Shown: in pieces, positions 1 through 64,000 of the stretch | Layout: the number at the start of each line of letters is the position of its first letter | Position numbering within the stretch: the stretch's first letter is position 1 | Source: Haloarcula vallismortis ATCC 29715 | GTDB lineage: Archaea; Halobacteriota; Halobacteria; Halobacteriales; Haloarculaceae | Assembly: GCF_000337775.1 (NCBI RefSeq) | Contig: NZ_AOLQ01000021.1 | Location: 1-64,000, forward strand | DNA: 64,000 nucleotides | Reading direction: 5' to 3' | Notes under the pieces: generated by a model | What the model was told of the DNA's origin: nothing | What the model saw: only the letters and a program-made list of their open reading frames with translations | Databases searched by the model: none | Position numbers and translations under genes: made by a program

Positions 1-340
1 CACTACGTCCCTGCTCTCGGAACTGTTCCACTGCCCTCTTGATCTTCAATCACTGTCCTGCTGTACACGATTCGTTCTACCCCGGTGAGATCGGAGCTAT
101 AGCTCTCTTTAGGACAATGGTAGCCATGCAACAGAAAATATCAATACACTAATACATATCTTTCACAGGTGGTGTACCGAAATATTTAATATCGAATCAC
201 GGTACGGTTCATGTGGTTCAACTGGACACACCGGAGAGCGCTGATGCTCACTAACAACGCCACTGACGCACTCCTCGCTCCCTCTGTTCCGGTGTCTCCA
301 ACGCTCTCCACACGAAACGAAGGGGGCTCCTCGATCGACT
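1..340. other. Candidate replication-origin segment upstream of orc1/cdc6 (partial)
   Basis: No convincing gene is present here. Two A/T-rich stretches stand out against the GC-rich background, about 128-168 and 180-195 (the latter centred on aaatatttaatatcga). They could serve as a DNA-unwinding element or a promoter. An ORB-like motif lies at 304-330, directly in front of the initiator gene. In haloarchaea, origins commonly sit beside an orc1/cdc6 gene, with ORBs flanking an A/T-rich core. Only one ORB is visible, so the other half of the origin may lie left of the window. Origin activity is inferred from this arrangement and is not shown by sequence alone. Confidence 0.45.
304..330 (+). 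promoter_or_regulatory. ORB-like Orc1/Cdc6 binding element
   Basis: The core ccacacgaaacgaaggggg with its flanks resembles the haloarchaeal origin recognition box, which carries a GAAACGAAGGGG-type core followed by a G string (from memory of the family). It ends about 10 bases before the orc1/cdc6 start codon. A bound initiator could therefore both mark an origin and repress its own gene. No inverted partner with a ccccttcgttt core was found in the visible 340 bases. Confidence 0.5.
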
Positions 341-1915
341 ATGACTGACGAAAGCAACAACTCGGCCCCGGAATCCGATCTGTCGACAACAGAGACGTCG
401 AACGATGCCGACGGGTCCGACGGGCAACCCAGCTCCGGAACGGACCCCGAGATATCGACCGGGCCGTCAGATCTCGACGATGTCATTCTCGACAATCTCG
501 ATACTGGATCCGATGACCCTTCAGACGAGGCGTCCCGTGGCCTGTTCGATGACCTTCTCGAAGGGGAGCCAATTTTCGAGAACAAGGAGGTGCTTCGCCC
601 CTCGTACACGCCACACAAACTCCCCCACCGTGAGGAGCAGATAAACAACATGGCGACGATTCTCGTTACTGCCTTGCGCGGCGATACGCCGTCGAACATC
701 CTCATCTACGGGAAGACAGGAACGGGGAAAACCGCGTCCGCGAAGTTCGTCAGTGAGGAACTCGAAACGACCTCACAGAAGTATGAAGTCCCCTGTGAAG
801 TCGAGTACATCAACTGCGAGGTAACCGACACACAGTACCGCGTACTGGCCCAGCTCGCCAACAAGTTCATCGACAAGAACGCCCAGCTCATCGACGACCG
901 CGTCGCCGAACTTGAGGACCTTCGGTCGCGCGCACGCGAGAATACGGCTGCACTCGAAGAGACGGCGTTTGACTCCCTCGACGACATCGACACCGAAATC
1001 GAATCGCTGGAAGCCGACAAATCCGAGTTCGAGGAAGTTCCGATGACGGGATGGCCGACTGACCGCGTCTACAGCTCATTTTTCGACGCCGTCGACTACC
1101 ACGAGCGCGTGGTGGTTATCATGCTCGACGAGATCGACAAGCTCGTCGAGAAAAGCGGCGACGACACGCTGTACAACCTCTCCCGGATGAACTCCGAACT
1201 GGAGAACTCCCGCGTCTCAATCATGGGCATCTCAAATGACCTGAAGTTCACAGACTTCCTCGACCCGCGGGTCAAATCCAGCCTCGGCGAGGAGGAGATC
1301 GTCTTCCCGCCTTACGACGCGAACCAGCTCCGGGACATCCTGCAGGCGCGCTCGGACGTGGCGTTCAAAGGCGACGCGCTCACCGAGGACGTCATCCCGC
1401 TGTGTGCGGCCTTCGCTGCACAGGAACATGGGGATGCACGCCGTGCGCTTGACCTCCTCCGGACGGCCGGCGAACTCGCTGAGCGCGACCAGACGGACAA
1501 CGTCCTCGAAGACCACGTCCGGCAGGCCCAGGAGAAGATCGAACTTGATCGGGTTGTGGAGGTCGTCCGGACGCTCCCAACGCAGTCGAAGATCGTCCTC
1601 TTTGCCATCATCCTGCTGGAGAAAAACGGCGTCCACAACATCAACACCGGCGAGGTGTTCAACATCTACAAGAACCTCTGTGAGGAGATCGACGCCGACA
1701 TCCTGACACAGCGCCGCGTCACTGACCTCATCTCGGAACTCGATATGCTCGGCATCGTTAACGCCGTCGTCGTCTCGAAGGGTCGCTACGGGCGGACCAA
1801 AGAAATTTCGCTGTCGGTTCCGACCGAGGAAACGGAAGCGGTGCTTCTGTCCGATTCGCGGCTCGGTGATATCGACGATGTCCAGCCGTTCGTTCAGGCC
1901 CGCTTTGACAACTGA
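341..1915 (+). CDS. orc1: Orc1/Cdc6-type replication initiator
   Basis: This AAA+ ATPase of 524 residues recognises origins and loads MCM. Walker A (GKTGTGKT) lies at residues 124-131, Walker B (IMLDEIDK) near 260-268, and a C-terminal winged-helix region follows from about residue 400. Two features extend beyond the minimal fold: an acidic, disordered N-terminal tail of about 75 residues, and a charged, probably coiled insertion at about 185-235 between the Walker motifs. An ORB-like element immediately precedes the ATG. Genes for signal peptidases and PolD small subunit follow, a neighbourhood I recall for the main chromosomal initiator (orc7/cdc6-A type) of other haloarchaea. The paralogue assignment is inference. 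Confidence 0.93.
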   Translation: MTDESNNSAPESDLSTTETSNDADGSDGQPSSGTDPEISTGPSDLDDVILDNLDTGSDDPSDEASRGLFDDLLEGEPIFENKEVLRPSYTPHKLPHREEQINNMATILVTALRGDTPSNILIYGKTGTGKTASAKFVSEELETTSQKYEVPCEVEYINCEVTDTQYRVLAQLANKFIDKNAQLIDDRVAELEDLRSRARENTAALEETAFDSLDDIDTEIESLEADKSEFEEVPMTGWPTDRVYSSFFDAVDYHERVVVIMLDEIDKLVEKSGDDTLYNLSRMNSELENSRVSIMGISNDLKFTDFLDPRVKSSLGEEEIVFPPYDANQLRDILQARSDVAFKGDALTEDVIPLCAAFAAQEHGDARRALDLLRTAGELAERDQTDNVLEDHVRQAQEKIELDRVVEVVRTLPTQSKIVLFAIILLEKNGVHNINTGEVFNIYKNLCEEIDADILTQRRVTDLISELDMLGIVNAVVVSKGRYGRTKEISLSVPTEETEAVLLSDSRLGDIDDVQPFVQARFDN

Positions 1916-1987
1916 TCCGCGGATCGTATTAGCACCCGACAGTCTCCACCGTTGCAGGTGAAACAGTCCCCCTTCGAGAGATACCAG

Positions 1988-2698
1988 CTACCCGGACGCA
2001 GTCGTGTTCACGGCTGTCGACCCTGTTTCGTTCGTCACTGCCGGCCCTGTCTCGCTTGGTACTACATCGGTCGCTCCGGCCTGGTTCCACTGGAGTCGGA
2101 CCTGCCCCAGCAGTGGGACCCGCATTTCAGCGGTACCGACGACCCATCCGGGCCTGACTGGTTCGCTGATGGGGTTGGAGCCGACTTGGTCGTACCGGCC
2201 GTTGTTGTCGCCCTTGGTGATGAAGCCGGCGTGGTCGGCCGGACAGGAGCTGAGTTCGTCACAGCTGTTTGCACTGCCGATGTAGTCTTTGTTCGCACGG
2301 TCGTACCAGTTCTCGCCGTCATCAACCCATAGCATCGCTCGGTGGATGATCGGGGTCTGTCGGCTGTTGCCGTCGGGTTCGTACACGATAACGTCGCCCG
2401 GCTGCTGGAACTTCCGATAGCTGTCGTCGTTCGCTGCGGTGACGACACCTCCGTGGTCGTCCGGACCGGAGAACCGCTCCTCTTCCATCACGAACACGAG
2501 ATCGCCTTCCTTGATATGAGGGTCCATGCTCGGGCTTTCGATAGCGACGAGCGGAGGCCACACACCGCTGACTGCGAACAGCAACACCCCGACAAGCAGG
2601 ACTGAGCCGGCGCTACTGACGATATCGGTCACGTACATCATCCCTCCCGGTCCCTCGGTTTCGTCTTCGTCCGACGACCGATGGTCTGGCCCGCCCAT
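1988..2698 (-). CDS. Signal peptidase I, archaeal/ER type (copy 2)
   Basis: This is a membrane-bound serine peptidase (S26B type) of 236 residues that removes signal peptides from exported proteins. A single hydrophobic anchor lies at about residues 25-48. The active-site Ser57 (ESPSM), His119 (IIHRAM) and Asp164 (TKGDN) give the Ser-His-Asp arrangement of archaeal and ER enzymes in place of the bacterial Ser-Lys dyad. The start at 2698 was chosen because it leaves a short charged N-terminus before the anchor; the longer open frame upstream is not protein-like. It follows a paralogue in the same orientation and has a polar C-terminal tail rich in Thr and Asn. Confidence 0.88.
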   Translation of the reverse strand: MGGPDHRSSDEDETEGPGGMMYVTDIVSSAGSVLLVGVLLFAVSGVWPPLVAIESPSMDPHIKEGDLVFVMEEERFSGPDDHGGVVTAANDDSYRKFQQPGDVIVYEPDGNSRQTPIIHRAMLWVDDGENWYDRANKDYIGSANSCDELSSCPADHAGFITKGDNNGRYDQVGSNPISEPVRPGWVVGTAEMRVPLLGQVRLQWNQAGATDVVPSETGPAVTNETGSTAVNTTASG

Positions 2699-2769
2699 TC
2701 GTACCACGAATACTCGGAGGCAGCCAATCAACTTTCTGTTGTTGGAGCGAACGTAGCCGTCCGATCTGT

Positions 2770-3480
2770 TCAATTTGCCGTCGGCCCTGAAGCTTCTCCG
2801 ACCGGGGCCGAAACTGATGTGTGCGATAGCTGGGACGGCTGGACCCGGACGTACCCGAGACGTGGGATTCGGAAGATCCCGGTTCCAATGACCCACTCCG
2901 GGCGCACAACAGTACTCGCTCCGGTGACCTGATCGTATCTGGTGTTGGTCACCTTGTTATCACCTTTCGTGATAAACCCGGCGTGGGGGGCTGGGCAGTT
3001 CCGAAGTTCGTCGCAGCTGTCCGCGCTCCCGATGTACGTCTGGTTCGCCCGGTCGTACCAGTTCTCGCCGGCATCGACCCACAGCATTGACCGGTGAATA
3101 ATCGGCGTCCGCTGTTCGTTACCGTTGGGTTCGAAGACGATAACGTCCCCAGACTGCTGGAAGGTCTGATACCCGGTTTCAGCCCCGGCTGCTGCCGTTA
3201 CAACGCCGTAACGCGCCTCCTGTCCGGAAAACCGTTCTGCGTCCATGACAAATACCATATCACCGGTGTCGATGTGTGGCTCCATGCTCCCGCTCTCGAT
3301 GGCGACAAGCGGGGGCCACACCCCACTGACGGCAAACAGGAGCGCACCGACGAGCATGACCGCCCCGATGCTCGTGCCGATGTCGCGGACGTACAGGCCG
3401 AGACGAAGCGTCGGGCTGGTGTCGACAGCCTCCTCTGTTTCGTCTGGCGATGTGCTGCTGGTTGATTCGTCCCGGCCCAT
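2770..3480 (-). CDS. Signal peptidase I, archaeal/ER type (copy 1)
   Basis: This 236-residue paralogue of the downstream gene has the same layout. A charged, Thr/Ser-rich N-terminus is followed by one membrane anchor at about 35-58, Ser65 (ESGSM), His129 (IIHRSM) and Asp174 (TKGDN). The shared stretches around WPPLVAIES, GDVIV, LWVD.GENWYDRAN and ADSCDEL point to duplication of one gene. The two genes are 71 bases apart on the same strand, so co-transcription is plausible. Differences in the N-terminus and C-terminal tail may give different substrate preference or expression, which is inference. Confidence 0.9.
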   Translation of the reverse strand: MGRDESTSSTSPDETEEAVDTSPTLRLGLYVRDIGTSIGAVMLVGALLFAVSGVWPPLVAIESGSMEPHIDTGDMVFVMDAERFSGQEARYGVVTAAAGAETGYQTFQQSGDVIVFEPNGNEQRTPIIHRSMLWVDAGENWYDRANQTYIGSADSCDELRNCPAPHAGFITKGDNKVTNTRYDQVTGASTVVRPEWVIGTGIFRIPRLGYVRVQPSQLSHTSVSAPVGEASGPTAN

Positions 3481-3568
3481 TCTACCTCGGATTGCCGACA
3501 GCGGCGTATCAATCTTGTGACGGCTGTCGGTCCGCTATCCTTTTGCCCGCAGACACTGAGTGTGGAAC

Positions 3569-5137
3569 GTGCCTCTGGAGACGCCGGCACGAATCGTCAG
3601 CGAACTCGCGAGCCGCGGCTACAACGCGGAGCGCGAGGCAGTGACGCGAATCGCCGACACTCCAAATCCATCGGTGACGCTGGAACGCGCACTCGAAACC
3701 CTTCCTGATGAAGCGTTGAAGCTGACAACCGACCACGTCGAATCTGTGATTGAAGCGACAGAAGGCGCGGGAAGCCAACCGAGTACCGAACCAGATTCCG
3801 GAGACGAAATTACCGGCACTCCAGCCAATCCACACCCCTCCGCTTCAACTGGAGCTGGCGCAGCCCCATCGACCGAACCGGGTACGTCCGCTCCACCTGA
3901 AACAGGGGGGTCACGGGACGTGGACACATCCCTCCGAGCTATCGATGTCGCGAACGACATGACCGGCCAGTCCACCGGAACCGGCGAGTACTCGGACTTC
4001 GTCGCGGTGTTCCGGGACCGCTACGAGAAACTGGCGAGCAAACTCCGTGGCAGGGTGAACCACCGGCCGACCGACGCAATCGAAAACATGGGCGGCGGCA
4101 GCGACGCGGCGCTGATCGGGATGGTCTCAGACATCCGCTCGACGGCCAGCGGGCACTGGCTCGTCGAACTGGAGGACACGAACGGAACCTTCCCCTGTCT
4201 CGTGATGAAAGACCGCCCTATCGCTGATCTCGTCCAGCAGTTGCTCATGGACGAGGTCATCGCCGTCGAGGGGACGCTGGCCGACGACGCCGGCATCCTG
4301 TTCGTAGACTCACTTTACTTCCCGGACGTGCCCCGAACACACAGCCCCTCGACCGCTGACCGCCACGTGCAGGCAGCACTCATATCAGATGTTCACGTCG
4401 GCAGCCAGGAGTTCATGGAGGACGCCTGGCACCGCTTTACCGACTGGCTCCACACCCCTGAAGCCGAAACCGTCGAATATCTGCTCATCGCCGGCGACAT
4501 GGTCGAGGGCGTCGGCATCTACCCCGAGCAGGACGAGGAACTGGACATCATCGACATCTACGACCAGTACCGCGCGTTCTCGGAGTACCTCAAAGAAGTC
4601 CCGGGCGACATGGAGATTCGGATGATTCCGGGCAACCACGACGCCGTACGGCTGGCCGAGCCCCAGCCCGGCTTCGACGAGGAACTGCGGGACATCATGA
4701 GCGCTCATGACGCCCAGGTTCACTCCAATCCCTCGCTGGTCACTGTCGAGGGCGTCACGGTCCTGATGTATCACGGCGTCTCGCTGGACGAGGTTATCGC
4801 CGAACTCCCCGACGAGGAGGCCAGTTACGAGGAGCCACACAAGGCGATGTACCAGCTCCTGAAGAAGCGCCACGTCGCGCCCCAGTACGGCGGCCACACC
4901 CGGCTCGCCCCCGAGGACCGCGACTATCTCGTGATGGAAGAGGTCCCCGACGTGTTCCACACCGGCCACGTCCACAAGCTCGGCTGGGGCGAATACCACA
5001 ACGTTGTTGCGCTGAACTCCGGCTGCTGGCAGGCCCAGACCGAGTTCCAGAAGAGCGTCAACATCGACCCCGACGCCGGCTTCGCGCCGATTCTCGACCT
5101 GGATACACTGGATATGACGGTCCGGAAGTTTACCTAA
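3569..5137 (+). CDS. polB: DNA polymerase D small subunit (DP1, exonuclease)
   Basis: This is the small subunit (522 residues) of the archaeal replicative polymerase PolD, carrying 3'-5' exonuclease activity. The order is: a helical N-terminal domain (1-60), a low-complexity Pro/Thr/Ser linker (about 70-130), an OB-like domain (about 180-260), and a calcineurin-like phosphoesterase domain. The metal-binding motifs are ISDVHVG, IAGDMVEG, IPGNHDA, MYHGVS and HTGHVHKLG. The GTG at 3569 fits the usual N-terminus (PLETPARIV); an in-frame GTG at 3560 would add three residues. It diverges from the signal peptidase pair. The large subunit (DP2) is not in the window. Confidence 0.93.
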   Translation: MPLETPARIVSELASRGYNAEREAVTRIADTPNPSVTLERALETLPDEALKLTTDHVESVIEATEGAGSQPSTEPDSGDEITGTPANPHPSASTGAGAAPSTEPGTSAPPETGGSRDVDTSLRAIDVANDMTGQSTGTGEYSDFVAVFRDRYEKLASKLRGRVNHRPTDAIENMGGGSDAALIGMVSDIRSTASGHWLVELEDTNGTFPCLVMKDRPIADLVQQLLMDEVIAVEGTLADDAGILFVDSLYFPDVPRTHSPSTADRHVQAALISDVHVGSQEFMEDAWHRFTDWLHTPEAETVEYLLIAGDMVEGVGIYPEQDEELDIIDIYDQYRAFSEYLKEVPGDMEIRMIPGNHDAVRLAEPQPGFDEELRDIMSAHDAQVHSNPSLVTVEGVTVLMYHGVSLDEVIAELPDEEASYEEPHKAMYQLLKKRHVAPQYGGHTRLAPEDRDYLVMEEVPDVFHTGHVHKLGWGEYHNVVALNSGCWQAQTEFQKSVNIDPDAGFAPILDLDTLDMTVRKFT

Positions 5138-5574
5138 CCACCTTTTTGCTGCGAGGGGCGTCCTCGGCCGCTCCGCGGCCTGTGGGCACCCCTGCTTGCA
5201 AAAACGTGGTCCTCGTGAGCGAAGCGAACGAGGGCTCGAAAGACGAGCCGTGCGAGTCTTTCGGTGGCGAAAAAGGCCGGAATCGCTGAGCGATTCCGGT
5301 TAAACCGCGCGCTGTCGGCGCGCGGTATGCTACTACCCATTCACGCCGGCCTGCCCTTCCCCGGGTCGCTTCGGGTGCGACAGTCGTCGCACCACTTGCT
5401 CCCGGCCGTCCGCGTGCTCGCGCGTTGTCTCGACAGCATCTCATCGACCTGTACCCTGAAAGATCATGGACAAAGATATTCGGTATTAGTGCGAAGAATC
5501 ACCGGTATCTCGTAGCAGTGGCGGGGCTGACCGGTGTGGCTGTTATTAAGACCCGTCAGGTGAAAGCGGAGTGT
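5138..5574. repeat. Intergenic region with several palindromes, no gene
   Basis: No reading frame here looks like a protein. The stretch holds several hairpins. The clearest is 5277-5299, with 11-base perfect arms (ccggaatcgct) around one base. A second at 5305-5325 is ccgcgcg / cgcgcgg around seven bases. A longer imperfect pair joins ccacctttttgc near 5139 with gcaaaaacgtgg near 5202. The first hairpins may terminate polB transcription. The rest resembles palindromic spacer modules common between haloarchaeal genes. The last 60 bases should contain the metY promoter. Confidence 0.5.
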
Positions 5575-6873
5575 ATGAGTGACGACCAAGACCACGGATT
5601 CGAAACCGACGCCTTGCACGTCGGACAGGAAGAGCCGGACGCTGAGGCTCGCTCTCGCGCGCCGCCACTGTACCAGACCACCTCGTACGTCTTCGAGGAC
5701 GCCGAAGACGCGGCCAAGCAGTTTGCACTGGAAAAGCCGGGCCACATCTACTCGCGGCTGATGAACCCCACCGTCGGGATGCTGCAGGAGCGGCTGGCGG
5801 CGCTAGAGGGCGGCGTCGGCGCGGTCGCCACCGCTTCGGGAATGGCGTCGCTGAACCTCGCGACCTTCCTGCTTGCGGATGTTGGCGATAACGTCGTCAC
5901 GGCGTCGTCGCTGTACGGCGGGACCTACACCTACTACACCCACACCGCGCCCCGAAACGGCGTCGAAACCCGCTTCGTCGACACGCTCGACTACGACGCC
6001 TACGCCGATGCTATCGACGAGAACACGGCTTACGTCCACTGTGAGACTATCGGCAACCCGTCGCTTGTGACGCCCGACTTCGAACGCCTCGCCGAAATTG
6101 CTCACGACCACGGCGTCCCCTTCTTCGTCGACAACACCTTCGCGACGCCGTACCTCTGTAACCCAATCGAGCACGGGGCCGACCTCGTCTGGAACTCCAC
6201 GACCAAGTGGATTCACGGCCACGGCACCACTGTTGGCGGCGTTCTCGTCGACGGCGGCTCGTTCCCGTGGGAGGAACACGCCGACAAGTACCCGGAAATC
6301 GCCGGCGACAACCCCGCGTACCACGGTGTCAACTTCCGGGAGCGATTCGAGGACGCGGCTTTCACCTACGCCGCCATCGCCCGTGGTCTCCGTGATCTGG
6401 GCTGCCAGCAGTCGCCCTTCGACGCGTGGCAGACGATGCAGGGTCTGGAGACGCTGCCTGCACGGATGGACCGTCACTGTGACAACGCAATGGGCGTTGC
6501 CGAGTTCCTCGCCGACCATCCCGAGGTCTCGTGGGTCACCTACCCCGGCCTCGAAGACCACGAAACGCACGACACCGCCAGCAAATATCTTGACGGCGGC
6601 TACGGCGGCATGATAACGTTCGGTCTCGACGCGGGCTACGACGCAGCCCGGACGACCGTCGAGTCGACGGAGATCGCCTCCCTGCTGGCCAACGTCGGCG
6701 ACGCGAAGACGCTCATCATCCACCCGGCCTCGACCACTCATCAACAACTCACCGACGAAGAAAAGGCCGCCGCCGGCGTCACCGACGACATGGTCCGCCT
6801 CTCTGTCGGCACCGAGTCCGTCGAAGACATCAAAGCCGACCTCGACCAGGCCATCGGTCAGGCTACGCACTGA
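5575..6873 (+). CDS. metY: O-acetylhomoserine sulfhydrylase (PLP-dependent)
   Basis: This is a Cys/Met-metabolism PLP enzyme of 432 residues. It converts O-acetylhomoserine and sulfide (or a thiol) to homocysteine in direct sulfhydrylation. Family features include the N-terminal ETDALHVGQ-type start, YSRLMNPT, the substrate loop SLYGGTYTYY, FVDNTFATPYLCNP, and the PLP-lysine motif STTKWIHGHGTT. The C-terminal LIIHPASTTHQQL is typical of this subfamily as opposed to cystathionine lyases. ATG 5575 was chosen because the in-frame extension to 5425 is out of family. It stands alone; no homoserine acetyltransferase gene is adjacent. Confidence 0.92.
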   Translation: MSDDQDHGFETDALHVGQEEPDAEARSRAPPLYQTTSYVFEDAEDAAKQFALEKPGHIYSRLMNPTVGMLQERLAALEGGVGAVATASGMASLNLATFLLADVGDNVVTASSLYGGTYTYYTHTAPRNGVETRFVDTLDYDAYADAIDENTAYVHCETIGNPSLVTPDFERLAEIAHDHGVPFFVDNTFATPYLCNPIEHGADLVWNSTTKWIHGHGTTVGGVLVDGGSFPWEEHADKYPEIAGDNPAYHGVNFRERFEDAAFTYAAIARGLRDLGCQQSPFDAWQTMQGLETLPARMDRHCDNAMGVAEFLADHPEVSWVTYPGLEDHETHDTASKYLDGGYGGMITFGLDAGYDAARTTVESTEIASLLANVGDAKTLIIHPASTTHQQLTDEEKAAAGVTDDMVRLSVGTESVEDIKADLDQAIGQATH

Positions 6874-7137
6874 CGTTCACGTAGTATTTTATCGCCTTTC
6901 AGTGGACATACGAATTATCCGAGTGCAATAATTAACCTGTTCACTAAACTTATTACGCCAGAGGTTTACGTGTTAAACGAACCGTCGCCAACTGCGGGCA
7001 CGCGTCGGTTCACGCTCAACCATACTCTGTCATTGGTCCGACAACGAATGCCCGCATCCGTGGGGAGCGTGCCACTCCCTGTTTTCGGTCTTGACCCACA
7101 GTTTACGGTACGGAGTGTGACGAAAACAGTGACTGCG

Positions 7138-7770
7138 CTACAGGATTCCTTCGGCTTCCAGCACCTCGTACAGTTCGTCCATCGTCTCGACCGACGTGTC
7201 ACATGACGGCGCGACGGCCGGTTTCGGGTCGAAACCGATAGCCAGATTTGCAACTTCGAGCATCGGCAGGTCGTTGGCGCCGTCGCCGACGGCAACAGTT
7301 GTGTCCCGGTCCTCTCCGGTGACGGCGGTGACGACCTCCAGCGCGTCGTCTTTCGTCCCGGAGATGAGCGGCCCACGGACCTCGCCGGTGAGCTTACCGT
7401 CCTCAACGGGCAGTCGGTTTGCGACGATGGCATCGACCTCGACCCCCTCCGTTTCGAGTGCAGTTGCGACGCCGCGCTCGAACCCGCCGGTGAGGATAGC
7501 GACGTAGACGCCGGCGTCCCGCAGCGCCTTGATGACTTCAGCCGCGCCGGGACGCAGGGCGACCTCGTCGAAGGCCGCCTGTGCCTGCTCATCCGAGAGG
7601 CCTTCGAGGAGCGCACACCGCTGGCGAAGGCTCTCAGCGTATTCGATTTCGTTGTTCATCGCGCGCTCGGTGATGTCGGCCATATCCTCGGCCGTCCCGT
7701 TCTGGCTCCCGAGCAGGACTGTCATCTCCGAATCGGAGAGCGTCCCGTCGAAGTCGAAGGCGACTAACAT
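7138..7770 (-). CDS. serB: Phosphoserine phosphatase
   Basis: This is a HAD-superfamily phosphatase of 210 residues, expected to carry out the last step of serine biosynthesis. Motif I is DFDGTLSDSE at the extreme N-terminus, with the nucleophile Asp. Motif II is in the LTGGFERG region, and motif III/IV is VGDGANDLPML. ATG 7770 was selected because it places motif I three residues from the start, as in the family; the frame upstream adds ten unsupported residues. It converges with metY across an A/T-rich spacer in which I see no gene. Confidence 0.88.
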   Translation of the reverse strand: MLVAFDFDGTLSDSEMTVLLGSQNGTAEDMADITERAMNNEIEYAESLRQRCALLEGLSDEQAQAAFDEVALRPGAAEVIKALRDAGVYVAILTGGFERGVATALETEGVEVDAIVANRLPVEDGKLTGEVRGPLISGTKDDALEVVTAVTGEDRDTTVAVGDGANDLPMLEVANLAIGFDPKPAVAPSCDTSVETMDELYEVLEAEGIL

Positions 7771-7848
7771 TACCCGTCCGTTTCGCGTGGAGGGTTTCAA
7801 ACTATCCGGTTTCCGGTCAGTCCTCGTTGCAGGCAGGTCACAGCCACC

Positions 7849-10002
7849 TCAGGGCTTTGGCGGCGGCCCGTCGTAGGCGCCCATGTCCTGATAGAAGTTC
7901 AGCATCGCGAATTTGAGCTTTTCGGGGCCGATGTCGACCATCTCGCGACGTTCCTCCGGCGGGAAGGTCCCGCGCACGGCGTAGTCGTGCATCTCCATCT
8001 CGGCGGCCTCGGTGTAGCGCTTGTCGAGCAGGATGCGCGCCCCGAAATCCTCGGGCGAGCGGACCACACGCCCGAGGGCCTGTCTTGTTTTCCGAACTGT
8101 CGGGATTTCGACGGCGTAGCGCCAGCCGGCGTCGTCCTCGTCCTCGCCGAAGGTCGTGTCGTAGGCGTTCTGGACGGCGTCCATGCGGTCGTCGAGATGA
8201 GGGTACGGGACCCCGACGACCACGACGGTCCGGGCATCGTCGCCGTCGTAGCTCACCCCTTCCCCCAGTGTCCCCCACAGCGAGGTGTACAGCACGCCAT
8301 CGTCGCCGCTGGTAAAGGCTTCTCGGAGGTCACGCGCCTGGGTGCCCGGTTCGTCCAGATACCGGGTCGCGCTCACGGCGGTCATGTCGTGGTAGCGCTC
8401 GGCCTCGCTGTAGGAGGGACAGAACACGAGCGTGTTGCCGGGCGTAAAGCGAACGATATCTTCGAGCGTGCGGGCGATGCGTTGCTGGGTCTGGGGGTCG
8501 TCACGCTCGCTGGAAAACAGCGCGGGGCCGTCGACGGCGTAGGTTCGGCGGCGCTCTTCCGGGAACTGTGCGCCGTAGGCCATCGTCACCGGGTCCTCGG
8601 CCCCGACAACGTTCTCGGTCACATCGAAGGGCCGCAGCGTAGCGCTCATCAGCACCGCCGCGTGCAGGTCCTCGAACAGGTCGCGGGTGACTTCCTCGGG
8701 GATGCAGGTGTACAGTTCCGCGCGGCCGTACACTTTGTCAGTCGATTCGTCGCGGCGGACGCTGACCACAGGGTACTGGCCGGTCTCGTCGGATTCGTCG
8801 AGCCAGTCGGCGATGAAGCCAGCAGCCTGCAAGGTCTGGCACTCCTTTCTGGTGTCCAGCTCCCCTTTTTTGAACGCCTCCTGATACCGTGCGTCCAAAT
8901 CACGACCGAGTTCCAGCGCCCGATCCAGTTCCTCGTGGAAGCCAGGGCCGGTGTACCCTTGGAGGAACGCAAGCGTCAGATCGTCTTTCCGGTCGTCATT
9001 AGCGATTGTGATGTCGTCCCAGTGCTCGTCGACGGCCGCCCGTGCGCCGAACTCGAAGGAGTCCTCGTAGGCCTCGACGAGCGCGTCCCGGAACGTCTCG
9101 ATGACGTTGGCTGCGGCGTCGGCTCGGGCGTCTTCCTCGCTGTCGAGTTCCAATATGGCCTGGTCGAGCGTGTTCTCGGTGAGCGTCCGCCGGGCGTGGT
9201 CGCGGGCGGCCGACTCGACGTTGTGGGCTTCGTCGAAGACGGCGATGATGTCCTCGGGGTCGCGGCCGATCCAGTGGAAGAACTGCTCGCGGATGGTCGG
9301 GTCAAGCAGGTGGTGATAGTTACACACTACGAGGTCGACGCCGTCCATTGCCTCCTTTAGCAGTTCGTAGCCACACAGTCCCTGCTCGTGGGCGTACTCG
9401 TACACGTCGTCAGGTGTGCGCACGTCGTCGAACAGCCACGCGTAGAACTCACTGGTGTCGACGGTGAGGTTCCGGTAGTAGTGGTCACATGTGGACCGCT
9501 CGGTCTCGATCTCCTCGCGCTCGTCCTGCAGGTCCCGGAGTTCCTCGACGACGGCGTTGCGGGCCTCCATCGCCTCGCTGCTGCCTGCCTGCCCGTCCGA
9601 GAGGAGTTCCCCTTCGCGCTGTTCCAGTTCGGCGATGTCGCTCTCGACCTCGACGAGGTCTCGGGTCGTGTCACGCAGGGCCTGGCACTCCTCGTAGTCC
9701 ACGTCGATGTGACACATCGACCCTTTGCCGCGGAAGACGACCGCTCGCAGTCGCTCCTTGTCTGTTATCGCTCTGGCGTCCTCGACGAACTGGCGCATCT
9801 GCTGGTGGACGTTCGTCGTGATGACGACGGTCTTGCCCGTCTCCCGAGCGTGTTCCAGCGCGGGGACCAGCGACGCGAGCGTCTTCCCGGTCCCGCAGGC
9901 CCCTTCGAACAGCACGTCACGGCCCTCCTCGAGCGCGTCGTATATCGTGCCCATCGCCTCCTGCTGATGGTCGTACGGCTCCTCGAAGGGGAAAAACCGC
10001 AT
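7849..10002 (-). CDS. XPD/Rad3-like SF2 DNA helicase
   Basis: This 5'-3' helicase of the XPD/Rad3/DinG group has 717 residues and is probably involved in DNA repair. It has Walker A GACGTGKTLAS near residues 36-46, a DEAH box in AVFDEAHNVE, and C-terminal motifs including the LGRVVRSPEDFG helicase VI signature. Cysteines between Walker A and DEAH (SMCHIDVDYEEC, a Cys before DHYYRN, and LCGYEL) fit the 4Fe-4S domain that defines XPD-type enzymes. A coiled segment rich in Glu/Arg lies between the first and third of these cysteines. An ATG at 10053 would add 17 residues; MRFFPFEEPY at 10002 looks like the conserved start. Confidence 0.88.
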   Translation of the reverse strand: MRFFPFEEPYDHQQEAMGTIYDALEEGRDVLFEGACGTGKTLASLVPALEHARETGKTVVITTNVHQQMRQFVEDARAITDKERLRAVVFRGKGSMCHIDVDYEECQALRDTTRDLVEVESDIAELEQREGELLSDGQAGSSEAMEARNAVVEELRDLQDEREEIETERSTCDHYYRNLTVDTSEFYAWLFDDVRTPDDVYEYAHEQGLCGYELLKEAMDGVDLVVCNYHHLLDPTIREQFFHWIGRDPEDIIAVFDEAHNVESAARDHARRTLTENTLDQAILELDSEEDARADAAANVIETFRDALVEAYEDSFEFGARAAVDEHWDDITIANDDRKDDLTLAFLQGYTGPGFHEELDRALELGRDLDARYQEAFKKGELDTRKECQTLQAAGFIADWLDESDETGQYPVVSVRRDESTDKVYGRAELYTCIPEEVTRDLFEDLHAAVLMSATLRPFDVTENVVGAEDPVTMAYGAQFPEERRRTYAVDGPALFSSERDDPQTQQRIARTLEDIVRFTPGNTLVFCPSYSEAERYHDMTAVSATRYLDEPGTQARDLREAFTSGDDGVLYTSLWGTLGEGVSYDGDDARTVVVVGVPYPHLDDRMDAVQNAYDTTFGEDEDDAGWRYAVEIPTVRKTRQALGRVVRSPEDFGARILLDKRYTEAAEMEMHDYAVRGTFPPEERREMVDIGPEKLKFAMLNFYQDMGAYDGPPPKP

Positions 10003-10102
10003 GTAGCCGTCGTCCGTCGTTGCCACGTGCCTCGCTTGGCCGTTCTCCGGCAAAAGGGTTCGCCCCCACAGCTACTTGCCGCCAGCGCACCTTCCGAAAC
10101 AC

Positions 10103-10855
10103 ATGTGGCGTGTCACGCTCGCCGTCGGTATCGCCCTTCTCGCGGGGTGTTCCGGCTTCCTCCCGGCCGGCCCGACGGCGGGTGACGGCAATTCGGTGAC
10201 GCCGGCGCCTGTCCCCACTGACTCGCCTGCTGAGACGGTGGCAGTGCCGACTAGCGACGGGCGGGTCGACGTGGACCGACTACTGGACCGTCACGAGCGG
10301 GCGCTTTCGACCCGGAGCTTCCATCGGCACGTCGAACAGGTCGGGCCACAGAACACGCTCGATGTCTGGGTAGACCGTGATGGAGAGATAACCCGGGTCA
10401 GACGGCGGTTCGGTCCGATATCCGACGACGTGGTCCTCGCCGACGGGACGCTGTACACGAACGTCCGGGACGACCCCGAGACCCCGTACGCTACCACGCC
10501 CGCGACGCCGAACACGTCGCTGGTCGCCTCGCCGGCCGGCGTTGACCTCCTTCGACGGCTCCTGTCGACTACCCAGTATCGGAAGACGGATTCCTTCCAG
10601 TGGAACGGACGGCCGGTCGCTGTTCTGGCCCCAACGGACCCAGTTGTGACACCAGCCGCCGAGAACGAGTCCAACATCGGTCGGTCGCGGCTGTACGTCG
10701 ACCGGCAGGGGGTAATCAGATACGTCGAGCACGCTGAACGACGACCGAACAGGCCGGATATCGACACGACAATGACAGTCACAACTGATATCGCTCGCGT
10801 CCCGATTCCGTGGTGGCTCGAAGAGAACGACCCTTACAGCTCTGGCTCGATGTAG
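10103..10855 (+). CDS. Putative lipoprotein, haloarchaeal family of unknown function
   Basis: A predicted surface lipoprotein of 250 residues. The signal peptide ends in a lipobox LLAGC with Cys16 as the lipid-attachment residue, followed by a Thr/Pro/Ala-rich tether (about 17-50). The mature domain is about 200 residues, rich in beta-prone and polar residues, reminiscent of LolA/LppX-like lipoprotein folds; that resemblance is impression only. It diverges from the XPD-like helicase gene and its 3' end overlaps the convergent CDF gene by 22 bases. Function is unknown. Confidence 0.75.
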   Translation: MWRVTLAVGIALLAGCSGFLPAGPTAGDGNSVTPAPVPTDSPAETVAVPTSDGRVDVDRLLDRHERALSTRSFHRHVEQVGPQNTLDVWVDRDGEITRVRRRFGPISDDVVLADGTLYTNVRDDPETPYATTPATPNTSLVASPAGVDLLRRLLSTTQYRKTDSFQWNGRPVAVLAPTDPVVTPAAENESNIGRSRLYVDRQGVIRYVEHAERRPNRPDIDTTMTVTTDIARVPIPWWLEENDPYSSGSM

Positions 10856-11805
10856 ACTTTCCTGATGTCGTCGTTGGTGTCCTGCATCGCCGATTCGAGG
10901 GCTGTTATCTCGTCGTCTATCGACTCCGTGTCGAGTCCCGGGGTGAACTGCAGGTCCGCGAAGACGATGACCTCTTTCGGTCCGAAGTAGACCGTCCGGA
11001 ACCCGGTGATTTCAGCCACGTGGTCGTTCCCCATGACAACGTCACGGAGCCGCTGTTCCTCGTCCGCCGGGAGACTCTCCCCCAGTAGGAGGCGCTTGTT
11101 CTCCCAGGCCAGCGCCAGGGCAAAGCCCATCAGCATGATACCGATGAGCAGCGCGGAGATTCGGTCGAAGAACGGGTTCCCCGTCATCTGTTCGAGGACT
11201 AAGCCGACCAGCGCGATGACGATACCCGCGAGCGCGATGGTGTCCTCGGTCAGCGCGGTCAGCGTCGTCACGTCGCTGGTCTTGCGGAACGCCTCGCGGT
11301 AGCCCGACCAGTCGTTCCGGTCGATCTGGCGTTTCATCTCGGCGCGGGCTTTCACCAGCGCGTACGTCTCGAAGGCGAAAGCTCCGAGGAGGACGGTGTA
11401 GTTGACCCACAGCGGGTCCAGCCACGTCGGTGGCGTAAAGGAGATAAACAGGAACTCGACCGCCTCGCCGGCGTGTTCACCGCCGCCGTGGCCGCCGGCT
11501 GTAAGCTCGTTCCACCCGTGTTTCGCGCTCTCCCAGCCGGCGATGCCGAACAGGAACACGGAGACGAGGAAGCTATAGAAGAACTGCGCCTTGCCGTAGC
11601 CAAATGGATGGCGACGGTCGCGTTTTCGCTCGCTGAACCGGATTCCGATGAGCAAGAATACTTGATTTCCGGTGTCAGAGATGCTGTGGTACGTCTCCGA
11701 CAGCATCGCGGCACTCCCGGTCAGAAGGAAGCCGAAGAACTTCAGAACCGCAATCGCGCCGTTGGCTATCAGTGCGGCAATGACGACTGATTTGCTCCCT
11801 GCCAT
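10834..11805 (-). CDS. Cation diffusion facilitator (CDF) metal transporter
   Basis: This is a predicted proton/metal antiporter of 323 residues exporting divalent metal ions such as Zn, Fe or Mn. Hydrophobic segments cover about 5-30, 35-55, 75-100 and 110-230, with the CDF-like motif SETYHSISDTGNQ in TM2 and a cytoplasmic C-terminal domain ending in TNDDIRKVYIEPEL. A His/Gly-rich loop (GGHGGGEH) lies between membrane segments. The TM2 residues differ from the commonest HxxxD pattern, so the metal is uncertain. ATG 11805 was chosen because it starts just before TM1. It converges with the lipoprotein gene with a 22-base overlap. Confidence 0.85.
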   Translation of the reverse strand: MAGSKSVVIAALIANGAIAVLKFFGFLLTGSAAMLSETYHSISDTGNQVFLLIGIRFSERKRDRRHPFGYGKAQFFYSFLVSVFLFGIAGWESAKHGWNELTAGGHGGGEHAGEAVEFLFISFTPPTWLDPLWVNYTVLLGAFAFETYALVKARAEMKRQIDRNDWSGYREAFRKTSDVTTLTALTEDTIALAGIVIALVGLVLEQMTGNPFFDRISALLIGIMLMGFALALAWENKRLLLGESLPADEEQRLRDVVMGNDHVAEITGFRTVYFGPKEVIVFADLQFTPGLDTESIDDEITALESAMQDTNDDIRKVYIEPEL

Positions 11806-11844
11806 TATTTTTCCGTCACGACCGTGACGCAAAATGCTTCTGGA

Positions 11845-11851
11845 TTTATAT
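11845..11851 (+). promoter_or_regulatory. TATA-like box for the YfcE-type phosphoesterase
   Basis: The box tttatat is centred 24 bases before the ATG at 11872. At the usual archaeal spacing transcription would start at or next to the start codon, giving a leaderless transcript. The placement supports the shorter start over the in-frame codon at 11824. Confidence 0.5.
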
Positions 11852-11871
11852 CTGTGGCTGCTACGTGCGGT

Positions 11872-12381
11872 ATGCTCGCTGCCATCTCAGATACGCACGG
11901 GACCGACGACCACCGGCTGACAGATCGGACGCTCGAAGCTGTCCGCGAAGCCGACCACGTTCTCCATGCCGGCGATTTCATGACCGAACAGGTTCTTGAT
12001 GCCATCGACGCCGAGTGTGACGAACTGACCGGCGTCGTCGGGAACAACGACAGGCCGGCGGTCCGTGCCCGGCTCCCCGACGTTGCGACCGTCTCCTGGG
12101 AGGGGTTGACAATCGTCGTCGTTCATGGTCACGACCACACCGAAACCGCGCTCGGGATGTTGGCTCGACAGGAAAACGCCGACATCGTCGTCGTCGGCCA
12201 CTCACACAGACCCACACTGACCGATTTCGGCGGCTGGACGCTGGTCAATCCGGGCAGCTACGCCGACCCGCGGCGCTATCAACCGGCTCACGCGGAACTG
12301 GACATAATGGCTGGTGATGTTCGCGTCCGCCTTCGCTCACCGGACGGGACGCCGATTTCGACGACTATCGTCGAGCGGTGA
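11872..12381 (+). CDS. YfcE/MJ0936-family metallophosphoesterase
   Basis: A small calcineurin-like phosphoesterase of 169 residues. All metal-binding motifs are present in order: SDTHG, HAGDF, VGNND, VHGHDH and GHSHRP, followed by the family's NPGS. Members hydrolyse phosphodiesters such as cyclic nucleotides in vitro; the natural substrate is generally unknown. The start at ATG 11872 places SDTHG at residue 6, as is usual for the family, and agrees with the TATA box. It is divergent from the CDF gene. Confidence 0.88.
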   Translation: MLAAISDTHGTDDHRLTDRTLEAVREADHVLHAGDFMTEQVLDAIDAECDELTGVVGNNDRPAVRARLPDVATVSWEGLTIVVVHGHDHTETALGMLARQENADIVVVGHSHRPTLTDFGGWTLVNPGSYADPRRYQPAHAELDIMAGDVRVRLRSPDGTPISTTIVER

Positions 12382-12446
12382 GCGTATCCCAGCGACGTTT
12401 GTTGTAGAAGTTTCCCTCGGCTAACGGAGCAAAGCGGCCGAAGTGG

Positions 12447-13130
12447 TTACTGTCGCATATACCACAGCGCCGCCATCCCCGCGATGACGAACGCGCCGCC
12501 AGCAAAGAACGCTAGACCTGGCGGAATCACGGCGGCAGCGGCCTCGGCGCCGCCCTGTGCGGCTGTGTCGAGTGCGCCCGCAGTAGCCTCGAAACCACCG
12601 TCGGTCACGGTTGTCCCTCCGCCGTAGAAACTCGGGTCCCGGGCGCCAGTGTCCGCGCTCCCGGACGACACTGCTGGGCCGCCAAACAGCGATCCCAACC
12701 CGCTCCCAAACACCTGCTGGACCAGCAGGCTTGCGAAGCCGATGATCGCCAAACCACCGATGATGTTTGCTAGCGCGGCCCGCAGCCCCGACGTCTCCTG
12801 TTCGTCGCCGGCACAGATAACGAGTGGCTGGTTGGCCGGCGCGAACACGTCCATCTCTCGTCCTTTCTCGGAGTATGCCGTGTCGACGACCTCGACCGCC
12901 CCGGCGTTCTTGAGTTTCTTCAGGTGGTACTGGGCATTCTGTAGCGACGTGTCCACCCGGTCGGCCAGCTCAGACGGCGGTGCTGGCTCCTTATTTAGCT
13001 CTGACAGTAAGTTGCGCGCTGTCTCTGCCGAGAGTGCCGACAGCACGTCGTCCGCATCATCACTGTCGACACCGATAACTCGGGGTTCGGCGTCCGGGGT
13101 CGCCGGGTCCCGAGAGGGCAGCAACGACAT
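12447..13130 (-). CDS. ArsR-like HTH protein with C-terminal membrane anchor
   Basis: A probable membrane-tethered transcription regulator of 227 residues. The N-terminal half (about 25-105) is a winged helix of ArsR/MarR flavour, with recognition region around SLQNAQYHLKKLKNAGAVEV. Two hydrophobic segments follow: about 120-145, and 203-226 at the C-terminus. Between them lies a Gly/Ser/Ala-rich linker. Such fusions are common in haloarchaea and suggest sensing of membrane or envelope state. No target can be read from the sequence, and its neighbours are divergently or convergently placed. Confidence 0.8.
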   Translation of the reverse strand: MSLLPSRDPATPDAEPRVIGVDSDDADDVLSALSAETARNLLSELNKEPAPPSELADRVDTSLQNAQYHLKKLKNAGAVEVVDTAYSEKGREMDVFAPANQPLVICAGDEQETSGLRAALANIIGGLAIIGFASLLVQQVFGSGLGSLFGGPAVSSGSADTGARDPSFYGGGTTVTDGGFEATAGALDTAAQGGAEAAAAVIPPGLAFFAGGAFVIAGMAALWYMRQ

Positions 13131-13290
13131 GACTATCTGTATGTTCTATGGGATTATGAGTCTTTGCCAAAGCACAGTGACCGCTGTAGCTATCGGTCAA
13201 ACCCGTATTTTACCCTCCAAAATCGGCCGGTAGACGCCTGAATGCGACTTTCCCGAAAGGACTTTGAGCGCCGCTCAACAAGCCGCCGGT

Positions 13291-13416
13291 ATGGAAAACT
13301 GGCTCATGTACGCGCTCCTCGCTGCTGTGCTCCTGTTTTTCTTCTTTATGTATCTGATGCTCCGGCGGACCTTTCAGGGGTTCAAGGAAGGGCTCCAGCA
13401 GAGCAAGAAGAAGTAG
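13291..13416 (+). CDS. 41-residue single-span membrane protein
   Basis: A small gene starting ATG GAA AAC and ending in TAG after three Lys codons. The product has one hydrophobic helix at about residues 5-24 with an FFFF run, followed by a basic, amphipathic tail (RRTFQGFKEGLQQSKKK). Lys-rich tails are unusual in an acidic haloarchaeal proteome and suggest contact with lipid headgroups or nucleic acid. It lies 43 bases upstream of the M29 aminopeptidase gene in the same orientation. I recall similar tiny proteins in other haloarchaea; function unknown. Confidence 0.7.
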   Translation: MENWLMYALLAAVLLFFFFMYLMLRRTFQGFKEGLQQSKKK

Positions 13417-13459
13417 CCGGGAGGGTAACGATTAGGGGGCGTCGGTGGTGCCTATCTGT

Positions 13460-14551
13460 ATGGACCCACGTATTCGCGAACATGCGGAAGTCATTGTCGA
13501 CCACTCTATCGATCTGAGCGAGGGCGACAACCTCGTTATCGACGCTCACCCGCAGGCTGCGGATCTCGTCACTGCGCTACACGAGTTCGCCGCTGACCGC
13601 GGCGCAAATCCGCTTGTCGTACAGGACCGCCTCGGCGAGCGGTTCCGTCGTGCCTACCTCCGCAACCGGGACGAATTCGAGACACCGAGTCACGTCGAGG
13701 CGCTGTACGAGGAGATGGACGCATACATCGCAATCAAGGGCAGCGACAACGTCACCGAAACCAGTGATGTCGACCCAGAAACGACGGCCGCCTATCAGCA
13801 GTCCCAGCAGCCGCTCCTGAACGAGCGGCTCTCGAAGACCTGGTGTCTCACGCAATATCCCGCGCCCGCGAATGCCCAGCTCGCACAGACCTCCACTGAG
13901 GGCTACGAGAACTTCGTCTGGGACGCGGTCCTCAAGGACTGGGACGCGGTCCGCGAACACCAGTCACAGATGGTCGAAATACTCGACCCCGCCGAGGAAG
14001 TCCGTATCGTTTCCGGGGAGACGACGGACGTGACGATGTCCATCGCCGGTAACGAGACGCTCAACGATTACGGCGAGAAGAACCTCCCCGGCGGCGAGGT
14101 GTTCACCGCACCGGTCCCCGACAGCGTCGATGGCGAGGTGCTGTTCGACAAGCCGCTGTACCATCAGGGCCGGGAAGTGACTGATGTCTTCCTCCGCTTC
14201 GAGGGCGGTGAAGTTGTCGAGCACAGCGCTGCCAAGAACGAGGACCTCCTGACAGAGGTGCTGTCGACTGATGACGGTGCGAGCCGACTCGGCGAACTTG
14301 GAATCGGAATGAACCGCGATATCGACCAGTTCTCCTACAATATGCTGTTCGATGAAAAGATGGGTGACACCGTTCACATGGCGGTAGGACGAGCCTACGA
14401 CGAGACTGTCGGCGAGGACAACGAACAAAACGAATCGGCCGTCCACGTCGACATGATTGTCGATATGAGCGAGGACTCGTTCATCGAAGTCGATGGCGAA
14501 GTCGTCCAGCGGGACGGGACGTTTGTCTTTGAAGACGGGTTCGAGGACTGA
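13460..14551 (+). CDS. M29-family aminopeptidase
   Basis: A thermophilic-type metallo-aminopeptidase of 363 residues that removes N-terminal residues from peptides using two metal ions. Family features include the N-terminal DPRIREHAEVIVDHSIDL block, SGETTDVTMSIAG, GGEVFTAPV, the EH of VVEHSAAKNED, and the C-terminal AVGRAYDET and HVDMIVDMS blocks that carry metal ligands. The last 17 codons lie inside a 149-base unit that is duplicated downstream. A third partial copy ends in a slightly different C-terminus (GTLVFEGGFEA), so the present stop may be a recent replacement of the original one. Confidence 0.88.
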   Translation: MDPRIREHAEVIVDHSIDLSEGDNLVIDAHPQAADLVTALHEFAADRGANPLVVQDRLGERFRRAYLRNRDEFETPSHVEALYEEMDAYIAIKGSDNVTETSDVDPETTAAYQQSQQPLLNERLSKTWCLTQYPAPANAQLAQTSTEGYENFVWDAVLKDWDAVREHQSQMVEILDPAEEVRIVSGETTDVTMSIAGNETLNDYGEKNLPGGEVFTAPVPDSVDGEVLFDKPLYHQGREVTDVFLRFEGGEVVEHSAAKNEDLLTEVLSTDDGASRLGELGIGMNRDIDQFSYNMLFDEKMGDTVHMAVGRAYDETVGEDNEQNESAVHVDMIVDMSEDSFIEVDGEVVQRDGTFVFEDGFED

Positions 14552-14849
14552 GTATCGACCGCGAACGGAGTGAGCGGTCGGCTTTTTCATCGACGTTTTT
14601 CGAGGAGTGGTCGCCGAAGGTGACCCGACGATGAAAAAGGTCGGTGCAGGTCGTCCAGCGGGACGGGACGTTTGTCTTTGAAGACGGGTTCGAGGACTGA
14701 GTATCGACCGCGAACGGAGCGAGCGGTCGGCTTTTTCATCGACGTTTTTCGAGGAGTGGTCGCCGAAGGTGACCCGACGATGAAAAAGGTCGGTGCAGGT
14801 CGTCCAGCGGGACGGGACGCTTGTCTTTGAAGGCGGGTTTGAAGCGTAA
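14501..14849 (+). repeat. 149-bp tandem duplication carrying the aminopeptidase 3' end
   Basis: Two full units of 149 bases (14501-14649 and 14650-14798) are followed by a partial third (14799-14849). Each begins with the last 17 codons of the aminopeptidase gene (gtcgtccagcgggacgggac). Each full unit then contains a hairpin pair, for example ctttttcatcg at 14582-14592 with cgatgaaaaag at 14629-14639. The two full units differ at one visible base (gagtgag versus gagcgag). The partial copy differs more and reads to its own TAA at 14847-14849. No gene was found between the aminopeptidase stop and 14932. Confidence 0.9.
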
Positions 14850-14931
14850 CGCCAGCCGTCTATACTGGCTCGGTTTCTGTCCTCACACACTGGACAGGAA
14901 GCTTATGATGCCGGCCGAGGTAGGTTCCGGT

Positions 14932-15306
14932 ATGAGTGACCAACGGTCCCTCCTCGTCAGGGCGGTGTGGTTCCTGCTTGTCGGCTGGTGGGTGACCGGC
15001 ATCTGGCTCTCGGTCGCGTGGTTCCTGAACGTCACGATTATCGGGCTCCCGCTTGGCATCAAAATGATAAACAGGGTGCCACTGGTGCTGACGCTCAAGC
15101 GACGCGACCAGCTCGTCACGGAGAGTGCTGGCGGCTCGCAGCACTCGCTGCTCGTCCGGGGAGTCTGGTTCGTCTTCGTCGGCTGGTGGGCCAGCGGCGT
15201 CTGGACCGGTGTCGCGTACGCGCTGTCCGTGACAATCGTCGGCCTCCCGCTGGCGATCTGGATGTACAACAAGCTCCCGTTCGTCGTTTCGCTGTACCAG
15301 TACTGA
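14932..15306 (+). CDS. YccF-domain inner-membrane protein
   Basis: A 124-residue integral membrane protein made of two similar halves. Each half contains LLVRxVWFxxVGWWxxGxW followed by VTIxGLPLxIxMxNxxPxV, so the gene is an internal duplication of one YccF repeat of about 55 residues. YccF proteins are widespread but without a defined role. ATG 14932 was chosen because it starts shortly before the first repeat; the longer frame runs back into the tandem duplication downstream of the aminopeptidase gene. It converges with the DUF21 gene. Confidence 0.85.
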   Translation: MSDQRSLLVRAVWFLLVGWWVTGIWLSVAWFLNVTIIGLPLGIKMINRVPLVLTLKRRDQLVTESAGGSQHSLLVRGVWFVFVGWWASGVWTGVAYALSVTIVGLPLAIWMYNKLPFVVSLYQY

Positions 15307-15309
15307 CGG

Positions 15310-15825
15310 TCACTCCAGATACGGCTTCTCGATGCCTGTTTCGCCGGTGATGAGGGCGGTTATCCGGCCAGCGATGCCATCGAACAGGGTGATAAGCGGA
15401 GAGAGTACGCGCTCGACGATTCGGACGGGCGAGGCGACTGTCAGTGCCCACGCCTGTGCGTTGCCGAGGCCGAACGCCTTTGGCACGATTTCGCCGAAAA
15501 TCAGGATGAGGACGCTCGTCACGACCGTAGTTGCAACGACCGCCGGTCCGGGCGAGAGGGAACTCGCGATAAGGACGGTGATGATGCTCGAAATAGCGAT
15601 GTTGACGATGTTGTTACCGACCAACAGCGTCACCAGTAGTCGGTGTGGATTATCGTACAGTTCCTGTAACACCTGCGCCCGTCGATCCCCCGTCGCCGCC
15701 TGTTGTGCTATCCAGTCTTTCTGTAGCGAGAACACTGCTATCTCCGAACTGGAAAAGAACGCGCTCAGTCCGAGAAGCAAGATCACGGCCAGTCCGCCAC
15801 CGACTGCCACGATAAGGCTACTCAT
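15310..15825 (-). CDS. DUF21 (CNNM-like) membrane protein without CBS domains
   Basis: A predicted transporter-type membrane domain of 171 residues, related to the CNNM/CorC/HlyC group linked to Mg2+ or other cation export. The order is TM1 (about 5-27), a SSSEIAVFSL motif characteristic of DUF21, an amphipathic linker, TM2 (about 63-85) starting LLVTLLVGNN, and TM3 with LIFGEIVPKAFG, both typical. Most relatives carry CBS and CorC_HlyC domains after DUF21; these are absent here and the gene ends soon after the membrane part. It converges with the YccF gene. Confidence 0.85.
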   Translation of the reverse strand: MSSLIVAVGGGLAVILLLGLSAFFSSSEIAVFSLQKDWIAQQAATGDRRAQVLQELYDNPHRLLVTLLVGNNIVNIAISSIITVLIASSLSPGPAVVATTVVTSVLILIFGEIVPKAFGLGNAQAWALTVASPVRIVERVLSPLITLFDGIAGRITALITGETGIEKPYLE

Positions 15826-15932
15826 ACCCTGTCTTCAGCAAGACGAGGCAAGAAGGCGTCGACACCGCCTGACGGCCCGCAAGCCGACGGATGTGGCGAA
15901 GGATACTCGACTGTCCAGTCCATTGTGACCAT

Positions 15933-16253
15933 ATGTCACTCAGCCAGGTGGAACTGGCGTTGCGCGTCATCGCTGGCCTGTTCGTTATCGTCGCGCCGAC
16001 GCTGCTGTTTCTGGGGCTATGGCGCGGCCTCGAAGCGATGCGTGACGACGAACTCATCCAGCAGGTCCATCAGCGCGCCGAGAGACAGGACCAGTCGCCG
16101 ACCGGCCCTGACTGGCCAGTCGACGTGCTCACTGACGCTGAGGCGTCGCCGCTGTCTGAAACAAAGATGTCGGTCGTGACCTGTGACACCTGCGGCACGC
16201 CGAACGTGGAAGACGCCACCTACTGTCAAGAGTGTCTCACAGAACTGGAGTAG
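15933..16253 (+). CDS. Membrane-anchored zinc-ribbon protein
   Basis: A 106-residue protein with an N-terminal hydrophobic helix (about 8-30), a charged amphipathic segment, and a C-terminal zinc ribbon with CDTCG and CQEC. Such two-part proteins are common and uncharacterised in haloarchaea. ATG 15933 leads directly into the hydrophobic helix. It diverges from the DUF21 gene and meets the next membrane-protein gene head to tail: its stop ends at 16253 and the convergent gene's stop begins at 16254. Function unknown. Confidence 0.7.
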   Translation: MSLSQVELALRVIAGLFVIVAPTLLFLGLWRGLEAMRDDELIQQVHQRAERQDQSPTGPDWPVDVLTDAEASPLSETKMSVVTCDTCGTPNVEDATYCQECLTELE

Positions 16254-17093
16254 TCAGTCTATCGTATCGCTCTCGCCGACCTGAATCACCAGCGTTGGCT
16301 CAGACCGCTCCGTACTGCAGTCGATTCCCTGTTCGATGGCGTACGTTTCTGACTCCGTCCGGTTCGGGTCGATCGGTAACTCAGCGGTGACGGCGTAAGA
16401 CTTCGTCGTCGATGCGGCGATGGTGTCCTCGTCCCACTGGATGTCGGTGTCTACGTACACTCTGTCTTCCCGGTGGTCTATCGGCCCGACCAGACAACCC
16501 GAAAGCGAGGGGAGGTCTAACGCTCGCAGAAATGGAGACGGGTTCGACGCAGTAACGGCTCCGATTTCCGTCTCGATGTACGGGTACCTGTTCGGGGTGT
16601 GTTCTGTCTCCGGGACCGACACGGTGACGGACTCGTTCGTCTGCACATCGTATGTCACCCCGCCACTGAGCGTATCGGCCCCGACGAGTCCAGCACTCAC
16701 AACGAGGAGGCCGCCGAGAGCGGCCGTCGCCGTTCGCCGCGACGGCGTCGGAATCCCTGCCCGGAGCGCGTAGCCGAGCCCGACGAACAGCCCCGCAGAT
16801 AAGGCGAGCAACAGGAACGTTCCCGTCTCGCCGGGTGAATACCGAACGACGACGTAGCCGACGAACACGACGTACGTCACGCCACTGAGGGCGAAGGCGA
16901 CGACATCAAGCACGTCCCGTTCGAGGGCCATACCCGCAACGAACAGTGCAATAAAGGTCAGCAACAGCAACGCCGCTTTCACTGTTATCGAGAGATCGAA
17001 CACGACATCCCGAACGAAATACAGGAGCGCCGCCGCGGCAAACAGGACTCCGAGTGCGTACAGGAGCTTCCCACTGTCGATAGCCAAGCGCAT
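16254..17093 (-). CDS. Polytopic membrane protein with extracellular domain, function unknown
   Basis: A 279-residue protein with five hydrophobic segments in the first 155 residues (about 8-28, 34-54, 63-84, 91-110, 122-142). A soluble C-terminal domain of about 130 residues is acidic and Thr/Ser rich and contains two cysteines that might pair. The topology suggests an extracellular C-terminal domain. I do not recognise the family. It stands alone between convergent and divergent neighbours. Confidence 0.65.
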   Translation of the reverse strand: MRLAIDSGKLLYALGVLFAAAALLYFVRDVVFDLSITVKAALLLLTFIALFVAGMALERDVLDVVAFALSGVTYVVFVGYVVVRYSPGETGTFLLLALSAGLFVGLGYALRAGIPTPSRRTATAALGGLLVVSAGLVGADTLSGGVTYDVQTNESVTVSVPETEHTPNRYPYIETEIGAVTASNPSPFLRALDLPSLSGCLVGPIDHREDRVYVDTDIQWDEDTIAASTTKSYAVTAELPIDPNRTESETYAIEQGIDCSTERSEPTLVIQVGESDTID

Positions 17094-17190
17094 GGAGGGT
17101 CAGCGGCACTTCTCTCAGCTGACAAATAAAGCCACGGCTGGACAGCACAGGCCTGTGAGTTGCAGAAACCGGGAAAACCGAACTGGGATT

Positions 17191-18219
17191 CTAGTCGTCG
17201 GCCGTCGCTCGTCCAGCGTCAGCACCGTTGGACAGCGGCGTTCGCTCGACCACAGTCCCGTCGTATGTCGGGTACTGCTCGACGATTTCGCCTTTCTCGA
17301 TGTCGCCCTCTTCGACCATCTCCTCCAGCAGCCACCAGGCCAGCTCGACGTGCTCGGATTTGACGGTGTAGTACTCCTCGGGAACGCCGAGGGTCTCCAG
17401 TCGTGCTTCGGAGGTCCAGGCCTTCCCGTAGACGAGCGTCCCGTCCTCTGTCACGTCGTCGAACGGACGGCGGATGTTGCGGGCCATCCGCTTGAGCCGC
17501 GAGCGGTGCTGGGCGGCGTCTTTGAACACGCTCGTACAGAAGTACACCTTCTCGTGGTCACCCATTTTCTCCAGAATGTCGTGGGACCCCTCGACGGCGC
17601 TCATGTGGTCCTCTTTCAGCTCGAAGCCCTCCTCCTGCATCCGGCGGTAGTTCCCGTCGGACATCTCGAACTCGTTGATGTTACAGAAGTCGGCCGCGCC
17701 CTCGTCTAAGAATTCGAGGAACTCCTCTTCGGCGCGGATGCCGGGAATCTCGAAGGCGGGGGTCAGCCCCTCCTCGCGGGCGATGTAGAGGATGTCTTCC
17801 CACTCGGTCCCGTGGAGGTCGCCCCACTGTTCCAGCGGCGGGTGGAAGCGAATCTCGTCGAGACCGGCTTCCGAGAGGCGGCGCATGTTCTCGCGGCCGC
17901 CGGGAATTCCGGTGTAGAGGTGCGTGTGGTGGTCCTCGCCGAACTCGTCTTTCAGCAGTTCCAGGTAGTGACAGGTCCGGTCGAGCACTTCCTGGGGTTC
18001 GCCGCCCGTGATTGAGGTGCCAAGCGCGCTCATGCGCTTGGCCTCCTCGATGACGTCGCTGTCGTCCTCAACAGGACGCTCGTTGGCGTACATCTGAGTG
18101 ACGTTCTTGCGGTTTTCCCCGAGGGGACAGTAGAAGCAGTCTCGCTGGTCGCAGTAGCCGTAGACGAACAGCACCATTTTGCCGCCCTTGGCGCACTGTT
18201 CGCAGCCCTCGGAAATCAT
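17191..18219 (-). CDS. Radical SAM protein related to pyruvate formate-lyase activases
   Basis: A 342-residue radical SAM enzyme, probably of the archaeal COG2108 group (from recall). The N-terminus has CEQC (Cys6, Cys9) and then Cys23, Cys28, Cys31 in YCDQRDCFYC, followed by the SAM-binding TGGEP motif and a TIM-barrel-like region. The cluster motif spacing is CX4CX2C instead of the usual CX3CX2C. The C-terminal part contains ARLETLGVPEEYY and an acidic helical region. Substrate is unknown, and neighbours give no hint. Confidence 0.82.
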   Translation of the reverse strand: MISEGCEQCAKGGKMVLFVYGYCDQRDCFYCPLGENRKNVTQMYANERPVEDDSDVIEEAKRMSALGTSITGGEPQEVLDRTCHYLELLKDEFGEDHHTHLYTGIPGGRENMRRLSEAGLDEIRFHPPLEQWGDLHGTEWEDILYIAREEGLTPAFEIPGIRAEEEFLEFLDEGAADFCNINEFEMSDGNYRRMQEEGFELKEDHMSAVEGSHDILEKMGDHEKVYFCTSVFKDAAQHRSRLKRMARNIRRPFDDVTEDGTLVYGKAWTSEARLETLGVPEEYYTVKSEHVELAWWLLEEMVEEGDIEKGEIVEQYPTYDGTVVERTPLSNGADAGRATADD

Positions 18220-18353
18220 TGTCTCTAGCCACTCCTCCCAGCGGGAAAAAGCGTGCGCATCGGGTCCAGCGTGGGACGTGACGGCATGGGTCGGCTCCCT
18301 GGCTATTCCGGTTTCCCGTGGCGCTTATCCCACTTCCCGACACAGAGGTTGGT

Positions 18354-19703
18354 ATGACAGATACCGGGACCGGTATCACCGGGTCCCGCCGTCGTCGTGG
18401 CCTCGCGGTCGTCTTCTTCGTCGTTTTCCTGGACCTGTTGGGCTTCGGTATCATCATCCCTATCCTGCCGTATTACACGCGCACGTTTCCCGGCGGGACG
18501 GAGTTCGTCATCGGGCTGCTCGCGGCCTCCTACTCCGCGATGCAGTTCGTCTTCGCACCGCTGCTCGGGTCGCTGTCGGACCGCGTCGGCCGTCGCCCGG
18601 TGCTGGTGGTGTCGCTGGGTGGCTCCGTCGTCGCCTGGACGGTGTTCGGGCTGGCCGACGCGCTGTGGCTCCTCTTTCTGTCCCGGTTGCTGGCCGGTGC
18701 AATGGGCGGCAACCTCTCGACGGCCCAGGCCTACGTCGCCGACGTGACGCCGCCCGAGCGCCGGGCCGCCGCGCTCGGATTTATCGGGGCCGCGTTCGGC
18801 CTCGGGTTCATCTTCGGCCCCGGCATCGGCGCGGTGCTGAGCTTCGACGCCACGGTCGCCGCCGTTGACGGGTTTCTGCCGGCGGCTGTGCCGATTACCC
18901 GGTTCTCGCTCCCGAGTTTCGCCGCCGCGGCCGCGAGTCTGGGCGGTGTGTTCGTCGCCCTGCTTTTCCTCCCGGAGTCTCGGACCGTCTCCGAGTCCAC
19001 GGGTGCGACCGCGACAGAACGCACCTCCCCGATTACCCAGCTTCGGACGGCTGTTGCGACGCCCGGCCTCCGACCGCTGCTCGTGGCCTTCTTTCTCGTC
19101 TCGTTTGCCTTCTCCGGCGTTCAGGTGATGTTCGTCCCATACGTCGCCGATATCTACGGCTACACGGCCGCCCAGAGCGCGCTCCTGTTGACCTACATTG
19201 GCGTCCTCGCGGTCGTTACACAGGGCGTCCTCGTCGGTCGGCTCTCTGCCCGCTACAGCCCGGTCCGGCTCTCGCTGTTCGGGACCGGCTTGCTGGTCGT
19301 CGGCGTCGGTGCAATCCCGATTTCCCGGGCCATCGGGTCGGTGCTTCCCGACTTGACCGCACTCGCTCCGTTCCTCACCGCCGACCTGTTCGGCCTCCTG
19401 CTCGTGCTGACCCTGCTGCCTCTCGGTAACGGCATCCTCTCGGTGACGCTGACGGCGCTCGTCTCCCAGCGGGCCAGCGCCGCCCTTCAGGGGAGCGCCT
19501 TCGGTATCACGCAGGGCGCTGGTAGTCTCGCCCGGACCGTCGGTCCGCCGGTCATGGGCGGACTGTACTTCGCCGTCGGCTACTGGTCGCCCTTCGTTGT
19601 CGGCAGCGTGTTGTTGCTCCCGGTGCTGTGGCTCGTCGCCAAACTGGGGACGACGCCGGAGACCTACGAGCCGCGGCCGGCGGACCCGGGCCACGCTAGA
19701 TAG
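18354..19703 (+). CDS. MFS transporter, TetA-like drug/proton antiporter
   Basis: A 12-helix major facilitator of 449 residues. The MFS motif between TM2 and TM3, GSLSDRVGRRPV, is intact, and GFGIIIPILPYY in TM1 and GFIGAAFGLGFIFGPGIGAVL around TM5 resemble the TetA/DHA1 branch. It probably exports small hydrophobic compounds; the substrate is not predictable. ATG 18354 follows 12 unsupported residues in the open frame. The divergent radical SAM gene lies 134 bases upstream. Confidence 0.87.
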   Translation: MTDTGTGITGSRRRRGLAVVFFVVFLDLLGFGIIIPILPYYTRTFPGGTEFVIGLLAASYSAMQFVFAPLLGSLSDRVGRRPVLVVSLGGSVVAWTVFGLADALWLLFLSRLLAGAMGGNLSTAQAYVADVTPPERRAAALGFIGAAFGLGFIFGPGIGAVLSFDATVAAVDGFLPAAVPITRFSLPSFAAAAASLGGVFVALLFLPESRTVSESTGATATERTSPITQLRTAVATPGLRPLLVAFFLVSFAFSGVQVMFVPYVADIYGYTAAQSALLLTYIGVLAVVTQGVLVGRLSARYSPVRLSLFGTGLLVVGVGAIPISRAIGSVLPDLTALAPFLTADLFGLLLVLTLLPLGNGILSVTLTALVSQRASAALQGSAFGITQGAGSLARTVGPPVMGGLYFAVGYWSPFVVGSVLLLPVLWLVAKLGTTPETYEPRPADPGHAR

Positions 19704-19740
19704 GGACCGCTTTGAATGGGCTGGGGTCCGTTTCGTGTGT

Positions 19741-20241
19741 ATGGATGACGAGGAGTCCGACCCAGTCGGCGGACCGCTACCGATGGCGAAGTCGTTTGAC
19801 GACAAGGTGCTCGGAATCAGTGAGACGGCGATTCGGTACGTCGAAGTCGTCGCGGCACTGGTTATCGTTCTCCTCTTTGCGATCGGCGTGTTCGACTTGA
19901 GCCTCCAGATATTCCAGAGCGCCGTTCGGGGTGACATCACCGACCCGCTGGTCGTCGTCGGCTTCATCGACACTGCCCTCCTCCTGTTTATCATTGTCGA
20001 GGTGTACCAGACTGTCGTCGCGTACACGCAGGAGAGCGAAACCCGGCGCATCGTCCGTCTGGTCATCTACACTGGCGTCATCGCGATGGTCCGGAAGGCT
20101 ATCATCTTCCGCACCGGCGAGTACAGCTCCGAACAGGCCGCTCTCACCGCCGCAGCGGCGTACACGCTTATTATTCTGGGGCTCGCCGCGCTGTTGCTCG
20201 TCGAACGGCGAACGCGCGGGACGCTACCGGAATCCGGATGA
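19741..20241 (+). CDS. PsiE-family membrane protein
   Basis: A 166-residue protein with four hydrophobic helices (about 35-58, 74-93, 105-122, 137-155), matching the phosphate-starvation-inducible PsiE family, which includes a conserved VYQTVVAY-like segment after TM2. Family members are poorly understood despite the name. ATG 19741 precedes a short acidic N-terminus. The gene follows the MFS transporter by 37 bases and precedes the DUF373 gene by 45 bases on the same strand. Confidence 0.75.
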   Translation: MDDEESDPVGGPLPMAKSFDDKVLGISETAIRYVEVVAALVIVLLFAIGVFDLSLQIFQSAVRGDITDPLVVVGFIDTALLLFIIVEVYQTVVAYTQESETRRIVRLVIYTGVIAMVRKAIIFRTGEYSSEQAALTAAAAYTLIILGLAALLLVERRTRGTLPESG

Positions 20242-20286
20242 GAGGGTCCCGAAAGAAGTTAAACACAGACGGCGTAGCGCCGGTAG

Positions 20287-21384
20287 ATGCTGCTGGTGCT
20301 GTGTATCGACCTCGACGACGACCTCGGCCGCAAGACCGGCATCGACACGCCTGTCATCGGGCGCGATGCCGTCGTGGACGCAGCGGTGGCGCTGGCGTCG
20401 AACGACCCGGAGGACTCCGACGTGAACGTCCTGTTCGAGGGCGTCCACATCTACGACGATATCACCGACGAACCGGTGGAAGTCGCGGCCGTCACTGGCG
20501 TCGACGGGAGCGATGTCGCCGCCAACCGGGCCGTCGGCGAAGAGGTCGATACCGTCCTCGCGTCGCTGGCCGCCAGCGAGGACGTGCGGGCGCTCATCGT
20601 CACCGACGGCGCACAGGACGAGTCGGTGGTCCCCGTAATCCGTTCTCGGGTCCGTATCGACGGCGTCCGCCGCGTCGTCGTGCGACAGGCACAGAACCTC
20701 GAATCGATGTACTACACTATCAAGCAGGTCCTTGATGACCCGGAAACCCGCGGCACGATTCTGGTTCCGCTGGGCATTCTCCTGCTCATCTACCCGCTGA
20801 CAATCGCTATCGAGGCGCTTGGCTACCCCGGCTCTGCGCTGGGTGTCATCTCCGGCCTGCTCGGGCTCTATATCCTCGCACGGGGCCTCGGCGCTGAGAA
20901 GATACTGGACGAGGCGGTCGAACGGGCGACCTCGGGGCTGTACGCCGGGCGCGTGACGATTATCACCTACGTCGTCGCGGCCGCACTGCTTGCTATCGGT
21001 GGCGTCAACGGCGTTCAGGAGCTCGAACGCCAGACAGACCCCGACGCAATTGAAGTCATCGCGTCGCTGGTGTCGGGCGCGATTCAGTGGTTCGCCGCCG
21101 CCGGTATCACCTCCAGCCTCGGCCGCGTGACCGACGAGTACCTCGACGGAAGCTTCCGCTGGCGGTATCTCAACGCTCCCTTCTACGTCCTCTCTATCGC
21201 CCTCGTGTTACACGCGGTTAGCGCCTTCTTCCTCGGGGCGCAAGATCTGGAGTACCTCGCTATAATGCTCACCGGCGGGACGCTGCTCGGTCTGGTCAGT
21301 ACGCTCGCCTTCGCCGTGGCAGAGGCCCGTTTCGACCGCCCCGAACAGCACAATCAAGGCCCCGGCGGTCCCTCATCCGAATAA
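20287..21384 (+). CDS. DUF373 family membrane protein
   Basis: A 365-residue archaeal protein with an N-terminal soluble domain of about 155 residues, beginning LLVLCIDLDDDLGRKTG, typical of the family. A membrane domain of about six helices follows (from about 158 onwards), with a short acidic tail. DUF373 is conserved across Archaea with no established role. Its stop overlaps the start of the next gene by one base (TAATG), indicating translational coupling. Confidence 0.85.
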   Translation: MLLVLCIDLDDDLGRKTGIDTPVIGRDAVVDAAVALASNDPEDSDVNVLFEGVHIYDDITDEPVEVAAVTGVDGSDVAANRAVGEEVDTVLASLAASEDVRALIVTDGAQDESVVPVIRSRVRIDGVRRVVVRQAQNLESMYYTIKQVLDDPETRGTILVPLGILLLIYPLTIAIEALGYPGSALGVISGLLGLYILARGLGAEKILDEAVERATSGLYAGRVTIITYVVAAALLAIGGVNGVQELERQTDPDAIEVIASLVSGAIQWFAAAGITSSLGRVTDEYLDGSFRWRYLNAPFYVLSIALVLHAVSAFFLGAQDLEYLAIMLTGGTLLGLVSTLAFAVAEARFDRPEQHNQGPGGPSSE

Positions 21385-21680
21385 TGTACGTCTCCCGTGC
21401 CGTCGAGAGTCTGCGTGCGGCCCCAGTCGACGGCGAGCCTGTCGATCTGGTTCTCGAAACGGCCGACGATGCCGACCCCGAGCGCGTTGCCGCCGCTGTG
21501 GAAGCCGCCGGCGCGACCGTCGAGCGTCACCTCCAGTTCGACGACCTGCTGGTCTCGACGACACAGGACGAAATCGACGCTCTCTGTGCGCTGGACGGGC
21601 TGACAGCGATTCAGACAGGCAACGTCAACGCCATTACGACCGCTGATGATGTCGAAGAAGACCTCGACCACGGTGACTGA
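21384..21680 (+). CDS. Small acidic protein coupled to DUF373, unknown function
   Basis: A 98-residue protein with alternating helices and strands that could form a ferredoxin-like (ACT/PII-size) fold, for example VDLVLETADDADPERV, then AGATVERHLQFDDLLVSTTQDEI, then GLTAIQTGN. The layout resembles peptidase-inhibitor or propeptide I9-like folds by length and pattern; this is an impression only. Its ATG overlaps the DUF373 stop, so the two products probably act together. Confidence 0.65.
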   Translation: MYVSRAVESLRAAPVDGEPVDLVLETADDADPERVAAAVEAAGATVERHLQFDDLLVSTTQDEIDALCALDGLTAIQTGNVNAITTADDVEEDLDHGD

Positions 21681-21734
21681 CTGGCGACCGTGTTCCGCAT
21701 TTCTTTTGTCACCGCCGGAAATACACGATAGCGA

Positions 21735-21839
21735 GGGCACGTAGCTCAGTCCGGATAGAGCGTCGGACTTCTATCTCCGCTGGCGCTGCCATCGGGGGAA
21801 GATATCCGACGGTCGTGGGTTCGAATCCCACCGTGCCCG
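21735..21839 (+). tRNA. tRNA-Arg (UCU) with a 30-base intron
   Basis: Acceptor GGGCACG (21735-21741) pairs with CGTGCCC (21832-21838), with discriminator G at 21839. The D arm is GCTC/GAGC, the anticodon stem TCGGA/TCCGA, and the T arm GTGGG-TTCGAAT-CCCAC. The anticodon TCT is at 21770-21772. An intron of about 30 bases (21774-21803) sits after position 37, the canonical site. Pairing of CTCC with GGGG near the junctions fits a bulge-helix-bulge for the archaeal splicing endonuclease. No CCA is encoded. Confidence 0.9.
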
Positions 21840-22432
21840 TTCTCTGCGAACGACAGTGAGCAGGAACGGCTCCGTGGGATTCGAACCACGGCAGACCGAG
21901 CGAAGCGAGGTCTGGCATCGGGTGAAAATCCCACCGTGCCCGCTCCTTGCGGACGACGGTAATGCCGGAGGCCACGCTACGCGCTGCGGAGTGGCATCGC
22001 ATCAATTCGCTGTCGGTCGCATTCGAGTGCTGCCGCGGGTCGCTACTGACTGTCCGTTCTGCACTGCCCGTCGCCGCCGACACGTACTCCCGGACCCACT
22101 CTACAGAATGTTATCGTGAAGGGTACACTACTGCCGGTACCTAGTCGGTTTGCATGACCTGTCAGAGGCACAGCAACTCGACTTGGGGGGCGGTCTCGGT
22201 TTCGTACCCTTCACACGCATGGTTTTCTCCGCAAAGCGTATGGAACAGCGACATTTTCATACTCAGCTATTGTTTTGAAGACATGGGTGAACTACCGGTG
22301 CCGCGGTCAGTACTCTGTCGCTCGTGTACAGGGCGATGACTACAGCGGCACCGTGGTTCGCGATATCGTCTGTTTCGGCTCCCGATGGTTCCGATGCTGT
22401 GTCTCAGTCCACGTCCGAACCTTGCCGGCCGG
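21840..22432. other. Gene-poor stretch downstream of tRNA-Arg
   Basis: I see no convincing gene in these 593 bases; the short open frames lack family-like composition. The first 120 bases contain a second copy of the tRNA 3' end. A T-arm-like segment (gtgggattcgaaccac, near 21874) and the palindrome gaccgagcgaagcgaggtc lie between the copies. The 22080-22260 part is less GC rich than its surroundings. The pattern fits a degraded integration site or the remains of a small mobile element. Confidence 0.5.
21927..21960 (+). repeat. Duplicated 3' end of tRNA-Arg (possible att scar)
   Basis: The 16 bases aatcccaccgtgcccg at 21927-21942 are identical to the tRNA 3' end at 21824-21839. Similarity continues for a further 18 bases (ctccttgcggacgacggt against ttctctgcgaacgacagt). 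The copies are 103 bases apart in direct orientation. Tyrosine-recombinase elements that integrate at tRNA genes leave exactly this kind of duplicated 3' end; no integrase is visible nearby. Confidence 0.7.
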
Positions 22433-22795
22433 CTACGCTTCCACGATGTCGTCTTCCATGGCAGCGACCTCCGTGAGGATCGCTTCGACGTCATCGTCGG
22501 GGACGCCGTTCTCGCGGAGCGCGGCTTCGAGGTGGGCTGCGACCTTGGCGAAGGCGTCCTCTGTGATTCCCATGCCTTCGTGGGCGGTCTGCATATCGTC
22601 GCCGTCGTAGTCGACCGGACCGCCGGCGACGACGCTGATGAACTGCGCTTGGTGGCTGCGGAGCTGGTCCATGTCGGTCTCCTCGAAGTACGGTTCAAGC
22701 AGCGGGTCGTCGAGCACGCGGTCGTAAAAATCCGAGACTACCGCCTCGACCGCGTCACGACCGCCGATCCGTTCGTAGATGGACTGTGATGCCAT
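22433..22795 (-). CDS. Truncated haemoglobin, group I type
   Basis: A 120-residue 2-on-2 globin binding haem and small gases (O2, NO). Family features are SIYERIGG at the N-terminus, a long B helix with VVSDFYDRVL, DPLLEPYF, the distal-side SHQAQFI, and the proximal His72 in TAHEGMGI, followed by F-G-H helices. Likely roles are NO detoxification or oxygen sensing in the cytoplasm. ATG 22795 is chosen because SIYERIGG then starts at residue 5; the frame upstream is unsupported. Confidence 0.88.
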   Translation of the reverse strand: MASQSIYERIGGRDAVEAVVSDFYDRVLDDPLLEPYFEETDMDQLRSHQAQFISVVAGGPVDYDGDDMQTAHEGMGITEDAFAKVAAHLEAALRENGVPDDDVEAILTEVAAMEDDIVEA

Positions 22796-22911
22796 TGTCA
22801 GGTGACAGGTAAGCAGTCGGCATGACAGTTGTGGAAAAGCATATTCGACACAGATCATCGCGCCGGTGTTTGAAGTCGCTGCCTGTCTCGAAACGGACGT
22901 GCCCGGAAGCG

Positions 22912-24363
22912 TTACAGCCGCTTTCGCCGTCGCTTGCGACGGACCAGTAGGACCGACAGCATACCGAGCGTCCCGAGCACGGTCCACTCCCCGTAGCGGT
23001 CGGTGACCGGCCGTCCGGTAGCGACACTGTGTGTGGGCTCGTCGCCGGCGCTGGTCGCGGCGCTATCGACCGACGGCGCGAAATGCGTCCGCCGACCGGT
23101 CGTATCTGCCGAGCCGCTTCGCCGCAAATCGTGCTCTGTGAGTGTGTCGGTCGAGACCGGCGGTGCGGTGCCAGTGACAGCCCGTCGAACGAACGTATCG
23201 AGGTCGTCCCCGGCGACAGCCGACACCGTCTCGGCGAACAGCGCGAGGGTGACGCGTTCGCCCTGCCGGGTCAGCCTGTCGAGGACCGCTTCGAACGTTC
23301 GACTGCCGTCAGTCGCCTGTCGGAGACGGGCGTCAATCGCCGCGACGACACGCGTGCCCTTGTGGTACTGTGCGCCCGGTCCGTCCCAGCTATCGGGCCG
23401 TGTCAGGTCGGCAGTTTGGTGGCGTTCGGTCGTAACTCGCTCACGGAACTGGTCTGTATCGACGCCGCCTGCGCTGTAGGTGAGGGCTGCAGTGTGGTAG
23501 TCCGCACTGCCCTCACTGAGCCAGTCCATCGCCGGCACTGTCTCGAAGGTCTGTCGAGTGTGTCGGTACTCGTGGACCCAGACGTTGACCGGAGAGCGGA
23601 CGGGTTCGCCGGCGTTGACGATGACGTCTGACTCGCCATTCGATGGGGTGTACCCGCCGGGAGCGAGTTCGTTCGGCGCGACAAACACGCGGGTATGGTC
23701 GTGATCTGTTCCGGCGGTCGAGACACGCTTTGCATGGCTGATGGAATCCAGAACGGCGGCCCTGTCGGGTCGCAGGTCCGACGCCGCCGGGACGACGAGT
23801 GTGATTCGGTCGCCATCGACCGTTCTGGTTTCTGTCTCGTGGGGACCGATGTAGGCGGCTGTACTCCCGGCGACACCACTCTGACCGGGTGCGAGCGCGA
23901 GCGACTCGTTCCACGCGGGCCGCGGCCCGACGCGCCAGCGCCAGCGAGCATGCAGTGACACCTCCTGTCTGGCCAATAGCGTCCAGTTGCGGGTGTCGGC
24001 GGTCCGCTGGCCGAACGTCGTCGAGAGTCCGACCGGCACAGTGTAGGTCAGCCGTGCCGTCCCGGCTTCATCGCTGACACGCCAGCGGTCGCCGTCGAAG
24101 TGGAGTCCGTCGGCTTGGTGGACTGTCGTCTCCGCCGGCGTCCGTACCGACAGTCCGGTGACGTGCCGTGGTCGCTCGATGGTCGCGGTGACCCGGACCT
24201 GACCAGTCTGGTCCGGCTCTCTGTCGATTGTGTACTGGACTGTAATCGAACTGTCGCCGTCGGCACCGCCCCGCACCTGTGGTGTCGATTCGACACCGAG
24301 GGCGACCGGAGACGTACAAACCAGAAGGAGACAGACCAGTCCTGCAAACAGCTGCGTTCTCAT
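22912..24363 (-). CDS. Secreted, membrane-anchored HExxH metalloprotease-like protein
   Basis: A 483-residue exported protein: N-terminal signal peptide (1-23), a beta-rich region with putative Ig-like segments (about 40-190), a gluzincin-like domain, and a C-terminal membrane helix (about 458-474) ending in a strongly basic RRKRRRKRL tail, so the bulk is outside the cell. The zinc motif is HEYRH at 264-268 with a downstream Glu284 in WLSEGSADYH, as in M1/M61-type peptidases. Substrate unknown. It has no close operon partner; globin and TRAM genes flank it. Confidence 0.8.
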   Translation of the reverse strand: MRTQLFAGLVCLLLVCTSPVALGVESTPQVRGGADGDSSITVQYTIDREPDQTGQVRVTATIERPRHVTGLSVRTPAETTVHQADGLHFDGDRWRVSDEAGTARLTYTVPVGLSTTFGQRTADTRNWTLLARQEVSLHARWRWRVGPRPAWNESLALAPGQSGVAGSTAAYIGPHETETRTVDGDRITLVVPAASDLRPDRAAVLDSISHAKRVSTAGTDHDHTRVFVAPNELAPGGYTPSNGESDVIVNAGEPVRSPVNVWVHEYRHTRQTFETVPAMDWLSEGSADYHTAALTYSAGGVDTDQFRERVTTERHQTADLTRPDSWDGPGAQYHKGTRVVAAIDARLRQATDGSRTFEAVLDRLTRQGERVTLALFAETVSAVAGDDLDTFVRRAVTGTAPPVSTDTLTEHDLRRSGSADTTGRRTHFAPSVDSAATSAGDEPTHSVATGRPVTDRYGEWTVLGTLGMLSVLLVRRKRRRKRL

Positions 24364-24508
24364 AGCTCTGGGTGTTGCCGAGTGCTACGCGACAACCGGC
24401 GAGTGGCGCTAAAGTGTGTGCCGGTGAAAATCTCAAACGTAATAACAGGCTGTATGCCTCGGAAACGTGGTCGCAAGCGTTTTGCCAGCGGCCACGCTAT
24501 CCCCTGAT

Positions 24509-24961
24509 ATGGCCGATTGTCCGCTCGCAGACGACTGTCCCGAATTCACCGAACGAATTCAGGGGATGGGCTGTACCCACTACGGCGACCGTGGCGGCGC
24601 CGAGTGGTGCAATCACTACAACCAGCCGATCTCGGAACTCAAGAGCCAGCCAGTCAAGATGGGCGAGGAGGTCACCGTCGACATCGAGGACATCCACGAG
24701 AGTGGCGCCGGCGTTGGGCGGACCGAGGACGGCTTCATCATCATGGTCGACGGGGTGCTCCCGCCGGCGCGCTCACTGGTCAAGGTGACGAACGTCCACT
24801 CGAACCACGCCCGCGCCGAGGAGGTCGAGCGACTGGAGATGGACGAGGACCTCTCCGAATCCGAAACCGACGAGAGCGACACGGAGACCGACGAGACGGA
24901 CGACGACCCCGACGACGACGGCCGGCGTCTCGGGAGTCGGGACAACTTCTGGGGCAGCTAG
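24509..24961 (+). CDS. TRAM-domain protein with N-terminal cysteine motif
   Basis: A 150-residue protein. The N-terminus holds five or six Cys/His residues (ADCPLADDCPEF, MGCTHYG, WCNHYN) that may bind a metal. A TRAM domain at about 52-110 (VKMGEEVTVDIEDIHESGAG and GVGRTEDGFIIMVDGVLPP) is a small beta-barrel RNA-binding module. A very acidic tail (about 112-140) follows. TRAM proteins in archaea have been linked to RNA chaperone roles. The Cys-rich extension is not part of the basic fold. It is followed by the SDR gene on the same strand. Confidence 0.82.
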   Translation: MADCPLADDCPEFTERIQGMGCTHYGDRGGAEWCNHYNQPISELKSQPVKMGEEVTVDIEDIHESGAGVGRTEDGFIIMVDGVLPPARSLVKVTNVHSNHARAEEVERLEMDEDLSESETDESDTETDETDDDPDDDGRRLGSRDNFWGS

Positions 24962-25037
24962 GACAGTCCGCGGTCGAGCGTCACTGGGACAGTTTGCGAG
25001 CGGGACTTCTTTGAGCCAGTCAGTCTTTCCTGTGGAT

Positions 25038-25820
25038 ATGGATCTTGAACTTGAAGGCAACGCAGCGCTGTGTACCGCCGCGACGAGCGGCCTCGGACTT
25101 GCGAGCGCCGAAGCGCTTGCTGCTGAGGGAGCCGACGTGGCCGTCTGTGGCCAAACGCCGGACCACGTCGACGAAGCTCGCCAGCGGCTCGAATCGGTCG
25201 GCGACGGCGACGTGCTGGCCGTCGAAGCCGACATCACCGACCCCGACCAGATTGAAGCGCTCGTCGAGGAGACTGTCGACAGTTTCGGCGGCCTCGACCA
25301 TGTCGTCACCAGCGCCGGCGGCCCGGCCCCCGGACCGTTCATGGAGACGACTGAGCGCGAGTGGTACAGCGCCTACGACCTGCTTGTGATGAGTGCCGTC
25401 TGGACCACCCGGACCGCCTACCCGTACCTCAGAGACTCCGAAGCCGGCACTATCGTCAACATCACCTCCCGCTCTGTCAGGGAGGTTATCGACGATCTGG
25501 TCCTCTCGAATGCCGTCCGTCGCGCCGTCATCGGTCTGATGAAAACGCAGGCCCGCGAGTTCGCACCCGAGGTTCGCGTCAACGCCGTCCTCCCCGGCGC
25601 ACACGAGACGCCCCGAATCGAGGAACTCGTGGAGGCGGCCGTCGAGCGCGGCGAGTACGACTCCTACGAGGCGGGTATCGAGTCGTGGTCCGACGCGCCG
25701 CTACAGCGCGTCGGCCAGCCTGAAGAACTCGGCGACGTAGTGGCGTTCCTTTCGTCGGCCCGCTCCTCCTACGTCACCGGGACAGCCCTGCCCGTCGACG
25801 GCGGCGCGATGCGGAGCTAA
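25038..25820 (+). CDS. SDR-family protein lacking the catalytic Tyr-Lys pair
   Basis: A 260-residue short-chain dehydrogenase/reductase fold. The cofactor loop TAATSGLGLA (residues 13-22), the DIT after beta-4, the SAGG motif near residue 92 and the C-terminal SSARSSYVTGTALPVDGG are all present. The active-site segment reads SNAVRRAVIGLMK. Aligned to YxxSKxAxxxLxK, the Tyr is Ser157 and the Lys is Arg161. A Ser near 144 is kept. The protein may bind NAD(P) but use other chemistry or act non-catalytically. Similar SDRs with SNxxR motifs exist in my recollection. Confidence 0.85.
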   Translation: MDLELEGNAALCTAATSGLGLASAEALAAEGADVAVCGQTPDHVDEARQRLESVGDGDVLAVEADITDPDQIEALVEETVDSFGGLDHVVTSAGGPAPGPFMETTEREWYSAYDLLVMSAVWTTRTAYPYLRDSEAGTIVNITSRSVREVIDDLVLSNAVRRAVIGLMKTQAREFAPEVRVNAVLPGAHETPRIEELVEAAVERGEYDSYEAGIESWSDAPLQRVGQPEELGDVVAFLSSARSSYVTGTALPVDGGAMRS

Positions 25821-25841
25821 CAGCCCTGGTCGCCGGGCCAC

Positions 25842-26837
25842 TCAGAATAGCCCGTCGTCCCGCAGTTCTGCGACCACTTCTCGGACGCGCTGGGCCTCGT
25901 CTTTCGGAACGACGAGCGTCCGGTCGTCGAACGACGCCACCACCAGATCTTCGACGCCGACGGCGCTGACGTGGCCGTCGCTCGCCAGCACGTTCCCGTC
26001 GGCGTCGATAGTAACCGCGTCGCCGAGCACGGCGTTCCCGTCCTGGCTGTCGAGGACACGCTCGAAGGCATCCCACGAGCCCAGGTCGTCCCAGTCCAGC
26101 GCCGCCGGGACGACGAAGGCGTTGTCGGCGTCTTCGAGCACCGCGTAGTCGATGCTCACAGGGTCGATAGCGTCGAATGCGGCGTCGTAATTCCCTTCGT
26201 CCAACCGCTCAATCATCGGTGCAAGCGGCGATGATTCGGCGGCGGACAGCAGGCCCGACGGCGTCCAAGAAAACAGGCCGGCGTTCCAGTAGAACCCTTC
26301 CCGGACGTACTCCGTCGCGGTCTCCCGGTCGGGCTTCTCGTGGAACGTTTCGACCGGCGCAAAGCCGTTCTCGGACGCCCCGGGCTTGATGTAACCGTAG
26401 CCGGTCGCCGGCCGGTCGGGCTTGATGCCGACGGTAACAAGCCCCTTTGTTTCCACTGCGACTCGCGCGGCCGTCCGTGCGATTGTCTCGAACGGCCCCG
26501 AAATCCGGTGGTCGCTCGGCAGACACAGCAGGACGCAGTCCCCGACCTGCTCGCGGATGCGGTGGGCCGCGTACAGAAGCGCCGGCCCGGTATCTTTGGG
26601 TTCCGGTTCGGTCAACACTGCCGCATTCGGGACGCGCTCCCGCACCCCGTCGGCGAATGACTCCCGGGTCAGTACGTAGCTCTCGTCGACGAACCCTACC
26701 CGGCTGACAGTCTCGGCAAGTAGTGACTCGTCTTCCCCGAACGAGAGAAACTGTTTGGGCCGGTCGCTCCGACTCGCCGGATACAGACGTGTTCCGGTCC
26801 CGCCGGCCAAAACGAGCGCAACGATTGGTCGCTCCAT
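25842..26837 (-). CDS. manC: Mannose-1-phosphate guanylyltransferase-like enzyme
   Basis: A nucleotidyltransferase of 331 residues that would form GDP-mannose for glycans from mannose-1-phosphate. The signature GGTGTRLYP (residues 12-20) plus RPKQFLSF is specific for mannose-1-P guanylyltransferases. PEPKDTGPALLYAA, LPSDHRI, GYGYIKPG, FHEKPDRETA and FYWNAGLFSW follow in family order. No C-terminal phosphomannose isomerase domain is present, so it is a single-function enzyme. It converges with the SDR gene, 21 bases away. Confidence 0.88.
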   Translation of the reverse strand: MERPIVALVLAGGTGTRLYPASRSDRPKQFLSFGEDESLLAETVSRVGFVDESYVLTRESFADGVRERVPNAAVLTEPEPKDTGPALLYAAHRIREQVGDCVLLCLPSDHRISGPFETIARTAARVAVETKGLVTVGIKPDRPATGYGYIKPGASENGFAPVETFHEKPDRETATEYVREGFYWNAGLFSWTPSGLLSAAESSPLAPMIERLDEGNYDAAFDAIDPVSIDYAVLEDADNAFVVPAALDWDDLGSWDAFERVLDSQDGNAVLGDAVTIDADGNVLASDGHVSAVGVEDLVVASFDDRTLVVPKDEAQRVREVVAELRDDGLF

Positions 26838-26919
26838 ACCCGGCGTTCGCCCGGCCAGCGGTAAAGTGTTGTACTGGCGACCGAGAAGGGGACCGGCCGA
26901 ACCAACTGCTATCCGGCAC

Positions 26920-27204
26920 TTACCACGTCTCTATTGTCCCGTCCCTGATATCCTCGACACAGCCCTGACAGTCCGTGTTCTCCCCGTCGTAACAGACTGG
27001 CCGCCGCTGCTCGTCCATCGACACGGCGCGGTACTCGGCGTGACGGCGACAGACGATGCGGGCCCGCCCTTCCTCGTCTCTGGGCAGGCCGGCCTCCGCC
27101 GACCGCTTGCCGTTCTTATAGGCCTTCTTCGCGTCGGAGAGTTGCTGCTCGGCCGACCGCAAGGTGTCCCGGATGAACCGCGCGAGTCGCTCGTCGTCGG
27201 CCAT
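26920..27204 (-). CDS. Small Cys-containing haloarchaeal protein
   Basis: A 94-residue protein with an N-terminal helical, charged part (ADDERLARFIRDTLRSAEQQ) and a C-terminal region with three cysteines (RPVCYDGENTDCQGC) plus Cys/His in VCRRHAEY that may form a zinc site. ATG 27204 was chosen because the longer open frame to 27348 would run over the rpa3 promoter. It diverges from rpa3. Function unknown; I recall similar proteins across haloarchaea. Confidence 0.7.
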   Translation of the reverse strand: MADDERLARFIRDTLRSAEQQLSDAKKAYKNGKRSAEAGLPRDEEGRARIVCRRHAEYRAVSMDEQRRPVCYDGENTDCQGCVEDIRDGTIETW

Positions 27205-27277
27205 ACCTCCCGTTGTGCCCGGCGACAAATCAATCTTCTCGCGCGTGCCCAACTTCACTTTCACTCCGCTGGGCGAG

Positions 27278-27286
27278 TATTTATAT
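27278..27286 (+). promoter_or_regulatory. TATA-like box for rpa3
   Basis: The A/T block tatttatat lies about 66 bases before the rpa3 ATG. With typical spacing transcription would start near 27308 and leave a leader of about 40 bases. It lies in the spacer shared with the divergent small gene. Confidence 0.45.
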
Positions 27287-27347
27287 CCGAAGGGGACCAA
27301 CCGTCGATTGTCTCCCAACGAAAACCAGGCGGAGACAGTGAAAGCCA

Positions 27348-28292
27348 ATGACTGAGTCAGATTTGCGTACCCACGCGACAGAGATACACGAGCAGTTTTC
27401 CGACCAGCTAGAGATCGACGTCGACGACGTCGTCGAGCGACTCGATACGCTGGTGAACGATTATCAGGTCCCCATCAGCGAGGCCCGTCGAAGTGTCGTC
27501 AACACGTACCTCGACGAGGCCGGCATGGACCGCGACCAGCTGGGCGGCGGCGACGGCGGCGGCAACGAACAGGTCAACGTCGCCGATGTCGACGCCCCCG
27601 AGGAGTGGGTCGACATTCGCGCGAAAGTCGTCGAACTCTGGGACCCGCGCGCCGACGCCGTGGCCCAGGTCGGCCTGCTGGGCGATGAGACGGGCACGAT
27701 CAAGTTCACGAAGTGGTCGAAGTCCGACCTGCCCTCCCTAGAAGAAGGCAAATCCTACGCCCTGCGCAACGTCGTCACCGACGAGTATCAGGGCCGCTTC
27801 TCCGTGAAGCTCAACCGGACGACCACCATCGAGGAACTGGACGAGGACCTCGAGGTCGGCGACGACAGCGTCGAGGCCGAGGGCGCACTGGTCGACATTC
27901 AGTCGGGCTCCGGGCTGATCAAACGCTGTCCGGAGGACGACTGCACACGCGTCCTGCAGAACGGCCGTTGCAACGAACACGGCGAGGTCGAAGGCGAGTT
28001 CGACCTCCGCATCAAGGGCGTGCTCGACGACGGCGAGGAAGTCACCGAGGTCATCTTCGACGAGGACGCGACCGAGGAACTGACCGGTATCGCCCTCGAA
28101 GAAGCGAAGGAGATGGCGATGGACGCGCTCGATACGACCGTCGTCGCAGACGAGATGCGACAGAAGATCCTCGGCCGCTACTACCGCGTTCAGGGGCCGA
28201 CCTTCGGCCGCTACTTGCTCGCCGACGAGCAGGAGCGACTGACCGGGGCCGTGGATGCAGACGAGATTCTCATCAAAGCGAGGTCGATCTAA
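27348..28292 (+). CDS. rpa3: Single-stranded DNA-binding protein RPA3-type
   Basis: A 314-residue single-stranded-DNA-binding protein. The order is an N-terminal helical region (1-75) with an Asp/Gly-rich spacer, an OB fold at about 80-175 (DIRAKVVELWDP, VGLLGDETGTIKFTKWS), a zinc-finger-containing domain (CPEDDC ... CNEHGE near 203-220), and a C-terminal helical domain. In Haloferax volcanii RPA3 has a single OB domain plus zinc finger and is paired with RPAP3, matching this gene and its neighbour. Stop and next ATG are immediately adjacent. Confidence 0.88.
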   Translation: MTESDLRTHATEIHEQFSDQLEIDVDDVVERLDTLVNDYQVPISEARRSVVNTYLDEAGMDRDQLGGGDGGGNEQVNVADVDAPEEWVDIRAKVVELWDPRADAVAQVGLLGDETGTIKFTKWSKSDLPSLEEGKSYALRNVVTDEYQGRFSVKLNRTTTIEELDEDLEVGDDSVEAEGALVDIQSGSGLIKRCPEDDCTRVLQNGRCNEHGEVEGEFDLRIKGVLDDGEEVTEVIFDEDATEELTGIALEEAKEMAMDALDTTVVADEMRQKILGRYYRVQGPTFGRYLLADEQERLTGAVDADEILIKARSI

Positions 28293-28907
28293 ATGGCGAG
28301 TACACCCACCCGCGAGGTCGCACGACGCGTCTTCGCACGCGAGTTCAACGACGCGAGCTACACGTTCAAGGAATCCGACGACGACCGCGCACCGGTGTAC
28401 GTCCTGCTGCCGACCGGGCAGCGCGCCAACCGCGTGTTCCTGGTTGGCACCCTCACCGAGACCGAGGACGTCGGCGAGGACAGCGAGTACTGGCAGGGCC
28501 GAGTCGTCGACCCCAACGGCGACACGTTCTTCATGTACGCCGGGCAGTACCAGCCCGACGCGGCGTCGATGCTGCGCGAACTGGATCCCCCGGCCTACGT
28601 CGCTGTCGTCGGCAAGCCCCGTACCTACGAGACCGACGAGGGCGAAGTGAACGTCTCGATTCGCCCCGAGTCCATCTCGGAGGTCGACGAGGCGACGCGG
28701 GACCGCTGGGTCGTCGAGACGGCCGAGCGCACCCTCGACCGGGTCAAGCGGTACAAGGAAGCCGACATGGAGGACCCGGCCACCGACGAGTACATCGCGA
28801 TGGCCGACGAGGAGTACGAACAACTGTCAATCGAGAACTACCGGCAGTCAGTCGTCGGCGCACTCGAAAGCCTACAGGACGAGCAGGCCGAAGCCAGCGC
28901 CGACTAA
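28293..28907 (+). CDS. rpap3: RPA-associated protein RPAP3 (COG3390)
   Basis: A 204-residue partner of RPA3 with one OB-like domain (about 30-135, including VYVLLPTGQRANRVFLVGTL and YWQGRVVDPNGDTFFMYAG) and an acidic helical C-terminus. In Haloferax, RPAPs form specific complexes with their RPA and are needed with it for DNA repair. Its ATG follows directly on the rpa3 TAA, giving tight translational coupling. The name is by homology and gene order. Confidence 0.87.
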   Translation: MASTPTREVARRVFAREFNDASYTFKESDDDRAPVYVLLPTGQRANRVFLVGTLTETEDVGEDSEYWQGRVVDPNGDTFFMYAGQYQPDAASMLRELDPPAYVAVVGKPRTYETDEGEVNVSIRPESISEVDEATRDRWVVETAERTLDRVKRYKEADMEDPATDEYIAMADEEYEQLSIENYRQSVVGALESLQDEQAEASAD

Positions 28908-28941
28908 CCTCGACGCTGCCGGCGGTTTTTTGCGACTGACG

Positions 28942-29370
28942 TTACGGCTCCAGTAGCTCGATTCGGTTCCCCTCGGGATCGACGACAAACATAATCGTCG
29001 TCCCGCTTTCGGTCGTCTGGGGGCCACTGAGCGTCTCGACATCGTCGGGCAGCCGACCGGCCACGGCCTCTAGGTCGTCAACCTCCAGCCCGGGGTGGGT
29101 CGACCCCGGCCGATTGAGATCCGGGTCCGGCATTGCCTCGCCCTCCGGTTCGTATGTCGCCAGCTCCAGGCGCACGCTGCCGGCGTCTAGATGGACCAGC
29201 TCGGCGCTGGCTCCCTTGATGTCGACGGCGGTTCCAAACGCCTCGTCACCGACGGAAAACCGGGTCAGTACGTTGAGCCCGAGCACGTCGCGGTAGAACT
29301 CGACGGCGCGGTCCAGGTCGCTGACGATGATGCCGAAGTGGTGGCCAGCTGCGTCGAAGTCTGTCGCCAT
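28942..29370 (-). CDS. VOC-superfamily (glyoxalase-like) protein
   Basis: A 142-residue vicinal-oxygen-chelate fold: two beta-alpha-beta-beta-beta modules with metal-ligand positions near HHFGIIVSDL, SVRLELATY and the C-terminal VDPEGNRIELLEP. Members include glyoxalase I, methylmalonyl-CoA epimerase and dioxygenases; the substrate cannot be told here. It is convergent with rpap3 and divergent from the ribbon-helix-helix gene. Confidence 0.82.
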   Translation of the reverse strand: MATDFDAAGHHFGIIVSDLDRAVEFYRDVLGLNVLTRFSVGDEAFGTAVDIKGASAELVHLDAGSVRLELATYEPEGEAMPDPDLNRPGSTHPGLEVDDLEAVAGRLPDDVETLSGPQTTESGTTIMFVVDPEGNRIELLEP

Positions 29371-29470
29371 CTCTGCCGATACCGAGGTCGTCCGACTGTT
29401 AAATCACGGCGATTCGACTGTTGCCAGGGACGGCCACCGGGACACAGATCCGGTAGCGTCTGACAAACGA

Positions 29471-29477
29471 TTAAATA
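29471..29477 (+). promoter_or_regulatory. TATA-like box for the ribbon-helix-helix gene
   Basis: The box ttaaata is centred 30 bases before the ATG at 29504, so the transcript probably begins within a few bases of the start codon. This supports the chosen start over the longer frame from 29327. Confidence 0.5.
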
Positions 29478-29503
29478 CGTTGCTACTAAATCAGTACGTA
29501 ACT

Positions 29504-29938
29504 ATGGGCAACAAAAACAAGACTATCTCCTTTCGCGTCAGCGAGGACAAATTCGAGACCCTTCGCGAAATCGCCGAGGAGCGCGATATCTCGTTGTCTG
29601 CAGTTTTTCGTGACTACGTCGACACGCTCGTTTCCCACGACGGTCAGGTGAAGGTCGCGCCGGAACACGAGTTCGAGGACGATGCAACCGAGACCAGCAC
29701 TGAGAGCTTCCCCCCGAAGGTTGAAGTGCCGAAGAGCTTCGTCCGCGAGCACGAACGACTCGAACTCGAAGCCGAGCACCTCCGCGAACAACTGGAAGAA
29801 CACAAGCGCTACGTCACAAAGCTTCGCCAGCAACTCGACGAGATGGACCAAGACGAGGTCATCCACCTCGAAGACTTAGATCAGGGCGAAGAAGAGGACG
29901 CCTCCTATCGCATCGGTAGCTTCGACGACCTAGAGTAA
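29504..29938 (+). CDS. Ribbon-helix-helix protein with coiled coil
   Basis: A 144-residue putative DNA-binding protein. An N-terminal ribbon-helix-helix domain (ISFRVSEDKFETLREIAEERDISLSAVFRDYVD is the strand-helix-helix pattern, residues about 7-42) resembles CopG/MetJ-type dimers. A disordered acidic linker, a coiled coil (about 80-118, rich in LEAEHLREQLEEHKR-type heptads) and an acidic C-terminal tail follow. The coiled coil suggests higher-order assembly or a partner protein. It converges with the next gene with a 9-base overlap. Targets unknown. Confidence 0.78.
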   Translation: MGNKNKTISFRVSEDKFETLREIAEERDISLSAVFRDYVDTLVSHDGQVKVAPEHEFEDDATETSTESFPPKVEVPKSFVREHERLELEAEHLREQLEEHKRYVTKLRQQLDEMDQDEVIHLEDLDQGEEEDASYRIGSFDDLE

Positions 29939-30382
29939 CCGCTGGCGTTTCTGTTGCACGTCTTCGGCCACATCGTCGCGCCCATCGACGTCGGCCAGGG
30001 TTTCGACGGCTTCTAACGTTCTGACAGAGTTATCGAGGAAGGAGAGCACGTCGCCCGGATACGCATACAGCATGTAATCGTCGCTCATCACGTCGACGAT
30101 GGCGTCCGGCCCCATCCCTTGCTCGCGCAACTCCAGCAGGTAGGATATGAACTTCCGCTCGGCACAGCCACAGTGGGGATTGGCCTCACAATCACAGTCC
30201 AGAAAGTCCTCGGCAAAATCCAGCACCCGCTCTCTGGTGGCTTCATCGAGCTTTGCCAGCCCCTCGCCCTGAAAGAGGATGTCCAGCGTCGCACCCTTGA
30301 ACGCCCCTTTCGGGAAGCTCGTCTCTAGCTGGGAGGCGAGTTGCTGGTGGTTCTTGACGTAGATTTTGTCCGTGATGGCCAC
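29930..30382 (-). CDS. Cys-rich haloarchaeal protein (DUF5814-like)
   Basis: A 150-residue protein with a central cysteine cluster DCDCEANPHCGCAE (about 62-75) likely to bind metal, preceded by LDEATRERVLDFAEDF and followed by MSDDYMLYAYPGDVLSFLD. I recall this domain as DUF5814, which also occurs linked to haloarchaeal helicases; the identification is from memory. A metal-binding role with nucleic acid is only a suggestion. The 3' end overlaps the convergent ribbon-helix-helix gene by 9 bases. Confidence 0.68.
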   Translation of the reverse strand: MAITDKIYVKNHQQLASQLETSFPKGAFKGATLDILFQGEGLAKLDEATRERVLDFAEDFLDCDCEANPHCGCAERKFISYLLELREQGMGPDAIVDVMSDDYMLYAYPGDVLSFLDNSVRTLEAVETLADVDGRDDVAEDVQQKRQRLL

Positions 30383-30560
30383 GCGTACCCGTTTGTACGC
30401 GTCGGCCGTGTAAAAGCGTCTCGAAGCAATCGGTGGGCTGAATAGTGTTCGTTCAGCCCCGAGGGGCCACCGCTGTCACGCGCTCTCACGGCCCACTGGT
30501 TCCCAGATTCGTAACGTATTTCTGTTCCAGCGGAATAACTATGAATGCTTCAGCGAGCGT

Positions 30561-30632
30561 GTCCGGGCTGGGGTAGTGGCATCCTTTAGCCTTGTGGTGG
30601 CTAAGAGGCGGGTTCAATTCCCGCGCCCGGAC
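30561..30632 (+). tRNA. tRNA-His (GUG)
   Basis: The gene carries the extra 5' G (30561) opposite discriminator C73 (30632), diagnostic of tRNA-His. Acceptor TCCGGGC pairs with GCCCGGA, the anticodon stem is TAGCC/GGCTA with loop TTGTGGT (anticodon GTG), and the T arm is GCGGG-TTCAATT-CCCGC. No intron and no encoded CCA. An HNH gene starts 90 bases downstream. Confidence 0.93.
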
Positions 30633-30721
30633 TTAGGCTTTCTACCTGCTGATTTCGACAGATTCAGCATATCGTCGATTCTCCCGTTCATTTATAATGT
30701 GTCAGCAGATAGTACTTTTTG

Positions 30722-31570
30722 ATGACAAGTCACGACTGCCCCTCCTGTGACCGGACGTTTGACTCTAGACGCGGACTCGGCGTTCACCATAGCAGCACTC
30801 ACGACGAACGCCTGCCAAACAGGGAGTGTGACCGCTGTTCGGATAGGTTTCACTCTGAACACGAGAAACGGTACTGCTCCGCCGAGTGTCGTGACGCCGC
30901 AGTCTCCTTTTCAGGAGCCGACAACCCGAACTATTCCAGTGCGAGGAAGGAGACGACCTGTGACAACTGCGGCACGAGTTTCGAATACTACCCATCGGAA
31001 AAAGAGGGGTGTTATTGCCCGGACTGTGTCGAGAACGCTGAGTGGCGACACACGCGACAGATTTCCGGGGTCGATAACCCGAACTGGAACGGCGGAACGC
31101 TCAGCTTCGATTGTTCTGTCTGTGACAGCCCCGTTGAGCGATATCCGAGCGATGTGACCGGGGAAGTCGTCCTCTGCAGTCGGGACTGCCACGCCGAGTG
31201 GCTCTCCGAGGCGTTCGCTGGCGATGGGCATCCGAACTGGCGTGGCGGCGGCGTCGGCGACTACGGGCCGGGCTGGCGGGCAGTGCGCGAACAGGCCTTA
31301 GAGCGGGACGACCACGCCTGCGTGCTGTGTGGCACTGATGCCGACGAACTGGGCCGGAACCCGGACGTGCACCACATTGTGCCGGTTCGGTTGTTCGCCG
31401 TGATGCCAGCGCTCGCCGTCCGGGACGCACACACGCTCGACAACGTCGTCTCGCTGTGTCCGGGCTGTCATCGTCGAGCCGAGTTCGGTCACGTTTCGCG
31501 GGCGGAACTGCGCTGGCGGGCCGGCATCCCCCGGACGGACGCCATCATCGAGGGCGGCGCGACGGCGTAG
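30722..31570 (+). CDS. HNH endonuclease-type protein with several zinc motifs
   Basis: A 282-residue protein. The N-terminus has a C2H2-like finger (CPSCDRTFDSRRGLGVHHSSTH) followed by three or four Cys4-type knuckles (CDRC..CSAEC, CDNCG..CPDC, CSVC..CSRDC) separated by short DNPNW-type repeats. The C-terminal nuclease domain has CVLCG, DVHHIVPV, NVVSLCPGCHRRAE: the HNH core with its flanking zinc cysteines. It probably cuts or binds DNA. It begins 90 bases after tRNA-His behind an A/T-rich promoter (tttataatg). Targets and role (host defence, homing, repair) are not evident. Confidence 0.8.
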   Translation: MTSHDCPSCDRTFDSRRGLGVHHSSTHDERLPNRECDRCSDRFHSEHEKRYCSAECRDAAVSFSGADNPNYSSARKETTCDNCGTSFEYYPSEKEGCYCPDCVENAEWRHTRQISGVDNPNWNGGTLSFDCSVCDSPVERYPSDVTGEVVLCSRDCHAEWLSEAFAGDGHPNWRGGGVGDYGPGWRAVREQALERDDHACVLCGTDADELGRNPDVHHIVPVRLFAVMPALAVRDAHTLDNVVSLCPGCHRRAEFGHVSRAELRWRAGIPRTDAIIEGGATA

Positions 31571-31612
31571 CCGACCGGAATCTACACAACCTGTCCCGCC
31601 GCGGGTACGCGT

Positions 31613-31891
31613 ATGTCACCGACTGTCGACGAGCTACGAAACGAGATCCGCGAGGCCGTCGGCCGGTACGAACGCCCGGTCTCGACTGCCTTCACCAAGG
31701 AAGCCCTGGCAGCGATCTGTGGGGCCGTCGGATACGAAATCGACACGGACCGGCTGCCGTCGAAGCCGCAGATGCGGGCGGGGATTCTCTGGAAGATCGG
31801 TGAGCGCGAGGATGACGACCCGGCGGACGCGGAGCAGCCCTTCCGGAAGGGAGACCTCGAAGCGATTGCCGCGGCGCTGTCCGACAAGTAG
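31613..31891 (+). CDS. Small protein of unknown function
   Basis: A 92-residue, helix-rich acidic protein (SPTVDELRNEIREAVGRYE at the start, then FTKEALAAICGAVGYEID and KGDLEAIAAALSDK). The repeated helical modules at start and end look like a small helical bundle. It follows the HNH gene by 43 bases in the same orientation and precedes a phosphoribosyltransferase gene. I do not recognise the family. Confidence 0.6.
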   Translation: MSPTVDELRNEIREAVGRYERPVSTAFTKEALAAICGAVGYEIDTDRLPSKPQMRAGILWKIGEREDDDPADAEQPFRKGDLEAIAAALSDK

Positions 31892-31973
31892 CGGTGCCCT
31901 CCGGCTGGCGCGCGGTTTCCAGTCGACCGCCAGAATGCGGAAATATTTGCGTCTCGACAGCGAACTAACTAGT

Positions 31974-32621
31974 ATGGTACGCAACCGCTCCCCGATGTTC
32001 GAGAACAGGCTCGATGCCGGTCGGCGGCTGGGTGAGGCGTTGCGCGAGCGGGACATCGAGGTCGATGTTGTCCTTGCGATCCCGCGCGGTGGACTGCCGG
32101 TCGGGCGGCCAGTCGCTGACGCGCTTGATGTGCCGCTGGATATTGCGGTCGCAAAGAAGATCGGCGCACCGAACAACCCCGAGTATGCTATCGGCGCTGT
32201 CGCCGCCGACGGCTCGGTCTGGCTCAACACCGATGTCATCGAGCGACGAGAGATTCCCCGCGACTACGTTGCGAGCACCCGAGCGGAGATGGCCGAATCC
32301 GCTCGGCAGAAGGCCCAGCGCTACCGCGAACCGGAGTCTTCGCCGTCACTTACGGGCAAGCGGGTGTGTCTCGTCGACGACGGCGTGGCAACGGGTGCGA
32401 CGGCGCGGGCCTGCATCGAGCAGATCCGACAGGCTGACCCCGAGCGACTTGTGCTCGCGGTGCCGGTCGCCTCGCCGCGGGCGATATCGGACCTCAAAGC
32501 GCTCGCTGACGAGGTGATCTGTTTAGCGGTTCCCTCGGAGTTCCGTGCCGTCGGTCAGTACTACGAGCAGTTCGAACAGGTGTCCGACGAGGCAGCGATG
32601 TCGTATCTCTCCGACGAGTAA
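31974..32621 (+). CDS. Phosphoribosyltransferase-family protein
   Basis: A type I PRTase fold of 215 residues. The PRPP-binding loop VCLVDDGVATGATARA is intact, preceded by the hood part AIPRGGLPVGRPVADAL and KKIGAPNNPEYAIGAV. The N-terminal FENRLDAGRRLGEAL block is typical of a widespread family whose members are sometimes fused to hydrolases; they are poorly characterised. The true start is ATG 31974; the longer frame to 31719 is out of family. The downstream M50 gene is convergent. Confidence 0.85.
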   Translation: MVRNRSPMFENRLDAGRRLGEALRERDIEVDVVLAIPRGGLPVGRPVADALDVPLDIAVAKKIGAPNNPEYAIGAVAADGSVWLNTDVIERREIPRDYVASTRAEMAESARQKAQRYREPESSPSLTGKRVCLVDDGVATGATARACIEQIRQADPERLVLAVPVASPRAISDLKALADEVICLAVPSEFRAVGQYYEQFEQVSDEAAMSYLSDE

Positions 32622-32623
32622 CG

Positions 32624-33829
32624 CTACCGCTCGATTCTGGACTCGGGGCGGACGGTTTCAGTCTCCGTCTCGCCGATAGCGGCGAAATCACCACTGGATT
32701 TGATAATCGAAAGCGCCGTCATGATGTCCGTCCGGGTGAGCAACCCCTCGAATGAGTCGTCCTCGTCAGTGACGAGCAGGCGACCGACAGAGTTCTGCTG
32801 GAGGGAAGTCAGCGCATCCATCACGTCGGTGTCCGAACTGATCGTGATGATTTCTGTCGTCATCACGTCGCCGACGGTGTACGCATCGCGCTCGACCTCC
32901 TGGACGGCACGGGCGTCTTCGAGCGTCACGAGGCCGACGACCTCGCCGCTACGTTCGACGGGATAGCCGGTGTGGCGCTCCCTGAACATCGTCTGGATGA
33001 GCTCCCGGACGGACATGTCCTCGGACACCGTCGTCACGTGGTCCGCCGGCGTCATCACGTCCGCGACGGTGACGCCCTCGAACGCGGCCCGCATCGATGT
33101 CTGGCGGGACTCGCCCGCCGCACCGATGTAGATGAAGAAGGCCAGCCCGGCGAGGAAGATGTTCCCGAGGACGAAGATGCCAAAGAGGCCGAGGAAGACG
33201 GCGAACACCTTCCCGACCTCGGCGGCGATGGTGGTAGCCCTGGCGTAGGACCGGCGGCGGGCTAACAGAGCACGCAGGACGCGGCCCCCGTCCATCGGGA
33301 AGCCCGGGAGCATGTTGAACGCCGCCAGCGCGATGTTCATCAGCGCGAGATAGCCCAGGATGAACCGTGCTGATTCGATGGGGGTCGCCGCGCCGCTCGG
33401 GAGAATCTGGAACGCGAGGAAACACACAACGCCGACGGCGATGCTGACGATGGGACCGGCGATGGCGATGACCAGTTCCTGCTTCCAGTCTTCGGGCATC
33501 TCGCTGAGCTGGGCGATACCGCCGAACAGCCAGAGCGTGATGGAGTCGATGGGGAAGCCATAGCGGATCGCCACGAGAGAGTGGCCGAGTTCGTGGAGGA
33601 CGACGCCGGTGAACAGGCCGACCGCCGCACCGATACCGAGCACCCACACGAGCGCGCCGTCTGTGAGAACAGCCGCGTCTAGCCCGGCGTTCAGCGTGCT
33701 GTTCAACAGCTCGGTCGTCTGTTCGATCTGTGTCCCGATAATCCAGGCGAACAAGGGGAGTACGAGGAGAAACGTCAGATCCAGCTGTATGGGGATTCCG
33801 AACGCGCTTCCGATGCGAAACCGGCGCAT
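32624..33829 (-). CDS. Site-2 protease (M50) with two CBS domains
   Basis: A membrane metalloprotease of 401 residues that cleaves substrates within the bilayer. The zinc motif HELGH is at 79-83 in a hydrophobic helix, and the third ligand motif LPGFPMDGGRVLRA is in a later helix. About six membrane helices precede the C-terminal pair of CBS domains (about 250-385: VADVMTPADHVTTV, VGDVMTTEIITIS), which usually bind adenine nucleotides. ATG 33829 was chosen because the N-terminal FRIGSAFGIPIQLDLTFLL is typical. It may process transcription regulators; substrate unknown. Confidence 0.88.
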   Translation of the reverse strand: MRRFRIGSAFGIPIQLDLTFLLVLPLFAWIIGTQIEQTTELLNSTLNAGLDAAVLTDGALVWVLGIGAAVGLFTGVVLHELGHSLVAIRYGFPIDSITLWLFGGIAQLSEMPEDWKQELVIAIAGPIVSIAVGVVCFLAFQILPSGAATPIESARFILGYLALMNIALAAFNMLPGFPMDGGRVLRALLARRRSYARATTIAAEVGKVFAVFLGLFGIFVLGNIFLAGLAFFIYIGAAGESRQTSMRAAFEGVTVADVMTPADHVTTVSEDMSVRELIQTMFRERHTGYPVERSGEVVGLVTLEDARAVQEVERDAYTVGDVMTTEIITISSDTDVMDALTSLQQNSVGRLLVTDEDDSFEGLLTRTDIMTALSIIKSSGDFAAIGETETETVRPESRIER

Positions 33830-33928
33830 ACCCGTCGCTTGTCGGGGGACGGTCTTAAGCCCCCTTGGCTGGAGTGGTGCGCTCACGCCGCCGGTACGTC
33901 TTTGCGTCGAGCCCGCGATGGAGCGAAC

Positions 33929-34294
33929 ATGAGCGAGCCACTGATTCGGCGGGCCGCGGACATCGAGTACGACGCCGTCGACGCAGCCGACGGGCTGGAG
34001 AAGGGCGTCCTCATCGACGCGGAACAGGGCGGCGGGAATCTCGCAATCCGTCGCTTCACGCTCGCCCCCGGCGGCAGCGTGCCGAAACACACCAACGACA
34101 TCGAACACGAGCAGTACGTCCTCTCGGGAAGCTACACCGTCGGTATCGAGGGCGAAGAGTACGCGGTCGAAGCCGGCGACAGCCTCCACATCCCCGCCGG
34201 CGCTGTCCACTGGTATCGCAACGATGGCGACGAACCGGGGGCGTTCCTCTGTGCGGTTCCCGCCGGTGACGACGAAATCAGACTGCAGGAGTGA
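33929..34294 (+). CDS. Cupin-domain protein
   Basis: A single cupin barrel of 121 residues. Motif 1, HTNDIEHEQYVLSG, carries the two His and Glu metal ligands, and motif 2, AGDSLHIPAGAVHWYRN, the last His. Small single-domain cupins may be isomerases, dioxygenases or sensors; this sequence does not decide. It is divergently placed with the M50 gene (99 bases between starts) and precedes the helicase gene on the same strand by about 100 bases. Confidence 0.85.
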   Translation: MSEPLIRRAADIEYDAVDAADGLEKGVLIDAEQGGGNLAIRRFTLAPGGSVPKHTNDIEHEQYVLSGSYTVGIEGEEYAVEAGDSLHIPAGAVHWYRNDGDEPGAFLCAVPAGDDEIRLQE

Positions 34295-34395
34295 CTACCA
34301 GCGGACTTTCTGGCTGGCAAACAAGCCGTCACAGCATCAGCAACACTCACACCTAGTCCGAACCGCTCAAGTAGCGCAGTCGCCTCTAGACGACT

Positions 34396-36441
34396 GTGTC
34401 ACAGCAGGCCGCACAGGTAGAGACGCTGTTCCTCCACGAACACGGCGAGGAGTTCCGCGTCGCCGCCCACCGGGACGGCGAACGGCTCTTCCACGGCATC
34501 CTCGAACTCAAGGAGACCGACGCCGGTCCCCGCCCGCGTCGCCTCAGGGTGAAAGACGGGACCAGCGAGGAGCTTCGCTCGCCCGACCAGTTCGTCGACC
34601 TCGCCCGCCGTGCGGCCCGCATTCGCATCTCAGAGCAGACCACTCCGCGTGCACGCGAGCGCATCCGCGAGATGCTCGACGCCTACCAGATCGAGGCCAA
34701 GGTCGTCCGGACCTGTCGGTTGTGTGCCTCCGACGGGCGTTACTCGCCGATTACGAGCGAGACGGCTATCGAGACCGACGACGAGACTATCTGTCCGGAG
34801 TGCGCTCGCCAGCAGCTCGACCGCGAACTCGCATTCAAAGGGAGTATCAGCGGCGACGCGCGTGACCGGCTCGAAGAACTGCTGCTCGAAGTGCAGGACC
34901 TCGACCGGGTGACGAACCTCCTGTCGGGCCAGCTGGACCCGGACCTGACGAAGTTCGACGAGATCTCGGCGACCGTCGACGAGGTCGACCCGGTCCGGGT
35001 GGACTCGCTGGACCTCCACCCCGGGATGCAGGACCACCTCGAATCCCGGTTCGAGACGCTGTTGCCGGTCCAGAGCCTCGCTGTCGAACACGGCGCGACC
35101 GAGGGCCGCGACCAGCTGGTCGTGAGCGCGACGGCGACGGGGAAGACGCTCATCGGTGAGATGGCCGGCATCGACCGCGTTCTGAACAACAAGGGAACAA
35201 TGCTGTTTCTCGTTCCACTGGTCGCGCTGGCGAACCAGAAATACGAGCAGTTCCAGGACCGCTACGGCGACATGGTCGACGTGTCCCTCCGCGTGGGTGC
35301 GAGCCGCATCGCCGACGAGGGCGGGCGCTTCGACCCCGAGGCTGACGTCATCGTCGGGACCTACGAGGGGATCGACCACGCGCTCCGGACCGGCAAGGAC
35401 CTCGGCACCGTCGGGACCGTCGTCATCGACGAGGTGCACACCCTCGGCGAGGACGAGCGGGGCCACCGGCTCGACGGCCTGATCTCGCGGCTGAAGTACT
35501 ACTGTGAGTCCGGGGGTGCGCCCGACAGCGGCGACACGCAGTGGATTTATCTCTCGGCGACGGTCGGCAACCCCGGCCAACTGGCCGACCAGTTGCGGGC
35601 GACGCTCATCGAGTTCGAGGAGCGGCCGGTCCCCATCGAGCGCCACGTCACGTTCGCCGACGGGCGCGAGAAAATTGAAACGGAAAAGAAGCTCGTCAAG
35701 CGCGCCTTCGACAACAAATCCAGCAAGGGGTACCGCGGCCAGACCATCATCTTCACCAACTCCCGGCGGCGCTGTCACCAGATCTCCCGGAAGCTGGAGT
35801 ACAGTTCTGCGCCGTACCACGCTGGCCTGGACAACCGGAAGCGCCAGCGTGTCGAGCGGCAGTTCGCGGACCAGGACCTCGCAGCGGTCGTGACGACGGC
35901 GGCGCTGGCGGCGGGGGTGGACTTCCCGGCCTCGCAGGTCATCTTCGACTCGCTTGCGATGGGTATCGAATGGCTCACCGTCCAGGAGTTCAGTCAGATG
36001 CTCGGCCGGGCTGGCCGCCCGGACTACCACGACAAGGGGACCGTCTACATGCTGGTCGAACCGGACTGTTCGTACCACAACAGCATGGAGATGACCGAGG
36101 ACGAGGTGGCGTTCAAACTGCTCAAAGGCGAGATGGAGCCGGTTATCACCCGCTACGACGAGGGCGCGGCTGTCGAGGAGACGCTGGCGAACGTCACCGT
36201 CGCCGGCAAGCAGGCCAAGCGGCTCAACGACCGGATGGTCGGCGAGGTGCCGACGAAACACGCCTTGGGGAAGCTACTGGAGTACGAGTTCATCGACGGC
36301 CTCTCGCCGACGCCGCTCGGTCGGGCCGTCACCCGGCACTTCCTCGCGCCCGATGAGTCGTTCCAACTACTCGACGGCATCCGGAAGGGACAGCACCCCT
36401 ACGAAATCGTCGCCGACATGGAACTGCGCGACGAACACTAG
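34396..36441 (+). CDS. SF2 DEAD/DEAH-type helicase with N-terminal zinc motif
   Basis: A 681-residue helicase. The N-terminal 150 residues are lineage-specific and hold a zinc-type motif CRLCAS ... CPEC. The SF2 core has Walker A SATATGKTL, a DEVH box in VIDEVHTLGEDERG, SAT in LSATVGN, and C-terminal motifs with TAALAAGVDFPAS and MLGRAGRPDYHDKG, close to the Hel308/Ski2-like group. A helical C-terminus follows. Haloarchaeal annotations sometimes attach DUF5814 to this family (recall). It starts at GTG 34396. It likely acts on branched DNA or RNA; no direct evidence. Confidence 0.85.
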   Translation: MSQQAAQVETLFLHEHGEEFRVAAHRDGERLFHGILELKETDAGPRPRRLRVKDGTSEELRSPDQFVDLARRAARIRISEQTTPRARERIREMLDAYQIEAKVVRTCRLCASDGRYSPITSETAIETDDETICPECARQQLDRELAFKGSISGDARDRLEELLLEVQDLDRVTNLLSGQLDPDLTKFDEISATVDEVDPVRVDSLDLHPGMQDHLESRFETLLPVQSLAVEHGATEGRDQLVVSATATGKTLIGEMAGIDRVLNNKGTMLFLVPLVALANQKYEQFQDRYGDMVDVSLRVGASRIADEGGRFDPEADVIVGTYEGIDHALRTGKDLGTVGTVVIDEVHTLGEDERGHRLDGLISRLKYYCESGGAPDSGDTQWIYLSATVGNPGQLADQLRATLIEFEERPVPIERHVTFADGREKIETEKKLVKRAFDNKSSKGYRGQTIIFTNSRRRCHQISRKLEYSSAPYHAGLDNRKRQRVERQFADQDLAAVVTTAALAAGVDFPASQVIFDSLAMGIEWLTVQEFSQMLGRAGRPDYHDKGTVYMLVEPDCSYHNSMEMTEDEVAFKLLKGEMEPVITRYDEGAAVEETLANVTVAGKQAKRLNDRMVGEVPTKHALGKLLEYEFIDGLSPTPLGRAVTRHFLAPDESFQLLDGIRKGQHPYEIVADMELRDEH

Positions 36442-36508
36442 TCGGACCTGTCTCTCGTCTATCAGCTCGGGGCACAGATTCTTGTAGCGGCACGTACTTC
36501 CGGTGTCC

Positions 36509-38491
36509 ATGGGCCTGTTCGATAGAATCCGTCGCGCCGTCGGCGGCGACGACTCATCGACCGACGGAGACGAGCGGACGGCCGGAGGCGACCCGCCGTC
36601 CGATGACGGGCCGGAGCTGCTGGACACGGCGACGCTCGACACGACGGCGTTTCGTGAGTACGCAGAGCGCGTCGTCGACGGCGCGGACCCGCTGACGTTC
36701 GACCCCACTGCGCTCGCGCGGCTCGATACGGCTATCGAAGAGAGCTACGGCGGCGAGACTGTCGATGACGCCGCGGGGACGACGACCTACACTGCGAACA
36801 CGGTACGGTTCGGGAGCTATCTCGGCGAACTCCTCGTGCGGGCCTACGACGGCGAGTGGGTCCAGTCTGACGGTCGCTGGGGTGTTACCGTCGCCGGCCC
36901 GGACGACGAGGTGACCGTCGCGGTGTTCGACGTGGCCGCCCGCTCGTTTGGCGATGAGCCGGTGTTTGCGGCTGTCGTAACGCGGCTAGAATCCGAACTG
37001 GCACTGGATGCTGTACAGCGAACTGACGCCGATGGGCGAGCGGGTCCGGATGCGGGCGACCCAGCTGCCGACAGCGTCGTCTCCGAGCCGACGCGGGTCG
37101 TCGGTCACGCCGACGATGGACAGGCGGACGAGCGCGACGTGCCTCCCGAACCGACGGCGACAGACGCGCAAGGTGCGACAGCCGCCGGCGATACCGCTGA
37201 TTCTGTGCTGTCTCAGACAGTCGAATCGGAACCGACCCGTGTCGTTCGACGAGTCGAAGCCGCATCGGACGATGACGACCGGTCGGATGACGCCGATTCT
37301 ACCCCTGTCGTCAGTGAGGGTGCTGACGAGCCAGAGAACGAGACTCAATCTGACGACGACGCCGCCACCGGCTCGGTTTTCGATAGCGGCGGGGACGCGG
37401 ATACCGATGGGACAGATTCGGCGTCAGGCGACGCCGGCAGCGAGCCACCAGCCGCTGCAACCGCTGGCGATGAATCGACTGCCGATTCAACTGACGAGGA
37501 ATCGACAGCTGAGACCACCACCGAGCAGCCGGCTGCTGACATCGCTGATGCGCAGCCAACACCGGAAACACCGACAGCGGAACCAGCATTCGATGCCTCG
37601 GAGAACGGGCCCGATGTCGACACGACCGATACTGACGATACCGGTGACACGGCCACGGTCGACGAGGTGGCCGCGTACATCGAGGAAGCTGAGCCGGCGG
37701 CTGACAGTGCTACAGCGCGCCCCTCGGACGAAGCACTGACGACCGAGACACCGTCCGACGACTCGGCTGTCGACGCGTCCGCAGTGGCGGCAACCGACAC
37801 GGCCGATGCCGAGGCAGCGACCGACACAGCTGATGACGGAGCAGCGACCGACACAGCTGATGACGGAGCAGCCGAGACATCCCTGGACGACGAATCGACG
37901 CTCGATAGCTCGCCGGATACGTCGTCAGATGTCGATTCAGGCGCGGGGGCGGCATCCGAAACGCCGGCTGACGAGACGGCTGCGACAGCGGCCACTGATG
38001 AGAGCGAACTGTCCGTTCCGATTGACGGCGACTCGACCGCTGGCTCGATGGATCGCTCGTGGGAACCCGGAACGGTCCGCGCGGACCACGCCGAGACCGC
38101 CGTCGAGTTCGCCGACTTCTGGGGCGAACACGACCTCGATTTCTCGCCGGCCTCGCTGTCGCGTCTTGACGGCCTTGTTGACGCGGAGTGGGACGACGAG
38201 CGCTTCGCCGAGACGACGTTCGGGAGCGACGCGTCTTTCGACGACCGCGCGTTCACCAGCGTCGTGCAGGAACTCGGCGGCTACTTCGGCGAGGTGCTCG
38301 TCCGACACCTCGACGGTGACTGGACCGACGAGACGGACCACGAAGCGGCTGTCGTCGTCGGCGGACCGGATGGACAGTTCGCCGTCCCCGTCTTCGAGGT
38401 CGCGATAACGTCGCTCAGAAAACAAGCGGTGTTCGGACGGAGCTACGACGCCCTGCTCGAAGATCTCGGCCGTGACGGGCCGACGCGGTAG
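36509..38491 (+). CDS. Two-domain protein with a ~350-residue acidic linker, function unknown
   Basis: A 660-residue protein with two related globular domains separated by a disordered linker. Domain 1 (about 50-165) contains LTFDPTALARLDTAIEESYG, GSYLGELLVRAYDGEWV and VAVFDVAARSF. Domain 2 (about 530-655) contains LDFSPASLSRLDGLVDAEW, GGYFGEVLVRHLDGDW and VPVFEVAITSL. The linker is mostly Asp, Thr, Ala, Ser and Glu and contains a 27-base tandem repeat (37814-37867). An N-terminal GLFDRIRRAVGG resembles an amphipathic helix. ATG 36509 sits two codons after an alternative GTG. I recognise no family. Confidence 0.72.
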   Translation: MGLFDRIRRAVGGDDSSTDGDERTAGGDPPSDDGPELLDTATLDTTAFREYAERVVDGADPLTFDPTALARLDTAIEESYGGETVDDAAGTTTYTANTVRFGSYLGELLVRAYDGEWVQSDGRWGVTVAGPDDEVTVAVFDVAARSFGDEPVFAAVVTRLESELALDAVQRTDADGRAGPDAGDPAADSVVSEPTRVVGHADDGQADERDVPPEPTATDAQGATAAGDTADSVLSQTVESEPTRVVRRVEAASDDDDRSDDADSTPVVSEGADEPENETQSDDDAATGSVFDSGGDADTDGTDSASGDAGSEPPAAATAGDESTADSTDEESTAETTTEQPAADIADAQPTPETPTAEPAFDASENGPDVDTTDTDDTGDTATVDEVAAYIEEAEPAADSATARPSDEALTTETPSDDSAVDASAVAATDTADAEAATDTADDGAATDTADDGAAETSLDDESTLDSSPDTSSDVDSGAGAASETPADETAATAATDESELSVPIDGDSTAGSMDRSWEPGTVRADHAETAVEFADFWGEHDLDFSPASLSRLDGLVDAEWDDERFAETTFGSDASFDDRAFTSVVQELGGYFGEVLVRHLDGDWTDETDHEAAVVVGGPDGQFAVPVFEVAITSLRKQAVFGRSYDALLEDLGRDGPTR

Positions 38492-38526
38492 CGACATAAC
38501 CTCGGCCAGGCGCTTCCTCGCTGTTG

Positions 38527-38700
38527 CTAGTCGGATATTGGTATGACCGACGTGCTCCCACATTCGGGACACTCGTCGTGGTCCGTGTAGAGGAGCGTGT
38601 CACACTCGATACACCGGTGGGTCGCTTCGTCGTCGGTCGCGTTCCCGACCTCCTGTTTCAGTTCCTCGACTTTTCGACCGAGATCGTTGAAAAGGCTCAT
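38527..38700 (-). CDS. Small zinc-ribbon protein
   Basis: A 57-residue protein: an N-terminal amphipathic helix (SLFNDLGRKVEELKQEVGNA) and a zinc ribbon CIEC ... CPECGS. Its start at ATG 38700 follows from the protein-like composition; the longer frame upstream is composed of the promoter of the divergent transporter gene. Such mini zinc ribbons are abundant in haloarchaea and often influence transcription or small-molecule responses; no specific role is claimed. Confidence 0.75.
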   Translation of the reverse strand: MSLFNDLGRKVEELKQEVGNATDDEATHRCIECDTLLYTDHDECPECGSTSVIPISD

Positions 38701-38800
38701 TACTGTTCGTTCGGCCCCGACAGGGATAAACGTCGGCTGCCGGAGCAGAGTGTGAGCGGACACCCCCGCTCGCAAACGATACATCCTTTTGTCACTGGCT

Positions 38801-40717
38801 GTGCAGGTGCCAGACGTGTCGCTGCCACCTGTCACGCCGGGAATGTTGTTCGTGTTCGCGGTCATCGTCGCCGCGCTGGTGCTGTTTGCGACGGAGGCGC
38901 TGCCCGTCGACGTGACTGCTATCGCCGTCATGGTCGCGCTGATGCTGGCCGAACCGGTGACGGTACTCGCAGCCGATATCGGGCTGCTTGCAGAGCCAGT
39001 GTACGTGTTACATCAGGCCGGCGACGGAATGTCGCCGCTGGACCGCGGGCTCTCGGGCTTCGCCTCGACGGCGACGATAACGGTGCTCGCGATGTTCATT
39101 CTCTCCGATGGTGTCCAGCGGACCGGTATCGTCCAGATTCTCGGCGCGAAAATCGCCTCGTTGACCGGGGACAGCGAGACGAAACAGCTCGGTGCGACCG
39201 TCGGACTGGTCGCGCCCATCTCCGGGTTCATCAACAACACTGCCGCCGTCGCCATTCTTCTGCCGATGGTTTCGGATATCGCCCACTCTGGGAAGCTCTC
39301 GCCGTCGAAACTCCTCCTGCCGCTGTCCTACGCCTCGATGTTCGGCGGGATGCTGACGCTTATCGGCACCTCGACGAACATCCTCGCCTCGCAGCTCTCG
39401 GCGGAACTGATCGGTCGCCCGTTCAGTATGTTCGAGTTCACGCAACTCGGGATCATCGTCACTATCGTCGGGACGATCTATCTCCTCACCGTCGGTCGCT
39501 ATCTGGTCCCGTCGCGCATCCCGGCCGAAGAAGACCTTACTGAGGAGTTCGAGATGGGTGAGTATCTGACCGAGGTTGTCGTTCGCGAGGACTCCCCGCT
39601 CATCGGCCAGACTGTCGAGGAGGCGCTCAGGGTCTCGGAGTTCGACGTGGACATCGTTCAACTGGTCCGCGAGAAACGCACGTTTCTCGAACCGTTCGGC
39701 CAGAAAGCGATCCGGGCCGGCGACATCTTCGCCGTTCGGACGGATCGGGACACACTTGTCGACCTTCTCGACGTCGAGGGGCTGGACGTAATTCCCGACG
39801 TCGAGGTCGATGAGGCAGAACTGGAAACCGCAACGGAGCGCAAGAATCTCGTCGAGGTCGTCGTCGCTCCCGGCTCCTCGCTCATCGGTGAGACGCTCGT
39901 CTCCACGAACTTCCGCCAGCGCTACGATGCGACCGTGCTGGCGCTTCGCCACGGGCAGGAGCTGTACCGCCAGCGGATGGACCACGTCAAACTCCGCATC
40001 GGCGATACGCTGCTGGTGCAGGCCACCCCCGACAGCATCGACCGGCTCAATCGAAACAACGACTTCATCGTCGCGCAGGAGGTCGAGCGGCCAGACTTCC
40101 GGCGGTCGAAGATTCCCGTCGCGGTCGGCATTGTCGCCGCCGTCGTCGGCGTCGCGGCGCTGACCCCGATTCACATCGTTATCTCGGCGCTCGGCGGCGC
40201 GCTCGCCATGGTCCTCACCGGCTGTCTCCGCCCGCCGGAACTGTACGACGCCGTCCAGTGGGATGTTGTCTTCCTGCTCGCGGGCGTCATTCCGCTGGGT
40301 ATTGCCCTGCAGGAGACTGGTGGCGCTGACCTGCTCGCGGAGCTGTTCGTCATCGGTGCCGGCAGCGTGCTCACTGCCGGCGGCGGTCTCGCCGTCGTCC
40401 TCGGACTGATGTACCTCGTCACAGCGCTGCTGACGAACATCATCTCGAACAACGCCTCCGTGGTCCTGATGATTCCCGTCGCCATCGAGACCGCCCAGCA
40501 ACTGAACGCCAACGCCTTCGCCTTCGTCCTCGCCGTCACCTTCGCCGCCTCGACAGCGTTCATGACGCCGGTCGGCTACCAGACGAATCTCCTCGTCTAC
40601 GGTCCCGGTGGCTACCGATTTACCGACTATCTGAAAGTCGGTGCGCCGCTACAGGCTGTTTTCGCCGTCGTGACGACGCTCGGCATCGCGTATTTCTGGG
40701 GCCTCGCTCCCGCATGA
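38801..40717 (+). CDS. SLC13-type anion transporter with TrkA-C domains
   Basis: A 638-residue sodium/anion symporter-like membrane protein. It has two blocks of helices, about 12-245 and 455-638, each containing the ISGFINNTAAVAILLP and LTNIISNNASVVLMIP motifs typical of SLC13 transporters. Two RCK/TrkA-C domains lie between them (about 250-330 and 345-435), built on VREDSPLIGQTVEEA and VVAPGSSLIGETLVST. Transported ions could be sulfate, phosphate or dicarboxylate. The start is uncertain: GTG 38801 or 38807, or TTG 38789. The C-terminal FMTPVGYQTNLLVYGPG is typical. Confidence 0.85.
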   Translation: MQVPDVSLPPVTPGMLFVFAVIVAALVLFATEALPVDVTAIAVMVALMLAEPVTVLAADIGLLAEPVYVLHQAGDGMSPLDRGLSGFASTATITVLAMFILSDGVQRTGIVQILGAKIASLTGDSETKQLGATVGLVAPISGFINNTAAVAILLPMVSDIAHSGKLSPSKLLLPLSYASMFGGMLTLIGTSTNILASQLSAELIGRPFSMFEFTQLGIIVTIVGTIYLLTVGRYLVPSRIPAEEDLTEEFEMGEYLTEVVVREDSPLIGQTVEEALRVSEFDVDIVQLVREKRTFLEPFGQKAIRAGDIFAVRTDRDTLVDLLDVEGLDVIPDVEVDEAELETATERKNLVEVVVAPGSSLIGETLVSTNFRQRYDATVLALRHGQELYRQRMDHVKLRIGDTLLVQATPDSIDRLNRNNDFIVAQEVERPDFRRSKIPVAVGIVAAVVGVAALTPIHIVISALGGALAMVLTGCLRPPELYDAVQWDVVFLLAGVIPLGIALQETGGADLLAELFVIGAGSVLTAGGGLAVVLGLMYLVTALLTNIISNNASVVLMIPVAIETAQQLNANAFAFVLAVTFAASTAFMTPVGYQTNLLVYGPGGYRFTDYLKVGAPLQAVFAVVTTLGIAYFWGLAPA

Positions 40718-40772
40718 CATGGCCGGCTCGCAACGAAACGCTTTACACGCTGTCGAATCGAGAGGTAAGTAC

Positions 40773-40845
40773 GGGATCGTGGGGTAGCTTGGTAACCTTC
40801 GGGCCTTGGGTGCCCGTGCCCCTAGTTCAAATCTGGGCGATCCCA
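40773..40845 (+). tRNA. tRNA-Pro (UGG)
   Basis: Acceptor GGGATCG pairs with CGATCCC (40838-40844), discriminator A at 40845. Anticodon stem CGGGC/GCCCG with loop CTTGGGT gives anticodon TGG. T arm CCTAG-TTCAAAT-CTGGG allows one G-T pair. No intron, no encoded CCA. A hairpin (aagcgac / gtcgctt, about 40859-40880) follows and may terminate transcription. Confidence 0.92.
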
Positions 40846-41028
40846 TACTCGGATACCGAAAGCGACCTCTTTGTCGCTTCTACCGCTTAATTTTCCAGTG
40901 GCCTGTCCTGCCAGTCCCTTGCTGTGGTCGCTGCTCACATTCGTCACAGCGGTCAGTCCTTCCCAGTATGCCAGCAGTGACTCTCCGCACAACGCTGCGA
41001 AAAGAAGCCGTAGCGATGACACGCCGCG
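40846..41028. other. Spacer after tRNA-Pro, no gene
   Basis: No open frame here is protein-like. Besides the hairpin near 40859-40880 I see only the T-rich run ttaattttcc. The convergent transducer gene ends at 41029. Confidence 0.5.
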
Positions 41029-43401
41029 CTAGTCGCCAGTCCCGTCGGGGGCCGAACGCGTGGCACGTTCCCCGGCGACACCGGCGGTATCGCCGCGGTC
41101 GTCTCCCTCCCCACTGGTGTCGAACTGGTCGACAGTTGCGGCCAGCGAGTCAGCGCGGTCGCGGAGTTCGTCTGCGCTCTGGGCGATCTCAGCGACGGAT
41201 GCGGACTGCTCCTCGGCGGCCGCCGACACCTGCTCGGCGTCTTCCGTCACGTTCTGGCTGATTTCGGACACCCCATCGACGCGGTGGACGACGCTCTGTG
41301 TCGCGTCAGCCTGGTCTTCGGTGGCATCCGCAATCTCCTGAATGCCATCGTTGGCGTTCTCGATTGCGTCGACGGTATCCTCGATGGCATCGGCCGCCTC
41401 GCGGACAGTCTCGACGCCGGTGTCGATGTGGTCGCTGGTCGCGCGGATATCCGTCACAGTCTCGTCGGTCTCTGTCTGTACGGTCGCGATTTCGGCTTCT
41501 ATCTCCGCCGCCGCCTCTTTGGTCTCCTCTGCGAGGCTCTTGACCTCGTCCGCGACAACGGCGAAGCCCTCGCCGTCCTTGTCGGCACGGGCGGCCTCGA
41601 TGTTGGCGTTCAGGGCGAGCATATTCGTCTGCTCGGCGATATCCGTGATGAAATCGACAATCTCGCCGATGTCGTCCATGCGCTCTTGCAGGTCGAGAAT
41701 CTGGTCGACCGCGTCCGCCGAGCGGGACTCGATCTCGGCCATGTCATCGATGGCCGACTCGGCGGCTTCCCGGCCCGTTTCGCCACGGTCGACGGCTTCT
41801 CTGGCCGTCTCTGCAACCGTTGTCGACGACGCTGCGACCTCCTCGATGCTCGCCGATAGCTCGTCCATCTCGGCGGCAGCTTCCTCAAGGTCGTCGTGCT
41901 GTCTGATAGCGCCGTCGGCAATCTCCTGTATGCGGTCACTGACGGTCTGGCTCGTCGTCTCGATCTCCTCGGCTCCAGTCGCGACCTCGATTGTGGCGTT
42001 TGCAACTTCGTCGGCGAACGCTGCGACCTCGCTGACGGTGGCTTCGAGACCATCGAGCATCGCGTTGAACTCCACTGCGACTTCACGCATCGCCGTCTCT
42101 TCTGCGTCCTCGTCGAGTCGCTTCGTGAGGTCACCGTCGGCGATGTCCTGCATCACCGCGCTGTACTCGGAAGCGCGCTCTTGCAGACGCTGGCTGGCTT
42201 CCTCCGCCTCTGCCCGTGCGTCCTCCGCTTCCGTACGCAGTTCTTCGGCCTCCGCCCGCGCCGTCTTCGCTTCCTCAACTGCGTCCTCCGCTTCCTGAAT
42301 GCGGTTCTGGAGGGACATCCGCATGTCGTCGAAGGTGCCGTAGAGGCGACCGATTTCGTCGGCGCGGTTCGTTGCGAGGTCGACATCGAAGTCGCCGCTC
42401 TCGATGCGTTCGGCACGGTCCCGCAACTGCTTCAGGGGGTCGACCGTGCGCTTCCCGAGCACGAGGCCGACAGCCGACAACGAAACGAGCGCCAGCAGTA
42501 CAAGCAGCCCGACCGTCTGCCCGACCGTATCCCGGACACTGAACGCCTGCGCCGTATCCAGACTGGTCACTGTGACCCAGTTCGTGTTCGGGACGGGCGC
42601 GAACGCGTACACGCGACCATCGGAAACCGCTGTCACCGGTGCTGCGGTGCCGTTCGCATCACGGATTGCCGCGAGACTCCCACTGTGGGTGTCGGCATCG
42701 AACTCGCGGTCTATGTTCAGTACCGTCTCGTCGTTGGTATTCAGAATCGTGGTTTCCTTCGTTGAGTTTGCATCGCTGAGCCGGTCGACCTGACTCTGAA
42801 TACGCGTGACGACGACGAGGTGCGAGCCGTCACGCTTCGGGACCGAGCTAGCGAACGCCATCACGGGTTCGTCGTTGAGGACCGGCGAGCGGTACGACCG
42901 GCTACTCGACCACACCTGACTGTTGTTTCCGGGCCCCTCTGGCACCTCGGCGCTCGTCCACGGCGCGTCAAGTTCGGACAGCGACCGCCCCTCTAGCGGG
43001 AGTTCCGTGCTGGCGACCACCTCGCCACGAGTGTCGTTTACGAGATGCATACTGACAACATCGTCAGGCAGTAGCTGGTCTTGCAGGAGGATGTACGCTG
43101 CAGCCCGCCGGTCGCTACGGAGCGGTTCACCCTGCGAAACAGAGCGTGTGTGCGTGCGTTGCTGTTCGACCCACGATCCGATAGCGTCCCCTTCCAGATG
43201 GCTTGTTTCGGCGAGCTGTCCGGTCGTCTGGCGCTCGACCGCTGTCGATGTCGCCTGGAACGTGAACGCGCCGGCACCCGCAATGACGAGCAACACGGCA
43301 AGGAACGCAACAGCGAACTTCGCAGCGAACCGCTGTCGTATGAACTCCGGGGCGACCCGATCAAGCGCGCTCGCCAGTCCGTCGAGTGGGCCACCCGCCA
43401 T
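41029..43401 (-). CDS. Methyl-accepting chemotaxis transducer (Htr type)
   Basis: A 790-residue chemoreceptor. The order is TM1 (about 28-50), an extracellular sensory domain of about 250 residues of dCache-like layout (LNIDREFDADTHSGSL, RVYAFAPVPNTNWVTVTSL), TM2 (about 300-325), a HAMP domain, a helical coiled-coil linker, a second HAMP-like segment, and the highly conserved signalling domain with IAEQTNMLALNANIEAARADKDGEGFAVVADEVKSLAEET-type sequence, which binds CheA/CheW. Helices flanking it carry Glu/Gln pairs for methylation. It is translated in a TGATG overlap with the upstream BMP lipoprotein gene. Confidence 0.92.
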   Translation of the reverse strand: MAGGPLDGLASALDRVAPEFIRQRFAAKFAVAFLAVLLVIAGAGAFTFQATSTAVERQTTGQLAETSHLEGDAIGSWVEQQRTHTRSVSQGEPLRSDRRAAAYILLQDQLLPDDVVSMHLVNDTRGEVVASTELPLEGRSLSELDAPWTSAEVPEGPGNNSQVWSSSRSYRSPVLNDEPVMAFASSVPKRDGSHLVVVTRIQSQVDRLSDANSTKETTILNTNDETVLNIDREFDADTHSGSLAAIRDANGTAAPVTAVSDGRVYAFAPVPNTNWVTVTSLDTAQAFSVRDTVGQTVGLLVLLALVSLSAVGLVLGKRTVDPLKQLRDRAERIESGDFDVDLATNRADEIGRLYGTFDDMRMSLQNRIQEAEDAVEEAKTARAEAEELRTEAEDARAEAEEASQRLQERASEYSAVMQDIADGDLTKRLDEDAEETAMREVAVEFNAMLDGLEATVSEVAAFADEVANATIEVATGAEEIETTSQTVSDRIQEIADGAIRQHDDLEEAAAEMDELSASIEEVAASSTTVAETAREAVDRGETGREAAESAIDDMAEIESRSADAVDQILDLQERMDDIGEIVDFITDIAEQTNMLALNANIEAARADKDGEGFAVVADEVKSLAEETKEAAAEIEAEIATVQTETDETVTDIRATSDHIDTGVETVREAADAIEDTVDAIENANDGIQEIADATEDQADATQSVVHRVDGVSEISQNVTEDAEQVSAAAEEQSASVAEIAQSADELRDRADSLAATVDQFDTSGEGDDRGDTAGVAGERATRSAPDGTGD

Positions 43402-44543
43402 CAGGCACCACCCGTACTGGCGCGCTCAGTGGGGACGACGATGTCGCCAGCAGCGATCTGTTCCCGCGATGTCGACAGCGCCTCCCTGACGTCGTCGGGA
43501 ATTGCCGGTTCGAGGGAGGTACCGTAGACGACGCCGACGCCGTCACTATCCAGCCCCAGAGAGACGACCTCACCTGCGGGGAGGCTGTCTGCGACCGTCG
43601 CCGTCGCCGCGTCGTAGACCGCGACGTTCACTCGCTTGACCATGCTCGCGAGCACGACGTCCGCGTACCGAGGGTTGCTCCGTGACTGGTCTGAGTCGAC
43701 CCCGATTGCGTACCGGCCATGTGCCTGTGCGGCCTGGAAGATGCCAACACCTGCGCCACCTGCTGCGTGGTAGACGATGTCCGCTCCGTCGTCGTACATC
43801 TCGGCTGCGATGTCGCGGGCACCCTGCACGTCGTCGAAGTTCCCGAGATACTCCGTGAGGACATCGACGTCCGCGTTGGCGTGCTCGACGCCGGCTCTGA
43901 AGCCGGCTTCGAACTTGTGGATGAGCGGCTGGTCGAGGCCGCCGATAAACCCGACGGTCGTCTCATCCGGGTTCGTCGCACCCGCACCGAGGTCGACATC
44001 TCTGGTCGTGAGCAGCCCAGCGAGGTTCCCGGCCTGAAACGACCCCTCGTGTTCGCGGAACACGTAACTCGCCACGTTGTCGGCATCCACGACAGAGTCG
44101 ACGATCATGAACTGCTGGTCCGTGTACTCCGGTGCGACCTCAGACAGCCCCTCGGCCTGCAGGAAGCCGATACAACAGATCAGGTCGTATGACGGGCTCG
44201 TCGAACCCGCTAGCTCGGCCTGTACGTCGGCGAATCCGGCGACACTGCCTGGCTCGTGGTTCGTGTACTCGACCCCGTCATCGAGGCGTGCGCGCTGAAT
44301 GCCGCGGTTCGCCGCATCGTTGAACGAGCGGTCATCGAGCCCACCCAGCGCGTACACCATTCCGACAGTTGCCGCCGCATCGCTCTCATCGATGGCGCTT
44401 TCGGTCGCCTGCTGGCTGCTGCCCTCAGCCTCTTCGCTCCCCCCGAAATTCTCGAAGCGGCTTGCACAGCCAGCGAGCGTTGCGGTCGCGGCCGCGCTGC
44501 CGCTGGCGAGAAGACGCCGTCTTGTGATTTTTTGCTCGCGCAC
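43401..44543 (-). CDS. BMP/PnrA-family substrate-binding lipoprotein
   Basis: A 380-residue lipoprotein exported folded through Tat: twin-arginine RRR (8-10) followed by a lipobox LAGC with Cys26. The mature part follows the BMP family (PnrA/MED-like periplasmic binding protein): VGMVYALGGLDDRSFND, DLICCIGFLQAEGLSEVA, TTVGFIGGLDQPLIHKFEAGFRAG and DIVYHAAGGAGVGIFQAA. In bacteria PnrA-type proteins bind purine nucleosides. Its gene runs directly into the transducer gene with a one-base overlap, as in haloarchaeal BasB-BasT and CosB-CosT pairs where the lipoprotein delivers a ligand signal. It is probably a chemotaxis receptor and not a transport component, since no ABC permease is present. Confidence 0.9.
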   Translation of the reverse strand: MREQKITRRRLLASGSAAATATLAGCASRFENFGGSEEAEGSSQQATESAIDESDAAATVGMVYALGGLDDRSFNDAANRGIQRARLDDGVEYTNHEPGSVAGFADVQAELAGSTSPSYDLICCIGFLQAEGLSEVAPEYTDQQFMIVDSVVDADNVASYVFREHEGSFQAGNLAGLLTTRDVDLGAGATNPDETTVGFIGGLDQPLIHKFEAGFRAGVEHANADVDVLTEYLGNFDDVQGARDIAAEMYDDGADIVYHAAGGAGVGIFQAAQAHGRYAIGVDSDQSRSNPRYADVVLASMVKRVNVAVYDAATATVADSLPAGEVVSLGLDSDGVGVVYGTSLEPAIPDDVREALSTSREQIAAGDIVVPTERASTGGA

Positions 44544-44699
44544 GGGTATTCTATTCTGAGTGAATCAGGTATATCAGCAAAAACTACGGGTTCCAATTCT
44601 CGACACTGATACTAATACCACACCAATGCCGCCTCATTTCAGTTCCACCCCGGTTTGCGAACCTTCTTAGGCCAGTGGGCATAACCACTGTCCACTCAA

Positions 44700-46796
44700 A
44701 TGGCGACCGCCGAGAACACCGAACTCATCGACCGCTTCGAGGAGTTCTACCGCAACTACTACCGCAACGAGATCGGTGAGCTCGCCCAGAAATACCCGAA
44801 CGACCAGAAGTCGCTGTACATCGACTGGGACGACCTCTATCGCTTCGACCCGGACCTGGCCGACGACTATCGGACGAAGCCCGAACAGATTCAGGAGTAC
44901 GCCGAGGAGGCCCTTCGACTGTACGACCTCCCGGTCGACGTCTCGCTCGGCCAGGCCCACGTCCGCGTCCGGAACCTTCCCGATTCGGAAGACATTCGTG
45001 ACCTGCGCCACGAGCACCACGGCAACCTCGTTGCCGTCAGAGGTATCATCCGGAAGGCGACCGACGTGCGCCCGAAGGTTATCGAGGCGGCCTTCGAGTG
45101 CCAGCGCTGTGGGACGCTCACGCGCATCCCTCAGACCGCCGGCGACTTTCAGGAACCACACGACTGTCAGGGCTGTGAACGGCAGGGGCCGTTCCGGCTC
45201 AACACCGACCAGTCCCAGTTCATCGACGCCCAGAAGCTCCGCGTGCAGGAATCTCCCGAGGGACTGCGCGGCGGGGAGACGCCCCAGTCAATCGATATCA
45301 ACATCGAGGACGACATCACGGGCCACGTCACCGCCGGTGACCACGTCCGCGTGACCGGCATCCTCAAACTCGACCAGCGGGGCAACGACAACGAGAAGTC
45401 CCCGATGTTCGATATCTACATGGAGGGCGTCAGCGTCGAAATCGAGGACGAGCAGTTTGAAGACATGGAGATCACCGATGCCGATAAAAAGGAAATCGTC
45501 GAACTCTCCAGCGAACCCGACATCTACGACAAGATGGTCGGGGCCATCGCCCCCTCCATCTACGGCTACGAGAAGGAGAAGCTCGCGATGATGCTCCAGC
45601 TCTTCTCGGGCGTGACCAAGGAGCTACCTGATGGCTCTCGGATACGTGGTGACCTCCATATGTTGCTGATAGGGGACCCAGGAACCGGGAAATCTCAGAT
45701 GCTATCATATATCGAGAATATCGCACCCCGCTCTGTCTACACCTCTGGTAAAGGCTCATCAAGCGCGGGGCTTACCGCGGCCGCCGTCCGCGACGACTTC
45801 GGCGACGGCCAGCAGTGGACGCTGGAAGCGGGCGCGCTCGTGCTCGCAGATCAGGGCATCGCCGCTATCGACGAACTCGATAAGATGTCCCCAGAAGACC
45901 GGTCGGCGATGCACGAGGCGCTGGAGCAGCAGCGCATCAGCGTCTCGAAGGCCGGAATCAACGCGACGCTCAAATCCCGCTGTTCGCTGCTGGGCGCGGC
46001 CAACCCCAAGTACGGCCGCTTCGACCAGTACGAACCCATCGGCGAGCAGATCGACCTCGAACCGGCGCTCATCTCCCGGTTCGACCTCATCTTCACCGTG
46101 ACGGACAAGCCCGACGAGGAGAAAGACCGCAACCTCGCCGAGCACATTATCCAGACCAACTACGCCGGTGAACTCCACACGCATCGGACGGAGAACCCGA
46201 CCTCGAACTTCAGCGAGGAGGAAGTCGGGACCGTCACTGAGGAGGTCGCGCCGACCATCGAGCCGGACCTCCTCCGGAAGTACGTCGCCTACGCAAAGCG
46301 TAACTGCTTCCCGACGATGACCGAGGAGGCGAAATCGCGCATTGAGGACTTCTACGTCGACCTGCGGCTCAAGGGGCAGGACGAGGACGCGCCGGTACCG
46401 GTCACCGCCCGGAAACTGGAGGCGCTGGTCCGGCTTGCCGAGGCGTCTGCCCGGATTCGGCTGTCGGACACTGTCGACGAGGCTGACGCTGACCGGGCGG
46501 TCGACATTGCCCATTACTGCCTGAAGGAGATCGGTGTCGACCCCGAGACTGGCGAGTTCGACGCCGACGTGGTCGAGACCGGCCAGTCGAAGACTCAGCG
46601 CGACCGCATCCAGAACATCAAGGGCATCATCTCGGACATCGAGGACGAGTACGACGAGGGCGCACCCGCCGACGTGGTCATCGAGCGTGCAGAGGAGGTC
46701 GGTATCGACGAGTCGAAGGCCGAACACGAGATCGACAAGCTGAAACAGAAAGGCGAGGTGTACGAGCCCCGCACCGACCACCTCCGAACGACCTGA
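44700..46796 (+). CDS. mcm: MCM replicative helicase
   Basis: The archaeal MCM helicase, 698 residues. N-terminal domain with zinc-binding cysteines (CQRCG ... CQGCE near 128-160) and OB fold, then the AAA+ domain with Walker A GDPGTGKS (325-332), Walker B region IAAIDELDKM, the arginine finger region ISRFDLIF, and a C-terminal winged helix. No intein is present. The stretch 45621-45778 around Walker A and the TSGKGSSSAGLT block uses A/T-ending codons far more than its surroundings, although the protein is normal. It diverges from the BMP lipoprotein gene, and a small gene follows one base after its stop. Confidence 0.95.
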   Translation: MATAENTELIDRFEEFYRNYYRNEIGELAQKYPNDQKSLYIDWDDLYRFDPDLADDYRTKPEQIQEYAEEALRLYDLPVDVSLGQAHVRVRNLPDSEDIRDLRHEHHGNLVAVRGIIRKATDVRPKVIEAAFECQRCGTLTRIPQTAGDFQEPHDCQGCERQGPFRLNTDQSQFIDAQKLRVQESPEGLRGGETPQSIDINIEDDITGHVTAGDHVRVTGILKLDQRGNDNEKSPMFDIYMEGVSVEIEDEQFEDMEITDADKKEIVELSSEPDIYDKMVGAIAPSIYGYEKEKLAMMLQLFSGVTKELPDGSRIRGDLHMLLIGDPGTGKSQMLSYIENIAPRSVYTSGKGSSSAGLTAAAVRDDFGDGQQWTLEAGALVLADQGIAAIDELDKMSPEDRSAMHEALEQQRISVSKAGINATLKSRCSLLGAANPKYGRFDQYEPIGEQIDLEPALISRFDLIFTVTDKPDEEKDRNLAEHIIQTNYAGELHTHRTENPTSNFSEEEVGTVTEEVAPTIEPDLLRKYVAYAKRNCFPTMTEEAKSRIEDFYVDLRLKGQDEDAPVPVTARKLEALVRLAEASARIRLSDTVDEADADRAVDIAHYCLKEIGVDPETGEFDADVVETGQSKTQRDRIQNIKGIISDIEDEYDEGAPADVVIERAEEVGIDESKAEHEIDKLKQKGEVYEPRTDHLRTT
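45621..45778 (+). other. Codon-usage island inside mcm at the MCM intein sites
   Basis: By hand count about 25 of 52 codons here end in A or T (for example cta, ata, tca, tct, aaa). The 27 codons just upstream (45540-45620) have none, and the downstream codons again end mostly in G or C. The protein sequence is unchanged in character, so only synonymous or near-synonymous changes are involved. The patch runs from just before Walker A through the GKGSSSAGLT block. Confidence 0.85.
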
Positions 46797-46797
46797 T

Positions 46798-47070
46798 ATG
46801 GACCGTATTTCCGCACTCCGTAACATCGAGGAGGCGCTGGCCGACTTCGAGGCCGGGTCGAAGTCGCTCGGCGATCTCGAACGGGACGTTCGCGGGACCC
46901 TCCGGACCTACGCGACTGAGTTCGAGGGTGACCTGCAGGCCTACCGGGCAACCGGCGGAGCCGCCGTTGACGGGCTCGTCGTCCTTGCGCCGTCCGAGAC
47001 AGCAGCCCGCGAACGGGTTCGGGACCTCGTTTCGGACGTCGGGGAATTTACCGTTACAGCCGTCGAGTAA
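46798..47070 (+). CDS. Small helical protein following mcm, unknown function
   Basis: A 90-residue acidic protein (DRISALRNIEEALADFEAGSKSLGDLERDVRGTLRTYATEF) with an alpha-helical N-terminus and a C-terminal alpha/beta part ending VTAVE. It starts one base after the mcm TGA, so the two are almost certainly co-transcribed and perhaps co-translated. No known domain is recognised. Constant proximity to MCM suggests a link to replication but this is not proven. Confidence 0.7.
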   Translation: MDRISALRNIEEALADFEAGSKSLGDLERDVRGTLRTYATEFEGDLQAYRATGGAAVDGLVVLAPSETAARERVRDLVSDVGEFTVTAVE

Positions 47071-47235
47071 GGCGTTCTCTAGTACTGCAGTTTCTGTCGG
47101 TGTCCCCCACATCCTGTGCGCAGTGTTGACTCTCGAATACGACCCCCTATCTTTCTCACCGGTTCCAATATATATTCACTCTAAAGCACATTCAATTCAG
47201 TAAAATTTTATAGCAATAATAGCAATGTCTACCCA
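47071..47235. other. A/T-rich intergenic region ahead of the MinD operon
   Basis: The spacer is A/T rich from about 47165 to 47230 (tatatattcactctaaag and taaaattttatagcaat). It contains TATA-like sequences suitable for the promoter of the four-gene operon starting at 47236. No gene was found. Confidence 0.6.
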
Positions 47236-47571
47236 GTGCTACTCGTCGTCACGTACTCCCGGCCGGCACGCAGAGACCTGCGGAACGTCTGTCGTGCCCA
47301 CGAAGATTGTGTCGTTCGGCAGTTCGGGAGAGCAGCGCTGTTTTCCGGAACCGAGTTCGGGGCGTTTCAGGCGCTCCGGCTCCACGAGAAACACGGGCTT
47401 GACGTTCAGATTGAGCGTGTCGAGCCATTCGAACCGACAGATGCCCCGACGCACGTCCGTGAAGCGGCCAAACGGTACGAGTCGCGCGAGGAACCGGCGA
47501 CGCCCTACGAGCGGTTCGCGTCGGGACGTGACCTCCCGGATCCGGACCAACTCCGAGGCGTCGACCTGTGA
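47236..47571 (+). CDS. Unknown protein, first gene of a four-gene operon
   Basis: A 111-residue protein starting at GTG 47236 (LLVVTYSRPARRDLRNVCRAH). The first half has a pattern of strands and a short helix; the second half is charged and rich in Arg/Glu. An ATG at 47225 is in a different frame. Its stop overlaps the next start (GTGA), so translation is coupled to the coiled-coil gene. I do not know the family, though I recall related genes in the same position in other haloarchaea. Confidence 0.68.
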   Translation: MLLVVTYSRPARRDLRNVCRAHEDCVVRQFGRAALFSGTEFGAFQALRLHEKHGLDVQIERVEPFEPTDAPTHVREAAKRYESREEPATPYERFASGRDLPDPDQLRGVDL

Positions 47572-48377
47572 AGCTCCGCATCGCTGGAACCACTTATACG
47601 GGTGCTGTCGTCGACCTCCGAACCCGAAACGTCGACGGTCGGACCATCGCCGCAAGTATCAGTGGACAGCGGTGCTTGCCAGTCGTCTCCTGCCCGGAAC
47701 CCCCGTCTGTGTACGCTTACGCCGGGCACATCCACTCGTCGATGGGACTGCGAACGCGGACTGCACTCGCGGCCGCCGCCCGGTCACGGGGATACGAAAC
47801 GCCGCAGGACGACGCTATCGCTGAGTGCCGCGCCCAGCTGGCCGAGCTCGAATGTTCGCCGCCGGAGCTACCGGCCCCTGTCGACCCGGTCCCGGAGTCG
47901 ACCATCGACGGCCTGCAGGAAGCGGTCGCGACCCATCGCGGTCGTCTCACCGCTCGGCAGGCGGTCGGGGCGGACGACGGGGCGGCACAGGCTGACCTCC
48001 GGGATGCGGCGACGGAACTGAGCGAACGGGAGACGCGTCGGGCTGCCGCCAGAGAGACCCGTGAACTCCGCCGGGAGCGGGCACGCGCCTACCGGGATTC
48101 GCTGGAGGAACAACGTCGGCTTGCCGACGAACTGGCCAACCTCCGGCGGAGCGCTCGGGCGACCCTCGTCGACCGATGCGCCGAGCCGTTCGCTCGGGCC
48201 ATCGAAGCTGTTCCGGGGCCGGACCCGGACAGCCCGCTCGACGCCGATCCAGTAACGGCCGCGCTGGGCGTGCTCCGGTTCGCGAAGACGCCCGCACCGG
48301 TCGTCCTCGGGGCGGATCGGTTCAGGTCGCCGACGGCTGCATCGGACTGTCTCGATGCCCCTGTCATCCGCTGCTGA
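47568..48377 (+). CDS. Coiled-coil protein, second gene of the operon
   Basis: A 269-residue protein starting at GTG 47568. An N-terminal beta-rich part (1-70) is followed by a long coiled coil (about 80-205) rich in Arg, Glu, Ala and Leu (RETRELRRERARAYRDSLEEQRRLADELANL), and a C-terminal short domain (about 215-269) that includes APVVLGADRF. The coiled coil probably makes a dimer or binds the operon's ATPase. No enzyme motif is seen. Confidence 0.68.
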   Translation: MKLRIAGTTYTGAVVDLRTRNVDGRTIAASISGQRCLPVVSCPEPPSVYAYAGHIHSSMGLRTRTALAAAARSRGYETPQDDAIAECRAQLAELECSPPELPAPVDPVPESTIDGLQEAVATHRGRLTARQAVGADDGAAQADLRDAATELSERETRRAAARETRELRRERARAYRDSLEEQRRLADELANLRRSARATLVDRCAEPFARAIEAVPGPDPDSPLDADPVTAALGVLRFAKTPAPVVLGADRFRSPTAASDCLDAPVIRC

Positions 48378-48409
48378 GGTTTAAATCAGAAGGCCGGGCC
48401 ACCGTCCCT

Positions 48410-49177
48410 ATGGTTACCTTCGACTGTCGCGCCGAGCGAGTCGACGGCGTGACGCTCGTCACGGCGACCGTCGGCGACGTTACCGAACCGACTCGAATCA
48501 CTGTTCGGAACTGTCTCGATGGCCCTCTCTGGCCGCCGAGAAAGCAGGGCGTTCCAGAGGCCGGCTGGACCGGGAACGGCTTCGAGGGCGTCGTCGGCCC
48601 GGGAACGCACGCGCTCGGGTACGCGACGCCGGCCCCACGATCTGACCAGCCGGCGGAGCTGGTGCGTGCCGAGCCGACGCCCGATACGCCCCCGGCGGAC
48701 GAGCGATTCGACTCCGCAGATGCCGTCCTCAGGGAACTGGGCGACCCGTCACCGCCTGCTGATGCTGTGCCTGCAGGCGAGCCGTCGCAGGCGGCCGAAG
48801 CCACGAGTCGGCGGTCGAATGAATCCACGGTCGAACAGGAGATGGACCCGCAGCGAGCGACCGTCAAATCGCCAGCAGAGTCGAGGACTGCGCCCGGCCA
48901 GCAGTCGGACCAGCGGCTCCCCGACGCTGTCTCGCAGTGGCTCGAAACCGTCGCTCGACGCGTCGACCGCGCAGAGCGGCTGGCTGAGGCGGACTCGCTG
49001 TCGGCGGCGACGGCTGCGGTTCGCGCAGCGGACGGCATTTCCGGCGTCCGGGCGGTTTCGGAACGCGGCGATACCGACGAACAAATGCTCCGGGCGCTGG
49101 CCCGGCGGGCCGAGCGGCTCGCCGACAGACGAGCAGCCGCCACGGTGCCGACCGAAACGCTCTCTCGCCTCGCATGA
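48410..49177 (+). CDS. Unknown protein, third gene of the operon
   Basis: A 255-residue protein with an N-terminal beta-rich domain (about 1-85: VTFDCRAERVDGVTLVTATVG and GYATPAP), an acidic, disordered linker (85-175), and a C-terminal helical segment (about 178-250) with SQWLETVARRVDRAERLAEAD. The N-terminal pattern is faintly like the second gene's N-terminus (both have strands and a Leu/Val core). The true start ATG 48410 is in the spacer after the preceding gene. Its stop overlaps the ATPase gene (ATGA). Confidence 0.65.
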   Translation: MVTFDCRAERVDGVTLVTATVGDVTEPTRITVRNCLDGPLWPPRKQGVPEAGWTGNGFEGVVGPGTHALGYATPAPRSDQPAELVRAEPTPDTPPADERFDSADAVLRELGDPSPPADAVPAGEPSQAAEATSRRSNESTVEQEMDPQRATVKSPAESRTAPGQQSDQRLPDAVSQWLETVARRVDRAERLAEADSLSAATAAVRAADGISGVRAVSERGDTDEQMLRALARRAERLADRRAAATVPTETLSRLA

Positions 49178-49890
49178 TTCTGGCAGTCACCGGCGGCAAG
49201 GGCGGCGTCGGCAAGTCGACGATTGCGTACAATCTCGCGGCAGAACTCGATGGACTCGAACGGGCTGATAACAGGGGCTCGCTCTCGAACGCAAACGCGG
49301 GGAGCGTCGTCGTCGACGGCGACCTCGGGATGGCGGACCTCCCGTCCAGTCACGGTCCCGACCTGCACGATGTGCTCGCCGACCGCGCCGACCCACACGA
49401 GGCTGTCCGCGCAGACGGCCCCGTGACCCTCGTTCCCTGCGGACGGACGCTGGCCGGCGCTCGAAGTGCCGATTTGCAGGCCCTCACAGACGTATTCGCC
49501 GCGCTGGAGCGGACCTATCGCTGGGTCATCGTCGATTCACCGGCCGGCTTACACGCCGACGTGGGACTGCCCCTTGCAGCCGCCGACGCCGCGGTACTCG
49601 TCACGACACCGGAAGATGCGGCCCTCGCCGACGCGCTCCGGGTTCGGGCGCTGGCCCGTGAACTCGACGCCGGACTCTGTCGGGTCGTCCTCAACCGTGC
49701 AGGCCCAGACCCTGCGACTGAGGCCGTTGCGGATCGGTTCGGTGCGCCAGCCGTCGCAGTGCCGGAGAGCGAGCCGCTGGCGACGGCGCAGGCGCATGGA
49801 CAGCCGCTTCGAGAAACAGCGCCGGAAGCATCAGCCTGCAACTCGCTTGAAGCGCTTGTTGACGCCGTTTACTCCTGTAGCTCGGTGTAG
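49174..49890 (+). CDS. MinD/ParA-family ATPase
   Basis: A 238-residue deviant-Walker P-loop ATPase. The motif KGGVGKST is at residues 9-16, the Walker A' DGDLGMADL at about 49-57, and a switch II-like VDSPAGL at about 120. It lacks the C-terminal amphipathic membrane-targeting helix of true MinD, ending LEALVDAVYSCSSV. These ATPases position proteins on nucleoid or membrane. Together with the preceding coiled-coil proteins it may form a positioning or assembly system. It shares a 4-base overlap with the third gene and its 3' end overlaps the convergent tfb gene by 22 bases. Confidence 0.85.
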   Translation: MILAVTGGKGGVGKSTIAYNLAAELDGLERADNRGSLSNANAGSVVVDGDLGMADLPSSHGPDLHDVLADRADPHEAVRADGPVTLVPCGRTLAGARSADLQALTDVFAALERTYRWVIVDSPAGLHADVGLPLAAADAAVLVTTPEDAALADALRVRALARELDAGLCRVVLNRAGPDPATEAVADRFGAPAVAVPESEPLATAQAHGQPLRETAPEASACNSLEALVDAVYSCSSV

Positions 49891-50729
49891 GTCCCTCGTA
49901 ACGTGACCGGCGTTACGTCTGCTGTCTCTGCCGCTTCTGCCTGCGTGAGTGCTACGCCCTGCTCCTGGGCCGCGGTGTAGAGACACGCCGCCGCGACGCC
50001 GGCCGGGTTGCGCCCGCTGACCAGCCCACGGTCCTGTGCCACGTCGACGAGCCGTTCCGCACGCTGCCGGACTGCCGTCGGCAACTCCAGCGCCGTTGCA
50101 AACCGAGGGACGTACTCGCGGGGGTCAATCGGGCCAGTCGGAAGCCCGAGTTCCCTGTTCAGGGCGTCGTAGGCCGCGCGAAGCTCCGCCTGGGTCGCTT
50201 TGGCGACAGTACAGAGTTCGTCGACGGTCCGAGCAACGCCTTCCGTCCGGCAGGTGGCGTAGATGGCCGCGGCCGCGAAGCCTTCCAGCGTTCGCCCTTT
50301 GAGCAGGTCCTCGTTCTGTGCGGATTCGAACAGCACACACGCCCGGTCCCGGATGGCGTCCGAGAGCGCCATCGAACTGATGATACGCCGGATCTCTGTG
50401 AAAGCGTACACCTTGTTTCGCTCGCGTTTCGAGCTGATCTGGGCGCGGTTGTGCTCGCGACGGAGGCGGGCGAACTGTCGGCGCTTGCGCCCTTTCAGCC
50501 GTGTCGACCGGCCAATCTTCGTCGAAAGACCGCGATCATGGCGCGACCGCGTCAACGGCGCGCCTGTCCGTGCTCGGTCAGTGTCATCATCACTGAACGA
50601 CCGCCACTCTGGGCCGGGGTCGATGGCATCCTCGCCGACGACCAACCCACAGCCGCTACAGACCGATTCGACGCCTTGCTGTTTGACTGACCCGTTACAC
50701 TCCGGACATTGCGTTACCGTCGTGCTCAT
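49869..50729 (-). CDS. tfb: Transcription initiation factor TFB
   Basis: The archaeal TFIIB homologue, 286 residues, which binds TBP and recruits RNA polymerase. An N-terminal zinc ribbon (Cys8, Cys11, Cys24, Cys27), then a B-reader/linker region with a basic segment (RSTRLKGRKRRQFARLRREHNRAQ), and two cyclin-fold repeats (about 100-190 and 195-286) ending VTLRGTYTELQE. Haloarchaea have several TFBs with differing promoter choice; which one this is cannot be told. The 3' end overlaps the ParA/MinD-like gene by 22 bases. Confidence 0.92.
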   Translation of the reverse strand: MSTTVTQCPECNGSVKQQGVESVCSGCGLVVGEDAIDPGPEWRSFSDDDTDRARTGAPLTRSRHDRGLSTKIGRSTRLKGRKRRQFARLRREHNRAQISSKRERNKVYAFTEIRRIISSMALSDAIRDRACVLFESAQNEDLLKGRTLEGFAAAAIYATCRTEGVARTVDELCTVAKATQAELRAAYDALNRELGLPTGPIDPREYVPRFATALELPTAVRQRAERLVDVAQDRGLVSGRNPAGVAAACLYTAAQEQGVALTQAEAAETADVTPVTLRGTYTELQE

Positions 50730-50867
50730 GTTTCGACCTACGGCTGGGTGGAGGGTTAAAAAACCGATGCAAAGGCGGGATTCCGGGCGGTTTTCGGTGA
50801 AACTGCCAACCGGTAACCGGTAGGTAGATGCCGGGGCCGGCGCCGGCGCATATCGGGATACCGACAG

Positions 50868-50876
50868 TATTAAATT
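50868..50876 (+). promoter_or_regulatory. TATA-like box for the 164-residue gene
   Basis: The sequence tattaaatt is centred about 29 bases before the ATG at 50901, placing the transcription start next to the start codon. The spacer contains a GC-rich stretch (about 50830-50852) and a run of A and T directly before the ATG. Confidence 0.45.
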
Positions 50877-50900
50877 CCGATAGAAGAAAGAAAATTTTTA

Positions 50901-51395
50901 ATGACGTTGTCGGATATCGCTGCCGGTGTCGAGGTCACGACCCACCAGCGTGACCACGGCGTCGCTGCTGTCGACGAGACGGACGCGCCGCTCCCGGAGC
51001 GACTGGCCCCTGTGGCCGACGACCTCCCGTGTTCGGCGGCGACGGCGGCGACCGTCGTCGAGGCCTACGCAGCCGGCAGGAGCGTCGGCGACGCGGGCCG
51101 CGCCGCTGGCGTTGCGCCTGTGATGGCCGCCAAGACGCTCCATCTCGTCGGCGAGCAAGTGTCACCCGTCGGCCCGCAGGGCCGTGAGATAATCGCCGAT
51201 TGGCTTGCCGGGGACCTCTCCCGCAGTGACGCGATTACACTCGCTGGCGTGACTGAACAGGAGTTTGCCCTGGCTGCGTACATCGAGACGCACGAGCCGT
51301 TGCCCGCGGCCCGCGATGCGGTGGAGGGTGCACTTACGACTGAGGAACGAGACCCGTTAGGAGAGACGATGAGCGATGTCGGCGACCTGCTGTGA
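50901..51395 (+). CDS. Helix-rich haloarchaeal protein, unknown function
   Basis: A 164-residue protein with mainly alpha-helical content and a helix-turn-helix-like segment (AATVVEAYAAGRSVGDAGRAAGVAP, about 48-74) followed by more helices (AVEGALTTEERDPLGE). It could bind DNA. ATG 50901 follows a run of A/T without an obvious leader. It is divergent from tfb. No family is recognised; I recall a similarly placed gene in other haloarchaea. Confidence 0.65.
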   Translation: MTLSDIAAGVEVTTHQRDHGVAAVDETDAPLPERLAPVADDLPCSAATAATVVEAYAAGRSVGDAGRAAGVAPVMAAKTLHLVGEQVSPVGPQGREIIADWLAGDLSRSDAITLAGVTEQEFALAAYIETHEPLPAARDAVEGALTTEERDPLGETMSDVGDLL

Positions 51396-51527
51396 GCGTG
51401 TGTGGATTGCTCTCGGCGAAGTCGGGAGCGACGGCGGCGAGTTGCTGTGACGGCGTAGAAACCGCTGTCTCACTCCTCGCGTCCCGTCTGGGGCATGCTT
51501 AACACCCATGGCTGCAAATCCGGAGAT

Positions 51528-53048
51528 ATGTCGGCTTCGGAACTGGCGGACCGGGTGGCAGCGGTGCTCGCGACGGACAGCGAGGCGTTCAATGAGCGCG
51601 CTCGCGAGGAGGCACAGGCCCTCAAATCCGCCGTTCGTGACGGGACGTTCGACAACACGGAAGCGATTGTCGGCATGGAACTGGAGCTGTACGCCGTTGA
51701 CGAGCAGACCGACGCGCTCCAGCGGGTCCCCCGCCAGTTGCTCGAACTCATCGGGTTCGAGAAGGAACTCGGCCTGCATAACGCGGAGATGCAGACGAGC
51801 CCGCAGCCGCTGAACACCCATGGGCTGGCGGCCCAGCGAAACGAACTGAAGGCGTCGCTGATGCCGGCCCAGCAACGGGTACGCAACGAGGGTATCCGGC
51901 TCGTCTCTGATGGCATGTGGACCGTCCCGCCTGCCGGCGAGACAGCCGAGGCGTATCTCTGTGACTGCGTCGAACAGAGCGGCGTCCGCATCGGGACGAA
52001 CATGTCGGACTCCGTTCGCTATCACACGATGGCCAACACCGACTACCCCTCAGCGTTCAAAATCGACGCGCCACACGTTTCGCTGCAGGCCGAGACGGTG
52101 ATGCCAGAGTCGCTCATCACCTCGATTCAACCGCACTACCAGATTCCCCACGCCCCGGACCTGCCGGAGTATTTCAGCTATGCGCTCCGAATTGCTGCGC
52201 CGTTGCTGGCGCTTGGCGTCAACTCGCCGTTTTTCCCGCCGGATCTCTACGACGACGCGCCCGATCCGGAGATCGTTGCCGGGGCAAAGATGGAGAACCG
52301 TATCGGCGTCTTTGAGTCAGTGCTCAACCCCCCCGACGGGGACCCGACGCCACCGAAAGTGTGTTTTCCGCCGGATTTCGACTCAGTCGAGGACGCAATC
52401 GACGATATCGTCGAGGACGACACCATCGTTCCGGTCGACCTGCAGTCGGGGACTCGCTTCGACGACGACTTCGTTCACTTCCGACACAAGCACGGCACGT
52501 ACTGGCGGTGGGTCAGGCCGGTGTTCGAGGGGCCGACGCGGTCGGCGGCCAACGCTCGTATCGAGTTCCGCCCGCTGGCCGCACAGCCGACCGTCGACGA
52601 CGCGGTCGGCTTTGCAGCCGTCTTCGCCGGCCTGATGGAGAGCCTGCCACAGCTCGAACACCCCATCCGGTCGCTGGACTGGGAGACGGCAAAGCGGAAC
52701 TTCTACACCGCCGCTCGGAACGGCCTCCGGGCGAAAATCGAGTGGATCACCGCCGACGGGGCGACGACGACGAGCACCGAAGAGATATACGGCGAACTGT
52801 TCGAGCACGCCCGGGAGGGCCTCGAACAGCGCGGCCTCTCGGCGGAAGAGGCCCACAGCTACATCCGACCGCTGCGAGAGCGCGTCGACCGCCGGCTGAC
52901 GCCCGCACGGTGGAAACACGACTACGTCCGCCGTCGCGTCGAGGAGAACGTCCCGCTCGCTGAAGCGATCTGGGGGATGCAGGCCACCTACATCCGTCAC
53001 CAGGAGGGGAATCTGCTGGAGGGGAGTTTTGTCGACTGGTTCGAGTAA
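51528..53048 (+). CDS. Glutamate-cysteine ligase-like protein (GCS2 group)
   Basis: A 506-residue protein of the carboxylate-amine ligase / GCS2 superfamily. The conserved GMELELYAVD block near residue 52, the RIGTNMSDSVRYHTMANTDYP stretch, LLALGVNSPFFPPD, SAANARIEFRPLAAQPT and the C-terminal AEAIWGMQATYIRHQEGN are similar to gamma-glutamylcysteine synthetase homologues. Haloarchaea make gamma-glutamylcysteine as a thiol, but this could be a paralogue with another amine substrate. ATG 51528 is the start, just after a short upstream frame. Confidence 0.82.
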   Translation: MSASELADRVAAVLATDSEAFNERAREEAQALKSAVRDGTFDNTEAIVGMELELYAVDEQTDALQRVPRQLLELIGFEKELGLHNAEMQTSPQPLNTHGLAAQRNELKASLMPAQQRVRNEGIRLVSDGMWTVPPAGETAEAYLCDCVEQSGVRIGTNMSDSVRYHTMANTDYPSAFKIDAPHVSLQAETVMPESLITSIQPHYQIPHAPDLPEYFSYALRIAAPLLALGVNSPFFPPDLYDDAPDPEIVAGAKMENRIGVFESVLNPPDGDPTPPKVCFPPDFDSVEDAIDDIVEDDTIVPVDLQSGTRFDDDFVHFRHKHGTYWRWVRPVFEGPTRSAANARIEFRPLAAQPTVDDAVGFAAVFAGLMESLPQLEHPIRSLDWETAKRNFYTAARNGLRAKIEWITADGATTTSTEEIYGELFEHAREGLEQRGLSAEEAHSYIRPLRERVDRRLTPARWKHDYVRRRVEENVPLAEAIWGMQATYIRHQEGNLLEGSFVDWFE

Positions 53049-53131
53049 CGTCATACCGTTGGCTGTAACGTCGTGACAATATTCCCCACCCCAAGGTGGC
53101 AATAATCGTCACGTGATTACAGCCGACAGTA

Positions 53132-53716
53132 TCAGTCCCCGGTCGCCACCTCCGGCCGCTCCGGTTTTTCCGGACGGTCCGCTATGCCCGCGTACGCGAC
53201 GACATCCGTTCCCAACTTCTCGATGCGTTCGGCGATGTCTCCGTCGGCGATGCTGCCGTCCTCGAAGGCGGCCCACGAGTCAGGAATGGCGACGTCGCCG
53301 GGGAGCGGCCAGCCTTTCAGCTCAAGGACGGACGCCCGGAGGTGCTGGAGCGCCGGTGTGGGGAACCCGCCGCCGGCCACTGCGAGAATGCCAACGGTCG
53401 TCCTCTCGACATCGTCGATACTACAGTAGTCAAGCGCTGTCTTCAGCGGCGAGGCGATTGTGCCGTGGTACATAGGGGTTCCGAGGACCATCGCGTCGGC
53501 CTCGCGGACTCGGGCGGCCAGTTCCGGGCCGTCACCGGATGCAGCCGCGCCCGTGTCGGGGTCGAACAGCGGGAGGTCCCATTCCCGCAGGTCGATGTGC
53601 TCGATGGTTGCGCCAGCCTCCGCTGCCGCGTCGAGGGCGTGCTGGACGGCGATTCTCGTGCCGCTGTCGTCACGCAAACTTCCGCTGATACCGATAACGT
53701 GTGGCGTGTCGTGCAT
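53132..53716 (-). CDS. NADPH-dependent FMN reductase-like flavoprotein
   Basis: A 194-residue flavodoxin-fold enzyme. The FMN-phosphate loop GISGSLRDDSGT is near residues 9-20, MVLGTPMYHGTIASPLKTALDYCS matches the second FMN loop, and GGGFPTPALQHLR the third. It probably reduces FMN, quinones or azo compounds using NADPH. It converges with the GCS2 gene (83 bases between) and is divergent from the HTH gene downstream. Confidence 0.87.
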   Translation of the reverse strand: MHDTPHVIGISGSLRDDSGTRIAVQHALDAAAEAGATIEHIDLREWDLPLFDPDTGAAASGDGPELAARVREADAMVLGTPMYHGTIASPLKTALDYCSIDDVERTTVGILAVAGGGFPTPALQHLRASVLELKGWPLPGDVAIPDSWAAFEDGSIADGDIAERIEKLGTDVVAYAGIADRPEKPERPEVATGD

Positions 53717-53844
53717 CGTGTACCTGTTTGTAGCCGCCGTTGATTAGTAAGTATTCTGAGAACTCTATTTCAGTATAACTTCTGACAGGTGGTTTAATAA
53801 GTGGACGGCCAGACGTTTTGTGTCGACCTGTCGAACCAGCGGCT

Positions 53845-54762
53845 ATGCCCGACGACACCGACGGTGACGCGGACACGCAGCGGACGCCCGCCGACGCGTT
53901 TGCGCTGTTCAGCCACGACCTCCGCGTCGAGATTCTGGACGCGCTCTGGGCCGCAGAGCGGCACGCCCTCCCGTATGCAGAACTCAAGCGACAGGTCGGC
54001 GAACGCGACAGCGGAAAGTTCAACTATCACCTTTCGCAGCTGGTCGGCCGGTTCGTCGGGACGGACGGCGAGGCGTACGAACTGCTGTATCCGGGCCACC
54101 GCGTCCTCGATGCGATCCACAGCGGCGTCCTCCATCAGACCGGCGGCGTAGATCCGGTGTCGCTCGATGCTGATTGTCGCCACTGTGGGACCGCGCTGAC
54201 GTTCACGCTGGACGAGTACATCGGCCATGTCGGCTGTCTGACCTGTGACGACACCGTCATGGCGTTCCCGTTCGACCCCGGCGGCGTCAGCGGTCGCACC
54301 GACGAAGCGGTCGCCGCGGCGTTCGACCGGCGGACCCGGCTATTCTGGCGGTTCGCCGTCGCCGGCGTCTGTCCGGTCTGTGCGGGCGTCATCAGTGCGG
54401 GGCTAACGACGGAAACCGGGCCGGAACTGGACTCCCATTATGCGACCGACCACCCGGTGATGCTCGATATCGACTGCCAGCAGTGTAGCTTCTACAACTA
54501 CCCGCCCGCCGCGGTCGTTGCGCTCTATCACCCCGCGGTAACCGGCTGGCTGTACGACCACGGCGTCGACCCCCGGACGACCCGCGCCTGGGAACTCGAT
54601 TTCGTCGTCGACCCGTCACGGACGACAGTGCGACGCCGGGACCCGTGGGAGATCGCCGTGACGATGACGGCAACGTCCGAACGGCTCCGGGCGACCATCG
54701 ACGGAACCCTGTCGGTCACCGCGCTGGAGCGACGACCGGCCGAGACCGACGAACGCCTGTGA
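53845..54762 (+). CDS. HTH transcription regulator with zinc motifs (ArsR-like)
   Basis: A 305-residue regulator. The N-terminal winged helix (about 18-90: ALFSHDLRVEILDALWAAERHALPYAELKRQV) resembles ArsR-type repressors. A middle domain contains a zinc-ribbon-like pair CRHCGT and CLTCDD and a further set CPVCAG and CQQC. The long C-terminal part of about 100 residues has VALYHPAVTGWLYDHGVDP, typical of a haloarchaeal family (recall). It may regulate the adjacent flavin reductase, which is divergent with 128 bases between starts. Confidence 0.75.
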   Translation: MPDDTDGDADTQRTPADAFALFSHDLRVEILDALWAAERHALPYAELKRQVGERDSGKFNYHLSQLVGRFVGTDGEAYELLYPGHRVLDAIHSGVLHQTGGVDPVSLDADCRHCGTALTFTLDEYIGHVGCLTCDDTVMAFPFDPGGVSGRTDEAVAAAFDRRTRLFWRFAVAGVCPVCAGVISAGLTTETGPELDSHYATDHPVMLDIDCQQCSFYNYPPAAVVALYHPAVTGWLYDHGVDPRTTRAWELDFVVDPSRTTVRRRDPWEIAVTMTATSERLRATIDGTLSVTALERRPAETDERL

Positions 54763-54865
54763 TTGTGAAATCGGTTTCACCTCGTTTCTGACGGGGCGAC
54801 GGCCGTTACCGGAGCCGCTGCTGGCCATTTCGGCGGATGCGTACAATCGGACGCTGTGGGCCCCG

Positions 54866-55147
54866 TTACTCCTCGCTCTCGTGGCTATCTTCGGTTTCTG
54901 CTTCGTGGCTGTCTTCGGCGTCCGCTTCGTCCATCTCTTCCTCGGCAGCCTCGTCTTCGTCGTCGTGCTCGGCGAACTCGACCTCAGCCTCCAGTTCGAT
55001 TTCGATGCCTTTCCCTTCCAGTTCCGCTTCGAACTCCGCCATGTCCTCGACTTCGGCTTCCAGTTCCGCTGTGTCTACCTCGACCTCGACCTCCACTTCG
55101 ACGGAAACATCTTCTGGGTCCATACCGACGTTCCGCAGGGCTGACAT
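54866..55147 (-). CDS. Hyperacidic small protein with VE/VD repeats
   Basis: A 93-residue protein with an extreme acidic composition. The first half alternates Val and Glu (DVSVEVEVEVEVDTAELEAE), predicting a long beta-strand; the second half alternates Glu/Ala/Asp and ends in DSHESEE repeats. ATG 55147 is selected because the longer frame enters the divergent Rieske gene. The opposite strand is open too but reads as a Phe/Leu/Val-rich mirror, so this strand is preferred. Function unknown; a real gene is likely but not certain. Confidence 0.55.
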   Translation of the reverse strand: MSALRNVGMDPEDVSVEVEVEVEVDTAELEAEVEDMAEFEAELEGKGIEIELEAEVEFAEHDDEDEAAEEEMDEADAEDSHEAETEDSHESEE

Positions 55148-55220
55148 AACTCCGTTTTGCAACCGGCATGCCGCGGCCGACTTCGACATCGCTATGTGTG
55201 TCAACCGACGACCAGTTGCT

Positions 55221-55772
55221 ATGAGTGACCCCGTGGACGTGACCGTCGACACCGACGACGAGTCGGAATCGGTTCGCATCCACGACGACGACGGCGAAGT
55301 CGAAGCCGGCGACACGACCGTCCGGTTCAGTTTTTCCGGCACTGGCGACGACCAGGCGGCTGACGACGAAGCGCCGACCGACGGCAACGACGGACAGCAG
55401 ACCGACGACGGCGACGACCCGCGCCGAATCGTCGCACTCGATGCAGTGCCGACCGACAGCACGCTCGTGTTCGAGGCACGCGACGGCCGACGGGGCGTCA
55501 ATTGTATTCTGCATCGCGCGGGCGATGCCGTCGTCGCCTGGCGCAACTCCTGTCCCCACCAGCCCGAGGTCCCGCTTGACCCGGGTCGGGGTGCGATTGT
55601 CCGCGGTGAACAACTGGTGTGTCACAAACACGGCGCGCAGTTCGAACCCGAGGACGGCGTTTGTACGCACGGTCCGTGTGCCGGTGACGCTCTCGACGGT
55701 ATCGAGGTCACTGTTCGGGACGGCGGCGTGTACCTGACTGACGAGCGCTTCGAGCGGGCCGAACGGCGCTGA
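55221..55772 (+). CDS. Rieske [2Fe-2S] protein with acidic N-terminal extension
   Basis: A 183-residue protein. The C-terminal domain carries the Rieske cluster motifs SCPHQ (Cys111, His113) and VCHKHG (Cys134, His137) with the usual GAQF..EDGVCTHGPCAG after it, of the soluble ferredoxin-like subtype. An N-terminal 65 residues of mostly Asp, Glu, Thr and Gly precede it. The extra Cys pair CTHGPC is typical. It may serve as an electron donor to an oxygenase; no oxygenase gene is adjacent. Confidence 0.85.
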   Translation: MSDPVDVTVDTDDESESVRIHDDDGEVEAGDTTVRFSFSGTGDDQAADDEAPTDGNDGQQTDDGDDPRRIVALDAVPTDSTLVFEARDGRRGVNCILHRAGDAVVAWRNSCPHQPEVPLDPGRGAIVRGEQLVCHKHGAQFEPEDGVCTHGPCAGDALDGIEVTVRDGGVYLTDERFERAERR

Positions 55773-55818
55773 CGCGCGCTGGCAGAACCTTTTGTGGCTC
55801 TCTCACCAAGCCACGCAG

Positions 55819-57306
55819 TCAGTCGTCGGCGACGGCCGGTTCGCTGCCGGCCCGTGCGTCGGCCTCGCGCCACGTTCCCCGAAGGAACCAGGCCGCTGCG
55901 AGGCCGGCCGCAAGGACGTTCGAGACGGCGAAGGCCAGCCAGATGCCCTGCTCGGCCAACGAGTACGCGAAGAGGTCACCAATCTGCGGACCGAGCCAGG
56001 CCGGGACGGCGACCGGGCGGGAGGCGACCCAGGCGACTGGCAGACGGATGATTCCCAGCATGGTGACTGCCAGCGCCGCCGACGTGAGCGTCTTGCCGGC
56101 CCCGCGGAACCCGCCGGAGTAGGCCCGGACGATGCCGATGAACCCGAAGGTCGGGGCGACCCACTGGAGGAACTCTGCGCCGATACGAACGACTTCGGGG
56201 TCGTCGCTGAACACGCTGACGACGGCCGGTGCGGCGAAGATAGTGATCGCACCGAGGACGGTGAGGATGGCGAACGACACCTTTGCGGCGAAGTGGTTGG
56301 CCGTCGCCGCGCGGTCCGGCCGCTCCGCGCCGAGGTTCTGGCCGGTCATCGTCTCGACGCCCCGATCCATTGCGATAGCGGGCATGAACACCAGCGAGAA
56401 CACACGGATACCGACGCCGAAGGCCGCCACGACAGTAACGGAAAACGTCCCGACGATGAACAGCATGGCGTTGACCGACAGCGCCCGCCCGGTCCCCTCG
56501 ACGGAGGCCGGGATGCCCAGCCTGAGCAGCTTCCGGAGATACTCTAAGTCGGGTGCCATATCGCCGAGGTGAATCCGCACCCCGCGCCTGCCCGATAGCA
56601 GGATACCGATACCGACGACCAGCGCGACGCCACGCGAGAAGATGGTCGCGACGGCCGCGCCGACGACGCCCATCTCGGGGAACGGGCCCCAGCCGAAGAT
56701 GAGGAACGGGTCGATGACGATGTTCAGCACAACGGTCCCGAACATCACCAGCATCGGCGTGATGGTGTCGCCGGCTCCGCGCATCAGCGAGATGAACACG
56801 AAGAAGCCGAACATCGCCGTCAGCCCGAGCGAGACGACCTGTAGATAGCCCGTCGCGCCCGGGAGCACTTCGCTGGACGCGCCCAGAAGCGACAGGAAGT
56901 CCTCGACGAAGAAGTAGCCAGTCGCGCCGAGCAACACGGAGGCTAGCAGTGCGAACGTCACAGTCTGGGAGGCAGCGTACTCGGCCTCGCGGTGCTCTTC
57001 GGCCCCGGTGTGCTGCGCGACCAGTACGCTCCCCGCAACCGACAGCCCCATCCCGAGCGAGATGAGCAGGAAGATCATCGGGAAGGCAAAGGAGATGGCC
57101 GCAAGCGCCGTCGTGGAGTACTGGCCCAGCCAGAACGTATCGGCCAAGTTGTACGCCACCTGTAGCAGGTTCGTGATGACGATGGGGAAAGAAAGGAACA
57201 GTAGCGGCTTGCCGATGTCGCCGCTGGTCAGGTCCAGCTCGTCCTGCCCCTTGAACAGACCGCCGAGCCGCGCACCGAGACGGCCCAGTTTCTGCCGGAC
57301 GCTCAC
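55819..57306 (-). CDS. MATE-family multidrug efflux transporter
   Basis: A 495-residue transporter with about 12 helices in two similar halves, each carrying the family pattern (LLFLSFPIVITNLLQVAYNLADTFWLGQYS in the first half, GFGIGIRVFSLVFMPAIAMDRGVETMTGQNLGA in the second). MATE proteins export cationic drugs using H+ or Na+. The start ATG 57306 overlaps the stop of the TetR gene by 4 bases, so regulator and pump are co-expressed. It is probably regulated by that TetR and its operator. Confidence 0.9.
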   Translation of the reverse strand: MSVRQKLGRLGARLGGLFKGQDELDLTSGDIGKPLLFLSFPIVITNLLQVAYNLADTFWLGQYSTTALAAISFAFPMIFLLISLGMGLSVAGSVLVAQHTGAEEHREAEYAASQTVTFALLASVLLGATGYFFVEDFLSLLGASSEVLPGATGYLQVVSLGLTAMFGFFVFISLMRGAGDTITPMLVMFGTVVLNIVIDPFLIFGWGPFPEMGVVGAAVATIFSRGVALVVGIGILLSGRRGVRIHLGDMAPDLEYLRKLLRLGIPASVEGTGRALSVNAMLFIVGTFSVTVVAAFGVGIRVFSLVFMPAIAMDRGVETMTGQNLGAERPDRAATANHFAAKVSFAILTVLGAITIFAAPAVVSVFSDDPEVVRIGAEFLQWVAPTFGFIGIVRAYSGGFRGAGKTLTSAALAVTMLGIIRLPVAWVASRPVAVPAWLGPQIGDLFAYSLAEQGIWLAFAVSNVLAAGLAAAWFLRGTWREADARAGSEPAVADD

Positions 57307-57899
57307 GCTGTGACCTCCTCCTGACCGTCTAGGAGATGCGTTTCAACGTACTCGGCGAGCATGTTCCGGGTGCATTCGACCGGGCGGCCGGTCGTGACGC
57401 GTTCGGTCGCGGCCCCGGTCAGGACGGTGACGATGAACCGGGCGGTCTCCTCGGCGTCGAGGTCAGATTTGAACGTCCCGTCGGCGATGCCGTCTTCGAG
57501 AATCGCTTCGAGCTCGCCGATAAGGTAGTCGTCGAACTTCGTGAGCCGCTCACGAAAACCGGGTTCGTATGGCGCGTGGGCGCGGATTTCGAGAATTGCG
57601 GTCCCGAATTCCTCGCTCCCGTCGTCCGGCTTGTCCAGCACGGAATCGATGAGCGACAGCAGGCGCTCGTGTGGGGTCTCGCCGTCGGGGTCTTCGATCC
57701 GGTCGACGAACCCGTCGTACAGATATTCGAGGAATGCACAGAGGAGGTCGTGCTTGCTGTCGTAGTGGTAGTGGAGGGCGGCCTTACTCTTGTCCGACTC
57801 GTCGGCGATGTCCTGCATCGTCAGATCCGCATAGCCGTGCGTACACAGCGCACGGTACGTCGCGTCCATAATATCGTCGGCCGTGTCGCCGTCGTTCAT
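57303..57899 (-). CDS. TetR-family transcription regulator
   Basis: A 198-residue repressor with an N-terminal TetR HTH (DIMDATYRALCTHGYADLTMQDIADESDKSKAALHYHYDSKHDLL, about 8-52). The rest is a helical ligand-binding domain of AcrR/YfiR-like type. It lies upstream of the MATE gene with a 4-base overlap and a palindrome is located directly before its start, so autoregulation of the two-gene operon is likely. The inducer is presumably a substrate of the pump. Confidence 0.9.
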   Translation of the reverse strand: MNDGDTADDIMDATYRALCTHGYADLTMQDIADESDKSKAALHYHYDSKHDLLCAFLEYLYDGFVDRIEDPDGETPHERLLSLIDSVLDKPDDGSEEFGTAILEIRAHAPYEPGFRERLTKFDDYLIGELEAILEDGIADGTFKSDLDAEETARFIVTVLTGAATERVTTGRPVECTRNMLAEYVETHLLDGQEEVTA

Positions 57900-57905
57900 T
57901 ACGTG

Positions 57906-57927
57906 TGACTAACTGACTGGTCAGTCA
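57906..57927 (-). promoter_or_regulatory. Inverted repeat, probable TetR operator
   Basis: The core actgac-tg-gtcagt (57912-57925) has perfect 6-base arms around two bases. An outer pair TGACT (57906-57910) and AGTCA (57923-57927) flanks it. It starts seven bases upstream of the TetR start codon, in the position of the promoter or transcription start. Its ACTGAC/GTCAGT arms resemble those of many bacterial TetR operators. Confidence 0.6.
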
Positions 57928-58038
57928 AGTATTCGTCGGTACTGTTTGCGGGTGGGGTTGCATACCATGTCACTCGGGAATCAGACTCCCATAGCTGTCG
58001 CTCTGAAATCGTTCAGATCGACTGCAGAAGGGCGGTCG

Positions 58039-58497
58039 CTACTCCTTCAGGTCGAGGTCGAACTGCTCGTGTTCGCTCGCGGCGTTGAGCACGACGGAGG
58101 TGTTCGACTCCCTGATGTCCGGGTCGGTGAGGAGTTCCTTGATCTGGGCGTTCATGCCGTCGGTGTCGGTGAACTTCCCGACCGCGATGACGTCGTAGTC
58201 GCCGGTGACCTCGTACACCGAGATCATCTGCTTGTGCTCTTCGAGGTCATCGGTGACTGCCGGGAGCGACGACCCTTCCACCTTGAGCTGGATGATGGCC
58301 GTCACGTCGTAGCCGAGCTTGTCGTAATCGACCTTGGGGGTGTACCCGTTGATGATCCCCTCATCCTCGAGATCGGACAGGTGGTTTGAGACGGTCGTTA
58401 CCGACACGTCGAGGTCTTCTCCGAGGCTTCGGAGGCTGGCACGGCCATCCCCAAGAAGGGCATTCACTAGCTCACGGTCGAGATTTTCGTACGTCAT
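58039..58497 (-). CDS. lrp: Lrp/AsnC-family transcription regulator
   Basis: A 152-residue protein with an N-terminal HTH ([38 protein letters not shown], about 6-44) and a C-terminal RAM/ACT-like ligand domain (about 66-150; [16 protein letters not shown]). Such proteins respond to amino acids. The gene is divergent from glnA (126 bases between starts), where it most likely regulates nitrogen assimilation and itself. Homologous lrp-glnA arrangements are known in haloarchaea (recall). Confidence 0.9.
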
Positions 58498-58550
58498 TAC
58501 ATTGGGGGACGCCCCCCAGGGATTAGAATTTTACGAATGTCCAAATGTAA
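58497..58550. promoter_or_regulatory. Lrp-glnA shared promoter region with inverted repeats
   Basis: The 54 bases contain TTACATTGG (58497-58505) facing CCAAATGTAA (58541-58550), an inverted pair with one extra base, separated by 35 bases. Between them lies a GC-rich palindrome TGGGGG-ACGC-CCCCCA (58503-58518). The outer pair is a candidate binding site for the Lrp regulator and the first copy overlaps the lrp start codon. A/T-rich tagaatttta (58524-58533) may hold a promoter box. Confidence 0.5.
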
Positions 58551-58623
58551 GCGAAAGCGTCGAAACCTTTGCGCAAATCAGCAGGGTTTTAGTAGTAGCA
58601 CCGCTCCTATCGGGTGTCCAAAG

Positions 58624-59979
58624 ATGACAAGCGAACTTTCAGAGGCGGCGGAGGAGGTACTTGAGGAGATCGAAGAGAAGAACGTCGATTTCCTCCGACT
58701 CCAGTTTACCGACATCCTCGGCACGATCAAGAACGTCTCGATCACAGCCGACCAGGCAGAGAAAGCGTTCACAGAGGGAATCTACTTCGACGGTTCCTCG
58801 ATTAACGGCTTCGTCCGGATTCAGGAGTCCGACATGCGTCTGGACCCGGACCCGTCGACGTTCTCCGTGCTCCCGTGGAGAGAAAACGTCGAAGGCGGTT
58901 CCAGTGCCCGTCTCATCTGTGATGTCATCGACACTTCGACCGGCAAGCCGTTCTCCGGCGACCCGCGTGGCGTCCTGAAGCGTGCAATCGAGCGCGCCGA
59001 GGACATGGGCTATACGGTCAACGCCGCACCCGAGCCCGAGTTCTTCCTCTTCGAGGAAGACGAAGACGGTCGCGCGACCACCAAGACCAACGACGCCGGT
59101 GGCTACTTCGACCTCGCGCCGAAGGACCTCGCGTCCGACGTACGCCGTGACATCATCTATGGCCTCGAAGACATGGGCTTCGACATCGAAGCCTCCCATC
59201 ACGAGGTCGCACAGGGGCAACACGAGATCAACTTCACCTACGACGACGCCCTGACCACGGCCGACAACGTCGCCACCTTCCGGTCCGTCGTTCGCGCCAT
59301 CGCGGCCGAGCACGACCTGCACGCGACGTTCATGCCCAAGCCGATCCCGAAAATCAACGGCTCCGGGATGCACACGCACATCTCGCTGTTCACCGATGAC
59401 GGCGAGAACGCGTTCCACGACGAGGACGATGAGTTCAACCTCTCCGAGACAGCCAAGAGCTTCACCGCCGGTATCCTCGAACACGCGCCGGCCATCACCG
59501 CGGTCACTAACCCGACGGTGAACTCCTACAAGCGTCTGGTCCCGGGCTACGAAGCCCCGGTCTACGTCGCTTGGTCGGACCGCAACCGCTCGGCGCTCAT
59601 CCGCAAGCCGGCCGCCCGCACGCCGGCCGCCAGCCGTATCGAGGCTCGCTTCCCCGACCCGTCGTGTAACCCGTACCTCGCCTTCGCGGCGCTCATTCAC
59701 GCCGGGCTCGACGGCATCGAGCGAGATCTCGAGTGTGAAGACCCGGTCCGCGAGAACATCTACGACTTCGACGAGGAGAAACGCGAGGAGTACGGCATCA
59801 CCACGCTGCCGGAGAACCTCGGCGAAGCCGTCGACGAACTCGAAAAGGACGAGGTCATCAGCGACGCTCTCGGCGAGCACGTCTTCGAGAACTTCATCGA
59901 GGCCAAGCGTCAGGAACACAAGGAGTACCTGGTCGACGTCTCCGACTGGGAACTCGACCGCTACCTCGAGAAGTTCTAA
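58624..59979 (+). CDS. glnA: Glutamine synthetase (type I)
   Basis: Catalyses glutamate + NH3 + ATP to glutamine; 451 residues, the usual size for GSI-alpha without the adenylylation loop. Motifs are [21 protein letters not shown], the metal-binding [22 protein letters not shown], the ATP-site [35 protein letters not shown], and the Arg loop [11 protein letters not shown] 58624 is chosen since the frame upstream lies in the promoter. The divergent Lrp gene suggests regulation by amino-acid status. A leader of uncertain length (about 70 bases) may exist. Confidence 0.95.
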
Positions 59980-59991
59980 ACGGCCGCCGGT

Positions 59992-60885
59992 TCAGTATTT
60001 TTTCACGAGGCCCTCACCGGCTAGCGGTAGCGTCAGCAAGGCCCCGGTCCCAAGTCCTGCAAGCAGCGTGACGGCGACCGGTGACGGGTCTAACCCGAAT
60101 GTCACGCCGAGAAACGTCCCGACCGAGACAACGCCCAGCAACGCCGTGATACCGACACCGCGCCGGGTTGGTTCCGGAATCGTCTCACCCAGTAGCGACC
60201 AGACAGCGGCACCCGCAACGGCGACACCCAACGCCCCGGCCGAATCGCGGGAGACACCGGTGACGAGCAGTCCCAGCACGGCGATGACGGCTGCGAGTCC
60301 GAACACCCGCTCGGGCGTTTTGAGCGCCCCGAGAGCGAGTGCGAAGGCCGTCCCGGCGATGACAAAGCCTGCGAGGATATCGGCGAGGTAGTGGACGCCC
60401 AGTACTAGCCGGGAGAGTCCGATGAGGGCAATGATTGTCCCGGCGGCAGCGGTACGCTGTCGGCGCGTGCCGACCCGGAGTGCCCACGCGATACCGCCCC
60501 AGACGAGCAGCGAAAGGGTGGCGTGGCCGCTGGGGAAGCCAAAGCCCTCACCGGTCGCCATCGACTCGTAGACGCCCCGTAGCGCCGCTGGAAGTAGTTC
60601 GGCGTGGGTGGCCGCGCCTGCTCCGGGCGGCCGCGGCAGCATGAACAGTCCCTTCAGTGATACGACGAGCGCGACGCCAACTGCGAGCAGCGCCACCAGC
60701 ATCGCCGTCCGGTCGCGAGTGAGGCCGCGACCGAGTTTCGGCGTCCACGGGCCGAGCCAGTACAGCAGGCCACAGGCCAGGAAGGTGAACCAGAAATCGC
60801 CCAGTTGGGTGATGAGGGCGAACAGCACGACGACTGCGCCGGGCAGCGCTGACAGCACCTCGGTGACGCCGACAGCCCGTATCAC
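59992..60885 (-). CDS. PAP2-family membrane phosphatase
   Basis: A 297-residue integral membrane phosphatase with about eight helices. The PAP2 motifs are present: KGLFMLPRPPG (C1), PSGHATLSLLVWG (C2), and SRLVLGVHYLADILAGF (C3, with the catalytic His). It likely dephosphorylates a lipid pyrophosphate or phosphatidate, for instance in recycling of isoprenoid carriers. The GTG start at 60885 overlaps the YihY-family stop (GTGA). The C-terminal half carries additional helices not found in minimal PAP2 enzymes. Confidence 0.85.
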   Translation of the reverse strand: MIRAVGVTEVLSALPGAVVVLFALITQLGDFWFTFLACGLLYWLGPWTPKLGRGLTRDRTAMLVALLAVGVALVVSLKGLFMLPRPPGAGAATHAELLPAALRGVYESMATGEGFGFPSGHATLSLLVWGGIAWALRVGTRRQRTAAAGTIIALIGLSRLVLGVHYLADILAGFVIAGTAFALALGALKTPERVFGLAAVIAVLGLLVTGVSRDSAGALGVAVAGAAVWSLLGETIPEPTRRGVGITALLGVVSVGTFLGVTFGLDPSPVAVTLLAGLGTGALLTLPLAGEGLVKKY

Positions 60886-62138
60886 TGTCGCCAGTCGCGC
60901 ACGCGGTCGACGAGTCGTCCGGGGAGACCGGTCGCAGTCAGGGTCACGCCGACCGCAATCATGATGGCGTAAAGGCCCAGCACCGACAGCCAGATGACCA
61001 GCATCGCTAGCACGGCCCATATCTCCTTCAGGTAGTAGAACGCGCCAAGAGTCATTATGGTGCCGTACAGCAAGACGATGTAGGGGCCCCACTGTCGGGC
61101 GTGGCCGCGCCGCATCCGGCGGCGGACGTACTGCTTGAGGTCCGATTTCACTTCGTCGCGGTGCAACGTCCGCCCCTCGATTTCCTCGCGGAACGACTCG
61201 AACTCCTCGCGGAGTTCCTGTAGTTCCTCGTCGGTCAGGTCGTCGGGCGTCCGTGACGTGTCAGCACCGGCTGGCGGCGGCGTGTCGGTCTCGTCAGCGT
61301 CCTCACTCATCGCTTTGCCGGACCGTCGGCGCGATACCTGTTGTAGTTGCCGGTCCGCGAGCGCCGCGTTGACCGCTGCGCCCACGAGGAGCACCTGCCC
61401 GGCGAAGTAGAACCACGTCACGAGCAGGAGCACCGCGCCGATGACGCCGTACACCTGATACGAGTCGGCCTGCGCCGCGTAGACGTTGAACCCAGTGCCG
61501 AGCAGGGTCCACCCGAGGCCGGCGACCACTGCGCCGGGGACGGCCTCCCGGATGGTCATTTCCTCGTCGGGGAACAGGTAGTACAGCGGGAGGAAGGCGA
61601 CTGCCAGCACGGGAACGAGCGCGAGGCCGCCGAGTGCGACCTGTACGCCGAGTACTGTTCCGAGCGCGCCGATGACGCCGAGGCCGACCAGCGCGACGCC
61701 GATGCCGCCCAGCGCGGCTAGTCCGTCCACGAGCTCCCCGATAATCGAGTCGGGGCCGTCCGTCCCGTAGACGCGACTGAAAGCCGTATCCAGCCCGCGG
61801 AACACCTTGAGCGCGCTCCAGAGTGTAACGCCAACACCGAGGACGGTCGCGCCGCCGCGGCCGGCCCCGCTGGTCAGCGCGTCTTCAAGCAGTGTCGAGG
61901 CGGTCGGCGAGAGCACGTCCCCAGCAGCCGCCACGATTCGCTCGGCAAATGCCTCCCCGCCCGCCAGTGTGCCGACGACCAGCGTCAGCAACAACAGGGG
62001 CAGCAGCGAGACGAACATGTAGTAGGCGATGCCGGCGGCGAGAAAGGAGACCTCTTCCTCCCGGATGGTGCGGACGACATTCCGACCGACGGAGACAGCG
62101 CGTGTGCGGTCCACGCGAGCACATCTGGGTGGAGCCAC
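60882..62138 (-). CDS. YihY/BrkB-family membrane protein
   Basis: A 418-residue inner-membrane protein with about six helices in the N-terminal 270 residues (EEEVSFLAAGIAYYMFVSLLPLLLL, ALKVFRGLDTAFSRVYG, YQVYGVIGAVLLLVTWFYFAGQVLLVGAAVNA), the hallmark of the family. A charged linker follows (about 275-350, with TDEELQELREEFESFREEIEG), then two more helices at the C-terminus. The tail helices are an extension beyond the usual YihY size. The family once labelled ribonuclease BN is a putative transporter. It is coupled to the PAP2 gene. Confidence 0.85.
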   Translation of the reverse strand: MAPPRCARVDRTRAVSVGRNVVRTIREEEVSFLAAGIAYYMFVSLLPLLLLTLVVGTLAGGEAFAERIVAAAGDVLSPTASTLLEDALTSGAGRGGATVLGVGVTLWSALKVFRGLDTAFSRVYGTDGPDSIIGELVDGLAALGGIGVALVGLGVIGALGTVLGVQVALGGLALVPVLAVAFLPLYYLFPDEEMTIREAVPGAVVAGLGWTLLGTGFNVYAAQADSYQVYGVIGAVLLLVTWFYFAGQVLLVGAAVNAALADRQLQQVSRRRSGKAMSEDADETDTPPPAGADTSRTPDDLTDEELQELREEFESFREEIEGRTLHRDEVKSDLKQYVRRRMRRGHARQWGPYIVLLYGTIMTLGAFYYLKEIWAVLAMLVIWLSVLGLYAIMIAVGVTLTATGLPGRLVDRVRDWRQ

Positions 62139-62185
62139 AAATATACTGTCGACTGGCTGATGTCAGCCGACCGGGACGACAGCAG

Positions 62186-63622
62186 TCAATCGTCGAGCGC
62201 CGCGTCCGGCCGGTACGAGCGGCTCACGATCCGCCACGTCCCTGACCGGAAGCGATAGTAGGTCACTGCCGCGGGAACGGCCGTCTCGACCACCAGCGAG
62301 GCGTACAGTGCGAGTTCATCGAGCGGCGTGACGTAGCCGAGATACGCCAGCGGGAGGGCAAAGAGGTACATCCCGGCCAGCTGTGAGTAAAACGGCCAGC
62401 GCGTGTCGCCGCTGGCACGGAGCGGCCCGGTCGAGCCGCCGTCGACACCCCTGAACACGACGCTGGCACACGCAACAGCGACGAATACCGTCACCAGCGG
62501 GAGCACTGTGGGGTCAGAGACGAACAGGCGGGCGATGCCCCGCGAGAACGGGAGCAGCGTCGCCGCGACGACGATGTACACGCCGATACTCAGTCGGAGG
62601 ACGGTCTGTCCCCAGACGGTTGCCTCGGCTTCATCGCCGTCGCCAAGCGCCTGCCCGACGAGGCTGCTCGACGCCAGGCTCAGCCCCCAGTTCGGCGTGT
62701 CAAGCAGCGCACGGACCCGTAGCGCCACGACGTATGCTGATACGACGCCAGGGCCGATCAGGCCGACGATGAACAGTCGGGGGAACTGCGCCCCGGTCCG
62801 CGCGAGGTTGGCCCCCACCAGCGGTGCCCCGGTCCGTGTGAGGTCGCGAGCCACCTCGCTATCGAAGAACGGTCGAGAGACCGGTATCTGGATCGGCAAC
62901 GAACCGACAATCGGGAGCCGCCCACGAGCCAGTCCGACGGCGAACCCGGCCGTGACGAGAACGTTCGCGACGACTGTCCCAAGCGCCGCACCGACGACCC
63001 CGAGGTCAGCCACAAAAATGAGCAGGGCACTCAGGACGATGTTTCCGACCGCGCCGCCGGCCCGCAACAGCATCGGCGTCCAGGCGTCGTCGGCTCCGAC
63101 GAGCGCCCGGCTTCCGATGAGATTGAGCACCGCGAATGGAACGCCAAGCGCCACGACACGCAGGTACTGTACACCGTACCCGATTGCTTGGTTACCTGTC
63201 CCGACCAACGCGACGAGGGTGCTGGGTAGGGTCCAGTACACTGCCGCAAACGGGACTGTCACTGCAACTACGACGACGGCGCTGGTCGTGACGGTGACCG
63301 CCAGTTCCTCGTCGGCGTCGGCTCCGTAGCGCTGTGACACCATCCCGATTGTCCCGCCGGCGACACCCCCACCTAGCGCGAACACGAGTTCCCAGAACGG
63401 GGCGGCGAAGCCCACGCCGGCGATAGCAGTCGGCCCGAGTGCCAGGCCGACCATCGCCACGTCAACCGTCGACTTCGACATCCGGGCGAGCCCGGTGACG
63501 ATCCGGGGCCAGGACAGGTCCGTCGCCCGGCGGACCCGCTCGCGCTCGACGAGGTCGAACTGCGCGAGCAGGCCACCGATGAACAGCAGAACGCCGCGGA
63601 CCGGGTTGTACGTGGAGGGCAC
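62186..63622 (-). CDS. MATE-family efflux transporter (second)
   Basis: A 478-residue transporter with 12 predicted helices and MATE-type halves, including ARMSKSTVDVAMVGLALGPTAIAGVGFAAPFW, MLLRAGGAVGNIVLSALLIFVADLG and GLSLASSSLVGQALGDGDE. It differs from the first MATE at 55819-57306 and belongs to the DinF-like branch by impression. No regulator is adjacent. The gene to its right (63717) is divergent, 94 bases away. Confidence 0.87.
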   Translation of the reverse strand: MPSTYNPVRGVLLFIGGLLAQFDLVERERVRRATDLSWPRIVTGLARMSKSTVDVAMVGLALGPTAIAGVGFAAPFWELVFALGGGVAGGTIGMVSQRYGADADEELAVTVTTSAVVVVAVTVPFAAVYWTLPSTLVALVGTGNQAIGYGVQYLRVVALGVPFAVLNLIGSRALVGADDAWTPMLLRAGGAVGNIVLSALLIFVADLGVVGAALGTVVANVLVTAGFAVGLARGRLPIVGSLPIQIPVSRPFFDSEVARDLTRTGAPLVGANLARTGAQFPRLFIVGLIGPGVVSAYVVALRVRALLDTPNWGLSLASSSLVGQALGDGDEAEATVWGQTVLRLSIGVYIVVAATLLPFSRGIARLFVSDPTVLPLVTVFVAVACASVVFRGVDGGSTGPLRASGDTRWPFYSQLAGMYLFALPLAYLGYVTPLDELALYASLVVETAVPAAVTYYRFRSGTWRIVSRSYRPDAALDD

Positions 63623-63687
63623 GTGTTCGCCGCCGCTTTGCGGTCGACCCGGAAAGGTGTTAAGAAAGGGGCGTCGCCCTCACAGGG

Positions 63688-63694
63688 TTTATAC
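63688..63694 (+). promoter_or_regulatory. TATA-like box for the gene at the right edge
   Basis: The sequence tttatac is centred 26 bases before the ATG at 63717, so a leaderless or nearly leaderless transcript is likely. Confidence 0.45.
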
Positions 63695-63716
63695 AGCGCC
63701 GCTGCAACGACCGGAT

Positions 63717-64000
63717 ATGGATACGGAAGCGGCCATCCGGCACGGGACGATGCAGGTAACCGTCCTGTTGCTCGTCGCGGCCGCACTGGCTATCGGCCTC
63801 GGCGTCGCCGGCATCGGCGCGTCTCTGCCGATTGTCGTAGGCCTGCTGGCACTGACGGCTGTTCTGTTCGCTGCTCGTCCTGACGAAGACCGATTCGGTC
63901 TCGTCGCGGGTGTCGATCTGGGGGGCGTCGGCCGGTCGCTGTACCTCGCGCCACTTGCTACGGCGCTGGCGCTGCTCGTCCGCCTGTCTGCCACGCCCGG
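63717..64000 (+). CDS. Membrane protein (partial, cut by the window end)
   Basis: At least 94 codons are open from ATG 63717 to the right edge without a stop. The predicted product starts MDTEAAIRHGTMQVTVLL and has hydrophobic helices at about 12-30, 35-54 and 77-92. Its C-terminus is outside the window. The short hydrophobic helices with a polar loop (AARPDEDRF) between them suggest a small multi-span membrane protein. Family not recognised. Confidence 0.65.
   Translation, partial: MDTEAAIRHGTMQVTVLLLVAAALAIGLGVAGIGASLPIVVGLLALTAVLFAARPDEDRFGLVAGVDLGGVGRSLYLAPLATALALLVRLSATP

Follow-up and report, generated by a model that had tools for sequence, protein, structure and literature searches.

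Which genes make up the block that ends in a ParA/MinD ATPase between mcm and the TFIIB-like tfb gene of Haloarcula vallismortis ATCC 29715, and could their products work together as one system? The locus lies in a 64,000-nucleotide stretch of contig NZ_AOLQ01000021.1, which was analysed as a whole and is called the window here. An earlier note on this DNA had proposed four same-strand open reading frames at 47236-47571, 47568-48377, 48410-49177, and 49174-49890, with an A/T-rich stretch 5' of the first gene. Both statements are borne out by the sequence, and all four frames are on the plus strand. The features of the locus are as follows.

44700..46796, plus strand: mcm, replicative helicase gene, a neighbour of the block.
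46798..47070, plus strand: DUF7854 (PF25252; Pfam E 4.3e-35), a neighbour between mcm and the block.
47207..47212, plus strand: TATA box TTTATA, 29 nt 5' of the GTG start of DUF7855, read from the sequence.
47236..47571, plus strand: DUF7855 (PF25253; Pfam E 1.8e-49), 111 aa.
47568..48377, plus strand: DUF7856 (PF25254; Pfam E 7.4e-65), 269 aa.
48380..48385, plus strand: internal TATA box TTTAAA, 30 nt 5' of the ATG of DUF7857.
48410..49177, plus strand: DUF7857 (PF25256; Pfam E 3.4e-31), 255 aa.
49174..49890, plus strand: MinD1, ParA/MinD deviant Walker A ATPase, 238 aa, with PF10609 and PF01656 above cut-off.
49869..50729, minus strand: TFB (TFIIB-like; Pfam PF00382), a convergent neighbour.
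50901..51395: DUF7858, an uncharacterised haloarchaeal family, by Pfam.

The block was previously placed directly after mcm, which is wrong, as DUF7854 (46798-47070) and then a promoter region intervene. DUF7854 begins 1 nt past the mcm stop codon, is separated from the four genes by that promoter region, and is a neighbour outside the four-gene system. The statement that the block lies before tfb holds insofar as tfb adjoins it, but it is encoded on the minus strand, converging on the block, and overlaps the stop region of MinD1. In most loci, DUF7858 comes after the tfb gene.

As judged from the sequence, the block is composed of two translationally coupled pairs, DUF7855-DUF7856 and DUF7857-MinD1, each with its own TATA box of leaderless type. 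The GTGA (47568-47571) and ATGA (49174-49177) overlaps described earlier are both present and are kept across genomes. At the DUF7855/DUF7856 junction, 82 of 128 loci have a spacing of precisely -4 nt, and 105 of 112 have it at the DUF7857/MinD1 junction. The junction between DUF7856 and DUF7857 is a 32-nt gap in the window, not an overlap, and typically measures about 25-33 nt across loci. Since this gap between the second and third genes carries a conserved TATA box, the idea of a single coupled operon has to be abandoned.

Conservation of the boxes was assessed by searching for an exact TTTAWR at positions -34 to -24 relative to the start codon, and the expected numbers were obtained by shuffling the upstream sequences themselves. 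The motif precedes DUF7857 in 70 of 110 distinct loci (0.21 expected) and DUF7855 in 34 of 120 (1.8 expected); these loci share descent, so the counts are not independent. As internal controls, no motif was found before DUF7856 (0/119 loci) or MinD1 (0/105). A further 26 DUF7857 loci, mostly relocated, have the exact box in 13 cases and near-variants in most of the others. A spacing of about 30 nt between box and start codon fits leaderless transcription in haloarchaea. The putative transcription start of the first pair would thus be of leaderless type at the DUF7855 start, and the box at 48380..48385 is a predicted separate promoter, also leaderless-type, for DUF7857-MinD1. Together, the two conserved boxes suggest two transcription units.

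The deviant Walker A motif noted before is confirmed as GKGGVGKST. Among 54 MinD1 orthologs, the KGGxGK[ST]T motif with its signature lysine is present as GKGGVGKS/T, and K9, G13, K14, D48, and D121 are invariant. The protein matches PF10609 with 45.7 bits (cut-off 27.1) and PF01656 with 34.6 bits (cut-off 25.4). The archaeal MinD model TIGR01969 gives 116.8 bits, below its cut-off of 201.75, and is still the best hit in that library. The best solved relatives are the archaeal MinD structures 1hyq, 1g3q, and 1ion, after which FleN and FlhG are ranked. In a tree, MinD1 orthologs form one clade apart from the MinD paralogs of the window genome itself, and in a profile search the orthologs mostly reach about 250-350 bits, with a few below that, as against at most 154 for paralogs. 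The C-terminal residues are variable, and inspection of the 54 orthologs revealed no conserved amphipathic motif; MinD1 thus appears to have no recognisable C-terminal membrane-targeting helix. In several genomes of genus g17 (e.g., G132, G186, and G008), the MinD1 matches contain one in-frame stop. These stops, in Halorubrum-type matches, may reflect matches that overrun the true C-terminus.

Two other readings of such an ATPase must be weighed here. PF10609, the best Pfam match, is described as the NUBPL iron-transfer P-loop NTPase, which would suit a carrier of metal or metal clusters of the Mrp/ApbC/NUBPL type. However, C89 is the sole invariant cysteine in the 54 orthologs, so there is no conserved CxxC, the NCBIfam Mrp/ApbC models reach only about 32-35 bits against cut-offs of 348-450, and the solved relatives are MinD and FleN. 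We consider such a carrier very unlikely. A match of MinD1 to the phage ParA-like profile phrog_164 (E 8.6e-15) could similarly hint that the block came from a mobile element, as a module for partition or defence. This idea is hardly credible in view of the chromosomal core position and usually single copy of the block. Moreover, none of the four proteins matches the defence library, DUF7855, DUF7856, and DUF7857 match no phage family, and no ParB-like partner was detected with Pfam or NCBIfam.

The gene is already named in a model haloarchaeon. In Haloferax volcanii, mcm is HVO_0220 (PMC3972481), MinD1 is HVO_0225 (PMC11588486, PMC11621097), and TFB is HVO_0226 (PMC13286277); exactly four tags remain between mcm and MinD1, one each for DUF7854 to DUF7857. 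On the basis of synteny and locus numbering, we assign the ATPase of the block to HVO_0225, the MinD1 of H. volcanii, as its ortholog. PF25253, PF25254, and PF25256 all match the H. volcanii control genome, and the same block was seen directly in Haloferax larsenii and Haloferax elongans (loci L112 and L117). The description of the block as an undescribed system therefore fails for its ATPase, which is known as MinD1 (PMC11588486, PMC11621097). Deletion of all four minD genes in H. volcanii leaves division and growth unaffected (PMC11588486); in swimming, the quadruple deletion strain resembles the minD2/4 double mutant (PMC11621097).

Conservation was surveyed in 242 halobacterial genomes from 74 genera, and gene order was examined in 130 neighbourhoods. 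All four genes occur in 137 of the 242 genomes and none in 53; DUF7855 was counted in 155 genomes and 48 genera. The order DUF7855-DUF7856-DUF7857-MinD1 is the rule in the 130 neighbourhoods, across most haloarchaeal genera. It persists even at loci that lack a nearby mcm, tfb, or both, so that the neighbourhood check proposed in the earlier note came out in favour of a conserved set. In the phylum sample, neither DUF7855 nor MinD1 was found outside the order Halobacteriales, and DUF7857 gave one sub-threshold match only. In L177, L185, and L191, mcm matches the MCM profile in two pieces about 1.3-1.5 kb apart, a pattern suggestive of an inserted intein.

Most genomes have the block between mcm and tfb, and mcm adjoins it in most, not all, loci. 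This proximity would be meaningful if MinD1 were a regulatory switch, either a FleN/FlhG-like anti-activator or a replication regulator, with DUF7857 as its effector. FleN and FlhG do stand among the solved relatives, behind archaeal MinD, and TFB HVO_0226 has been discussed in connection with layered control over cell shape and motility (PMC13286277). On the other hand, many genomes retain the block at a distance from mcm and/or tfb, so proximity is unnecessary. Pfam and NCBIfam recognise no DNA-binding domain in the four proteins, and loss of all four minD genes leaves growth and division unchanged (PMC11588486). A regulatory switch is therefore unlikely in our judgement.

MinD1 occurs in 174 of the 242 genomes, and DUF7857 accompanies it in all 174, of which 172 were detected by Pfam search and two, the weak cases G128 and G228, were counted via a local model. 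Wherever both genes were examined, DUF7857 lies immediately 5' of MinD1, including every relocated MinD1 locus examined. The pair is retained without DUF7855-DUF7856 in 33 genomes, mostly of one family, which indicates that DUF7857-MinD1 is the core. In three loci of that family (L177, L178, and L180), the pair still lies between mcm and tfb, which fits loss of DUF7855 and DUF7856 at the ancestral site and later relocation in its other members. Conversely, about 5-6 genomes have DUF7857 without detectable MinD1, which makes the dependence one-directional. DUF7857 is the best candidate for a partner of MinD1, as the two genes are linked, translationally coupled, and almost always inherited together, and we propose that it is an obligate, lineage-specific one. 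The earlier note was right that a coiled-coil protein is encoded near the ATPase, but the proposed obligate partner is instead a predicted beta-sandwich protein.

Two observations were made at exceptional loci. Near the relocated DUF7857-MinD1 pair in L179, L182, and L184 (probably also in L183 and L188), a second ATPase gene lies on the opposite strand; it encodes a MinD-like domain fused to DUF7125, which has a weak KaiC-like match. At L040 (5203-6864, minus strand), a single open reading frame encodes a fusion of DUF7856 and DUF7857, in a genome from which MinD1 is missing. The fusion was set aside as evidence of interaction, since it was seen only once, the genome lacks MinD1, and loss of a stop codon may explain it.

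The first pair follows a rule of its own, as DUF7856 is never found without DUF7855 (149/149 genomes). Does this pair belong with the second? The two could be unrelated units in a stable neighbourhood, their order being due to inheritance and not to joint function. The separate promoter-like boxes agree with this, and so does the fact that the pairs are separable or lost independently: in addition to the genomes that keep only the second pair, eight keep DUF7855 (four of them together with DUF7856) without DUF7857-MinD1. Yet the four genes are adjacent in at least eight loci where mcm and tfb are both not nearby, and MinD1 is present in 139 of 149 genomes with DUF7856 compared to 35 of 93 that lack DUF7856 (Fisher p 4e-21, uncorrected for relatedness).

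Evolutionary rates bear on the same question. Rate covariation was calculated for 76 loci with MCM, TFB, and DUF7858 distances regressed out, a procedure that removes shared ancestry only partly. Values of 0.24-0.28 were obtained for DUF7855-DUF7856, DUF7855-MinD1, DUF7856-DUF7857, DUF7856-MinD1, and DUF7857-MinD1. DUF7856 covaries with DUF7857 at 0.28 and with MinD1 at 0.26, which argues against unrelated units. The value for DUF7855-DUF7857 was 0.09, and the neighbour DUF7854 gave 0.04-0.16 with the four genes. Rate covariation thus lends modest support to a joint function of the four genes. We regard two unrelated units as a serious, though rather improbable, alternative to a joint function.

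Predicted structures were used to characterise the three partners. The AlphaFold model of DUF7855 (mean pLDDT 96) has a beta-alpha-beta-beta-alpha-beta arrangement in ferredoxin-like order, and 17 residues are invariant among 63 sequences. DUF7856 and DUF7857 were modelled in one chain from the relative L092, with the stop codon (TGA) of DUF7856 read through. This fused model has a mean pLDDT of 90 and a pTM of 0.57, so the placement of the two proteins relative to each other is not reliable. DUF7856 is predicted to contain an N-terminal beta domain, a long helical hairpin, one helix of which spans 77 residues, and a small C-terminal alpha/beta part. For DUF7857, the model predicts an N-terminal beta-sandwich, a disordered linker with pLDDT <50, and three C-terminal helices; the protein carries a conserved LGDxxPPxDAVP segment. 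The coiled coil, beta-domain, and disordered linker anticipated from the sequence are hence supported by AlphaFold. DUF7855 and DUF7856 have a pI of about 6.1, compared to a median of 4.55 for the 59 called genes of the window. This could reflect nucleic-acid contact; such a pI is not exceptional in the window, where 12 of 59 genes reach 6.0.

Searches for relatives of these proteins gave no function. Sequence profiles of DUF7855, DUF7856, and DUF7857 found no significant relative in a solved-structure library, and Foldseek returned no match at E 0.001 for their models, DUF7855 showing weak matches to the ferredoxin-like fold class. A Cas2/VapD-like nuclease was considered for DUF7855 and rejected, as fold hits had E 0.03 and weaker and the place of the catalytic Asp is taken by a conserved Tyr-Ser (Y7 S8), with no Asp. 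In Cas2/VapD, this Asp follows the first strand. An SMC-like identity of DUF7856 was likewise dismissed, with Foldseek hits to SMC heads at E 0.05 and weaker and haloarchaeal SMC N- and C-lobe profiles below 1% probability. No known function, unrelated or otherwise, came to light for the three partners. In the papers searched, we found no mention of HVO_0222-0224, DUF7854-7857, the two-unit structure, or the pairing.

Considering these data, we favour, with a probability of roughly 55%, a reading in which MinD1 is a ParA/MinD switch, DUF7857 its dedicated partner, and DUF7855-DUF7856 an associated scaffold pair, the whole exerting spatial or assembly control over a cargo. MinD1 would act as an ATP-dependent dimer switch of the ParA/MinD type; its nucleotide-site residues are kept, and its family membership leads one to expect a dimer cycle that depends on ATP. 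DUF7857, translated by coupling just before MinD1, would be its partner or adaptor. Its beta-sandwich or terminal helices may contact MinD1, and the linker may tie DUF7857 to something else. DUF7855-DUF7856 would be the other coupled unit, in which a small ferredoxin-like protein is combined with a long helical-hairpin scaffold; it would usually work with DUF7857-MinD1 but be dispensable. As no C-terminal membrane helix is recognisable, MinD1 most likely cycles on DNA or a protein scaffold, not on the membrane. By analogy with its ATPase family, MinD1 may position a putative cargo or control its assembly. The analysis itself shows the gene content, its conservation, the two conserved boxes, the pairing, the intact nucleotide-binding motifs, and the predicted folds; contact between the proteins, a cycle driven by ATP, anchoring on nucleoid or protein, and the cargo are inferences. 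Counting against the scheme are the normal division and growth of the quadruple mutant, the genomes that have DUF7857 but no detectable MinD1, and the MinD1 score well below the archaeal MinD cut-off. The lack of a published MinD1 phenotype would mean either that the role is conditional or that it lies in traits outside published assays.

How does this scheme compare to known systems? The closest case is the MinD1 (HVO_0225) locus of H. volcanii, which by inference is the same gene, with the partner families present in that genome. MinD2, encoded with HVO_0596, and MinD4 are haloarchaeal paralogs like MinD1, and a conserved protein encoded in the operon of MinD2 is its predicted binding partner (PMC11588486). 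In H. volcanii, MinD2 and MinD4 affect motility, whereas MinD1 has no known role and its orthologs form a separate clade. With bacterial MinCDE, MinD1 shares the MinD-fold deviant Walker ATPase, but its match to the bacterial MinD model TIGR01968 is weak (65.6 bits, far below the cut-off of 212.9), and no relative of MinC or MinE was found among the three partners by Pfam or NCBIfam. ParABS, McdAB, and similar systems also combine, within one operon, the genes for an ATPase and for a small partner that has disordered and helical portions. The MinD1 block differs from them in having no ParB or other known partner domain by Pfam or NCBIfam, and the predicted beta-sandwich of DUF7857 has no recognised counterpart in profile and fold searches.

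MinD proteins are abundant in euryarchaea, yet no partner equivalent to MinE is known (PMC11621097). A bolder version of our preferred reading, which we put forward only tentatively, is that DUF7857-MinD1 might constitute an archaeal two-protein spatial-patterning module that organises the DUF7855-DUF7856 scaffold on the nucleoid, with partners unrelated to those of MinCDE, ParABS, or McdAB. Going by the models, DUF7857 would then represent a non-homologous class of partner, consisting of beta-sandwich, linker, and helix bundle.

The name of the ATPase, MinD1, and the catalogue entries of its partner families as DUFs were already known. New are the two-unit architecture with its conserved internal promoter-like box, the DUF7857-MinD1 pairing rule with its exceptions, the distribution of the four genes, and the predicted folds of the three partners. 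Given DUF7857 and DUF7855-DUF7856, minD1 mutants alone should be interpreted with caution. By identifying DUF7857 as the constant companion of MinD1, and by dividing the locus into two units with promoter-like boxes of their own, these results turn the function of MinD1 into a testable question.
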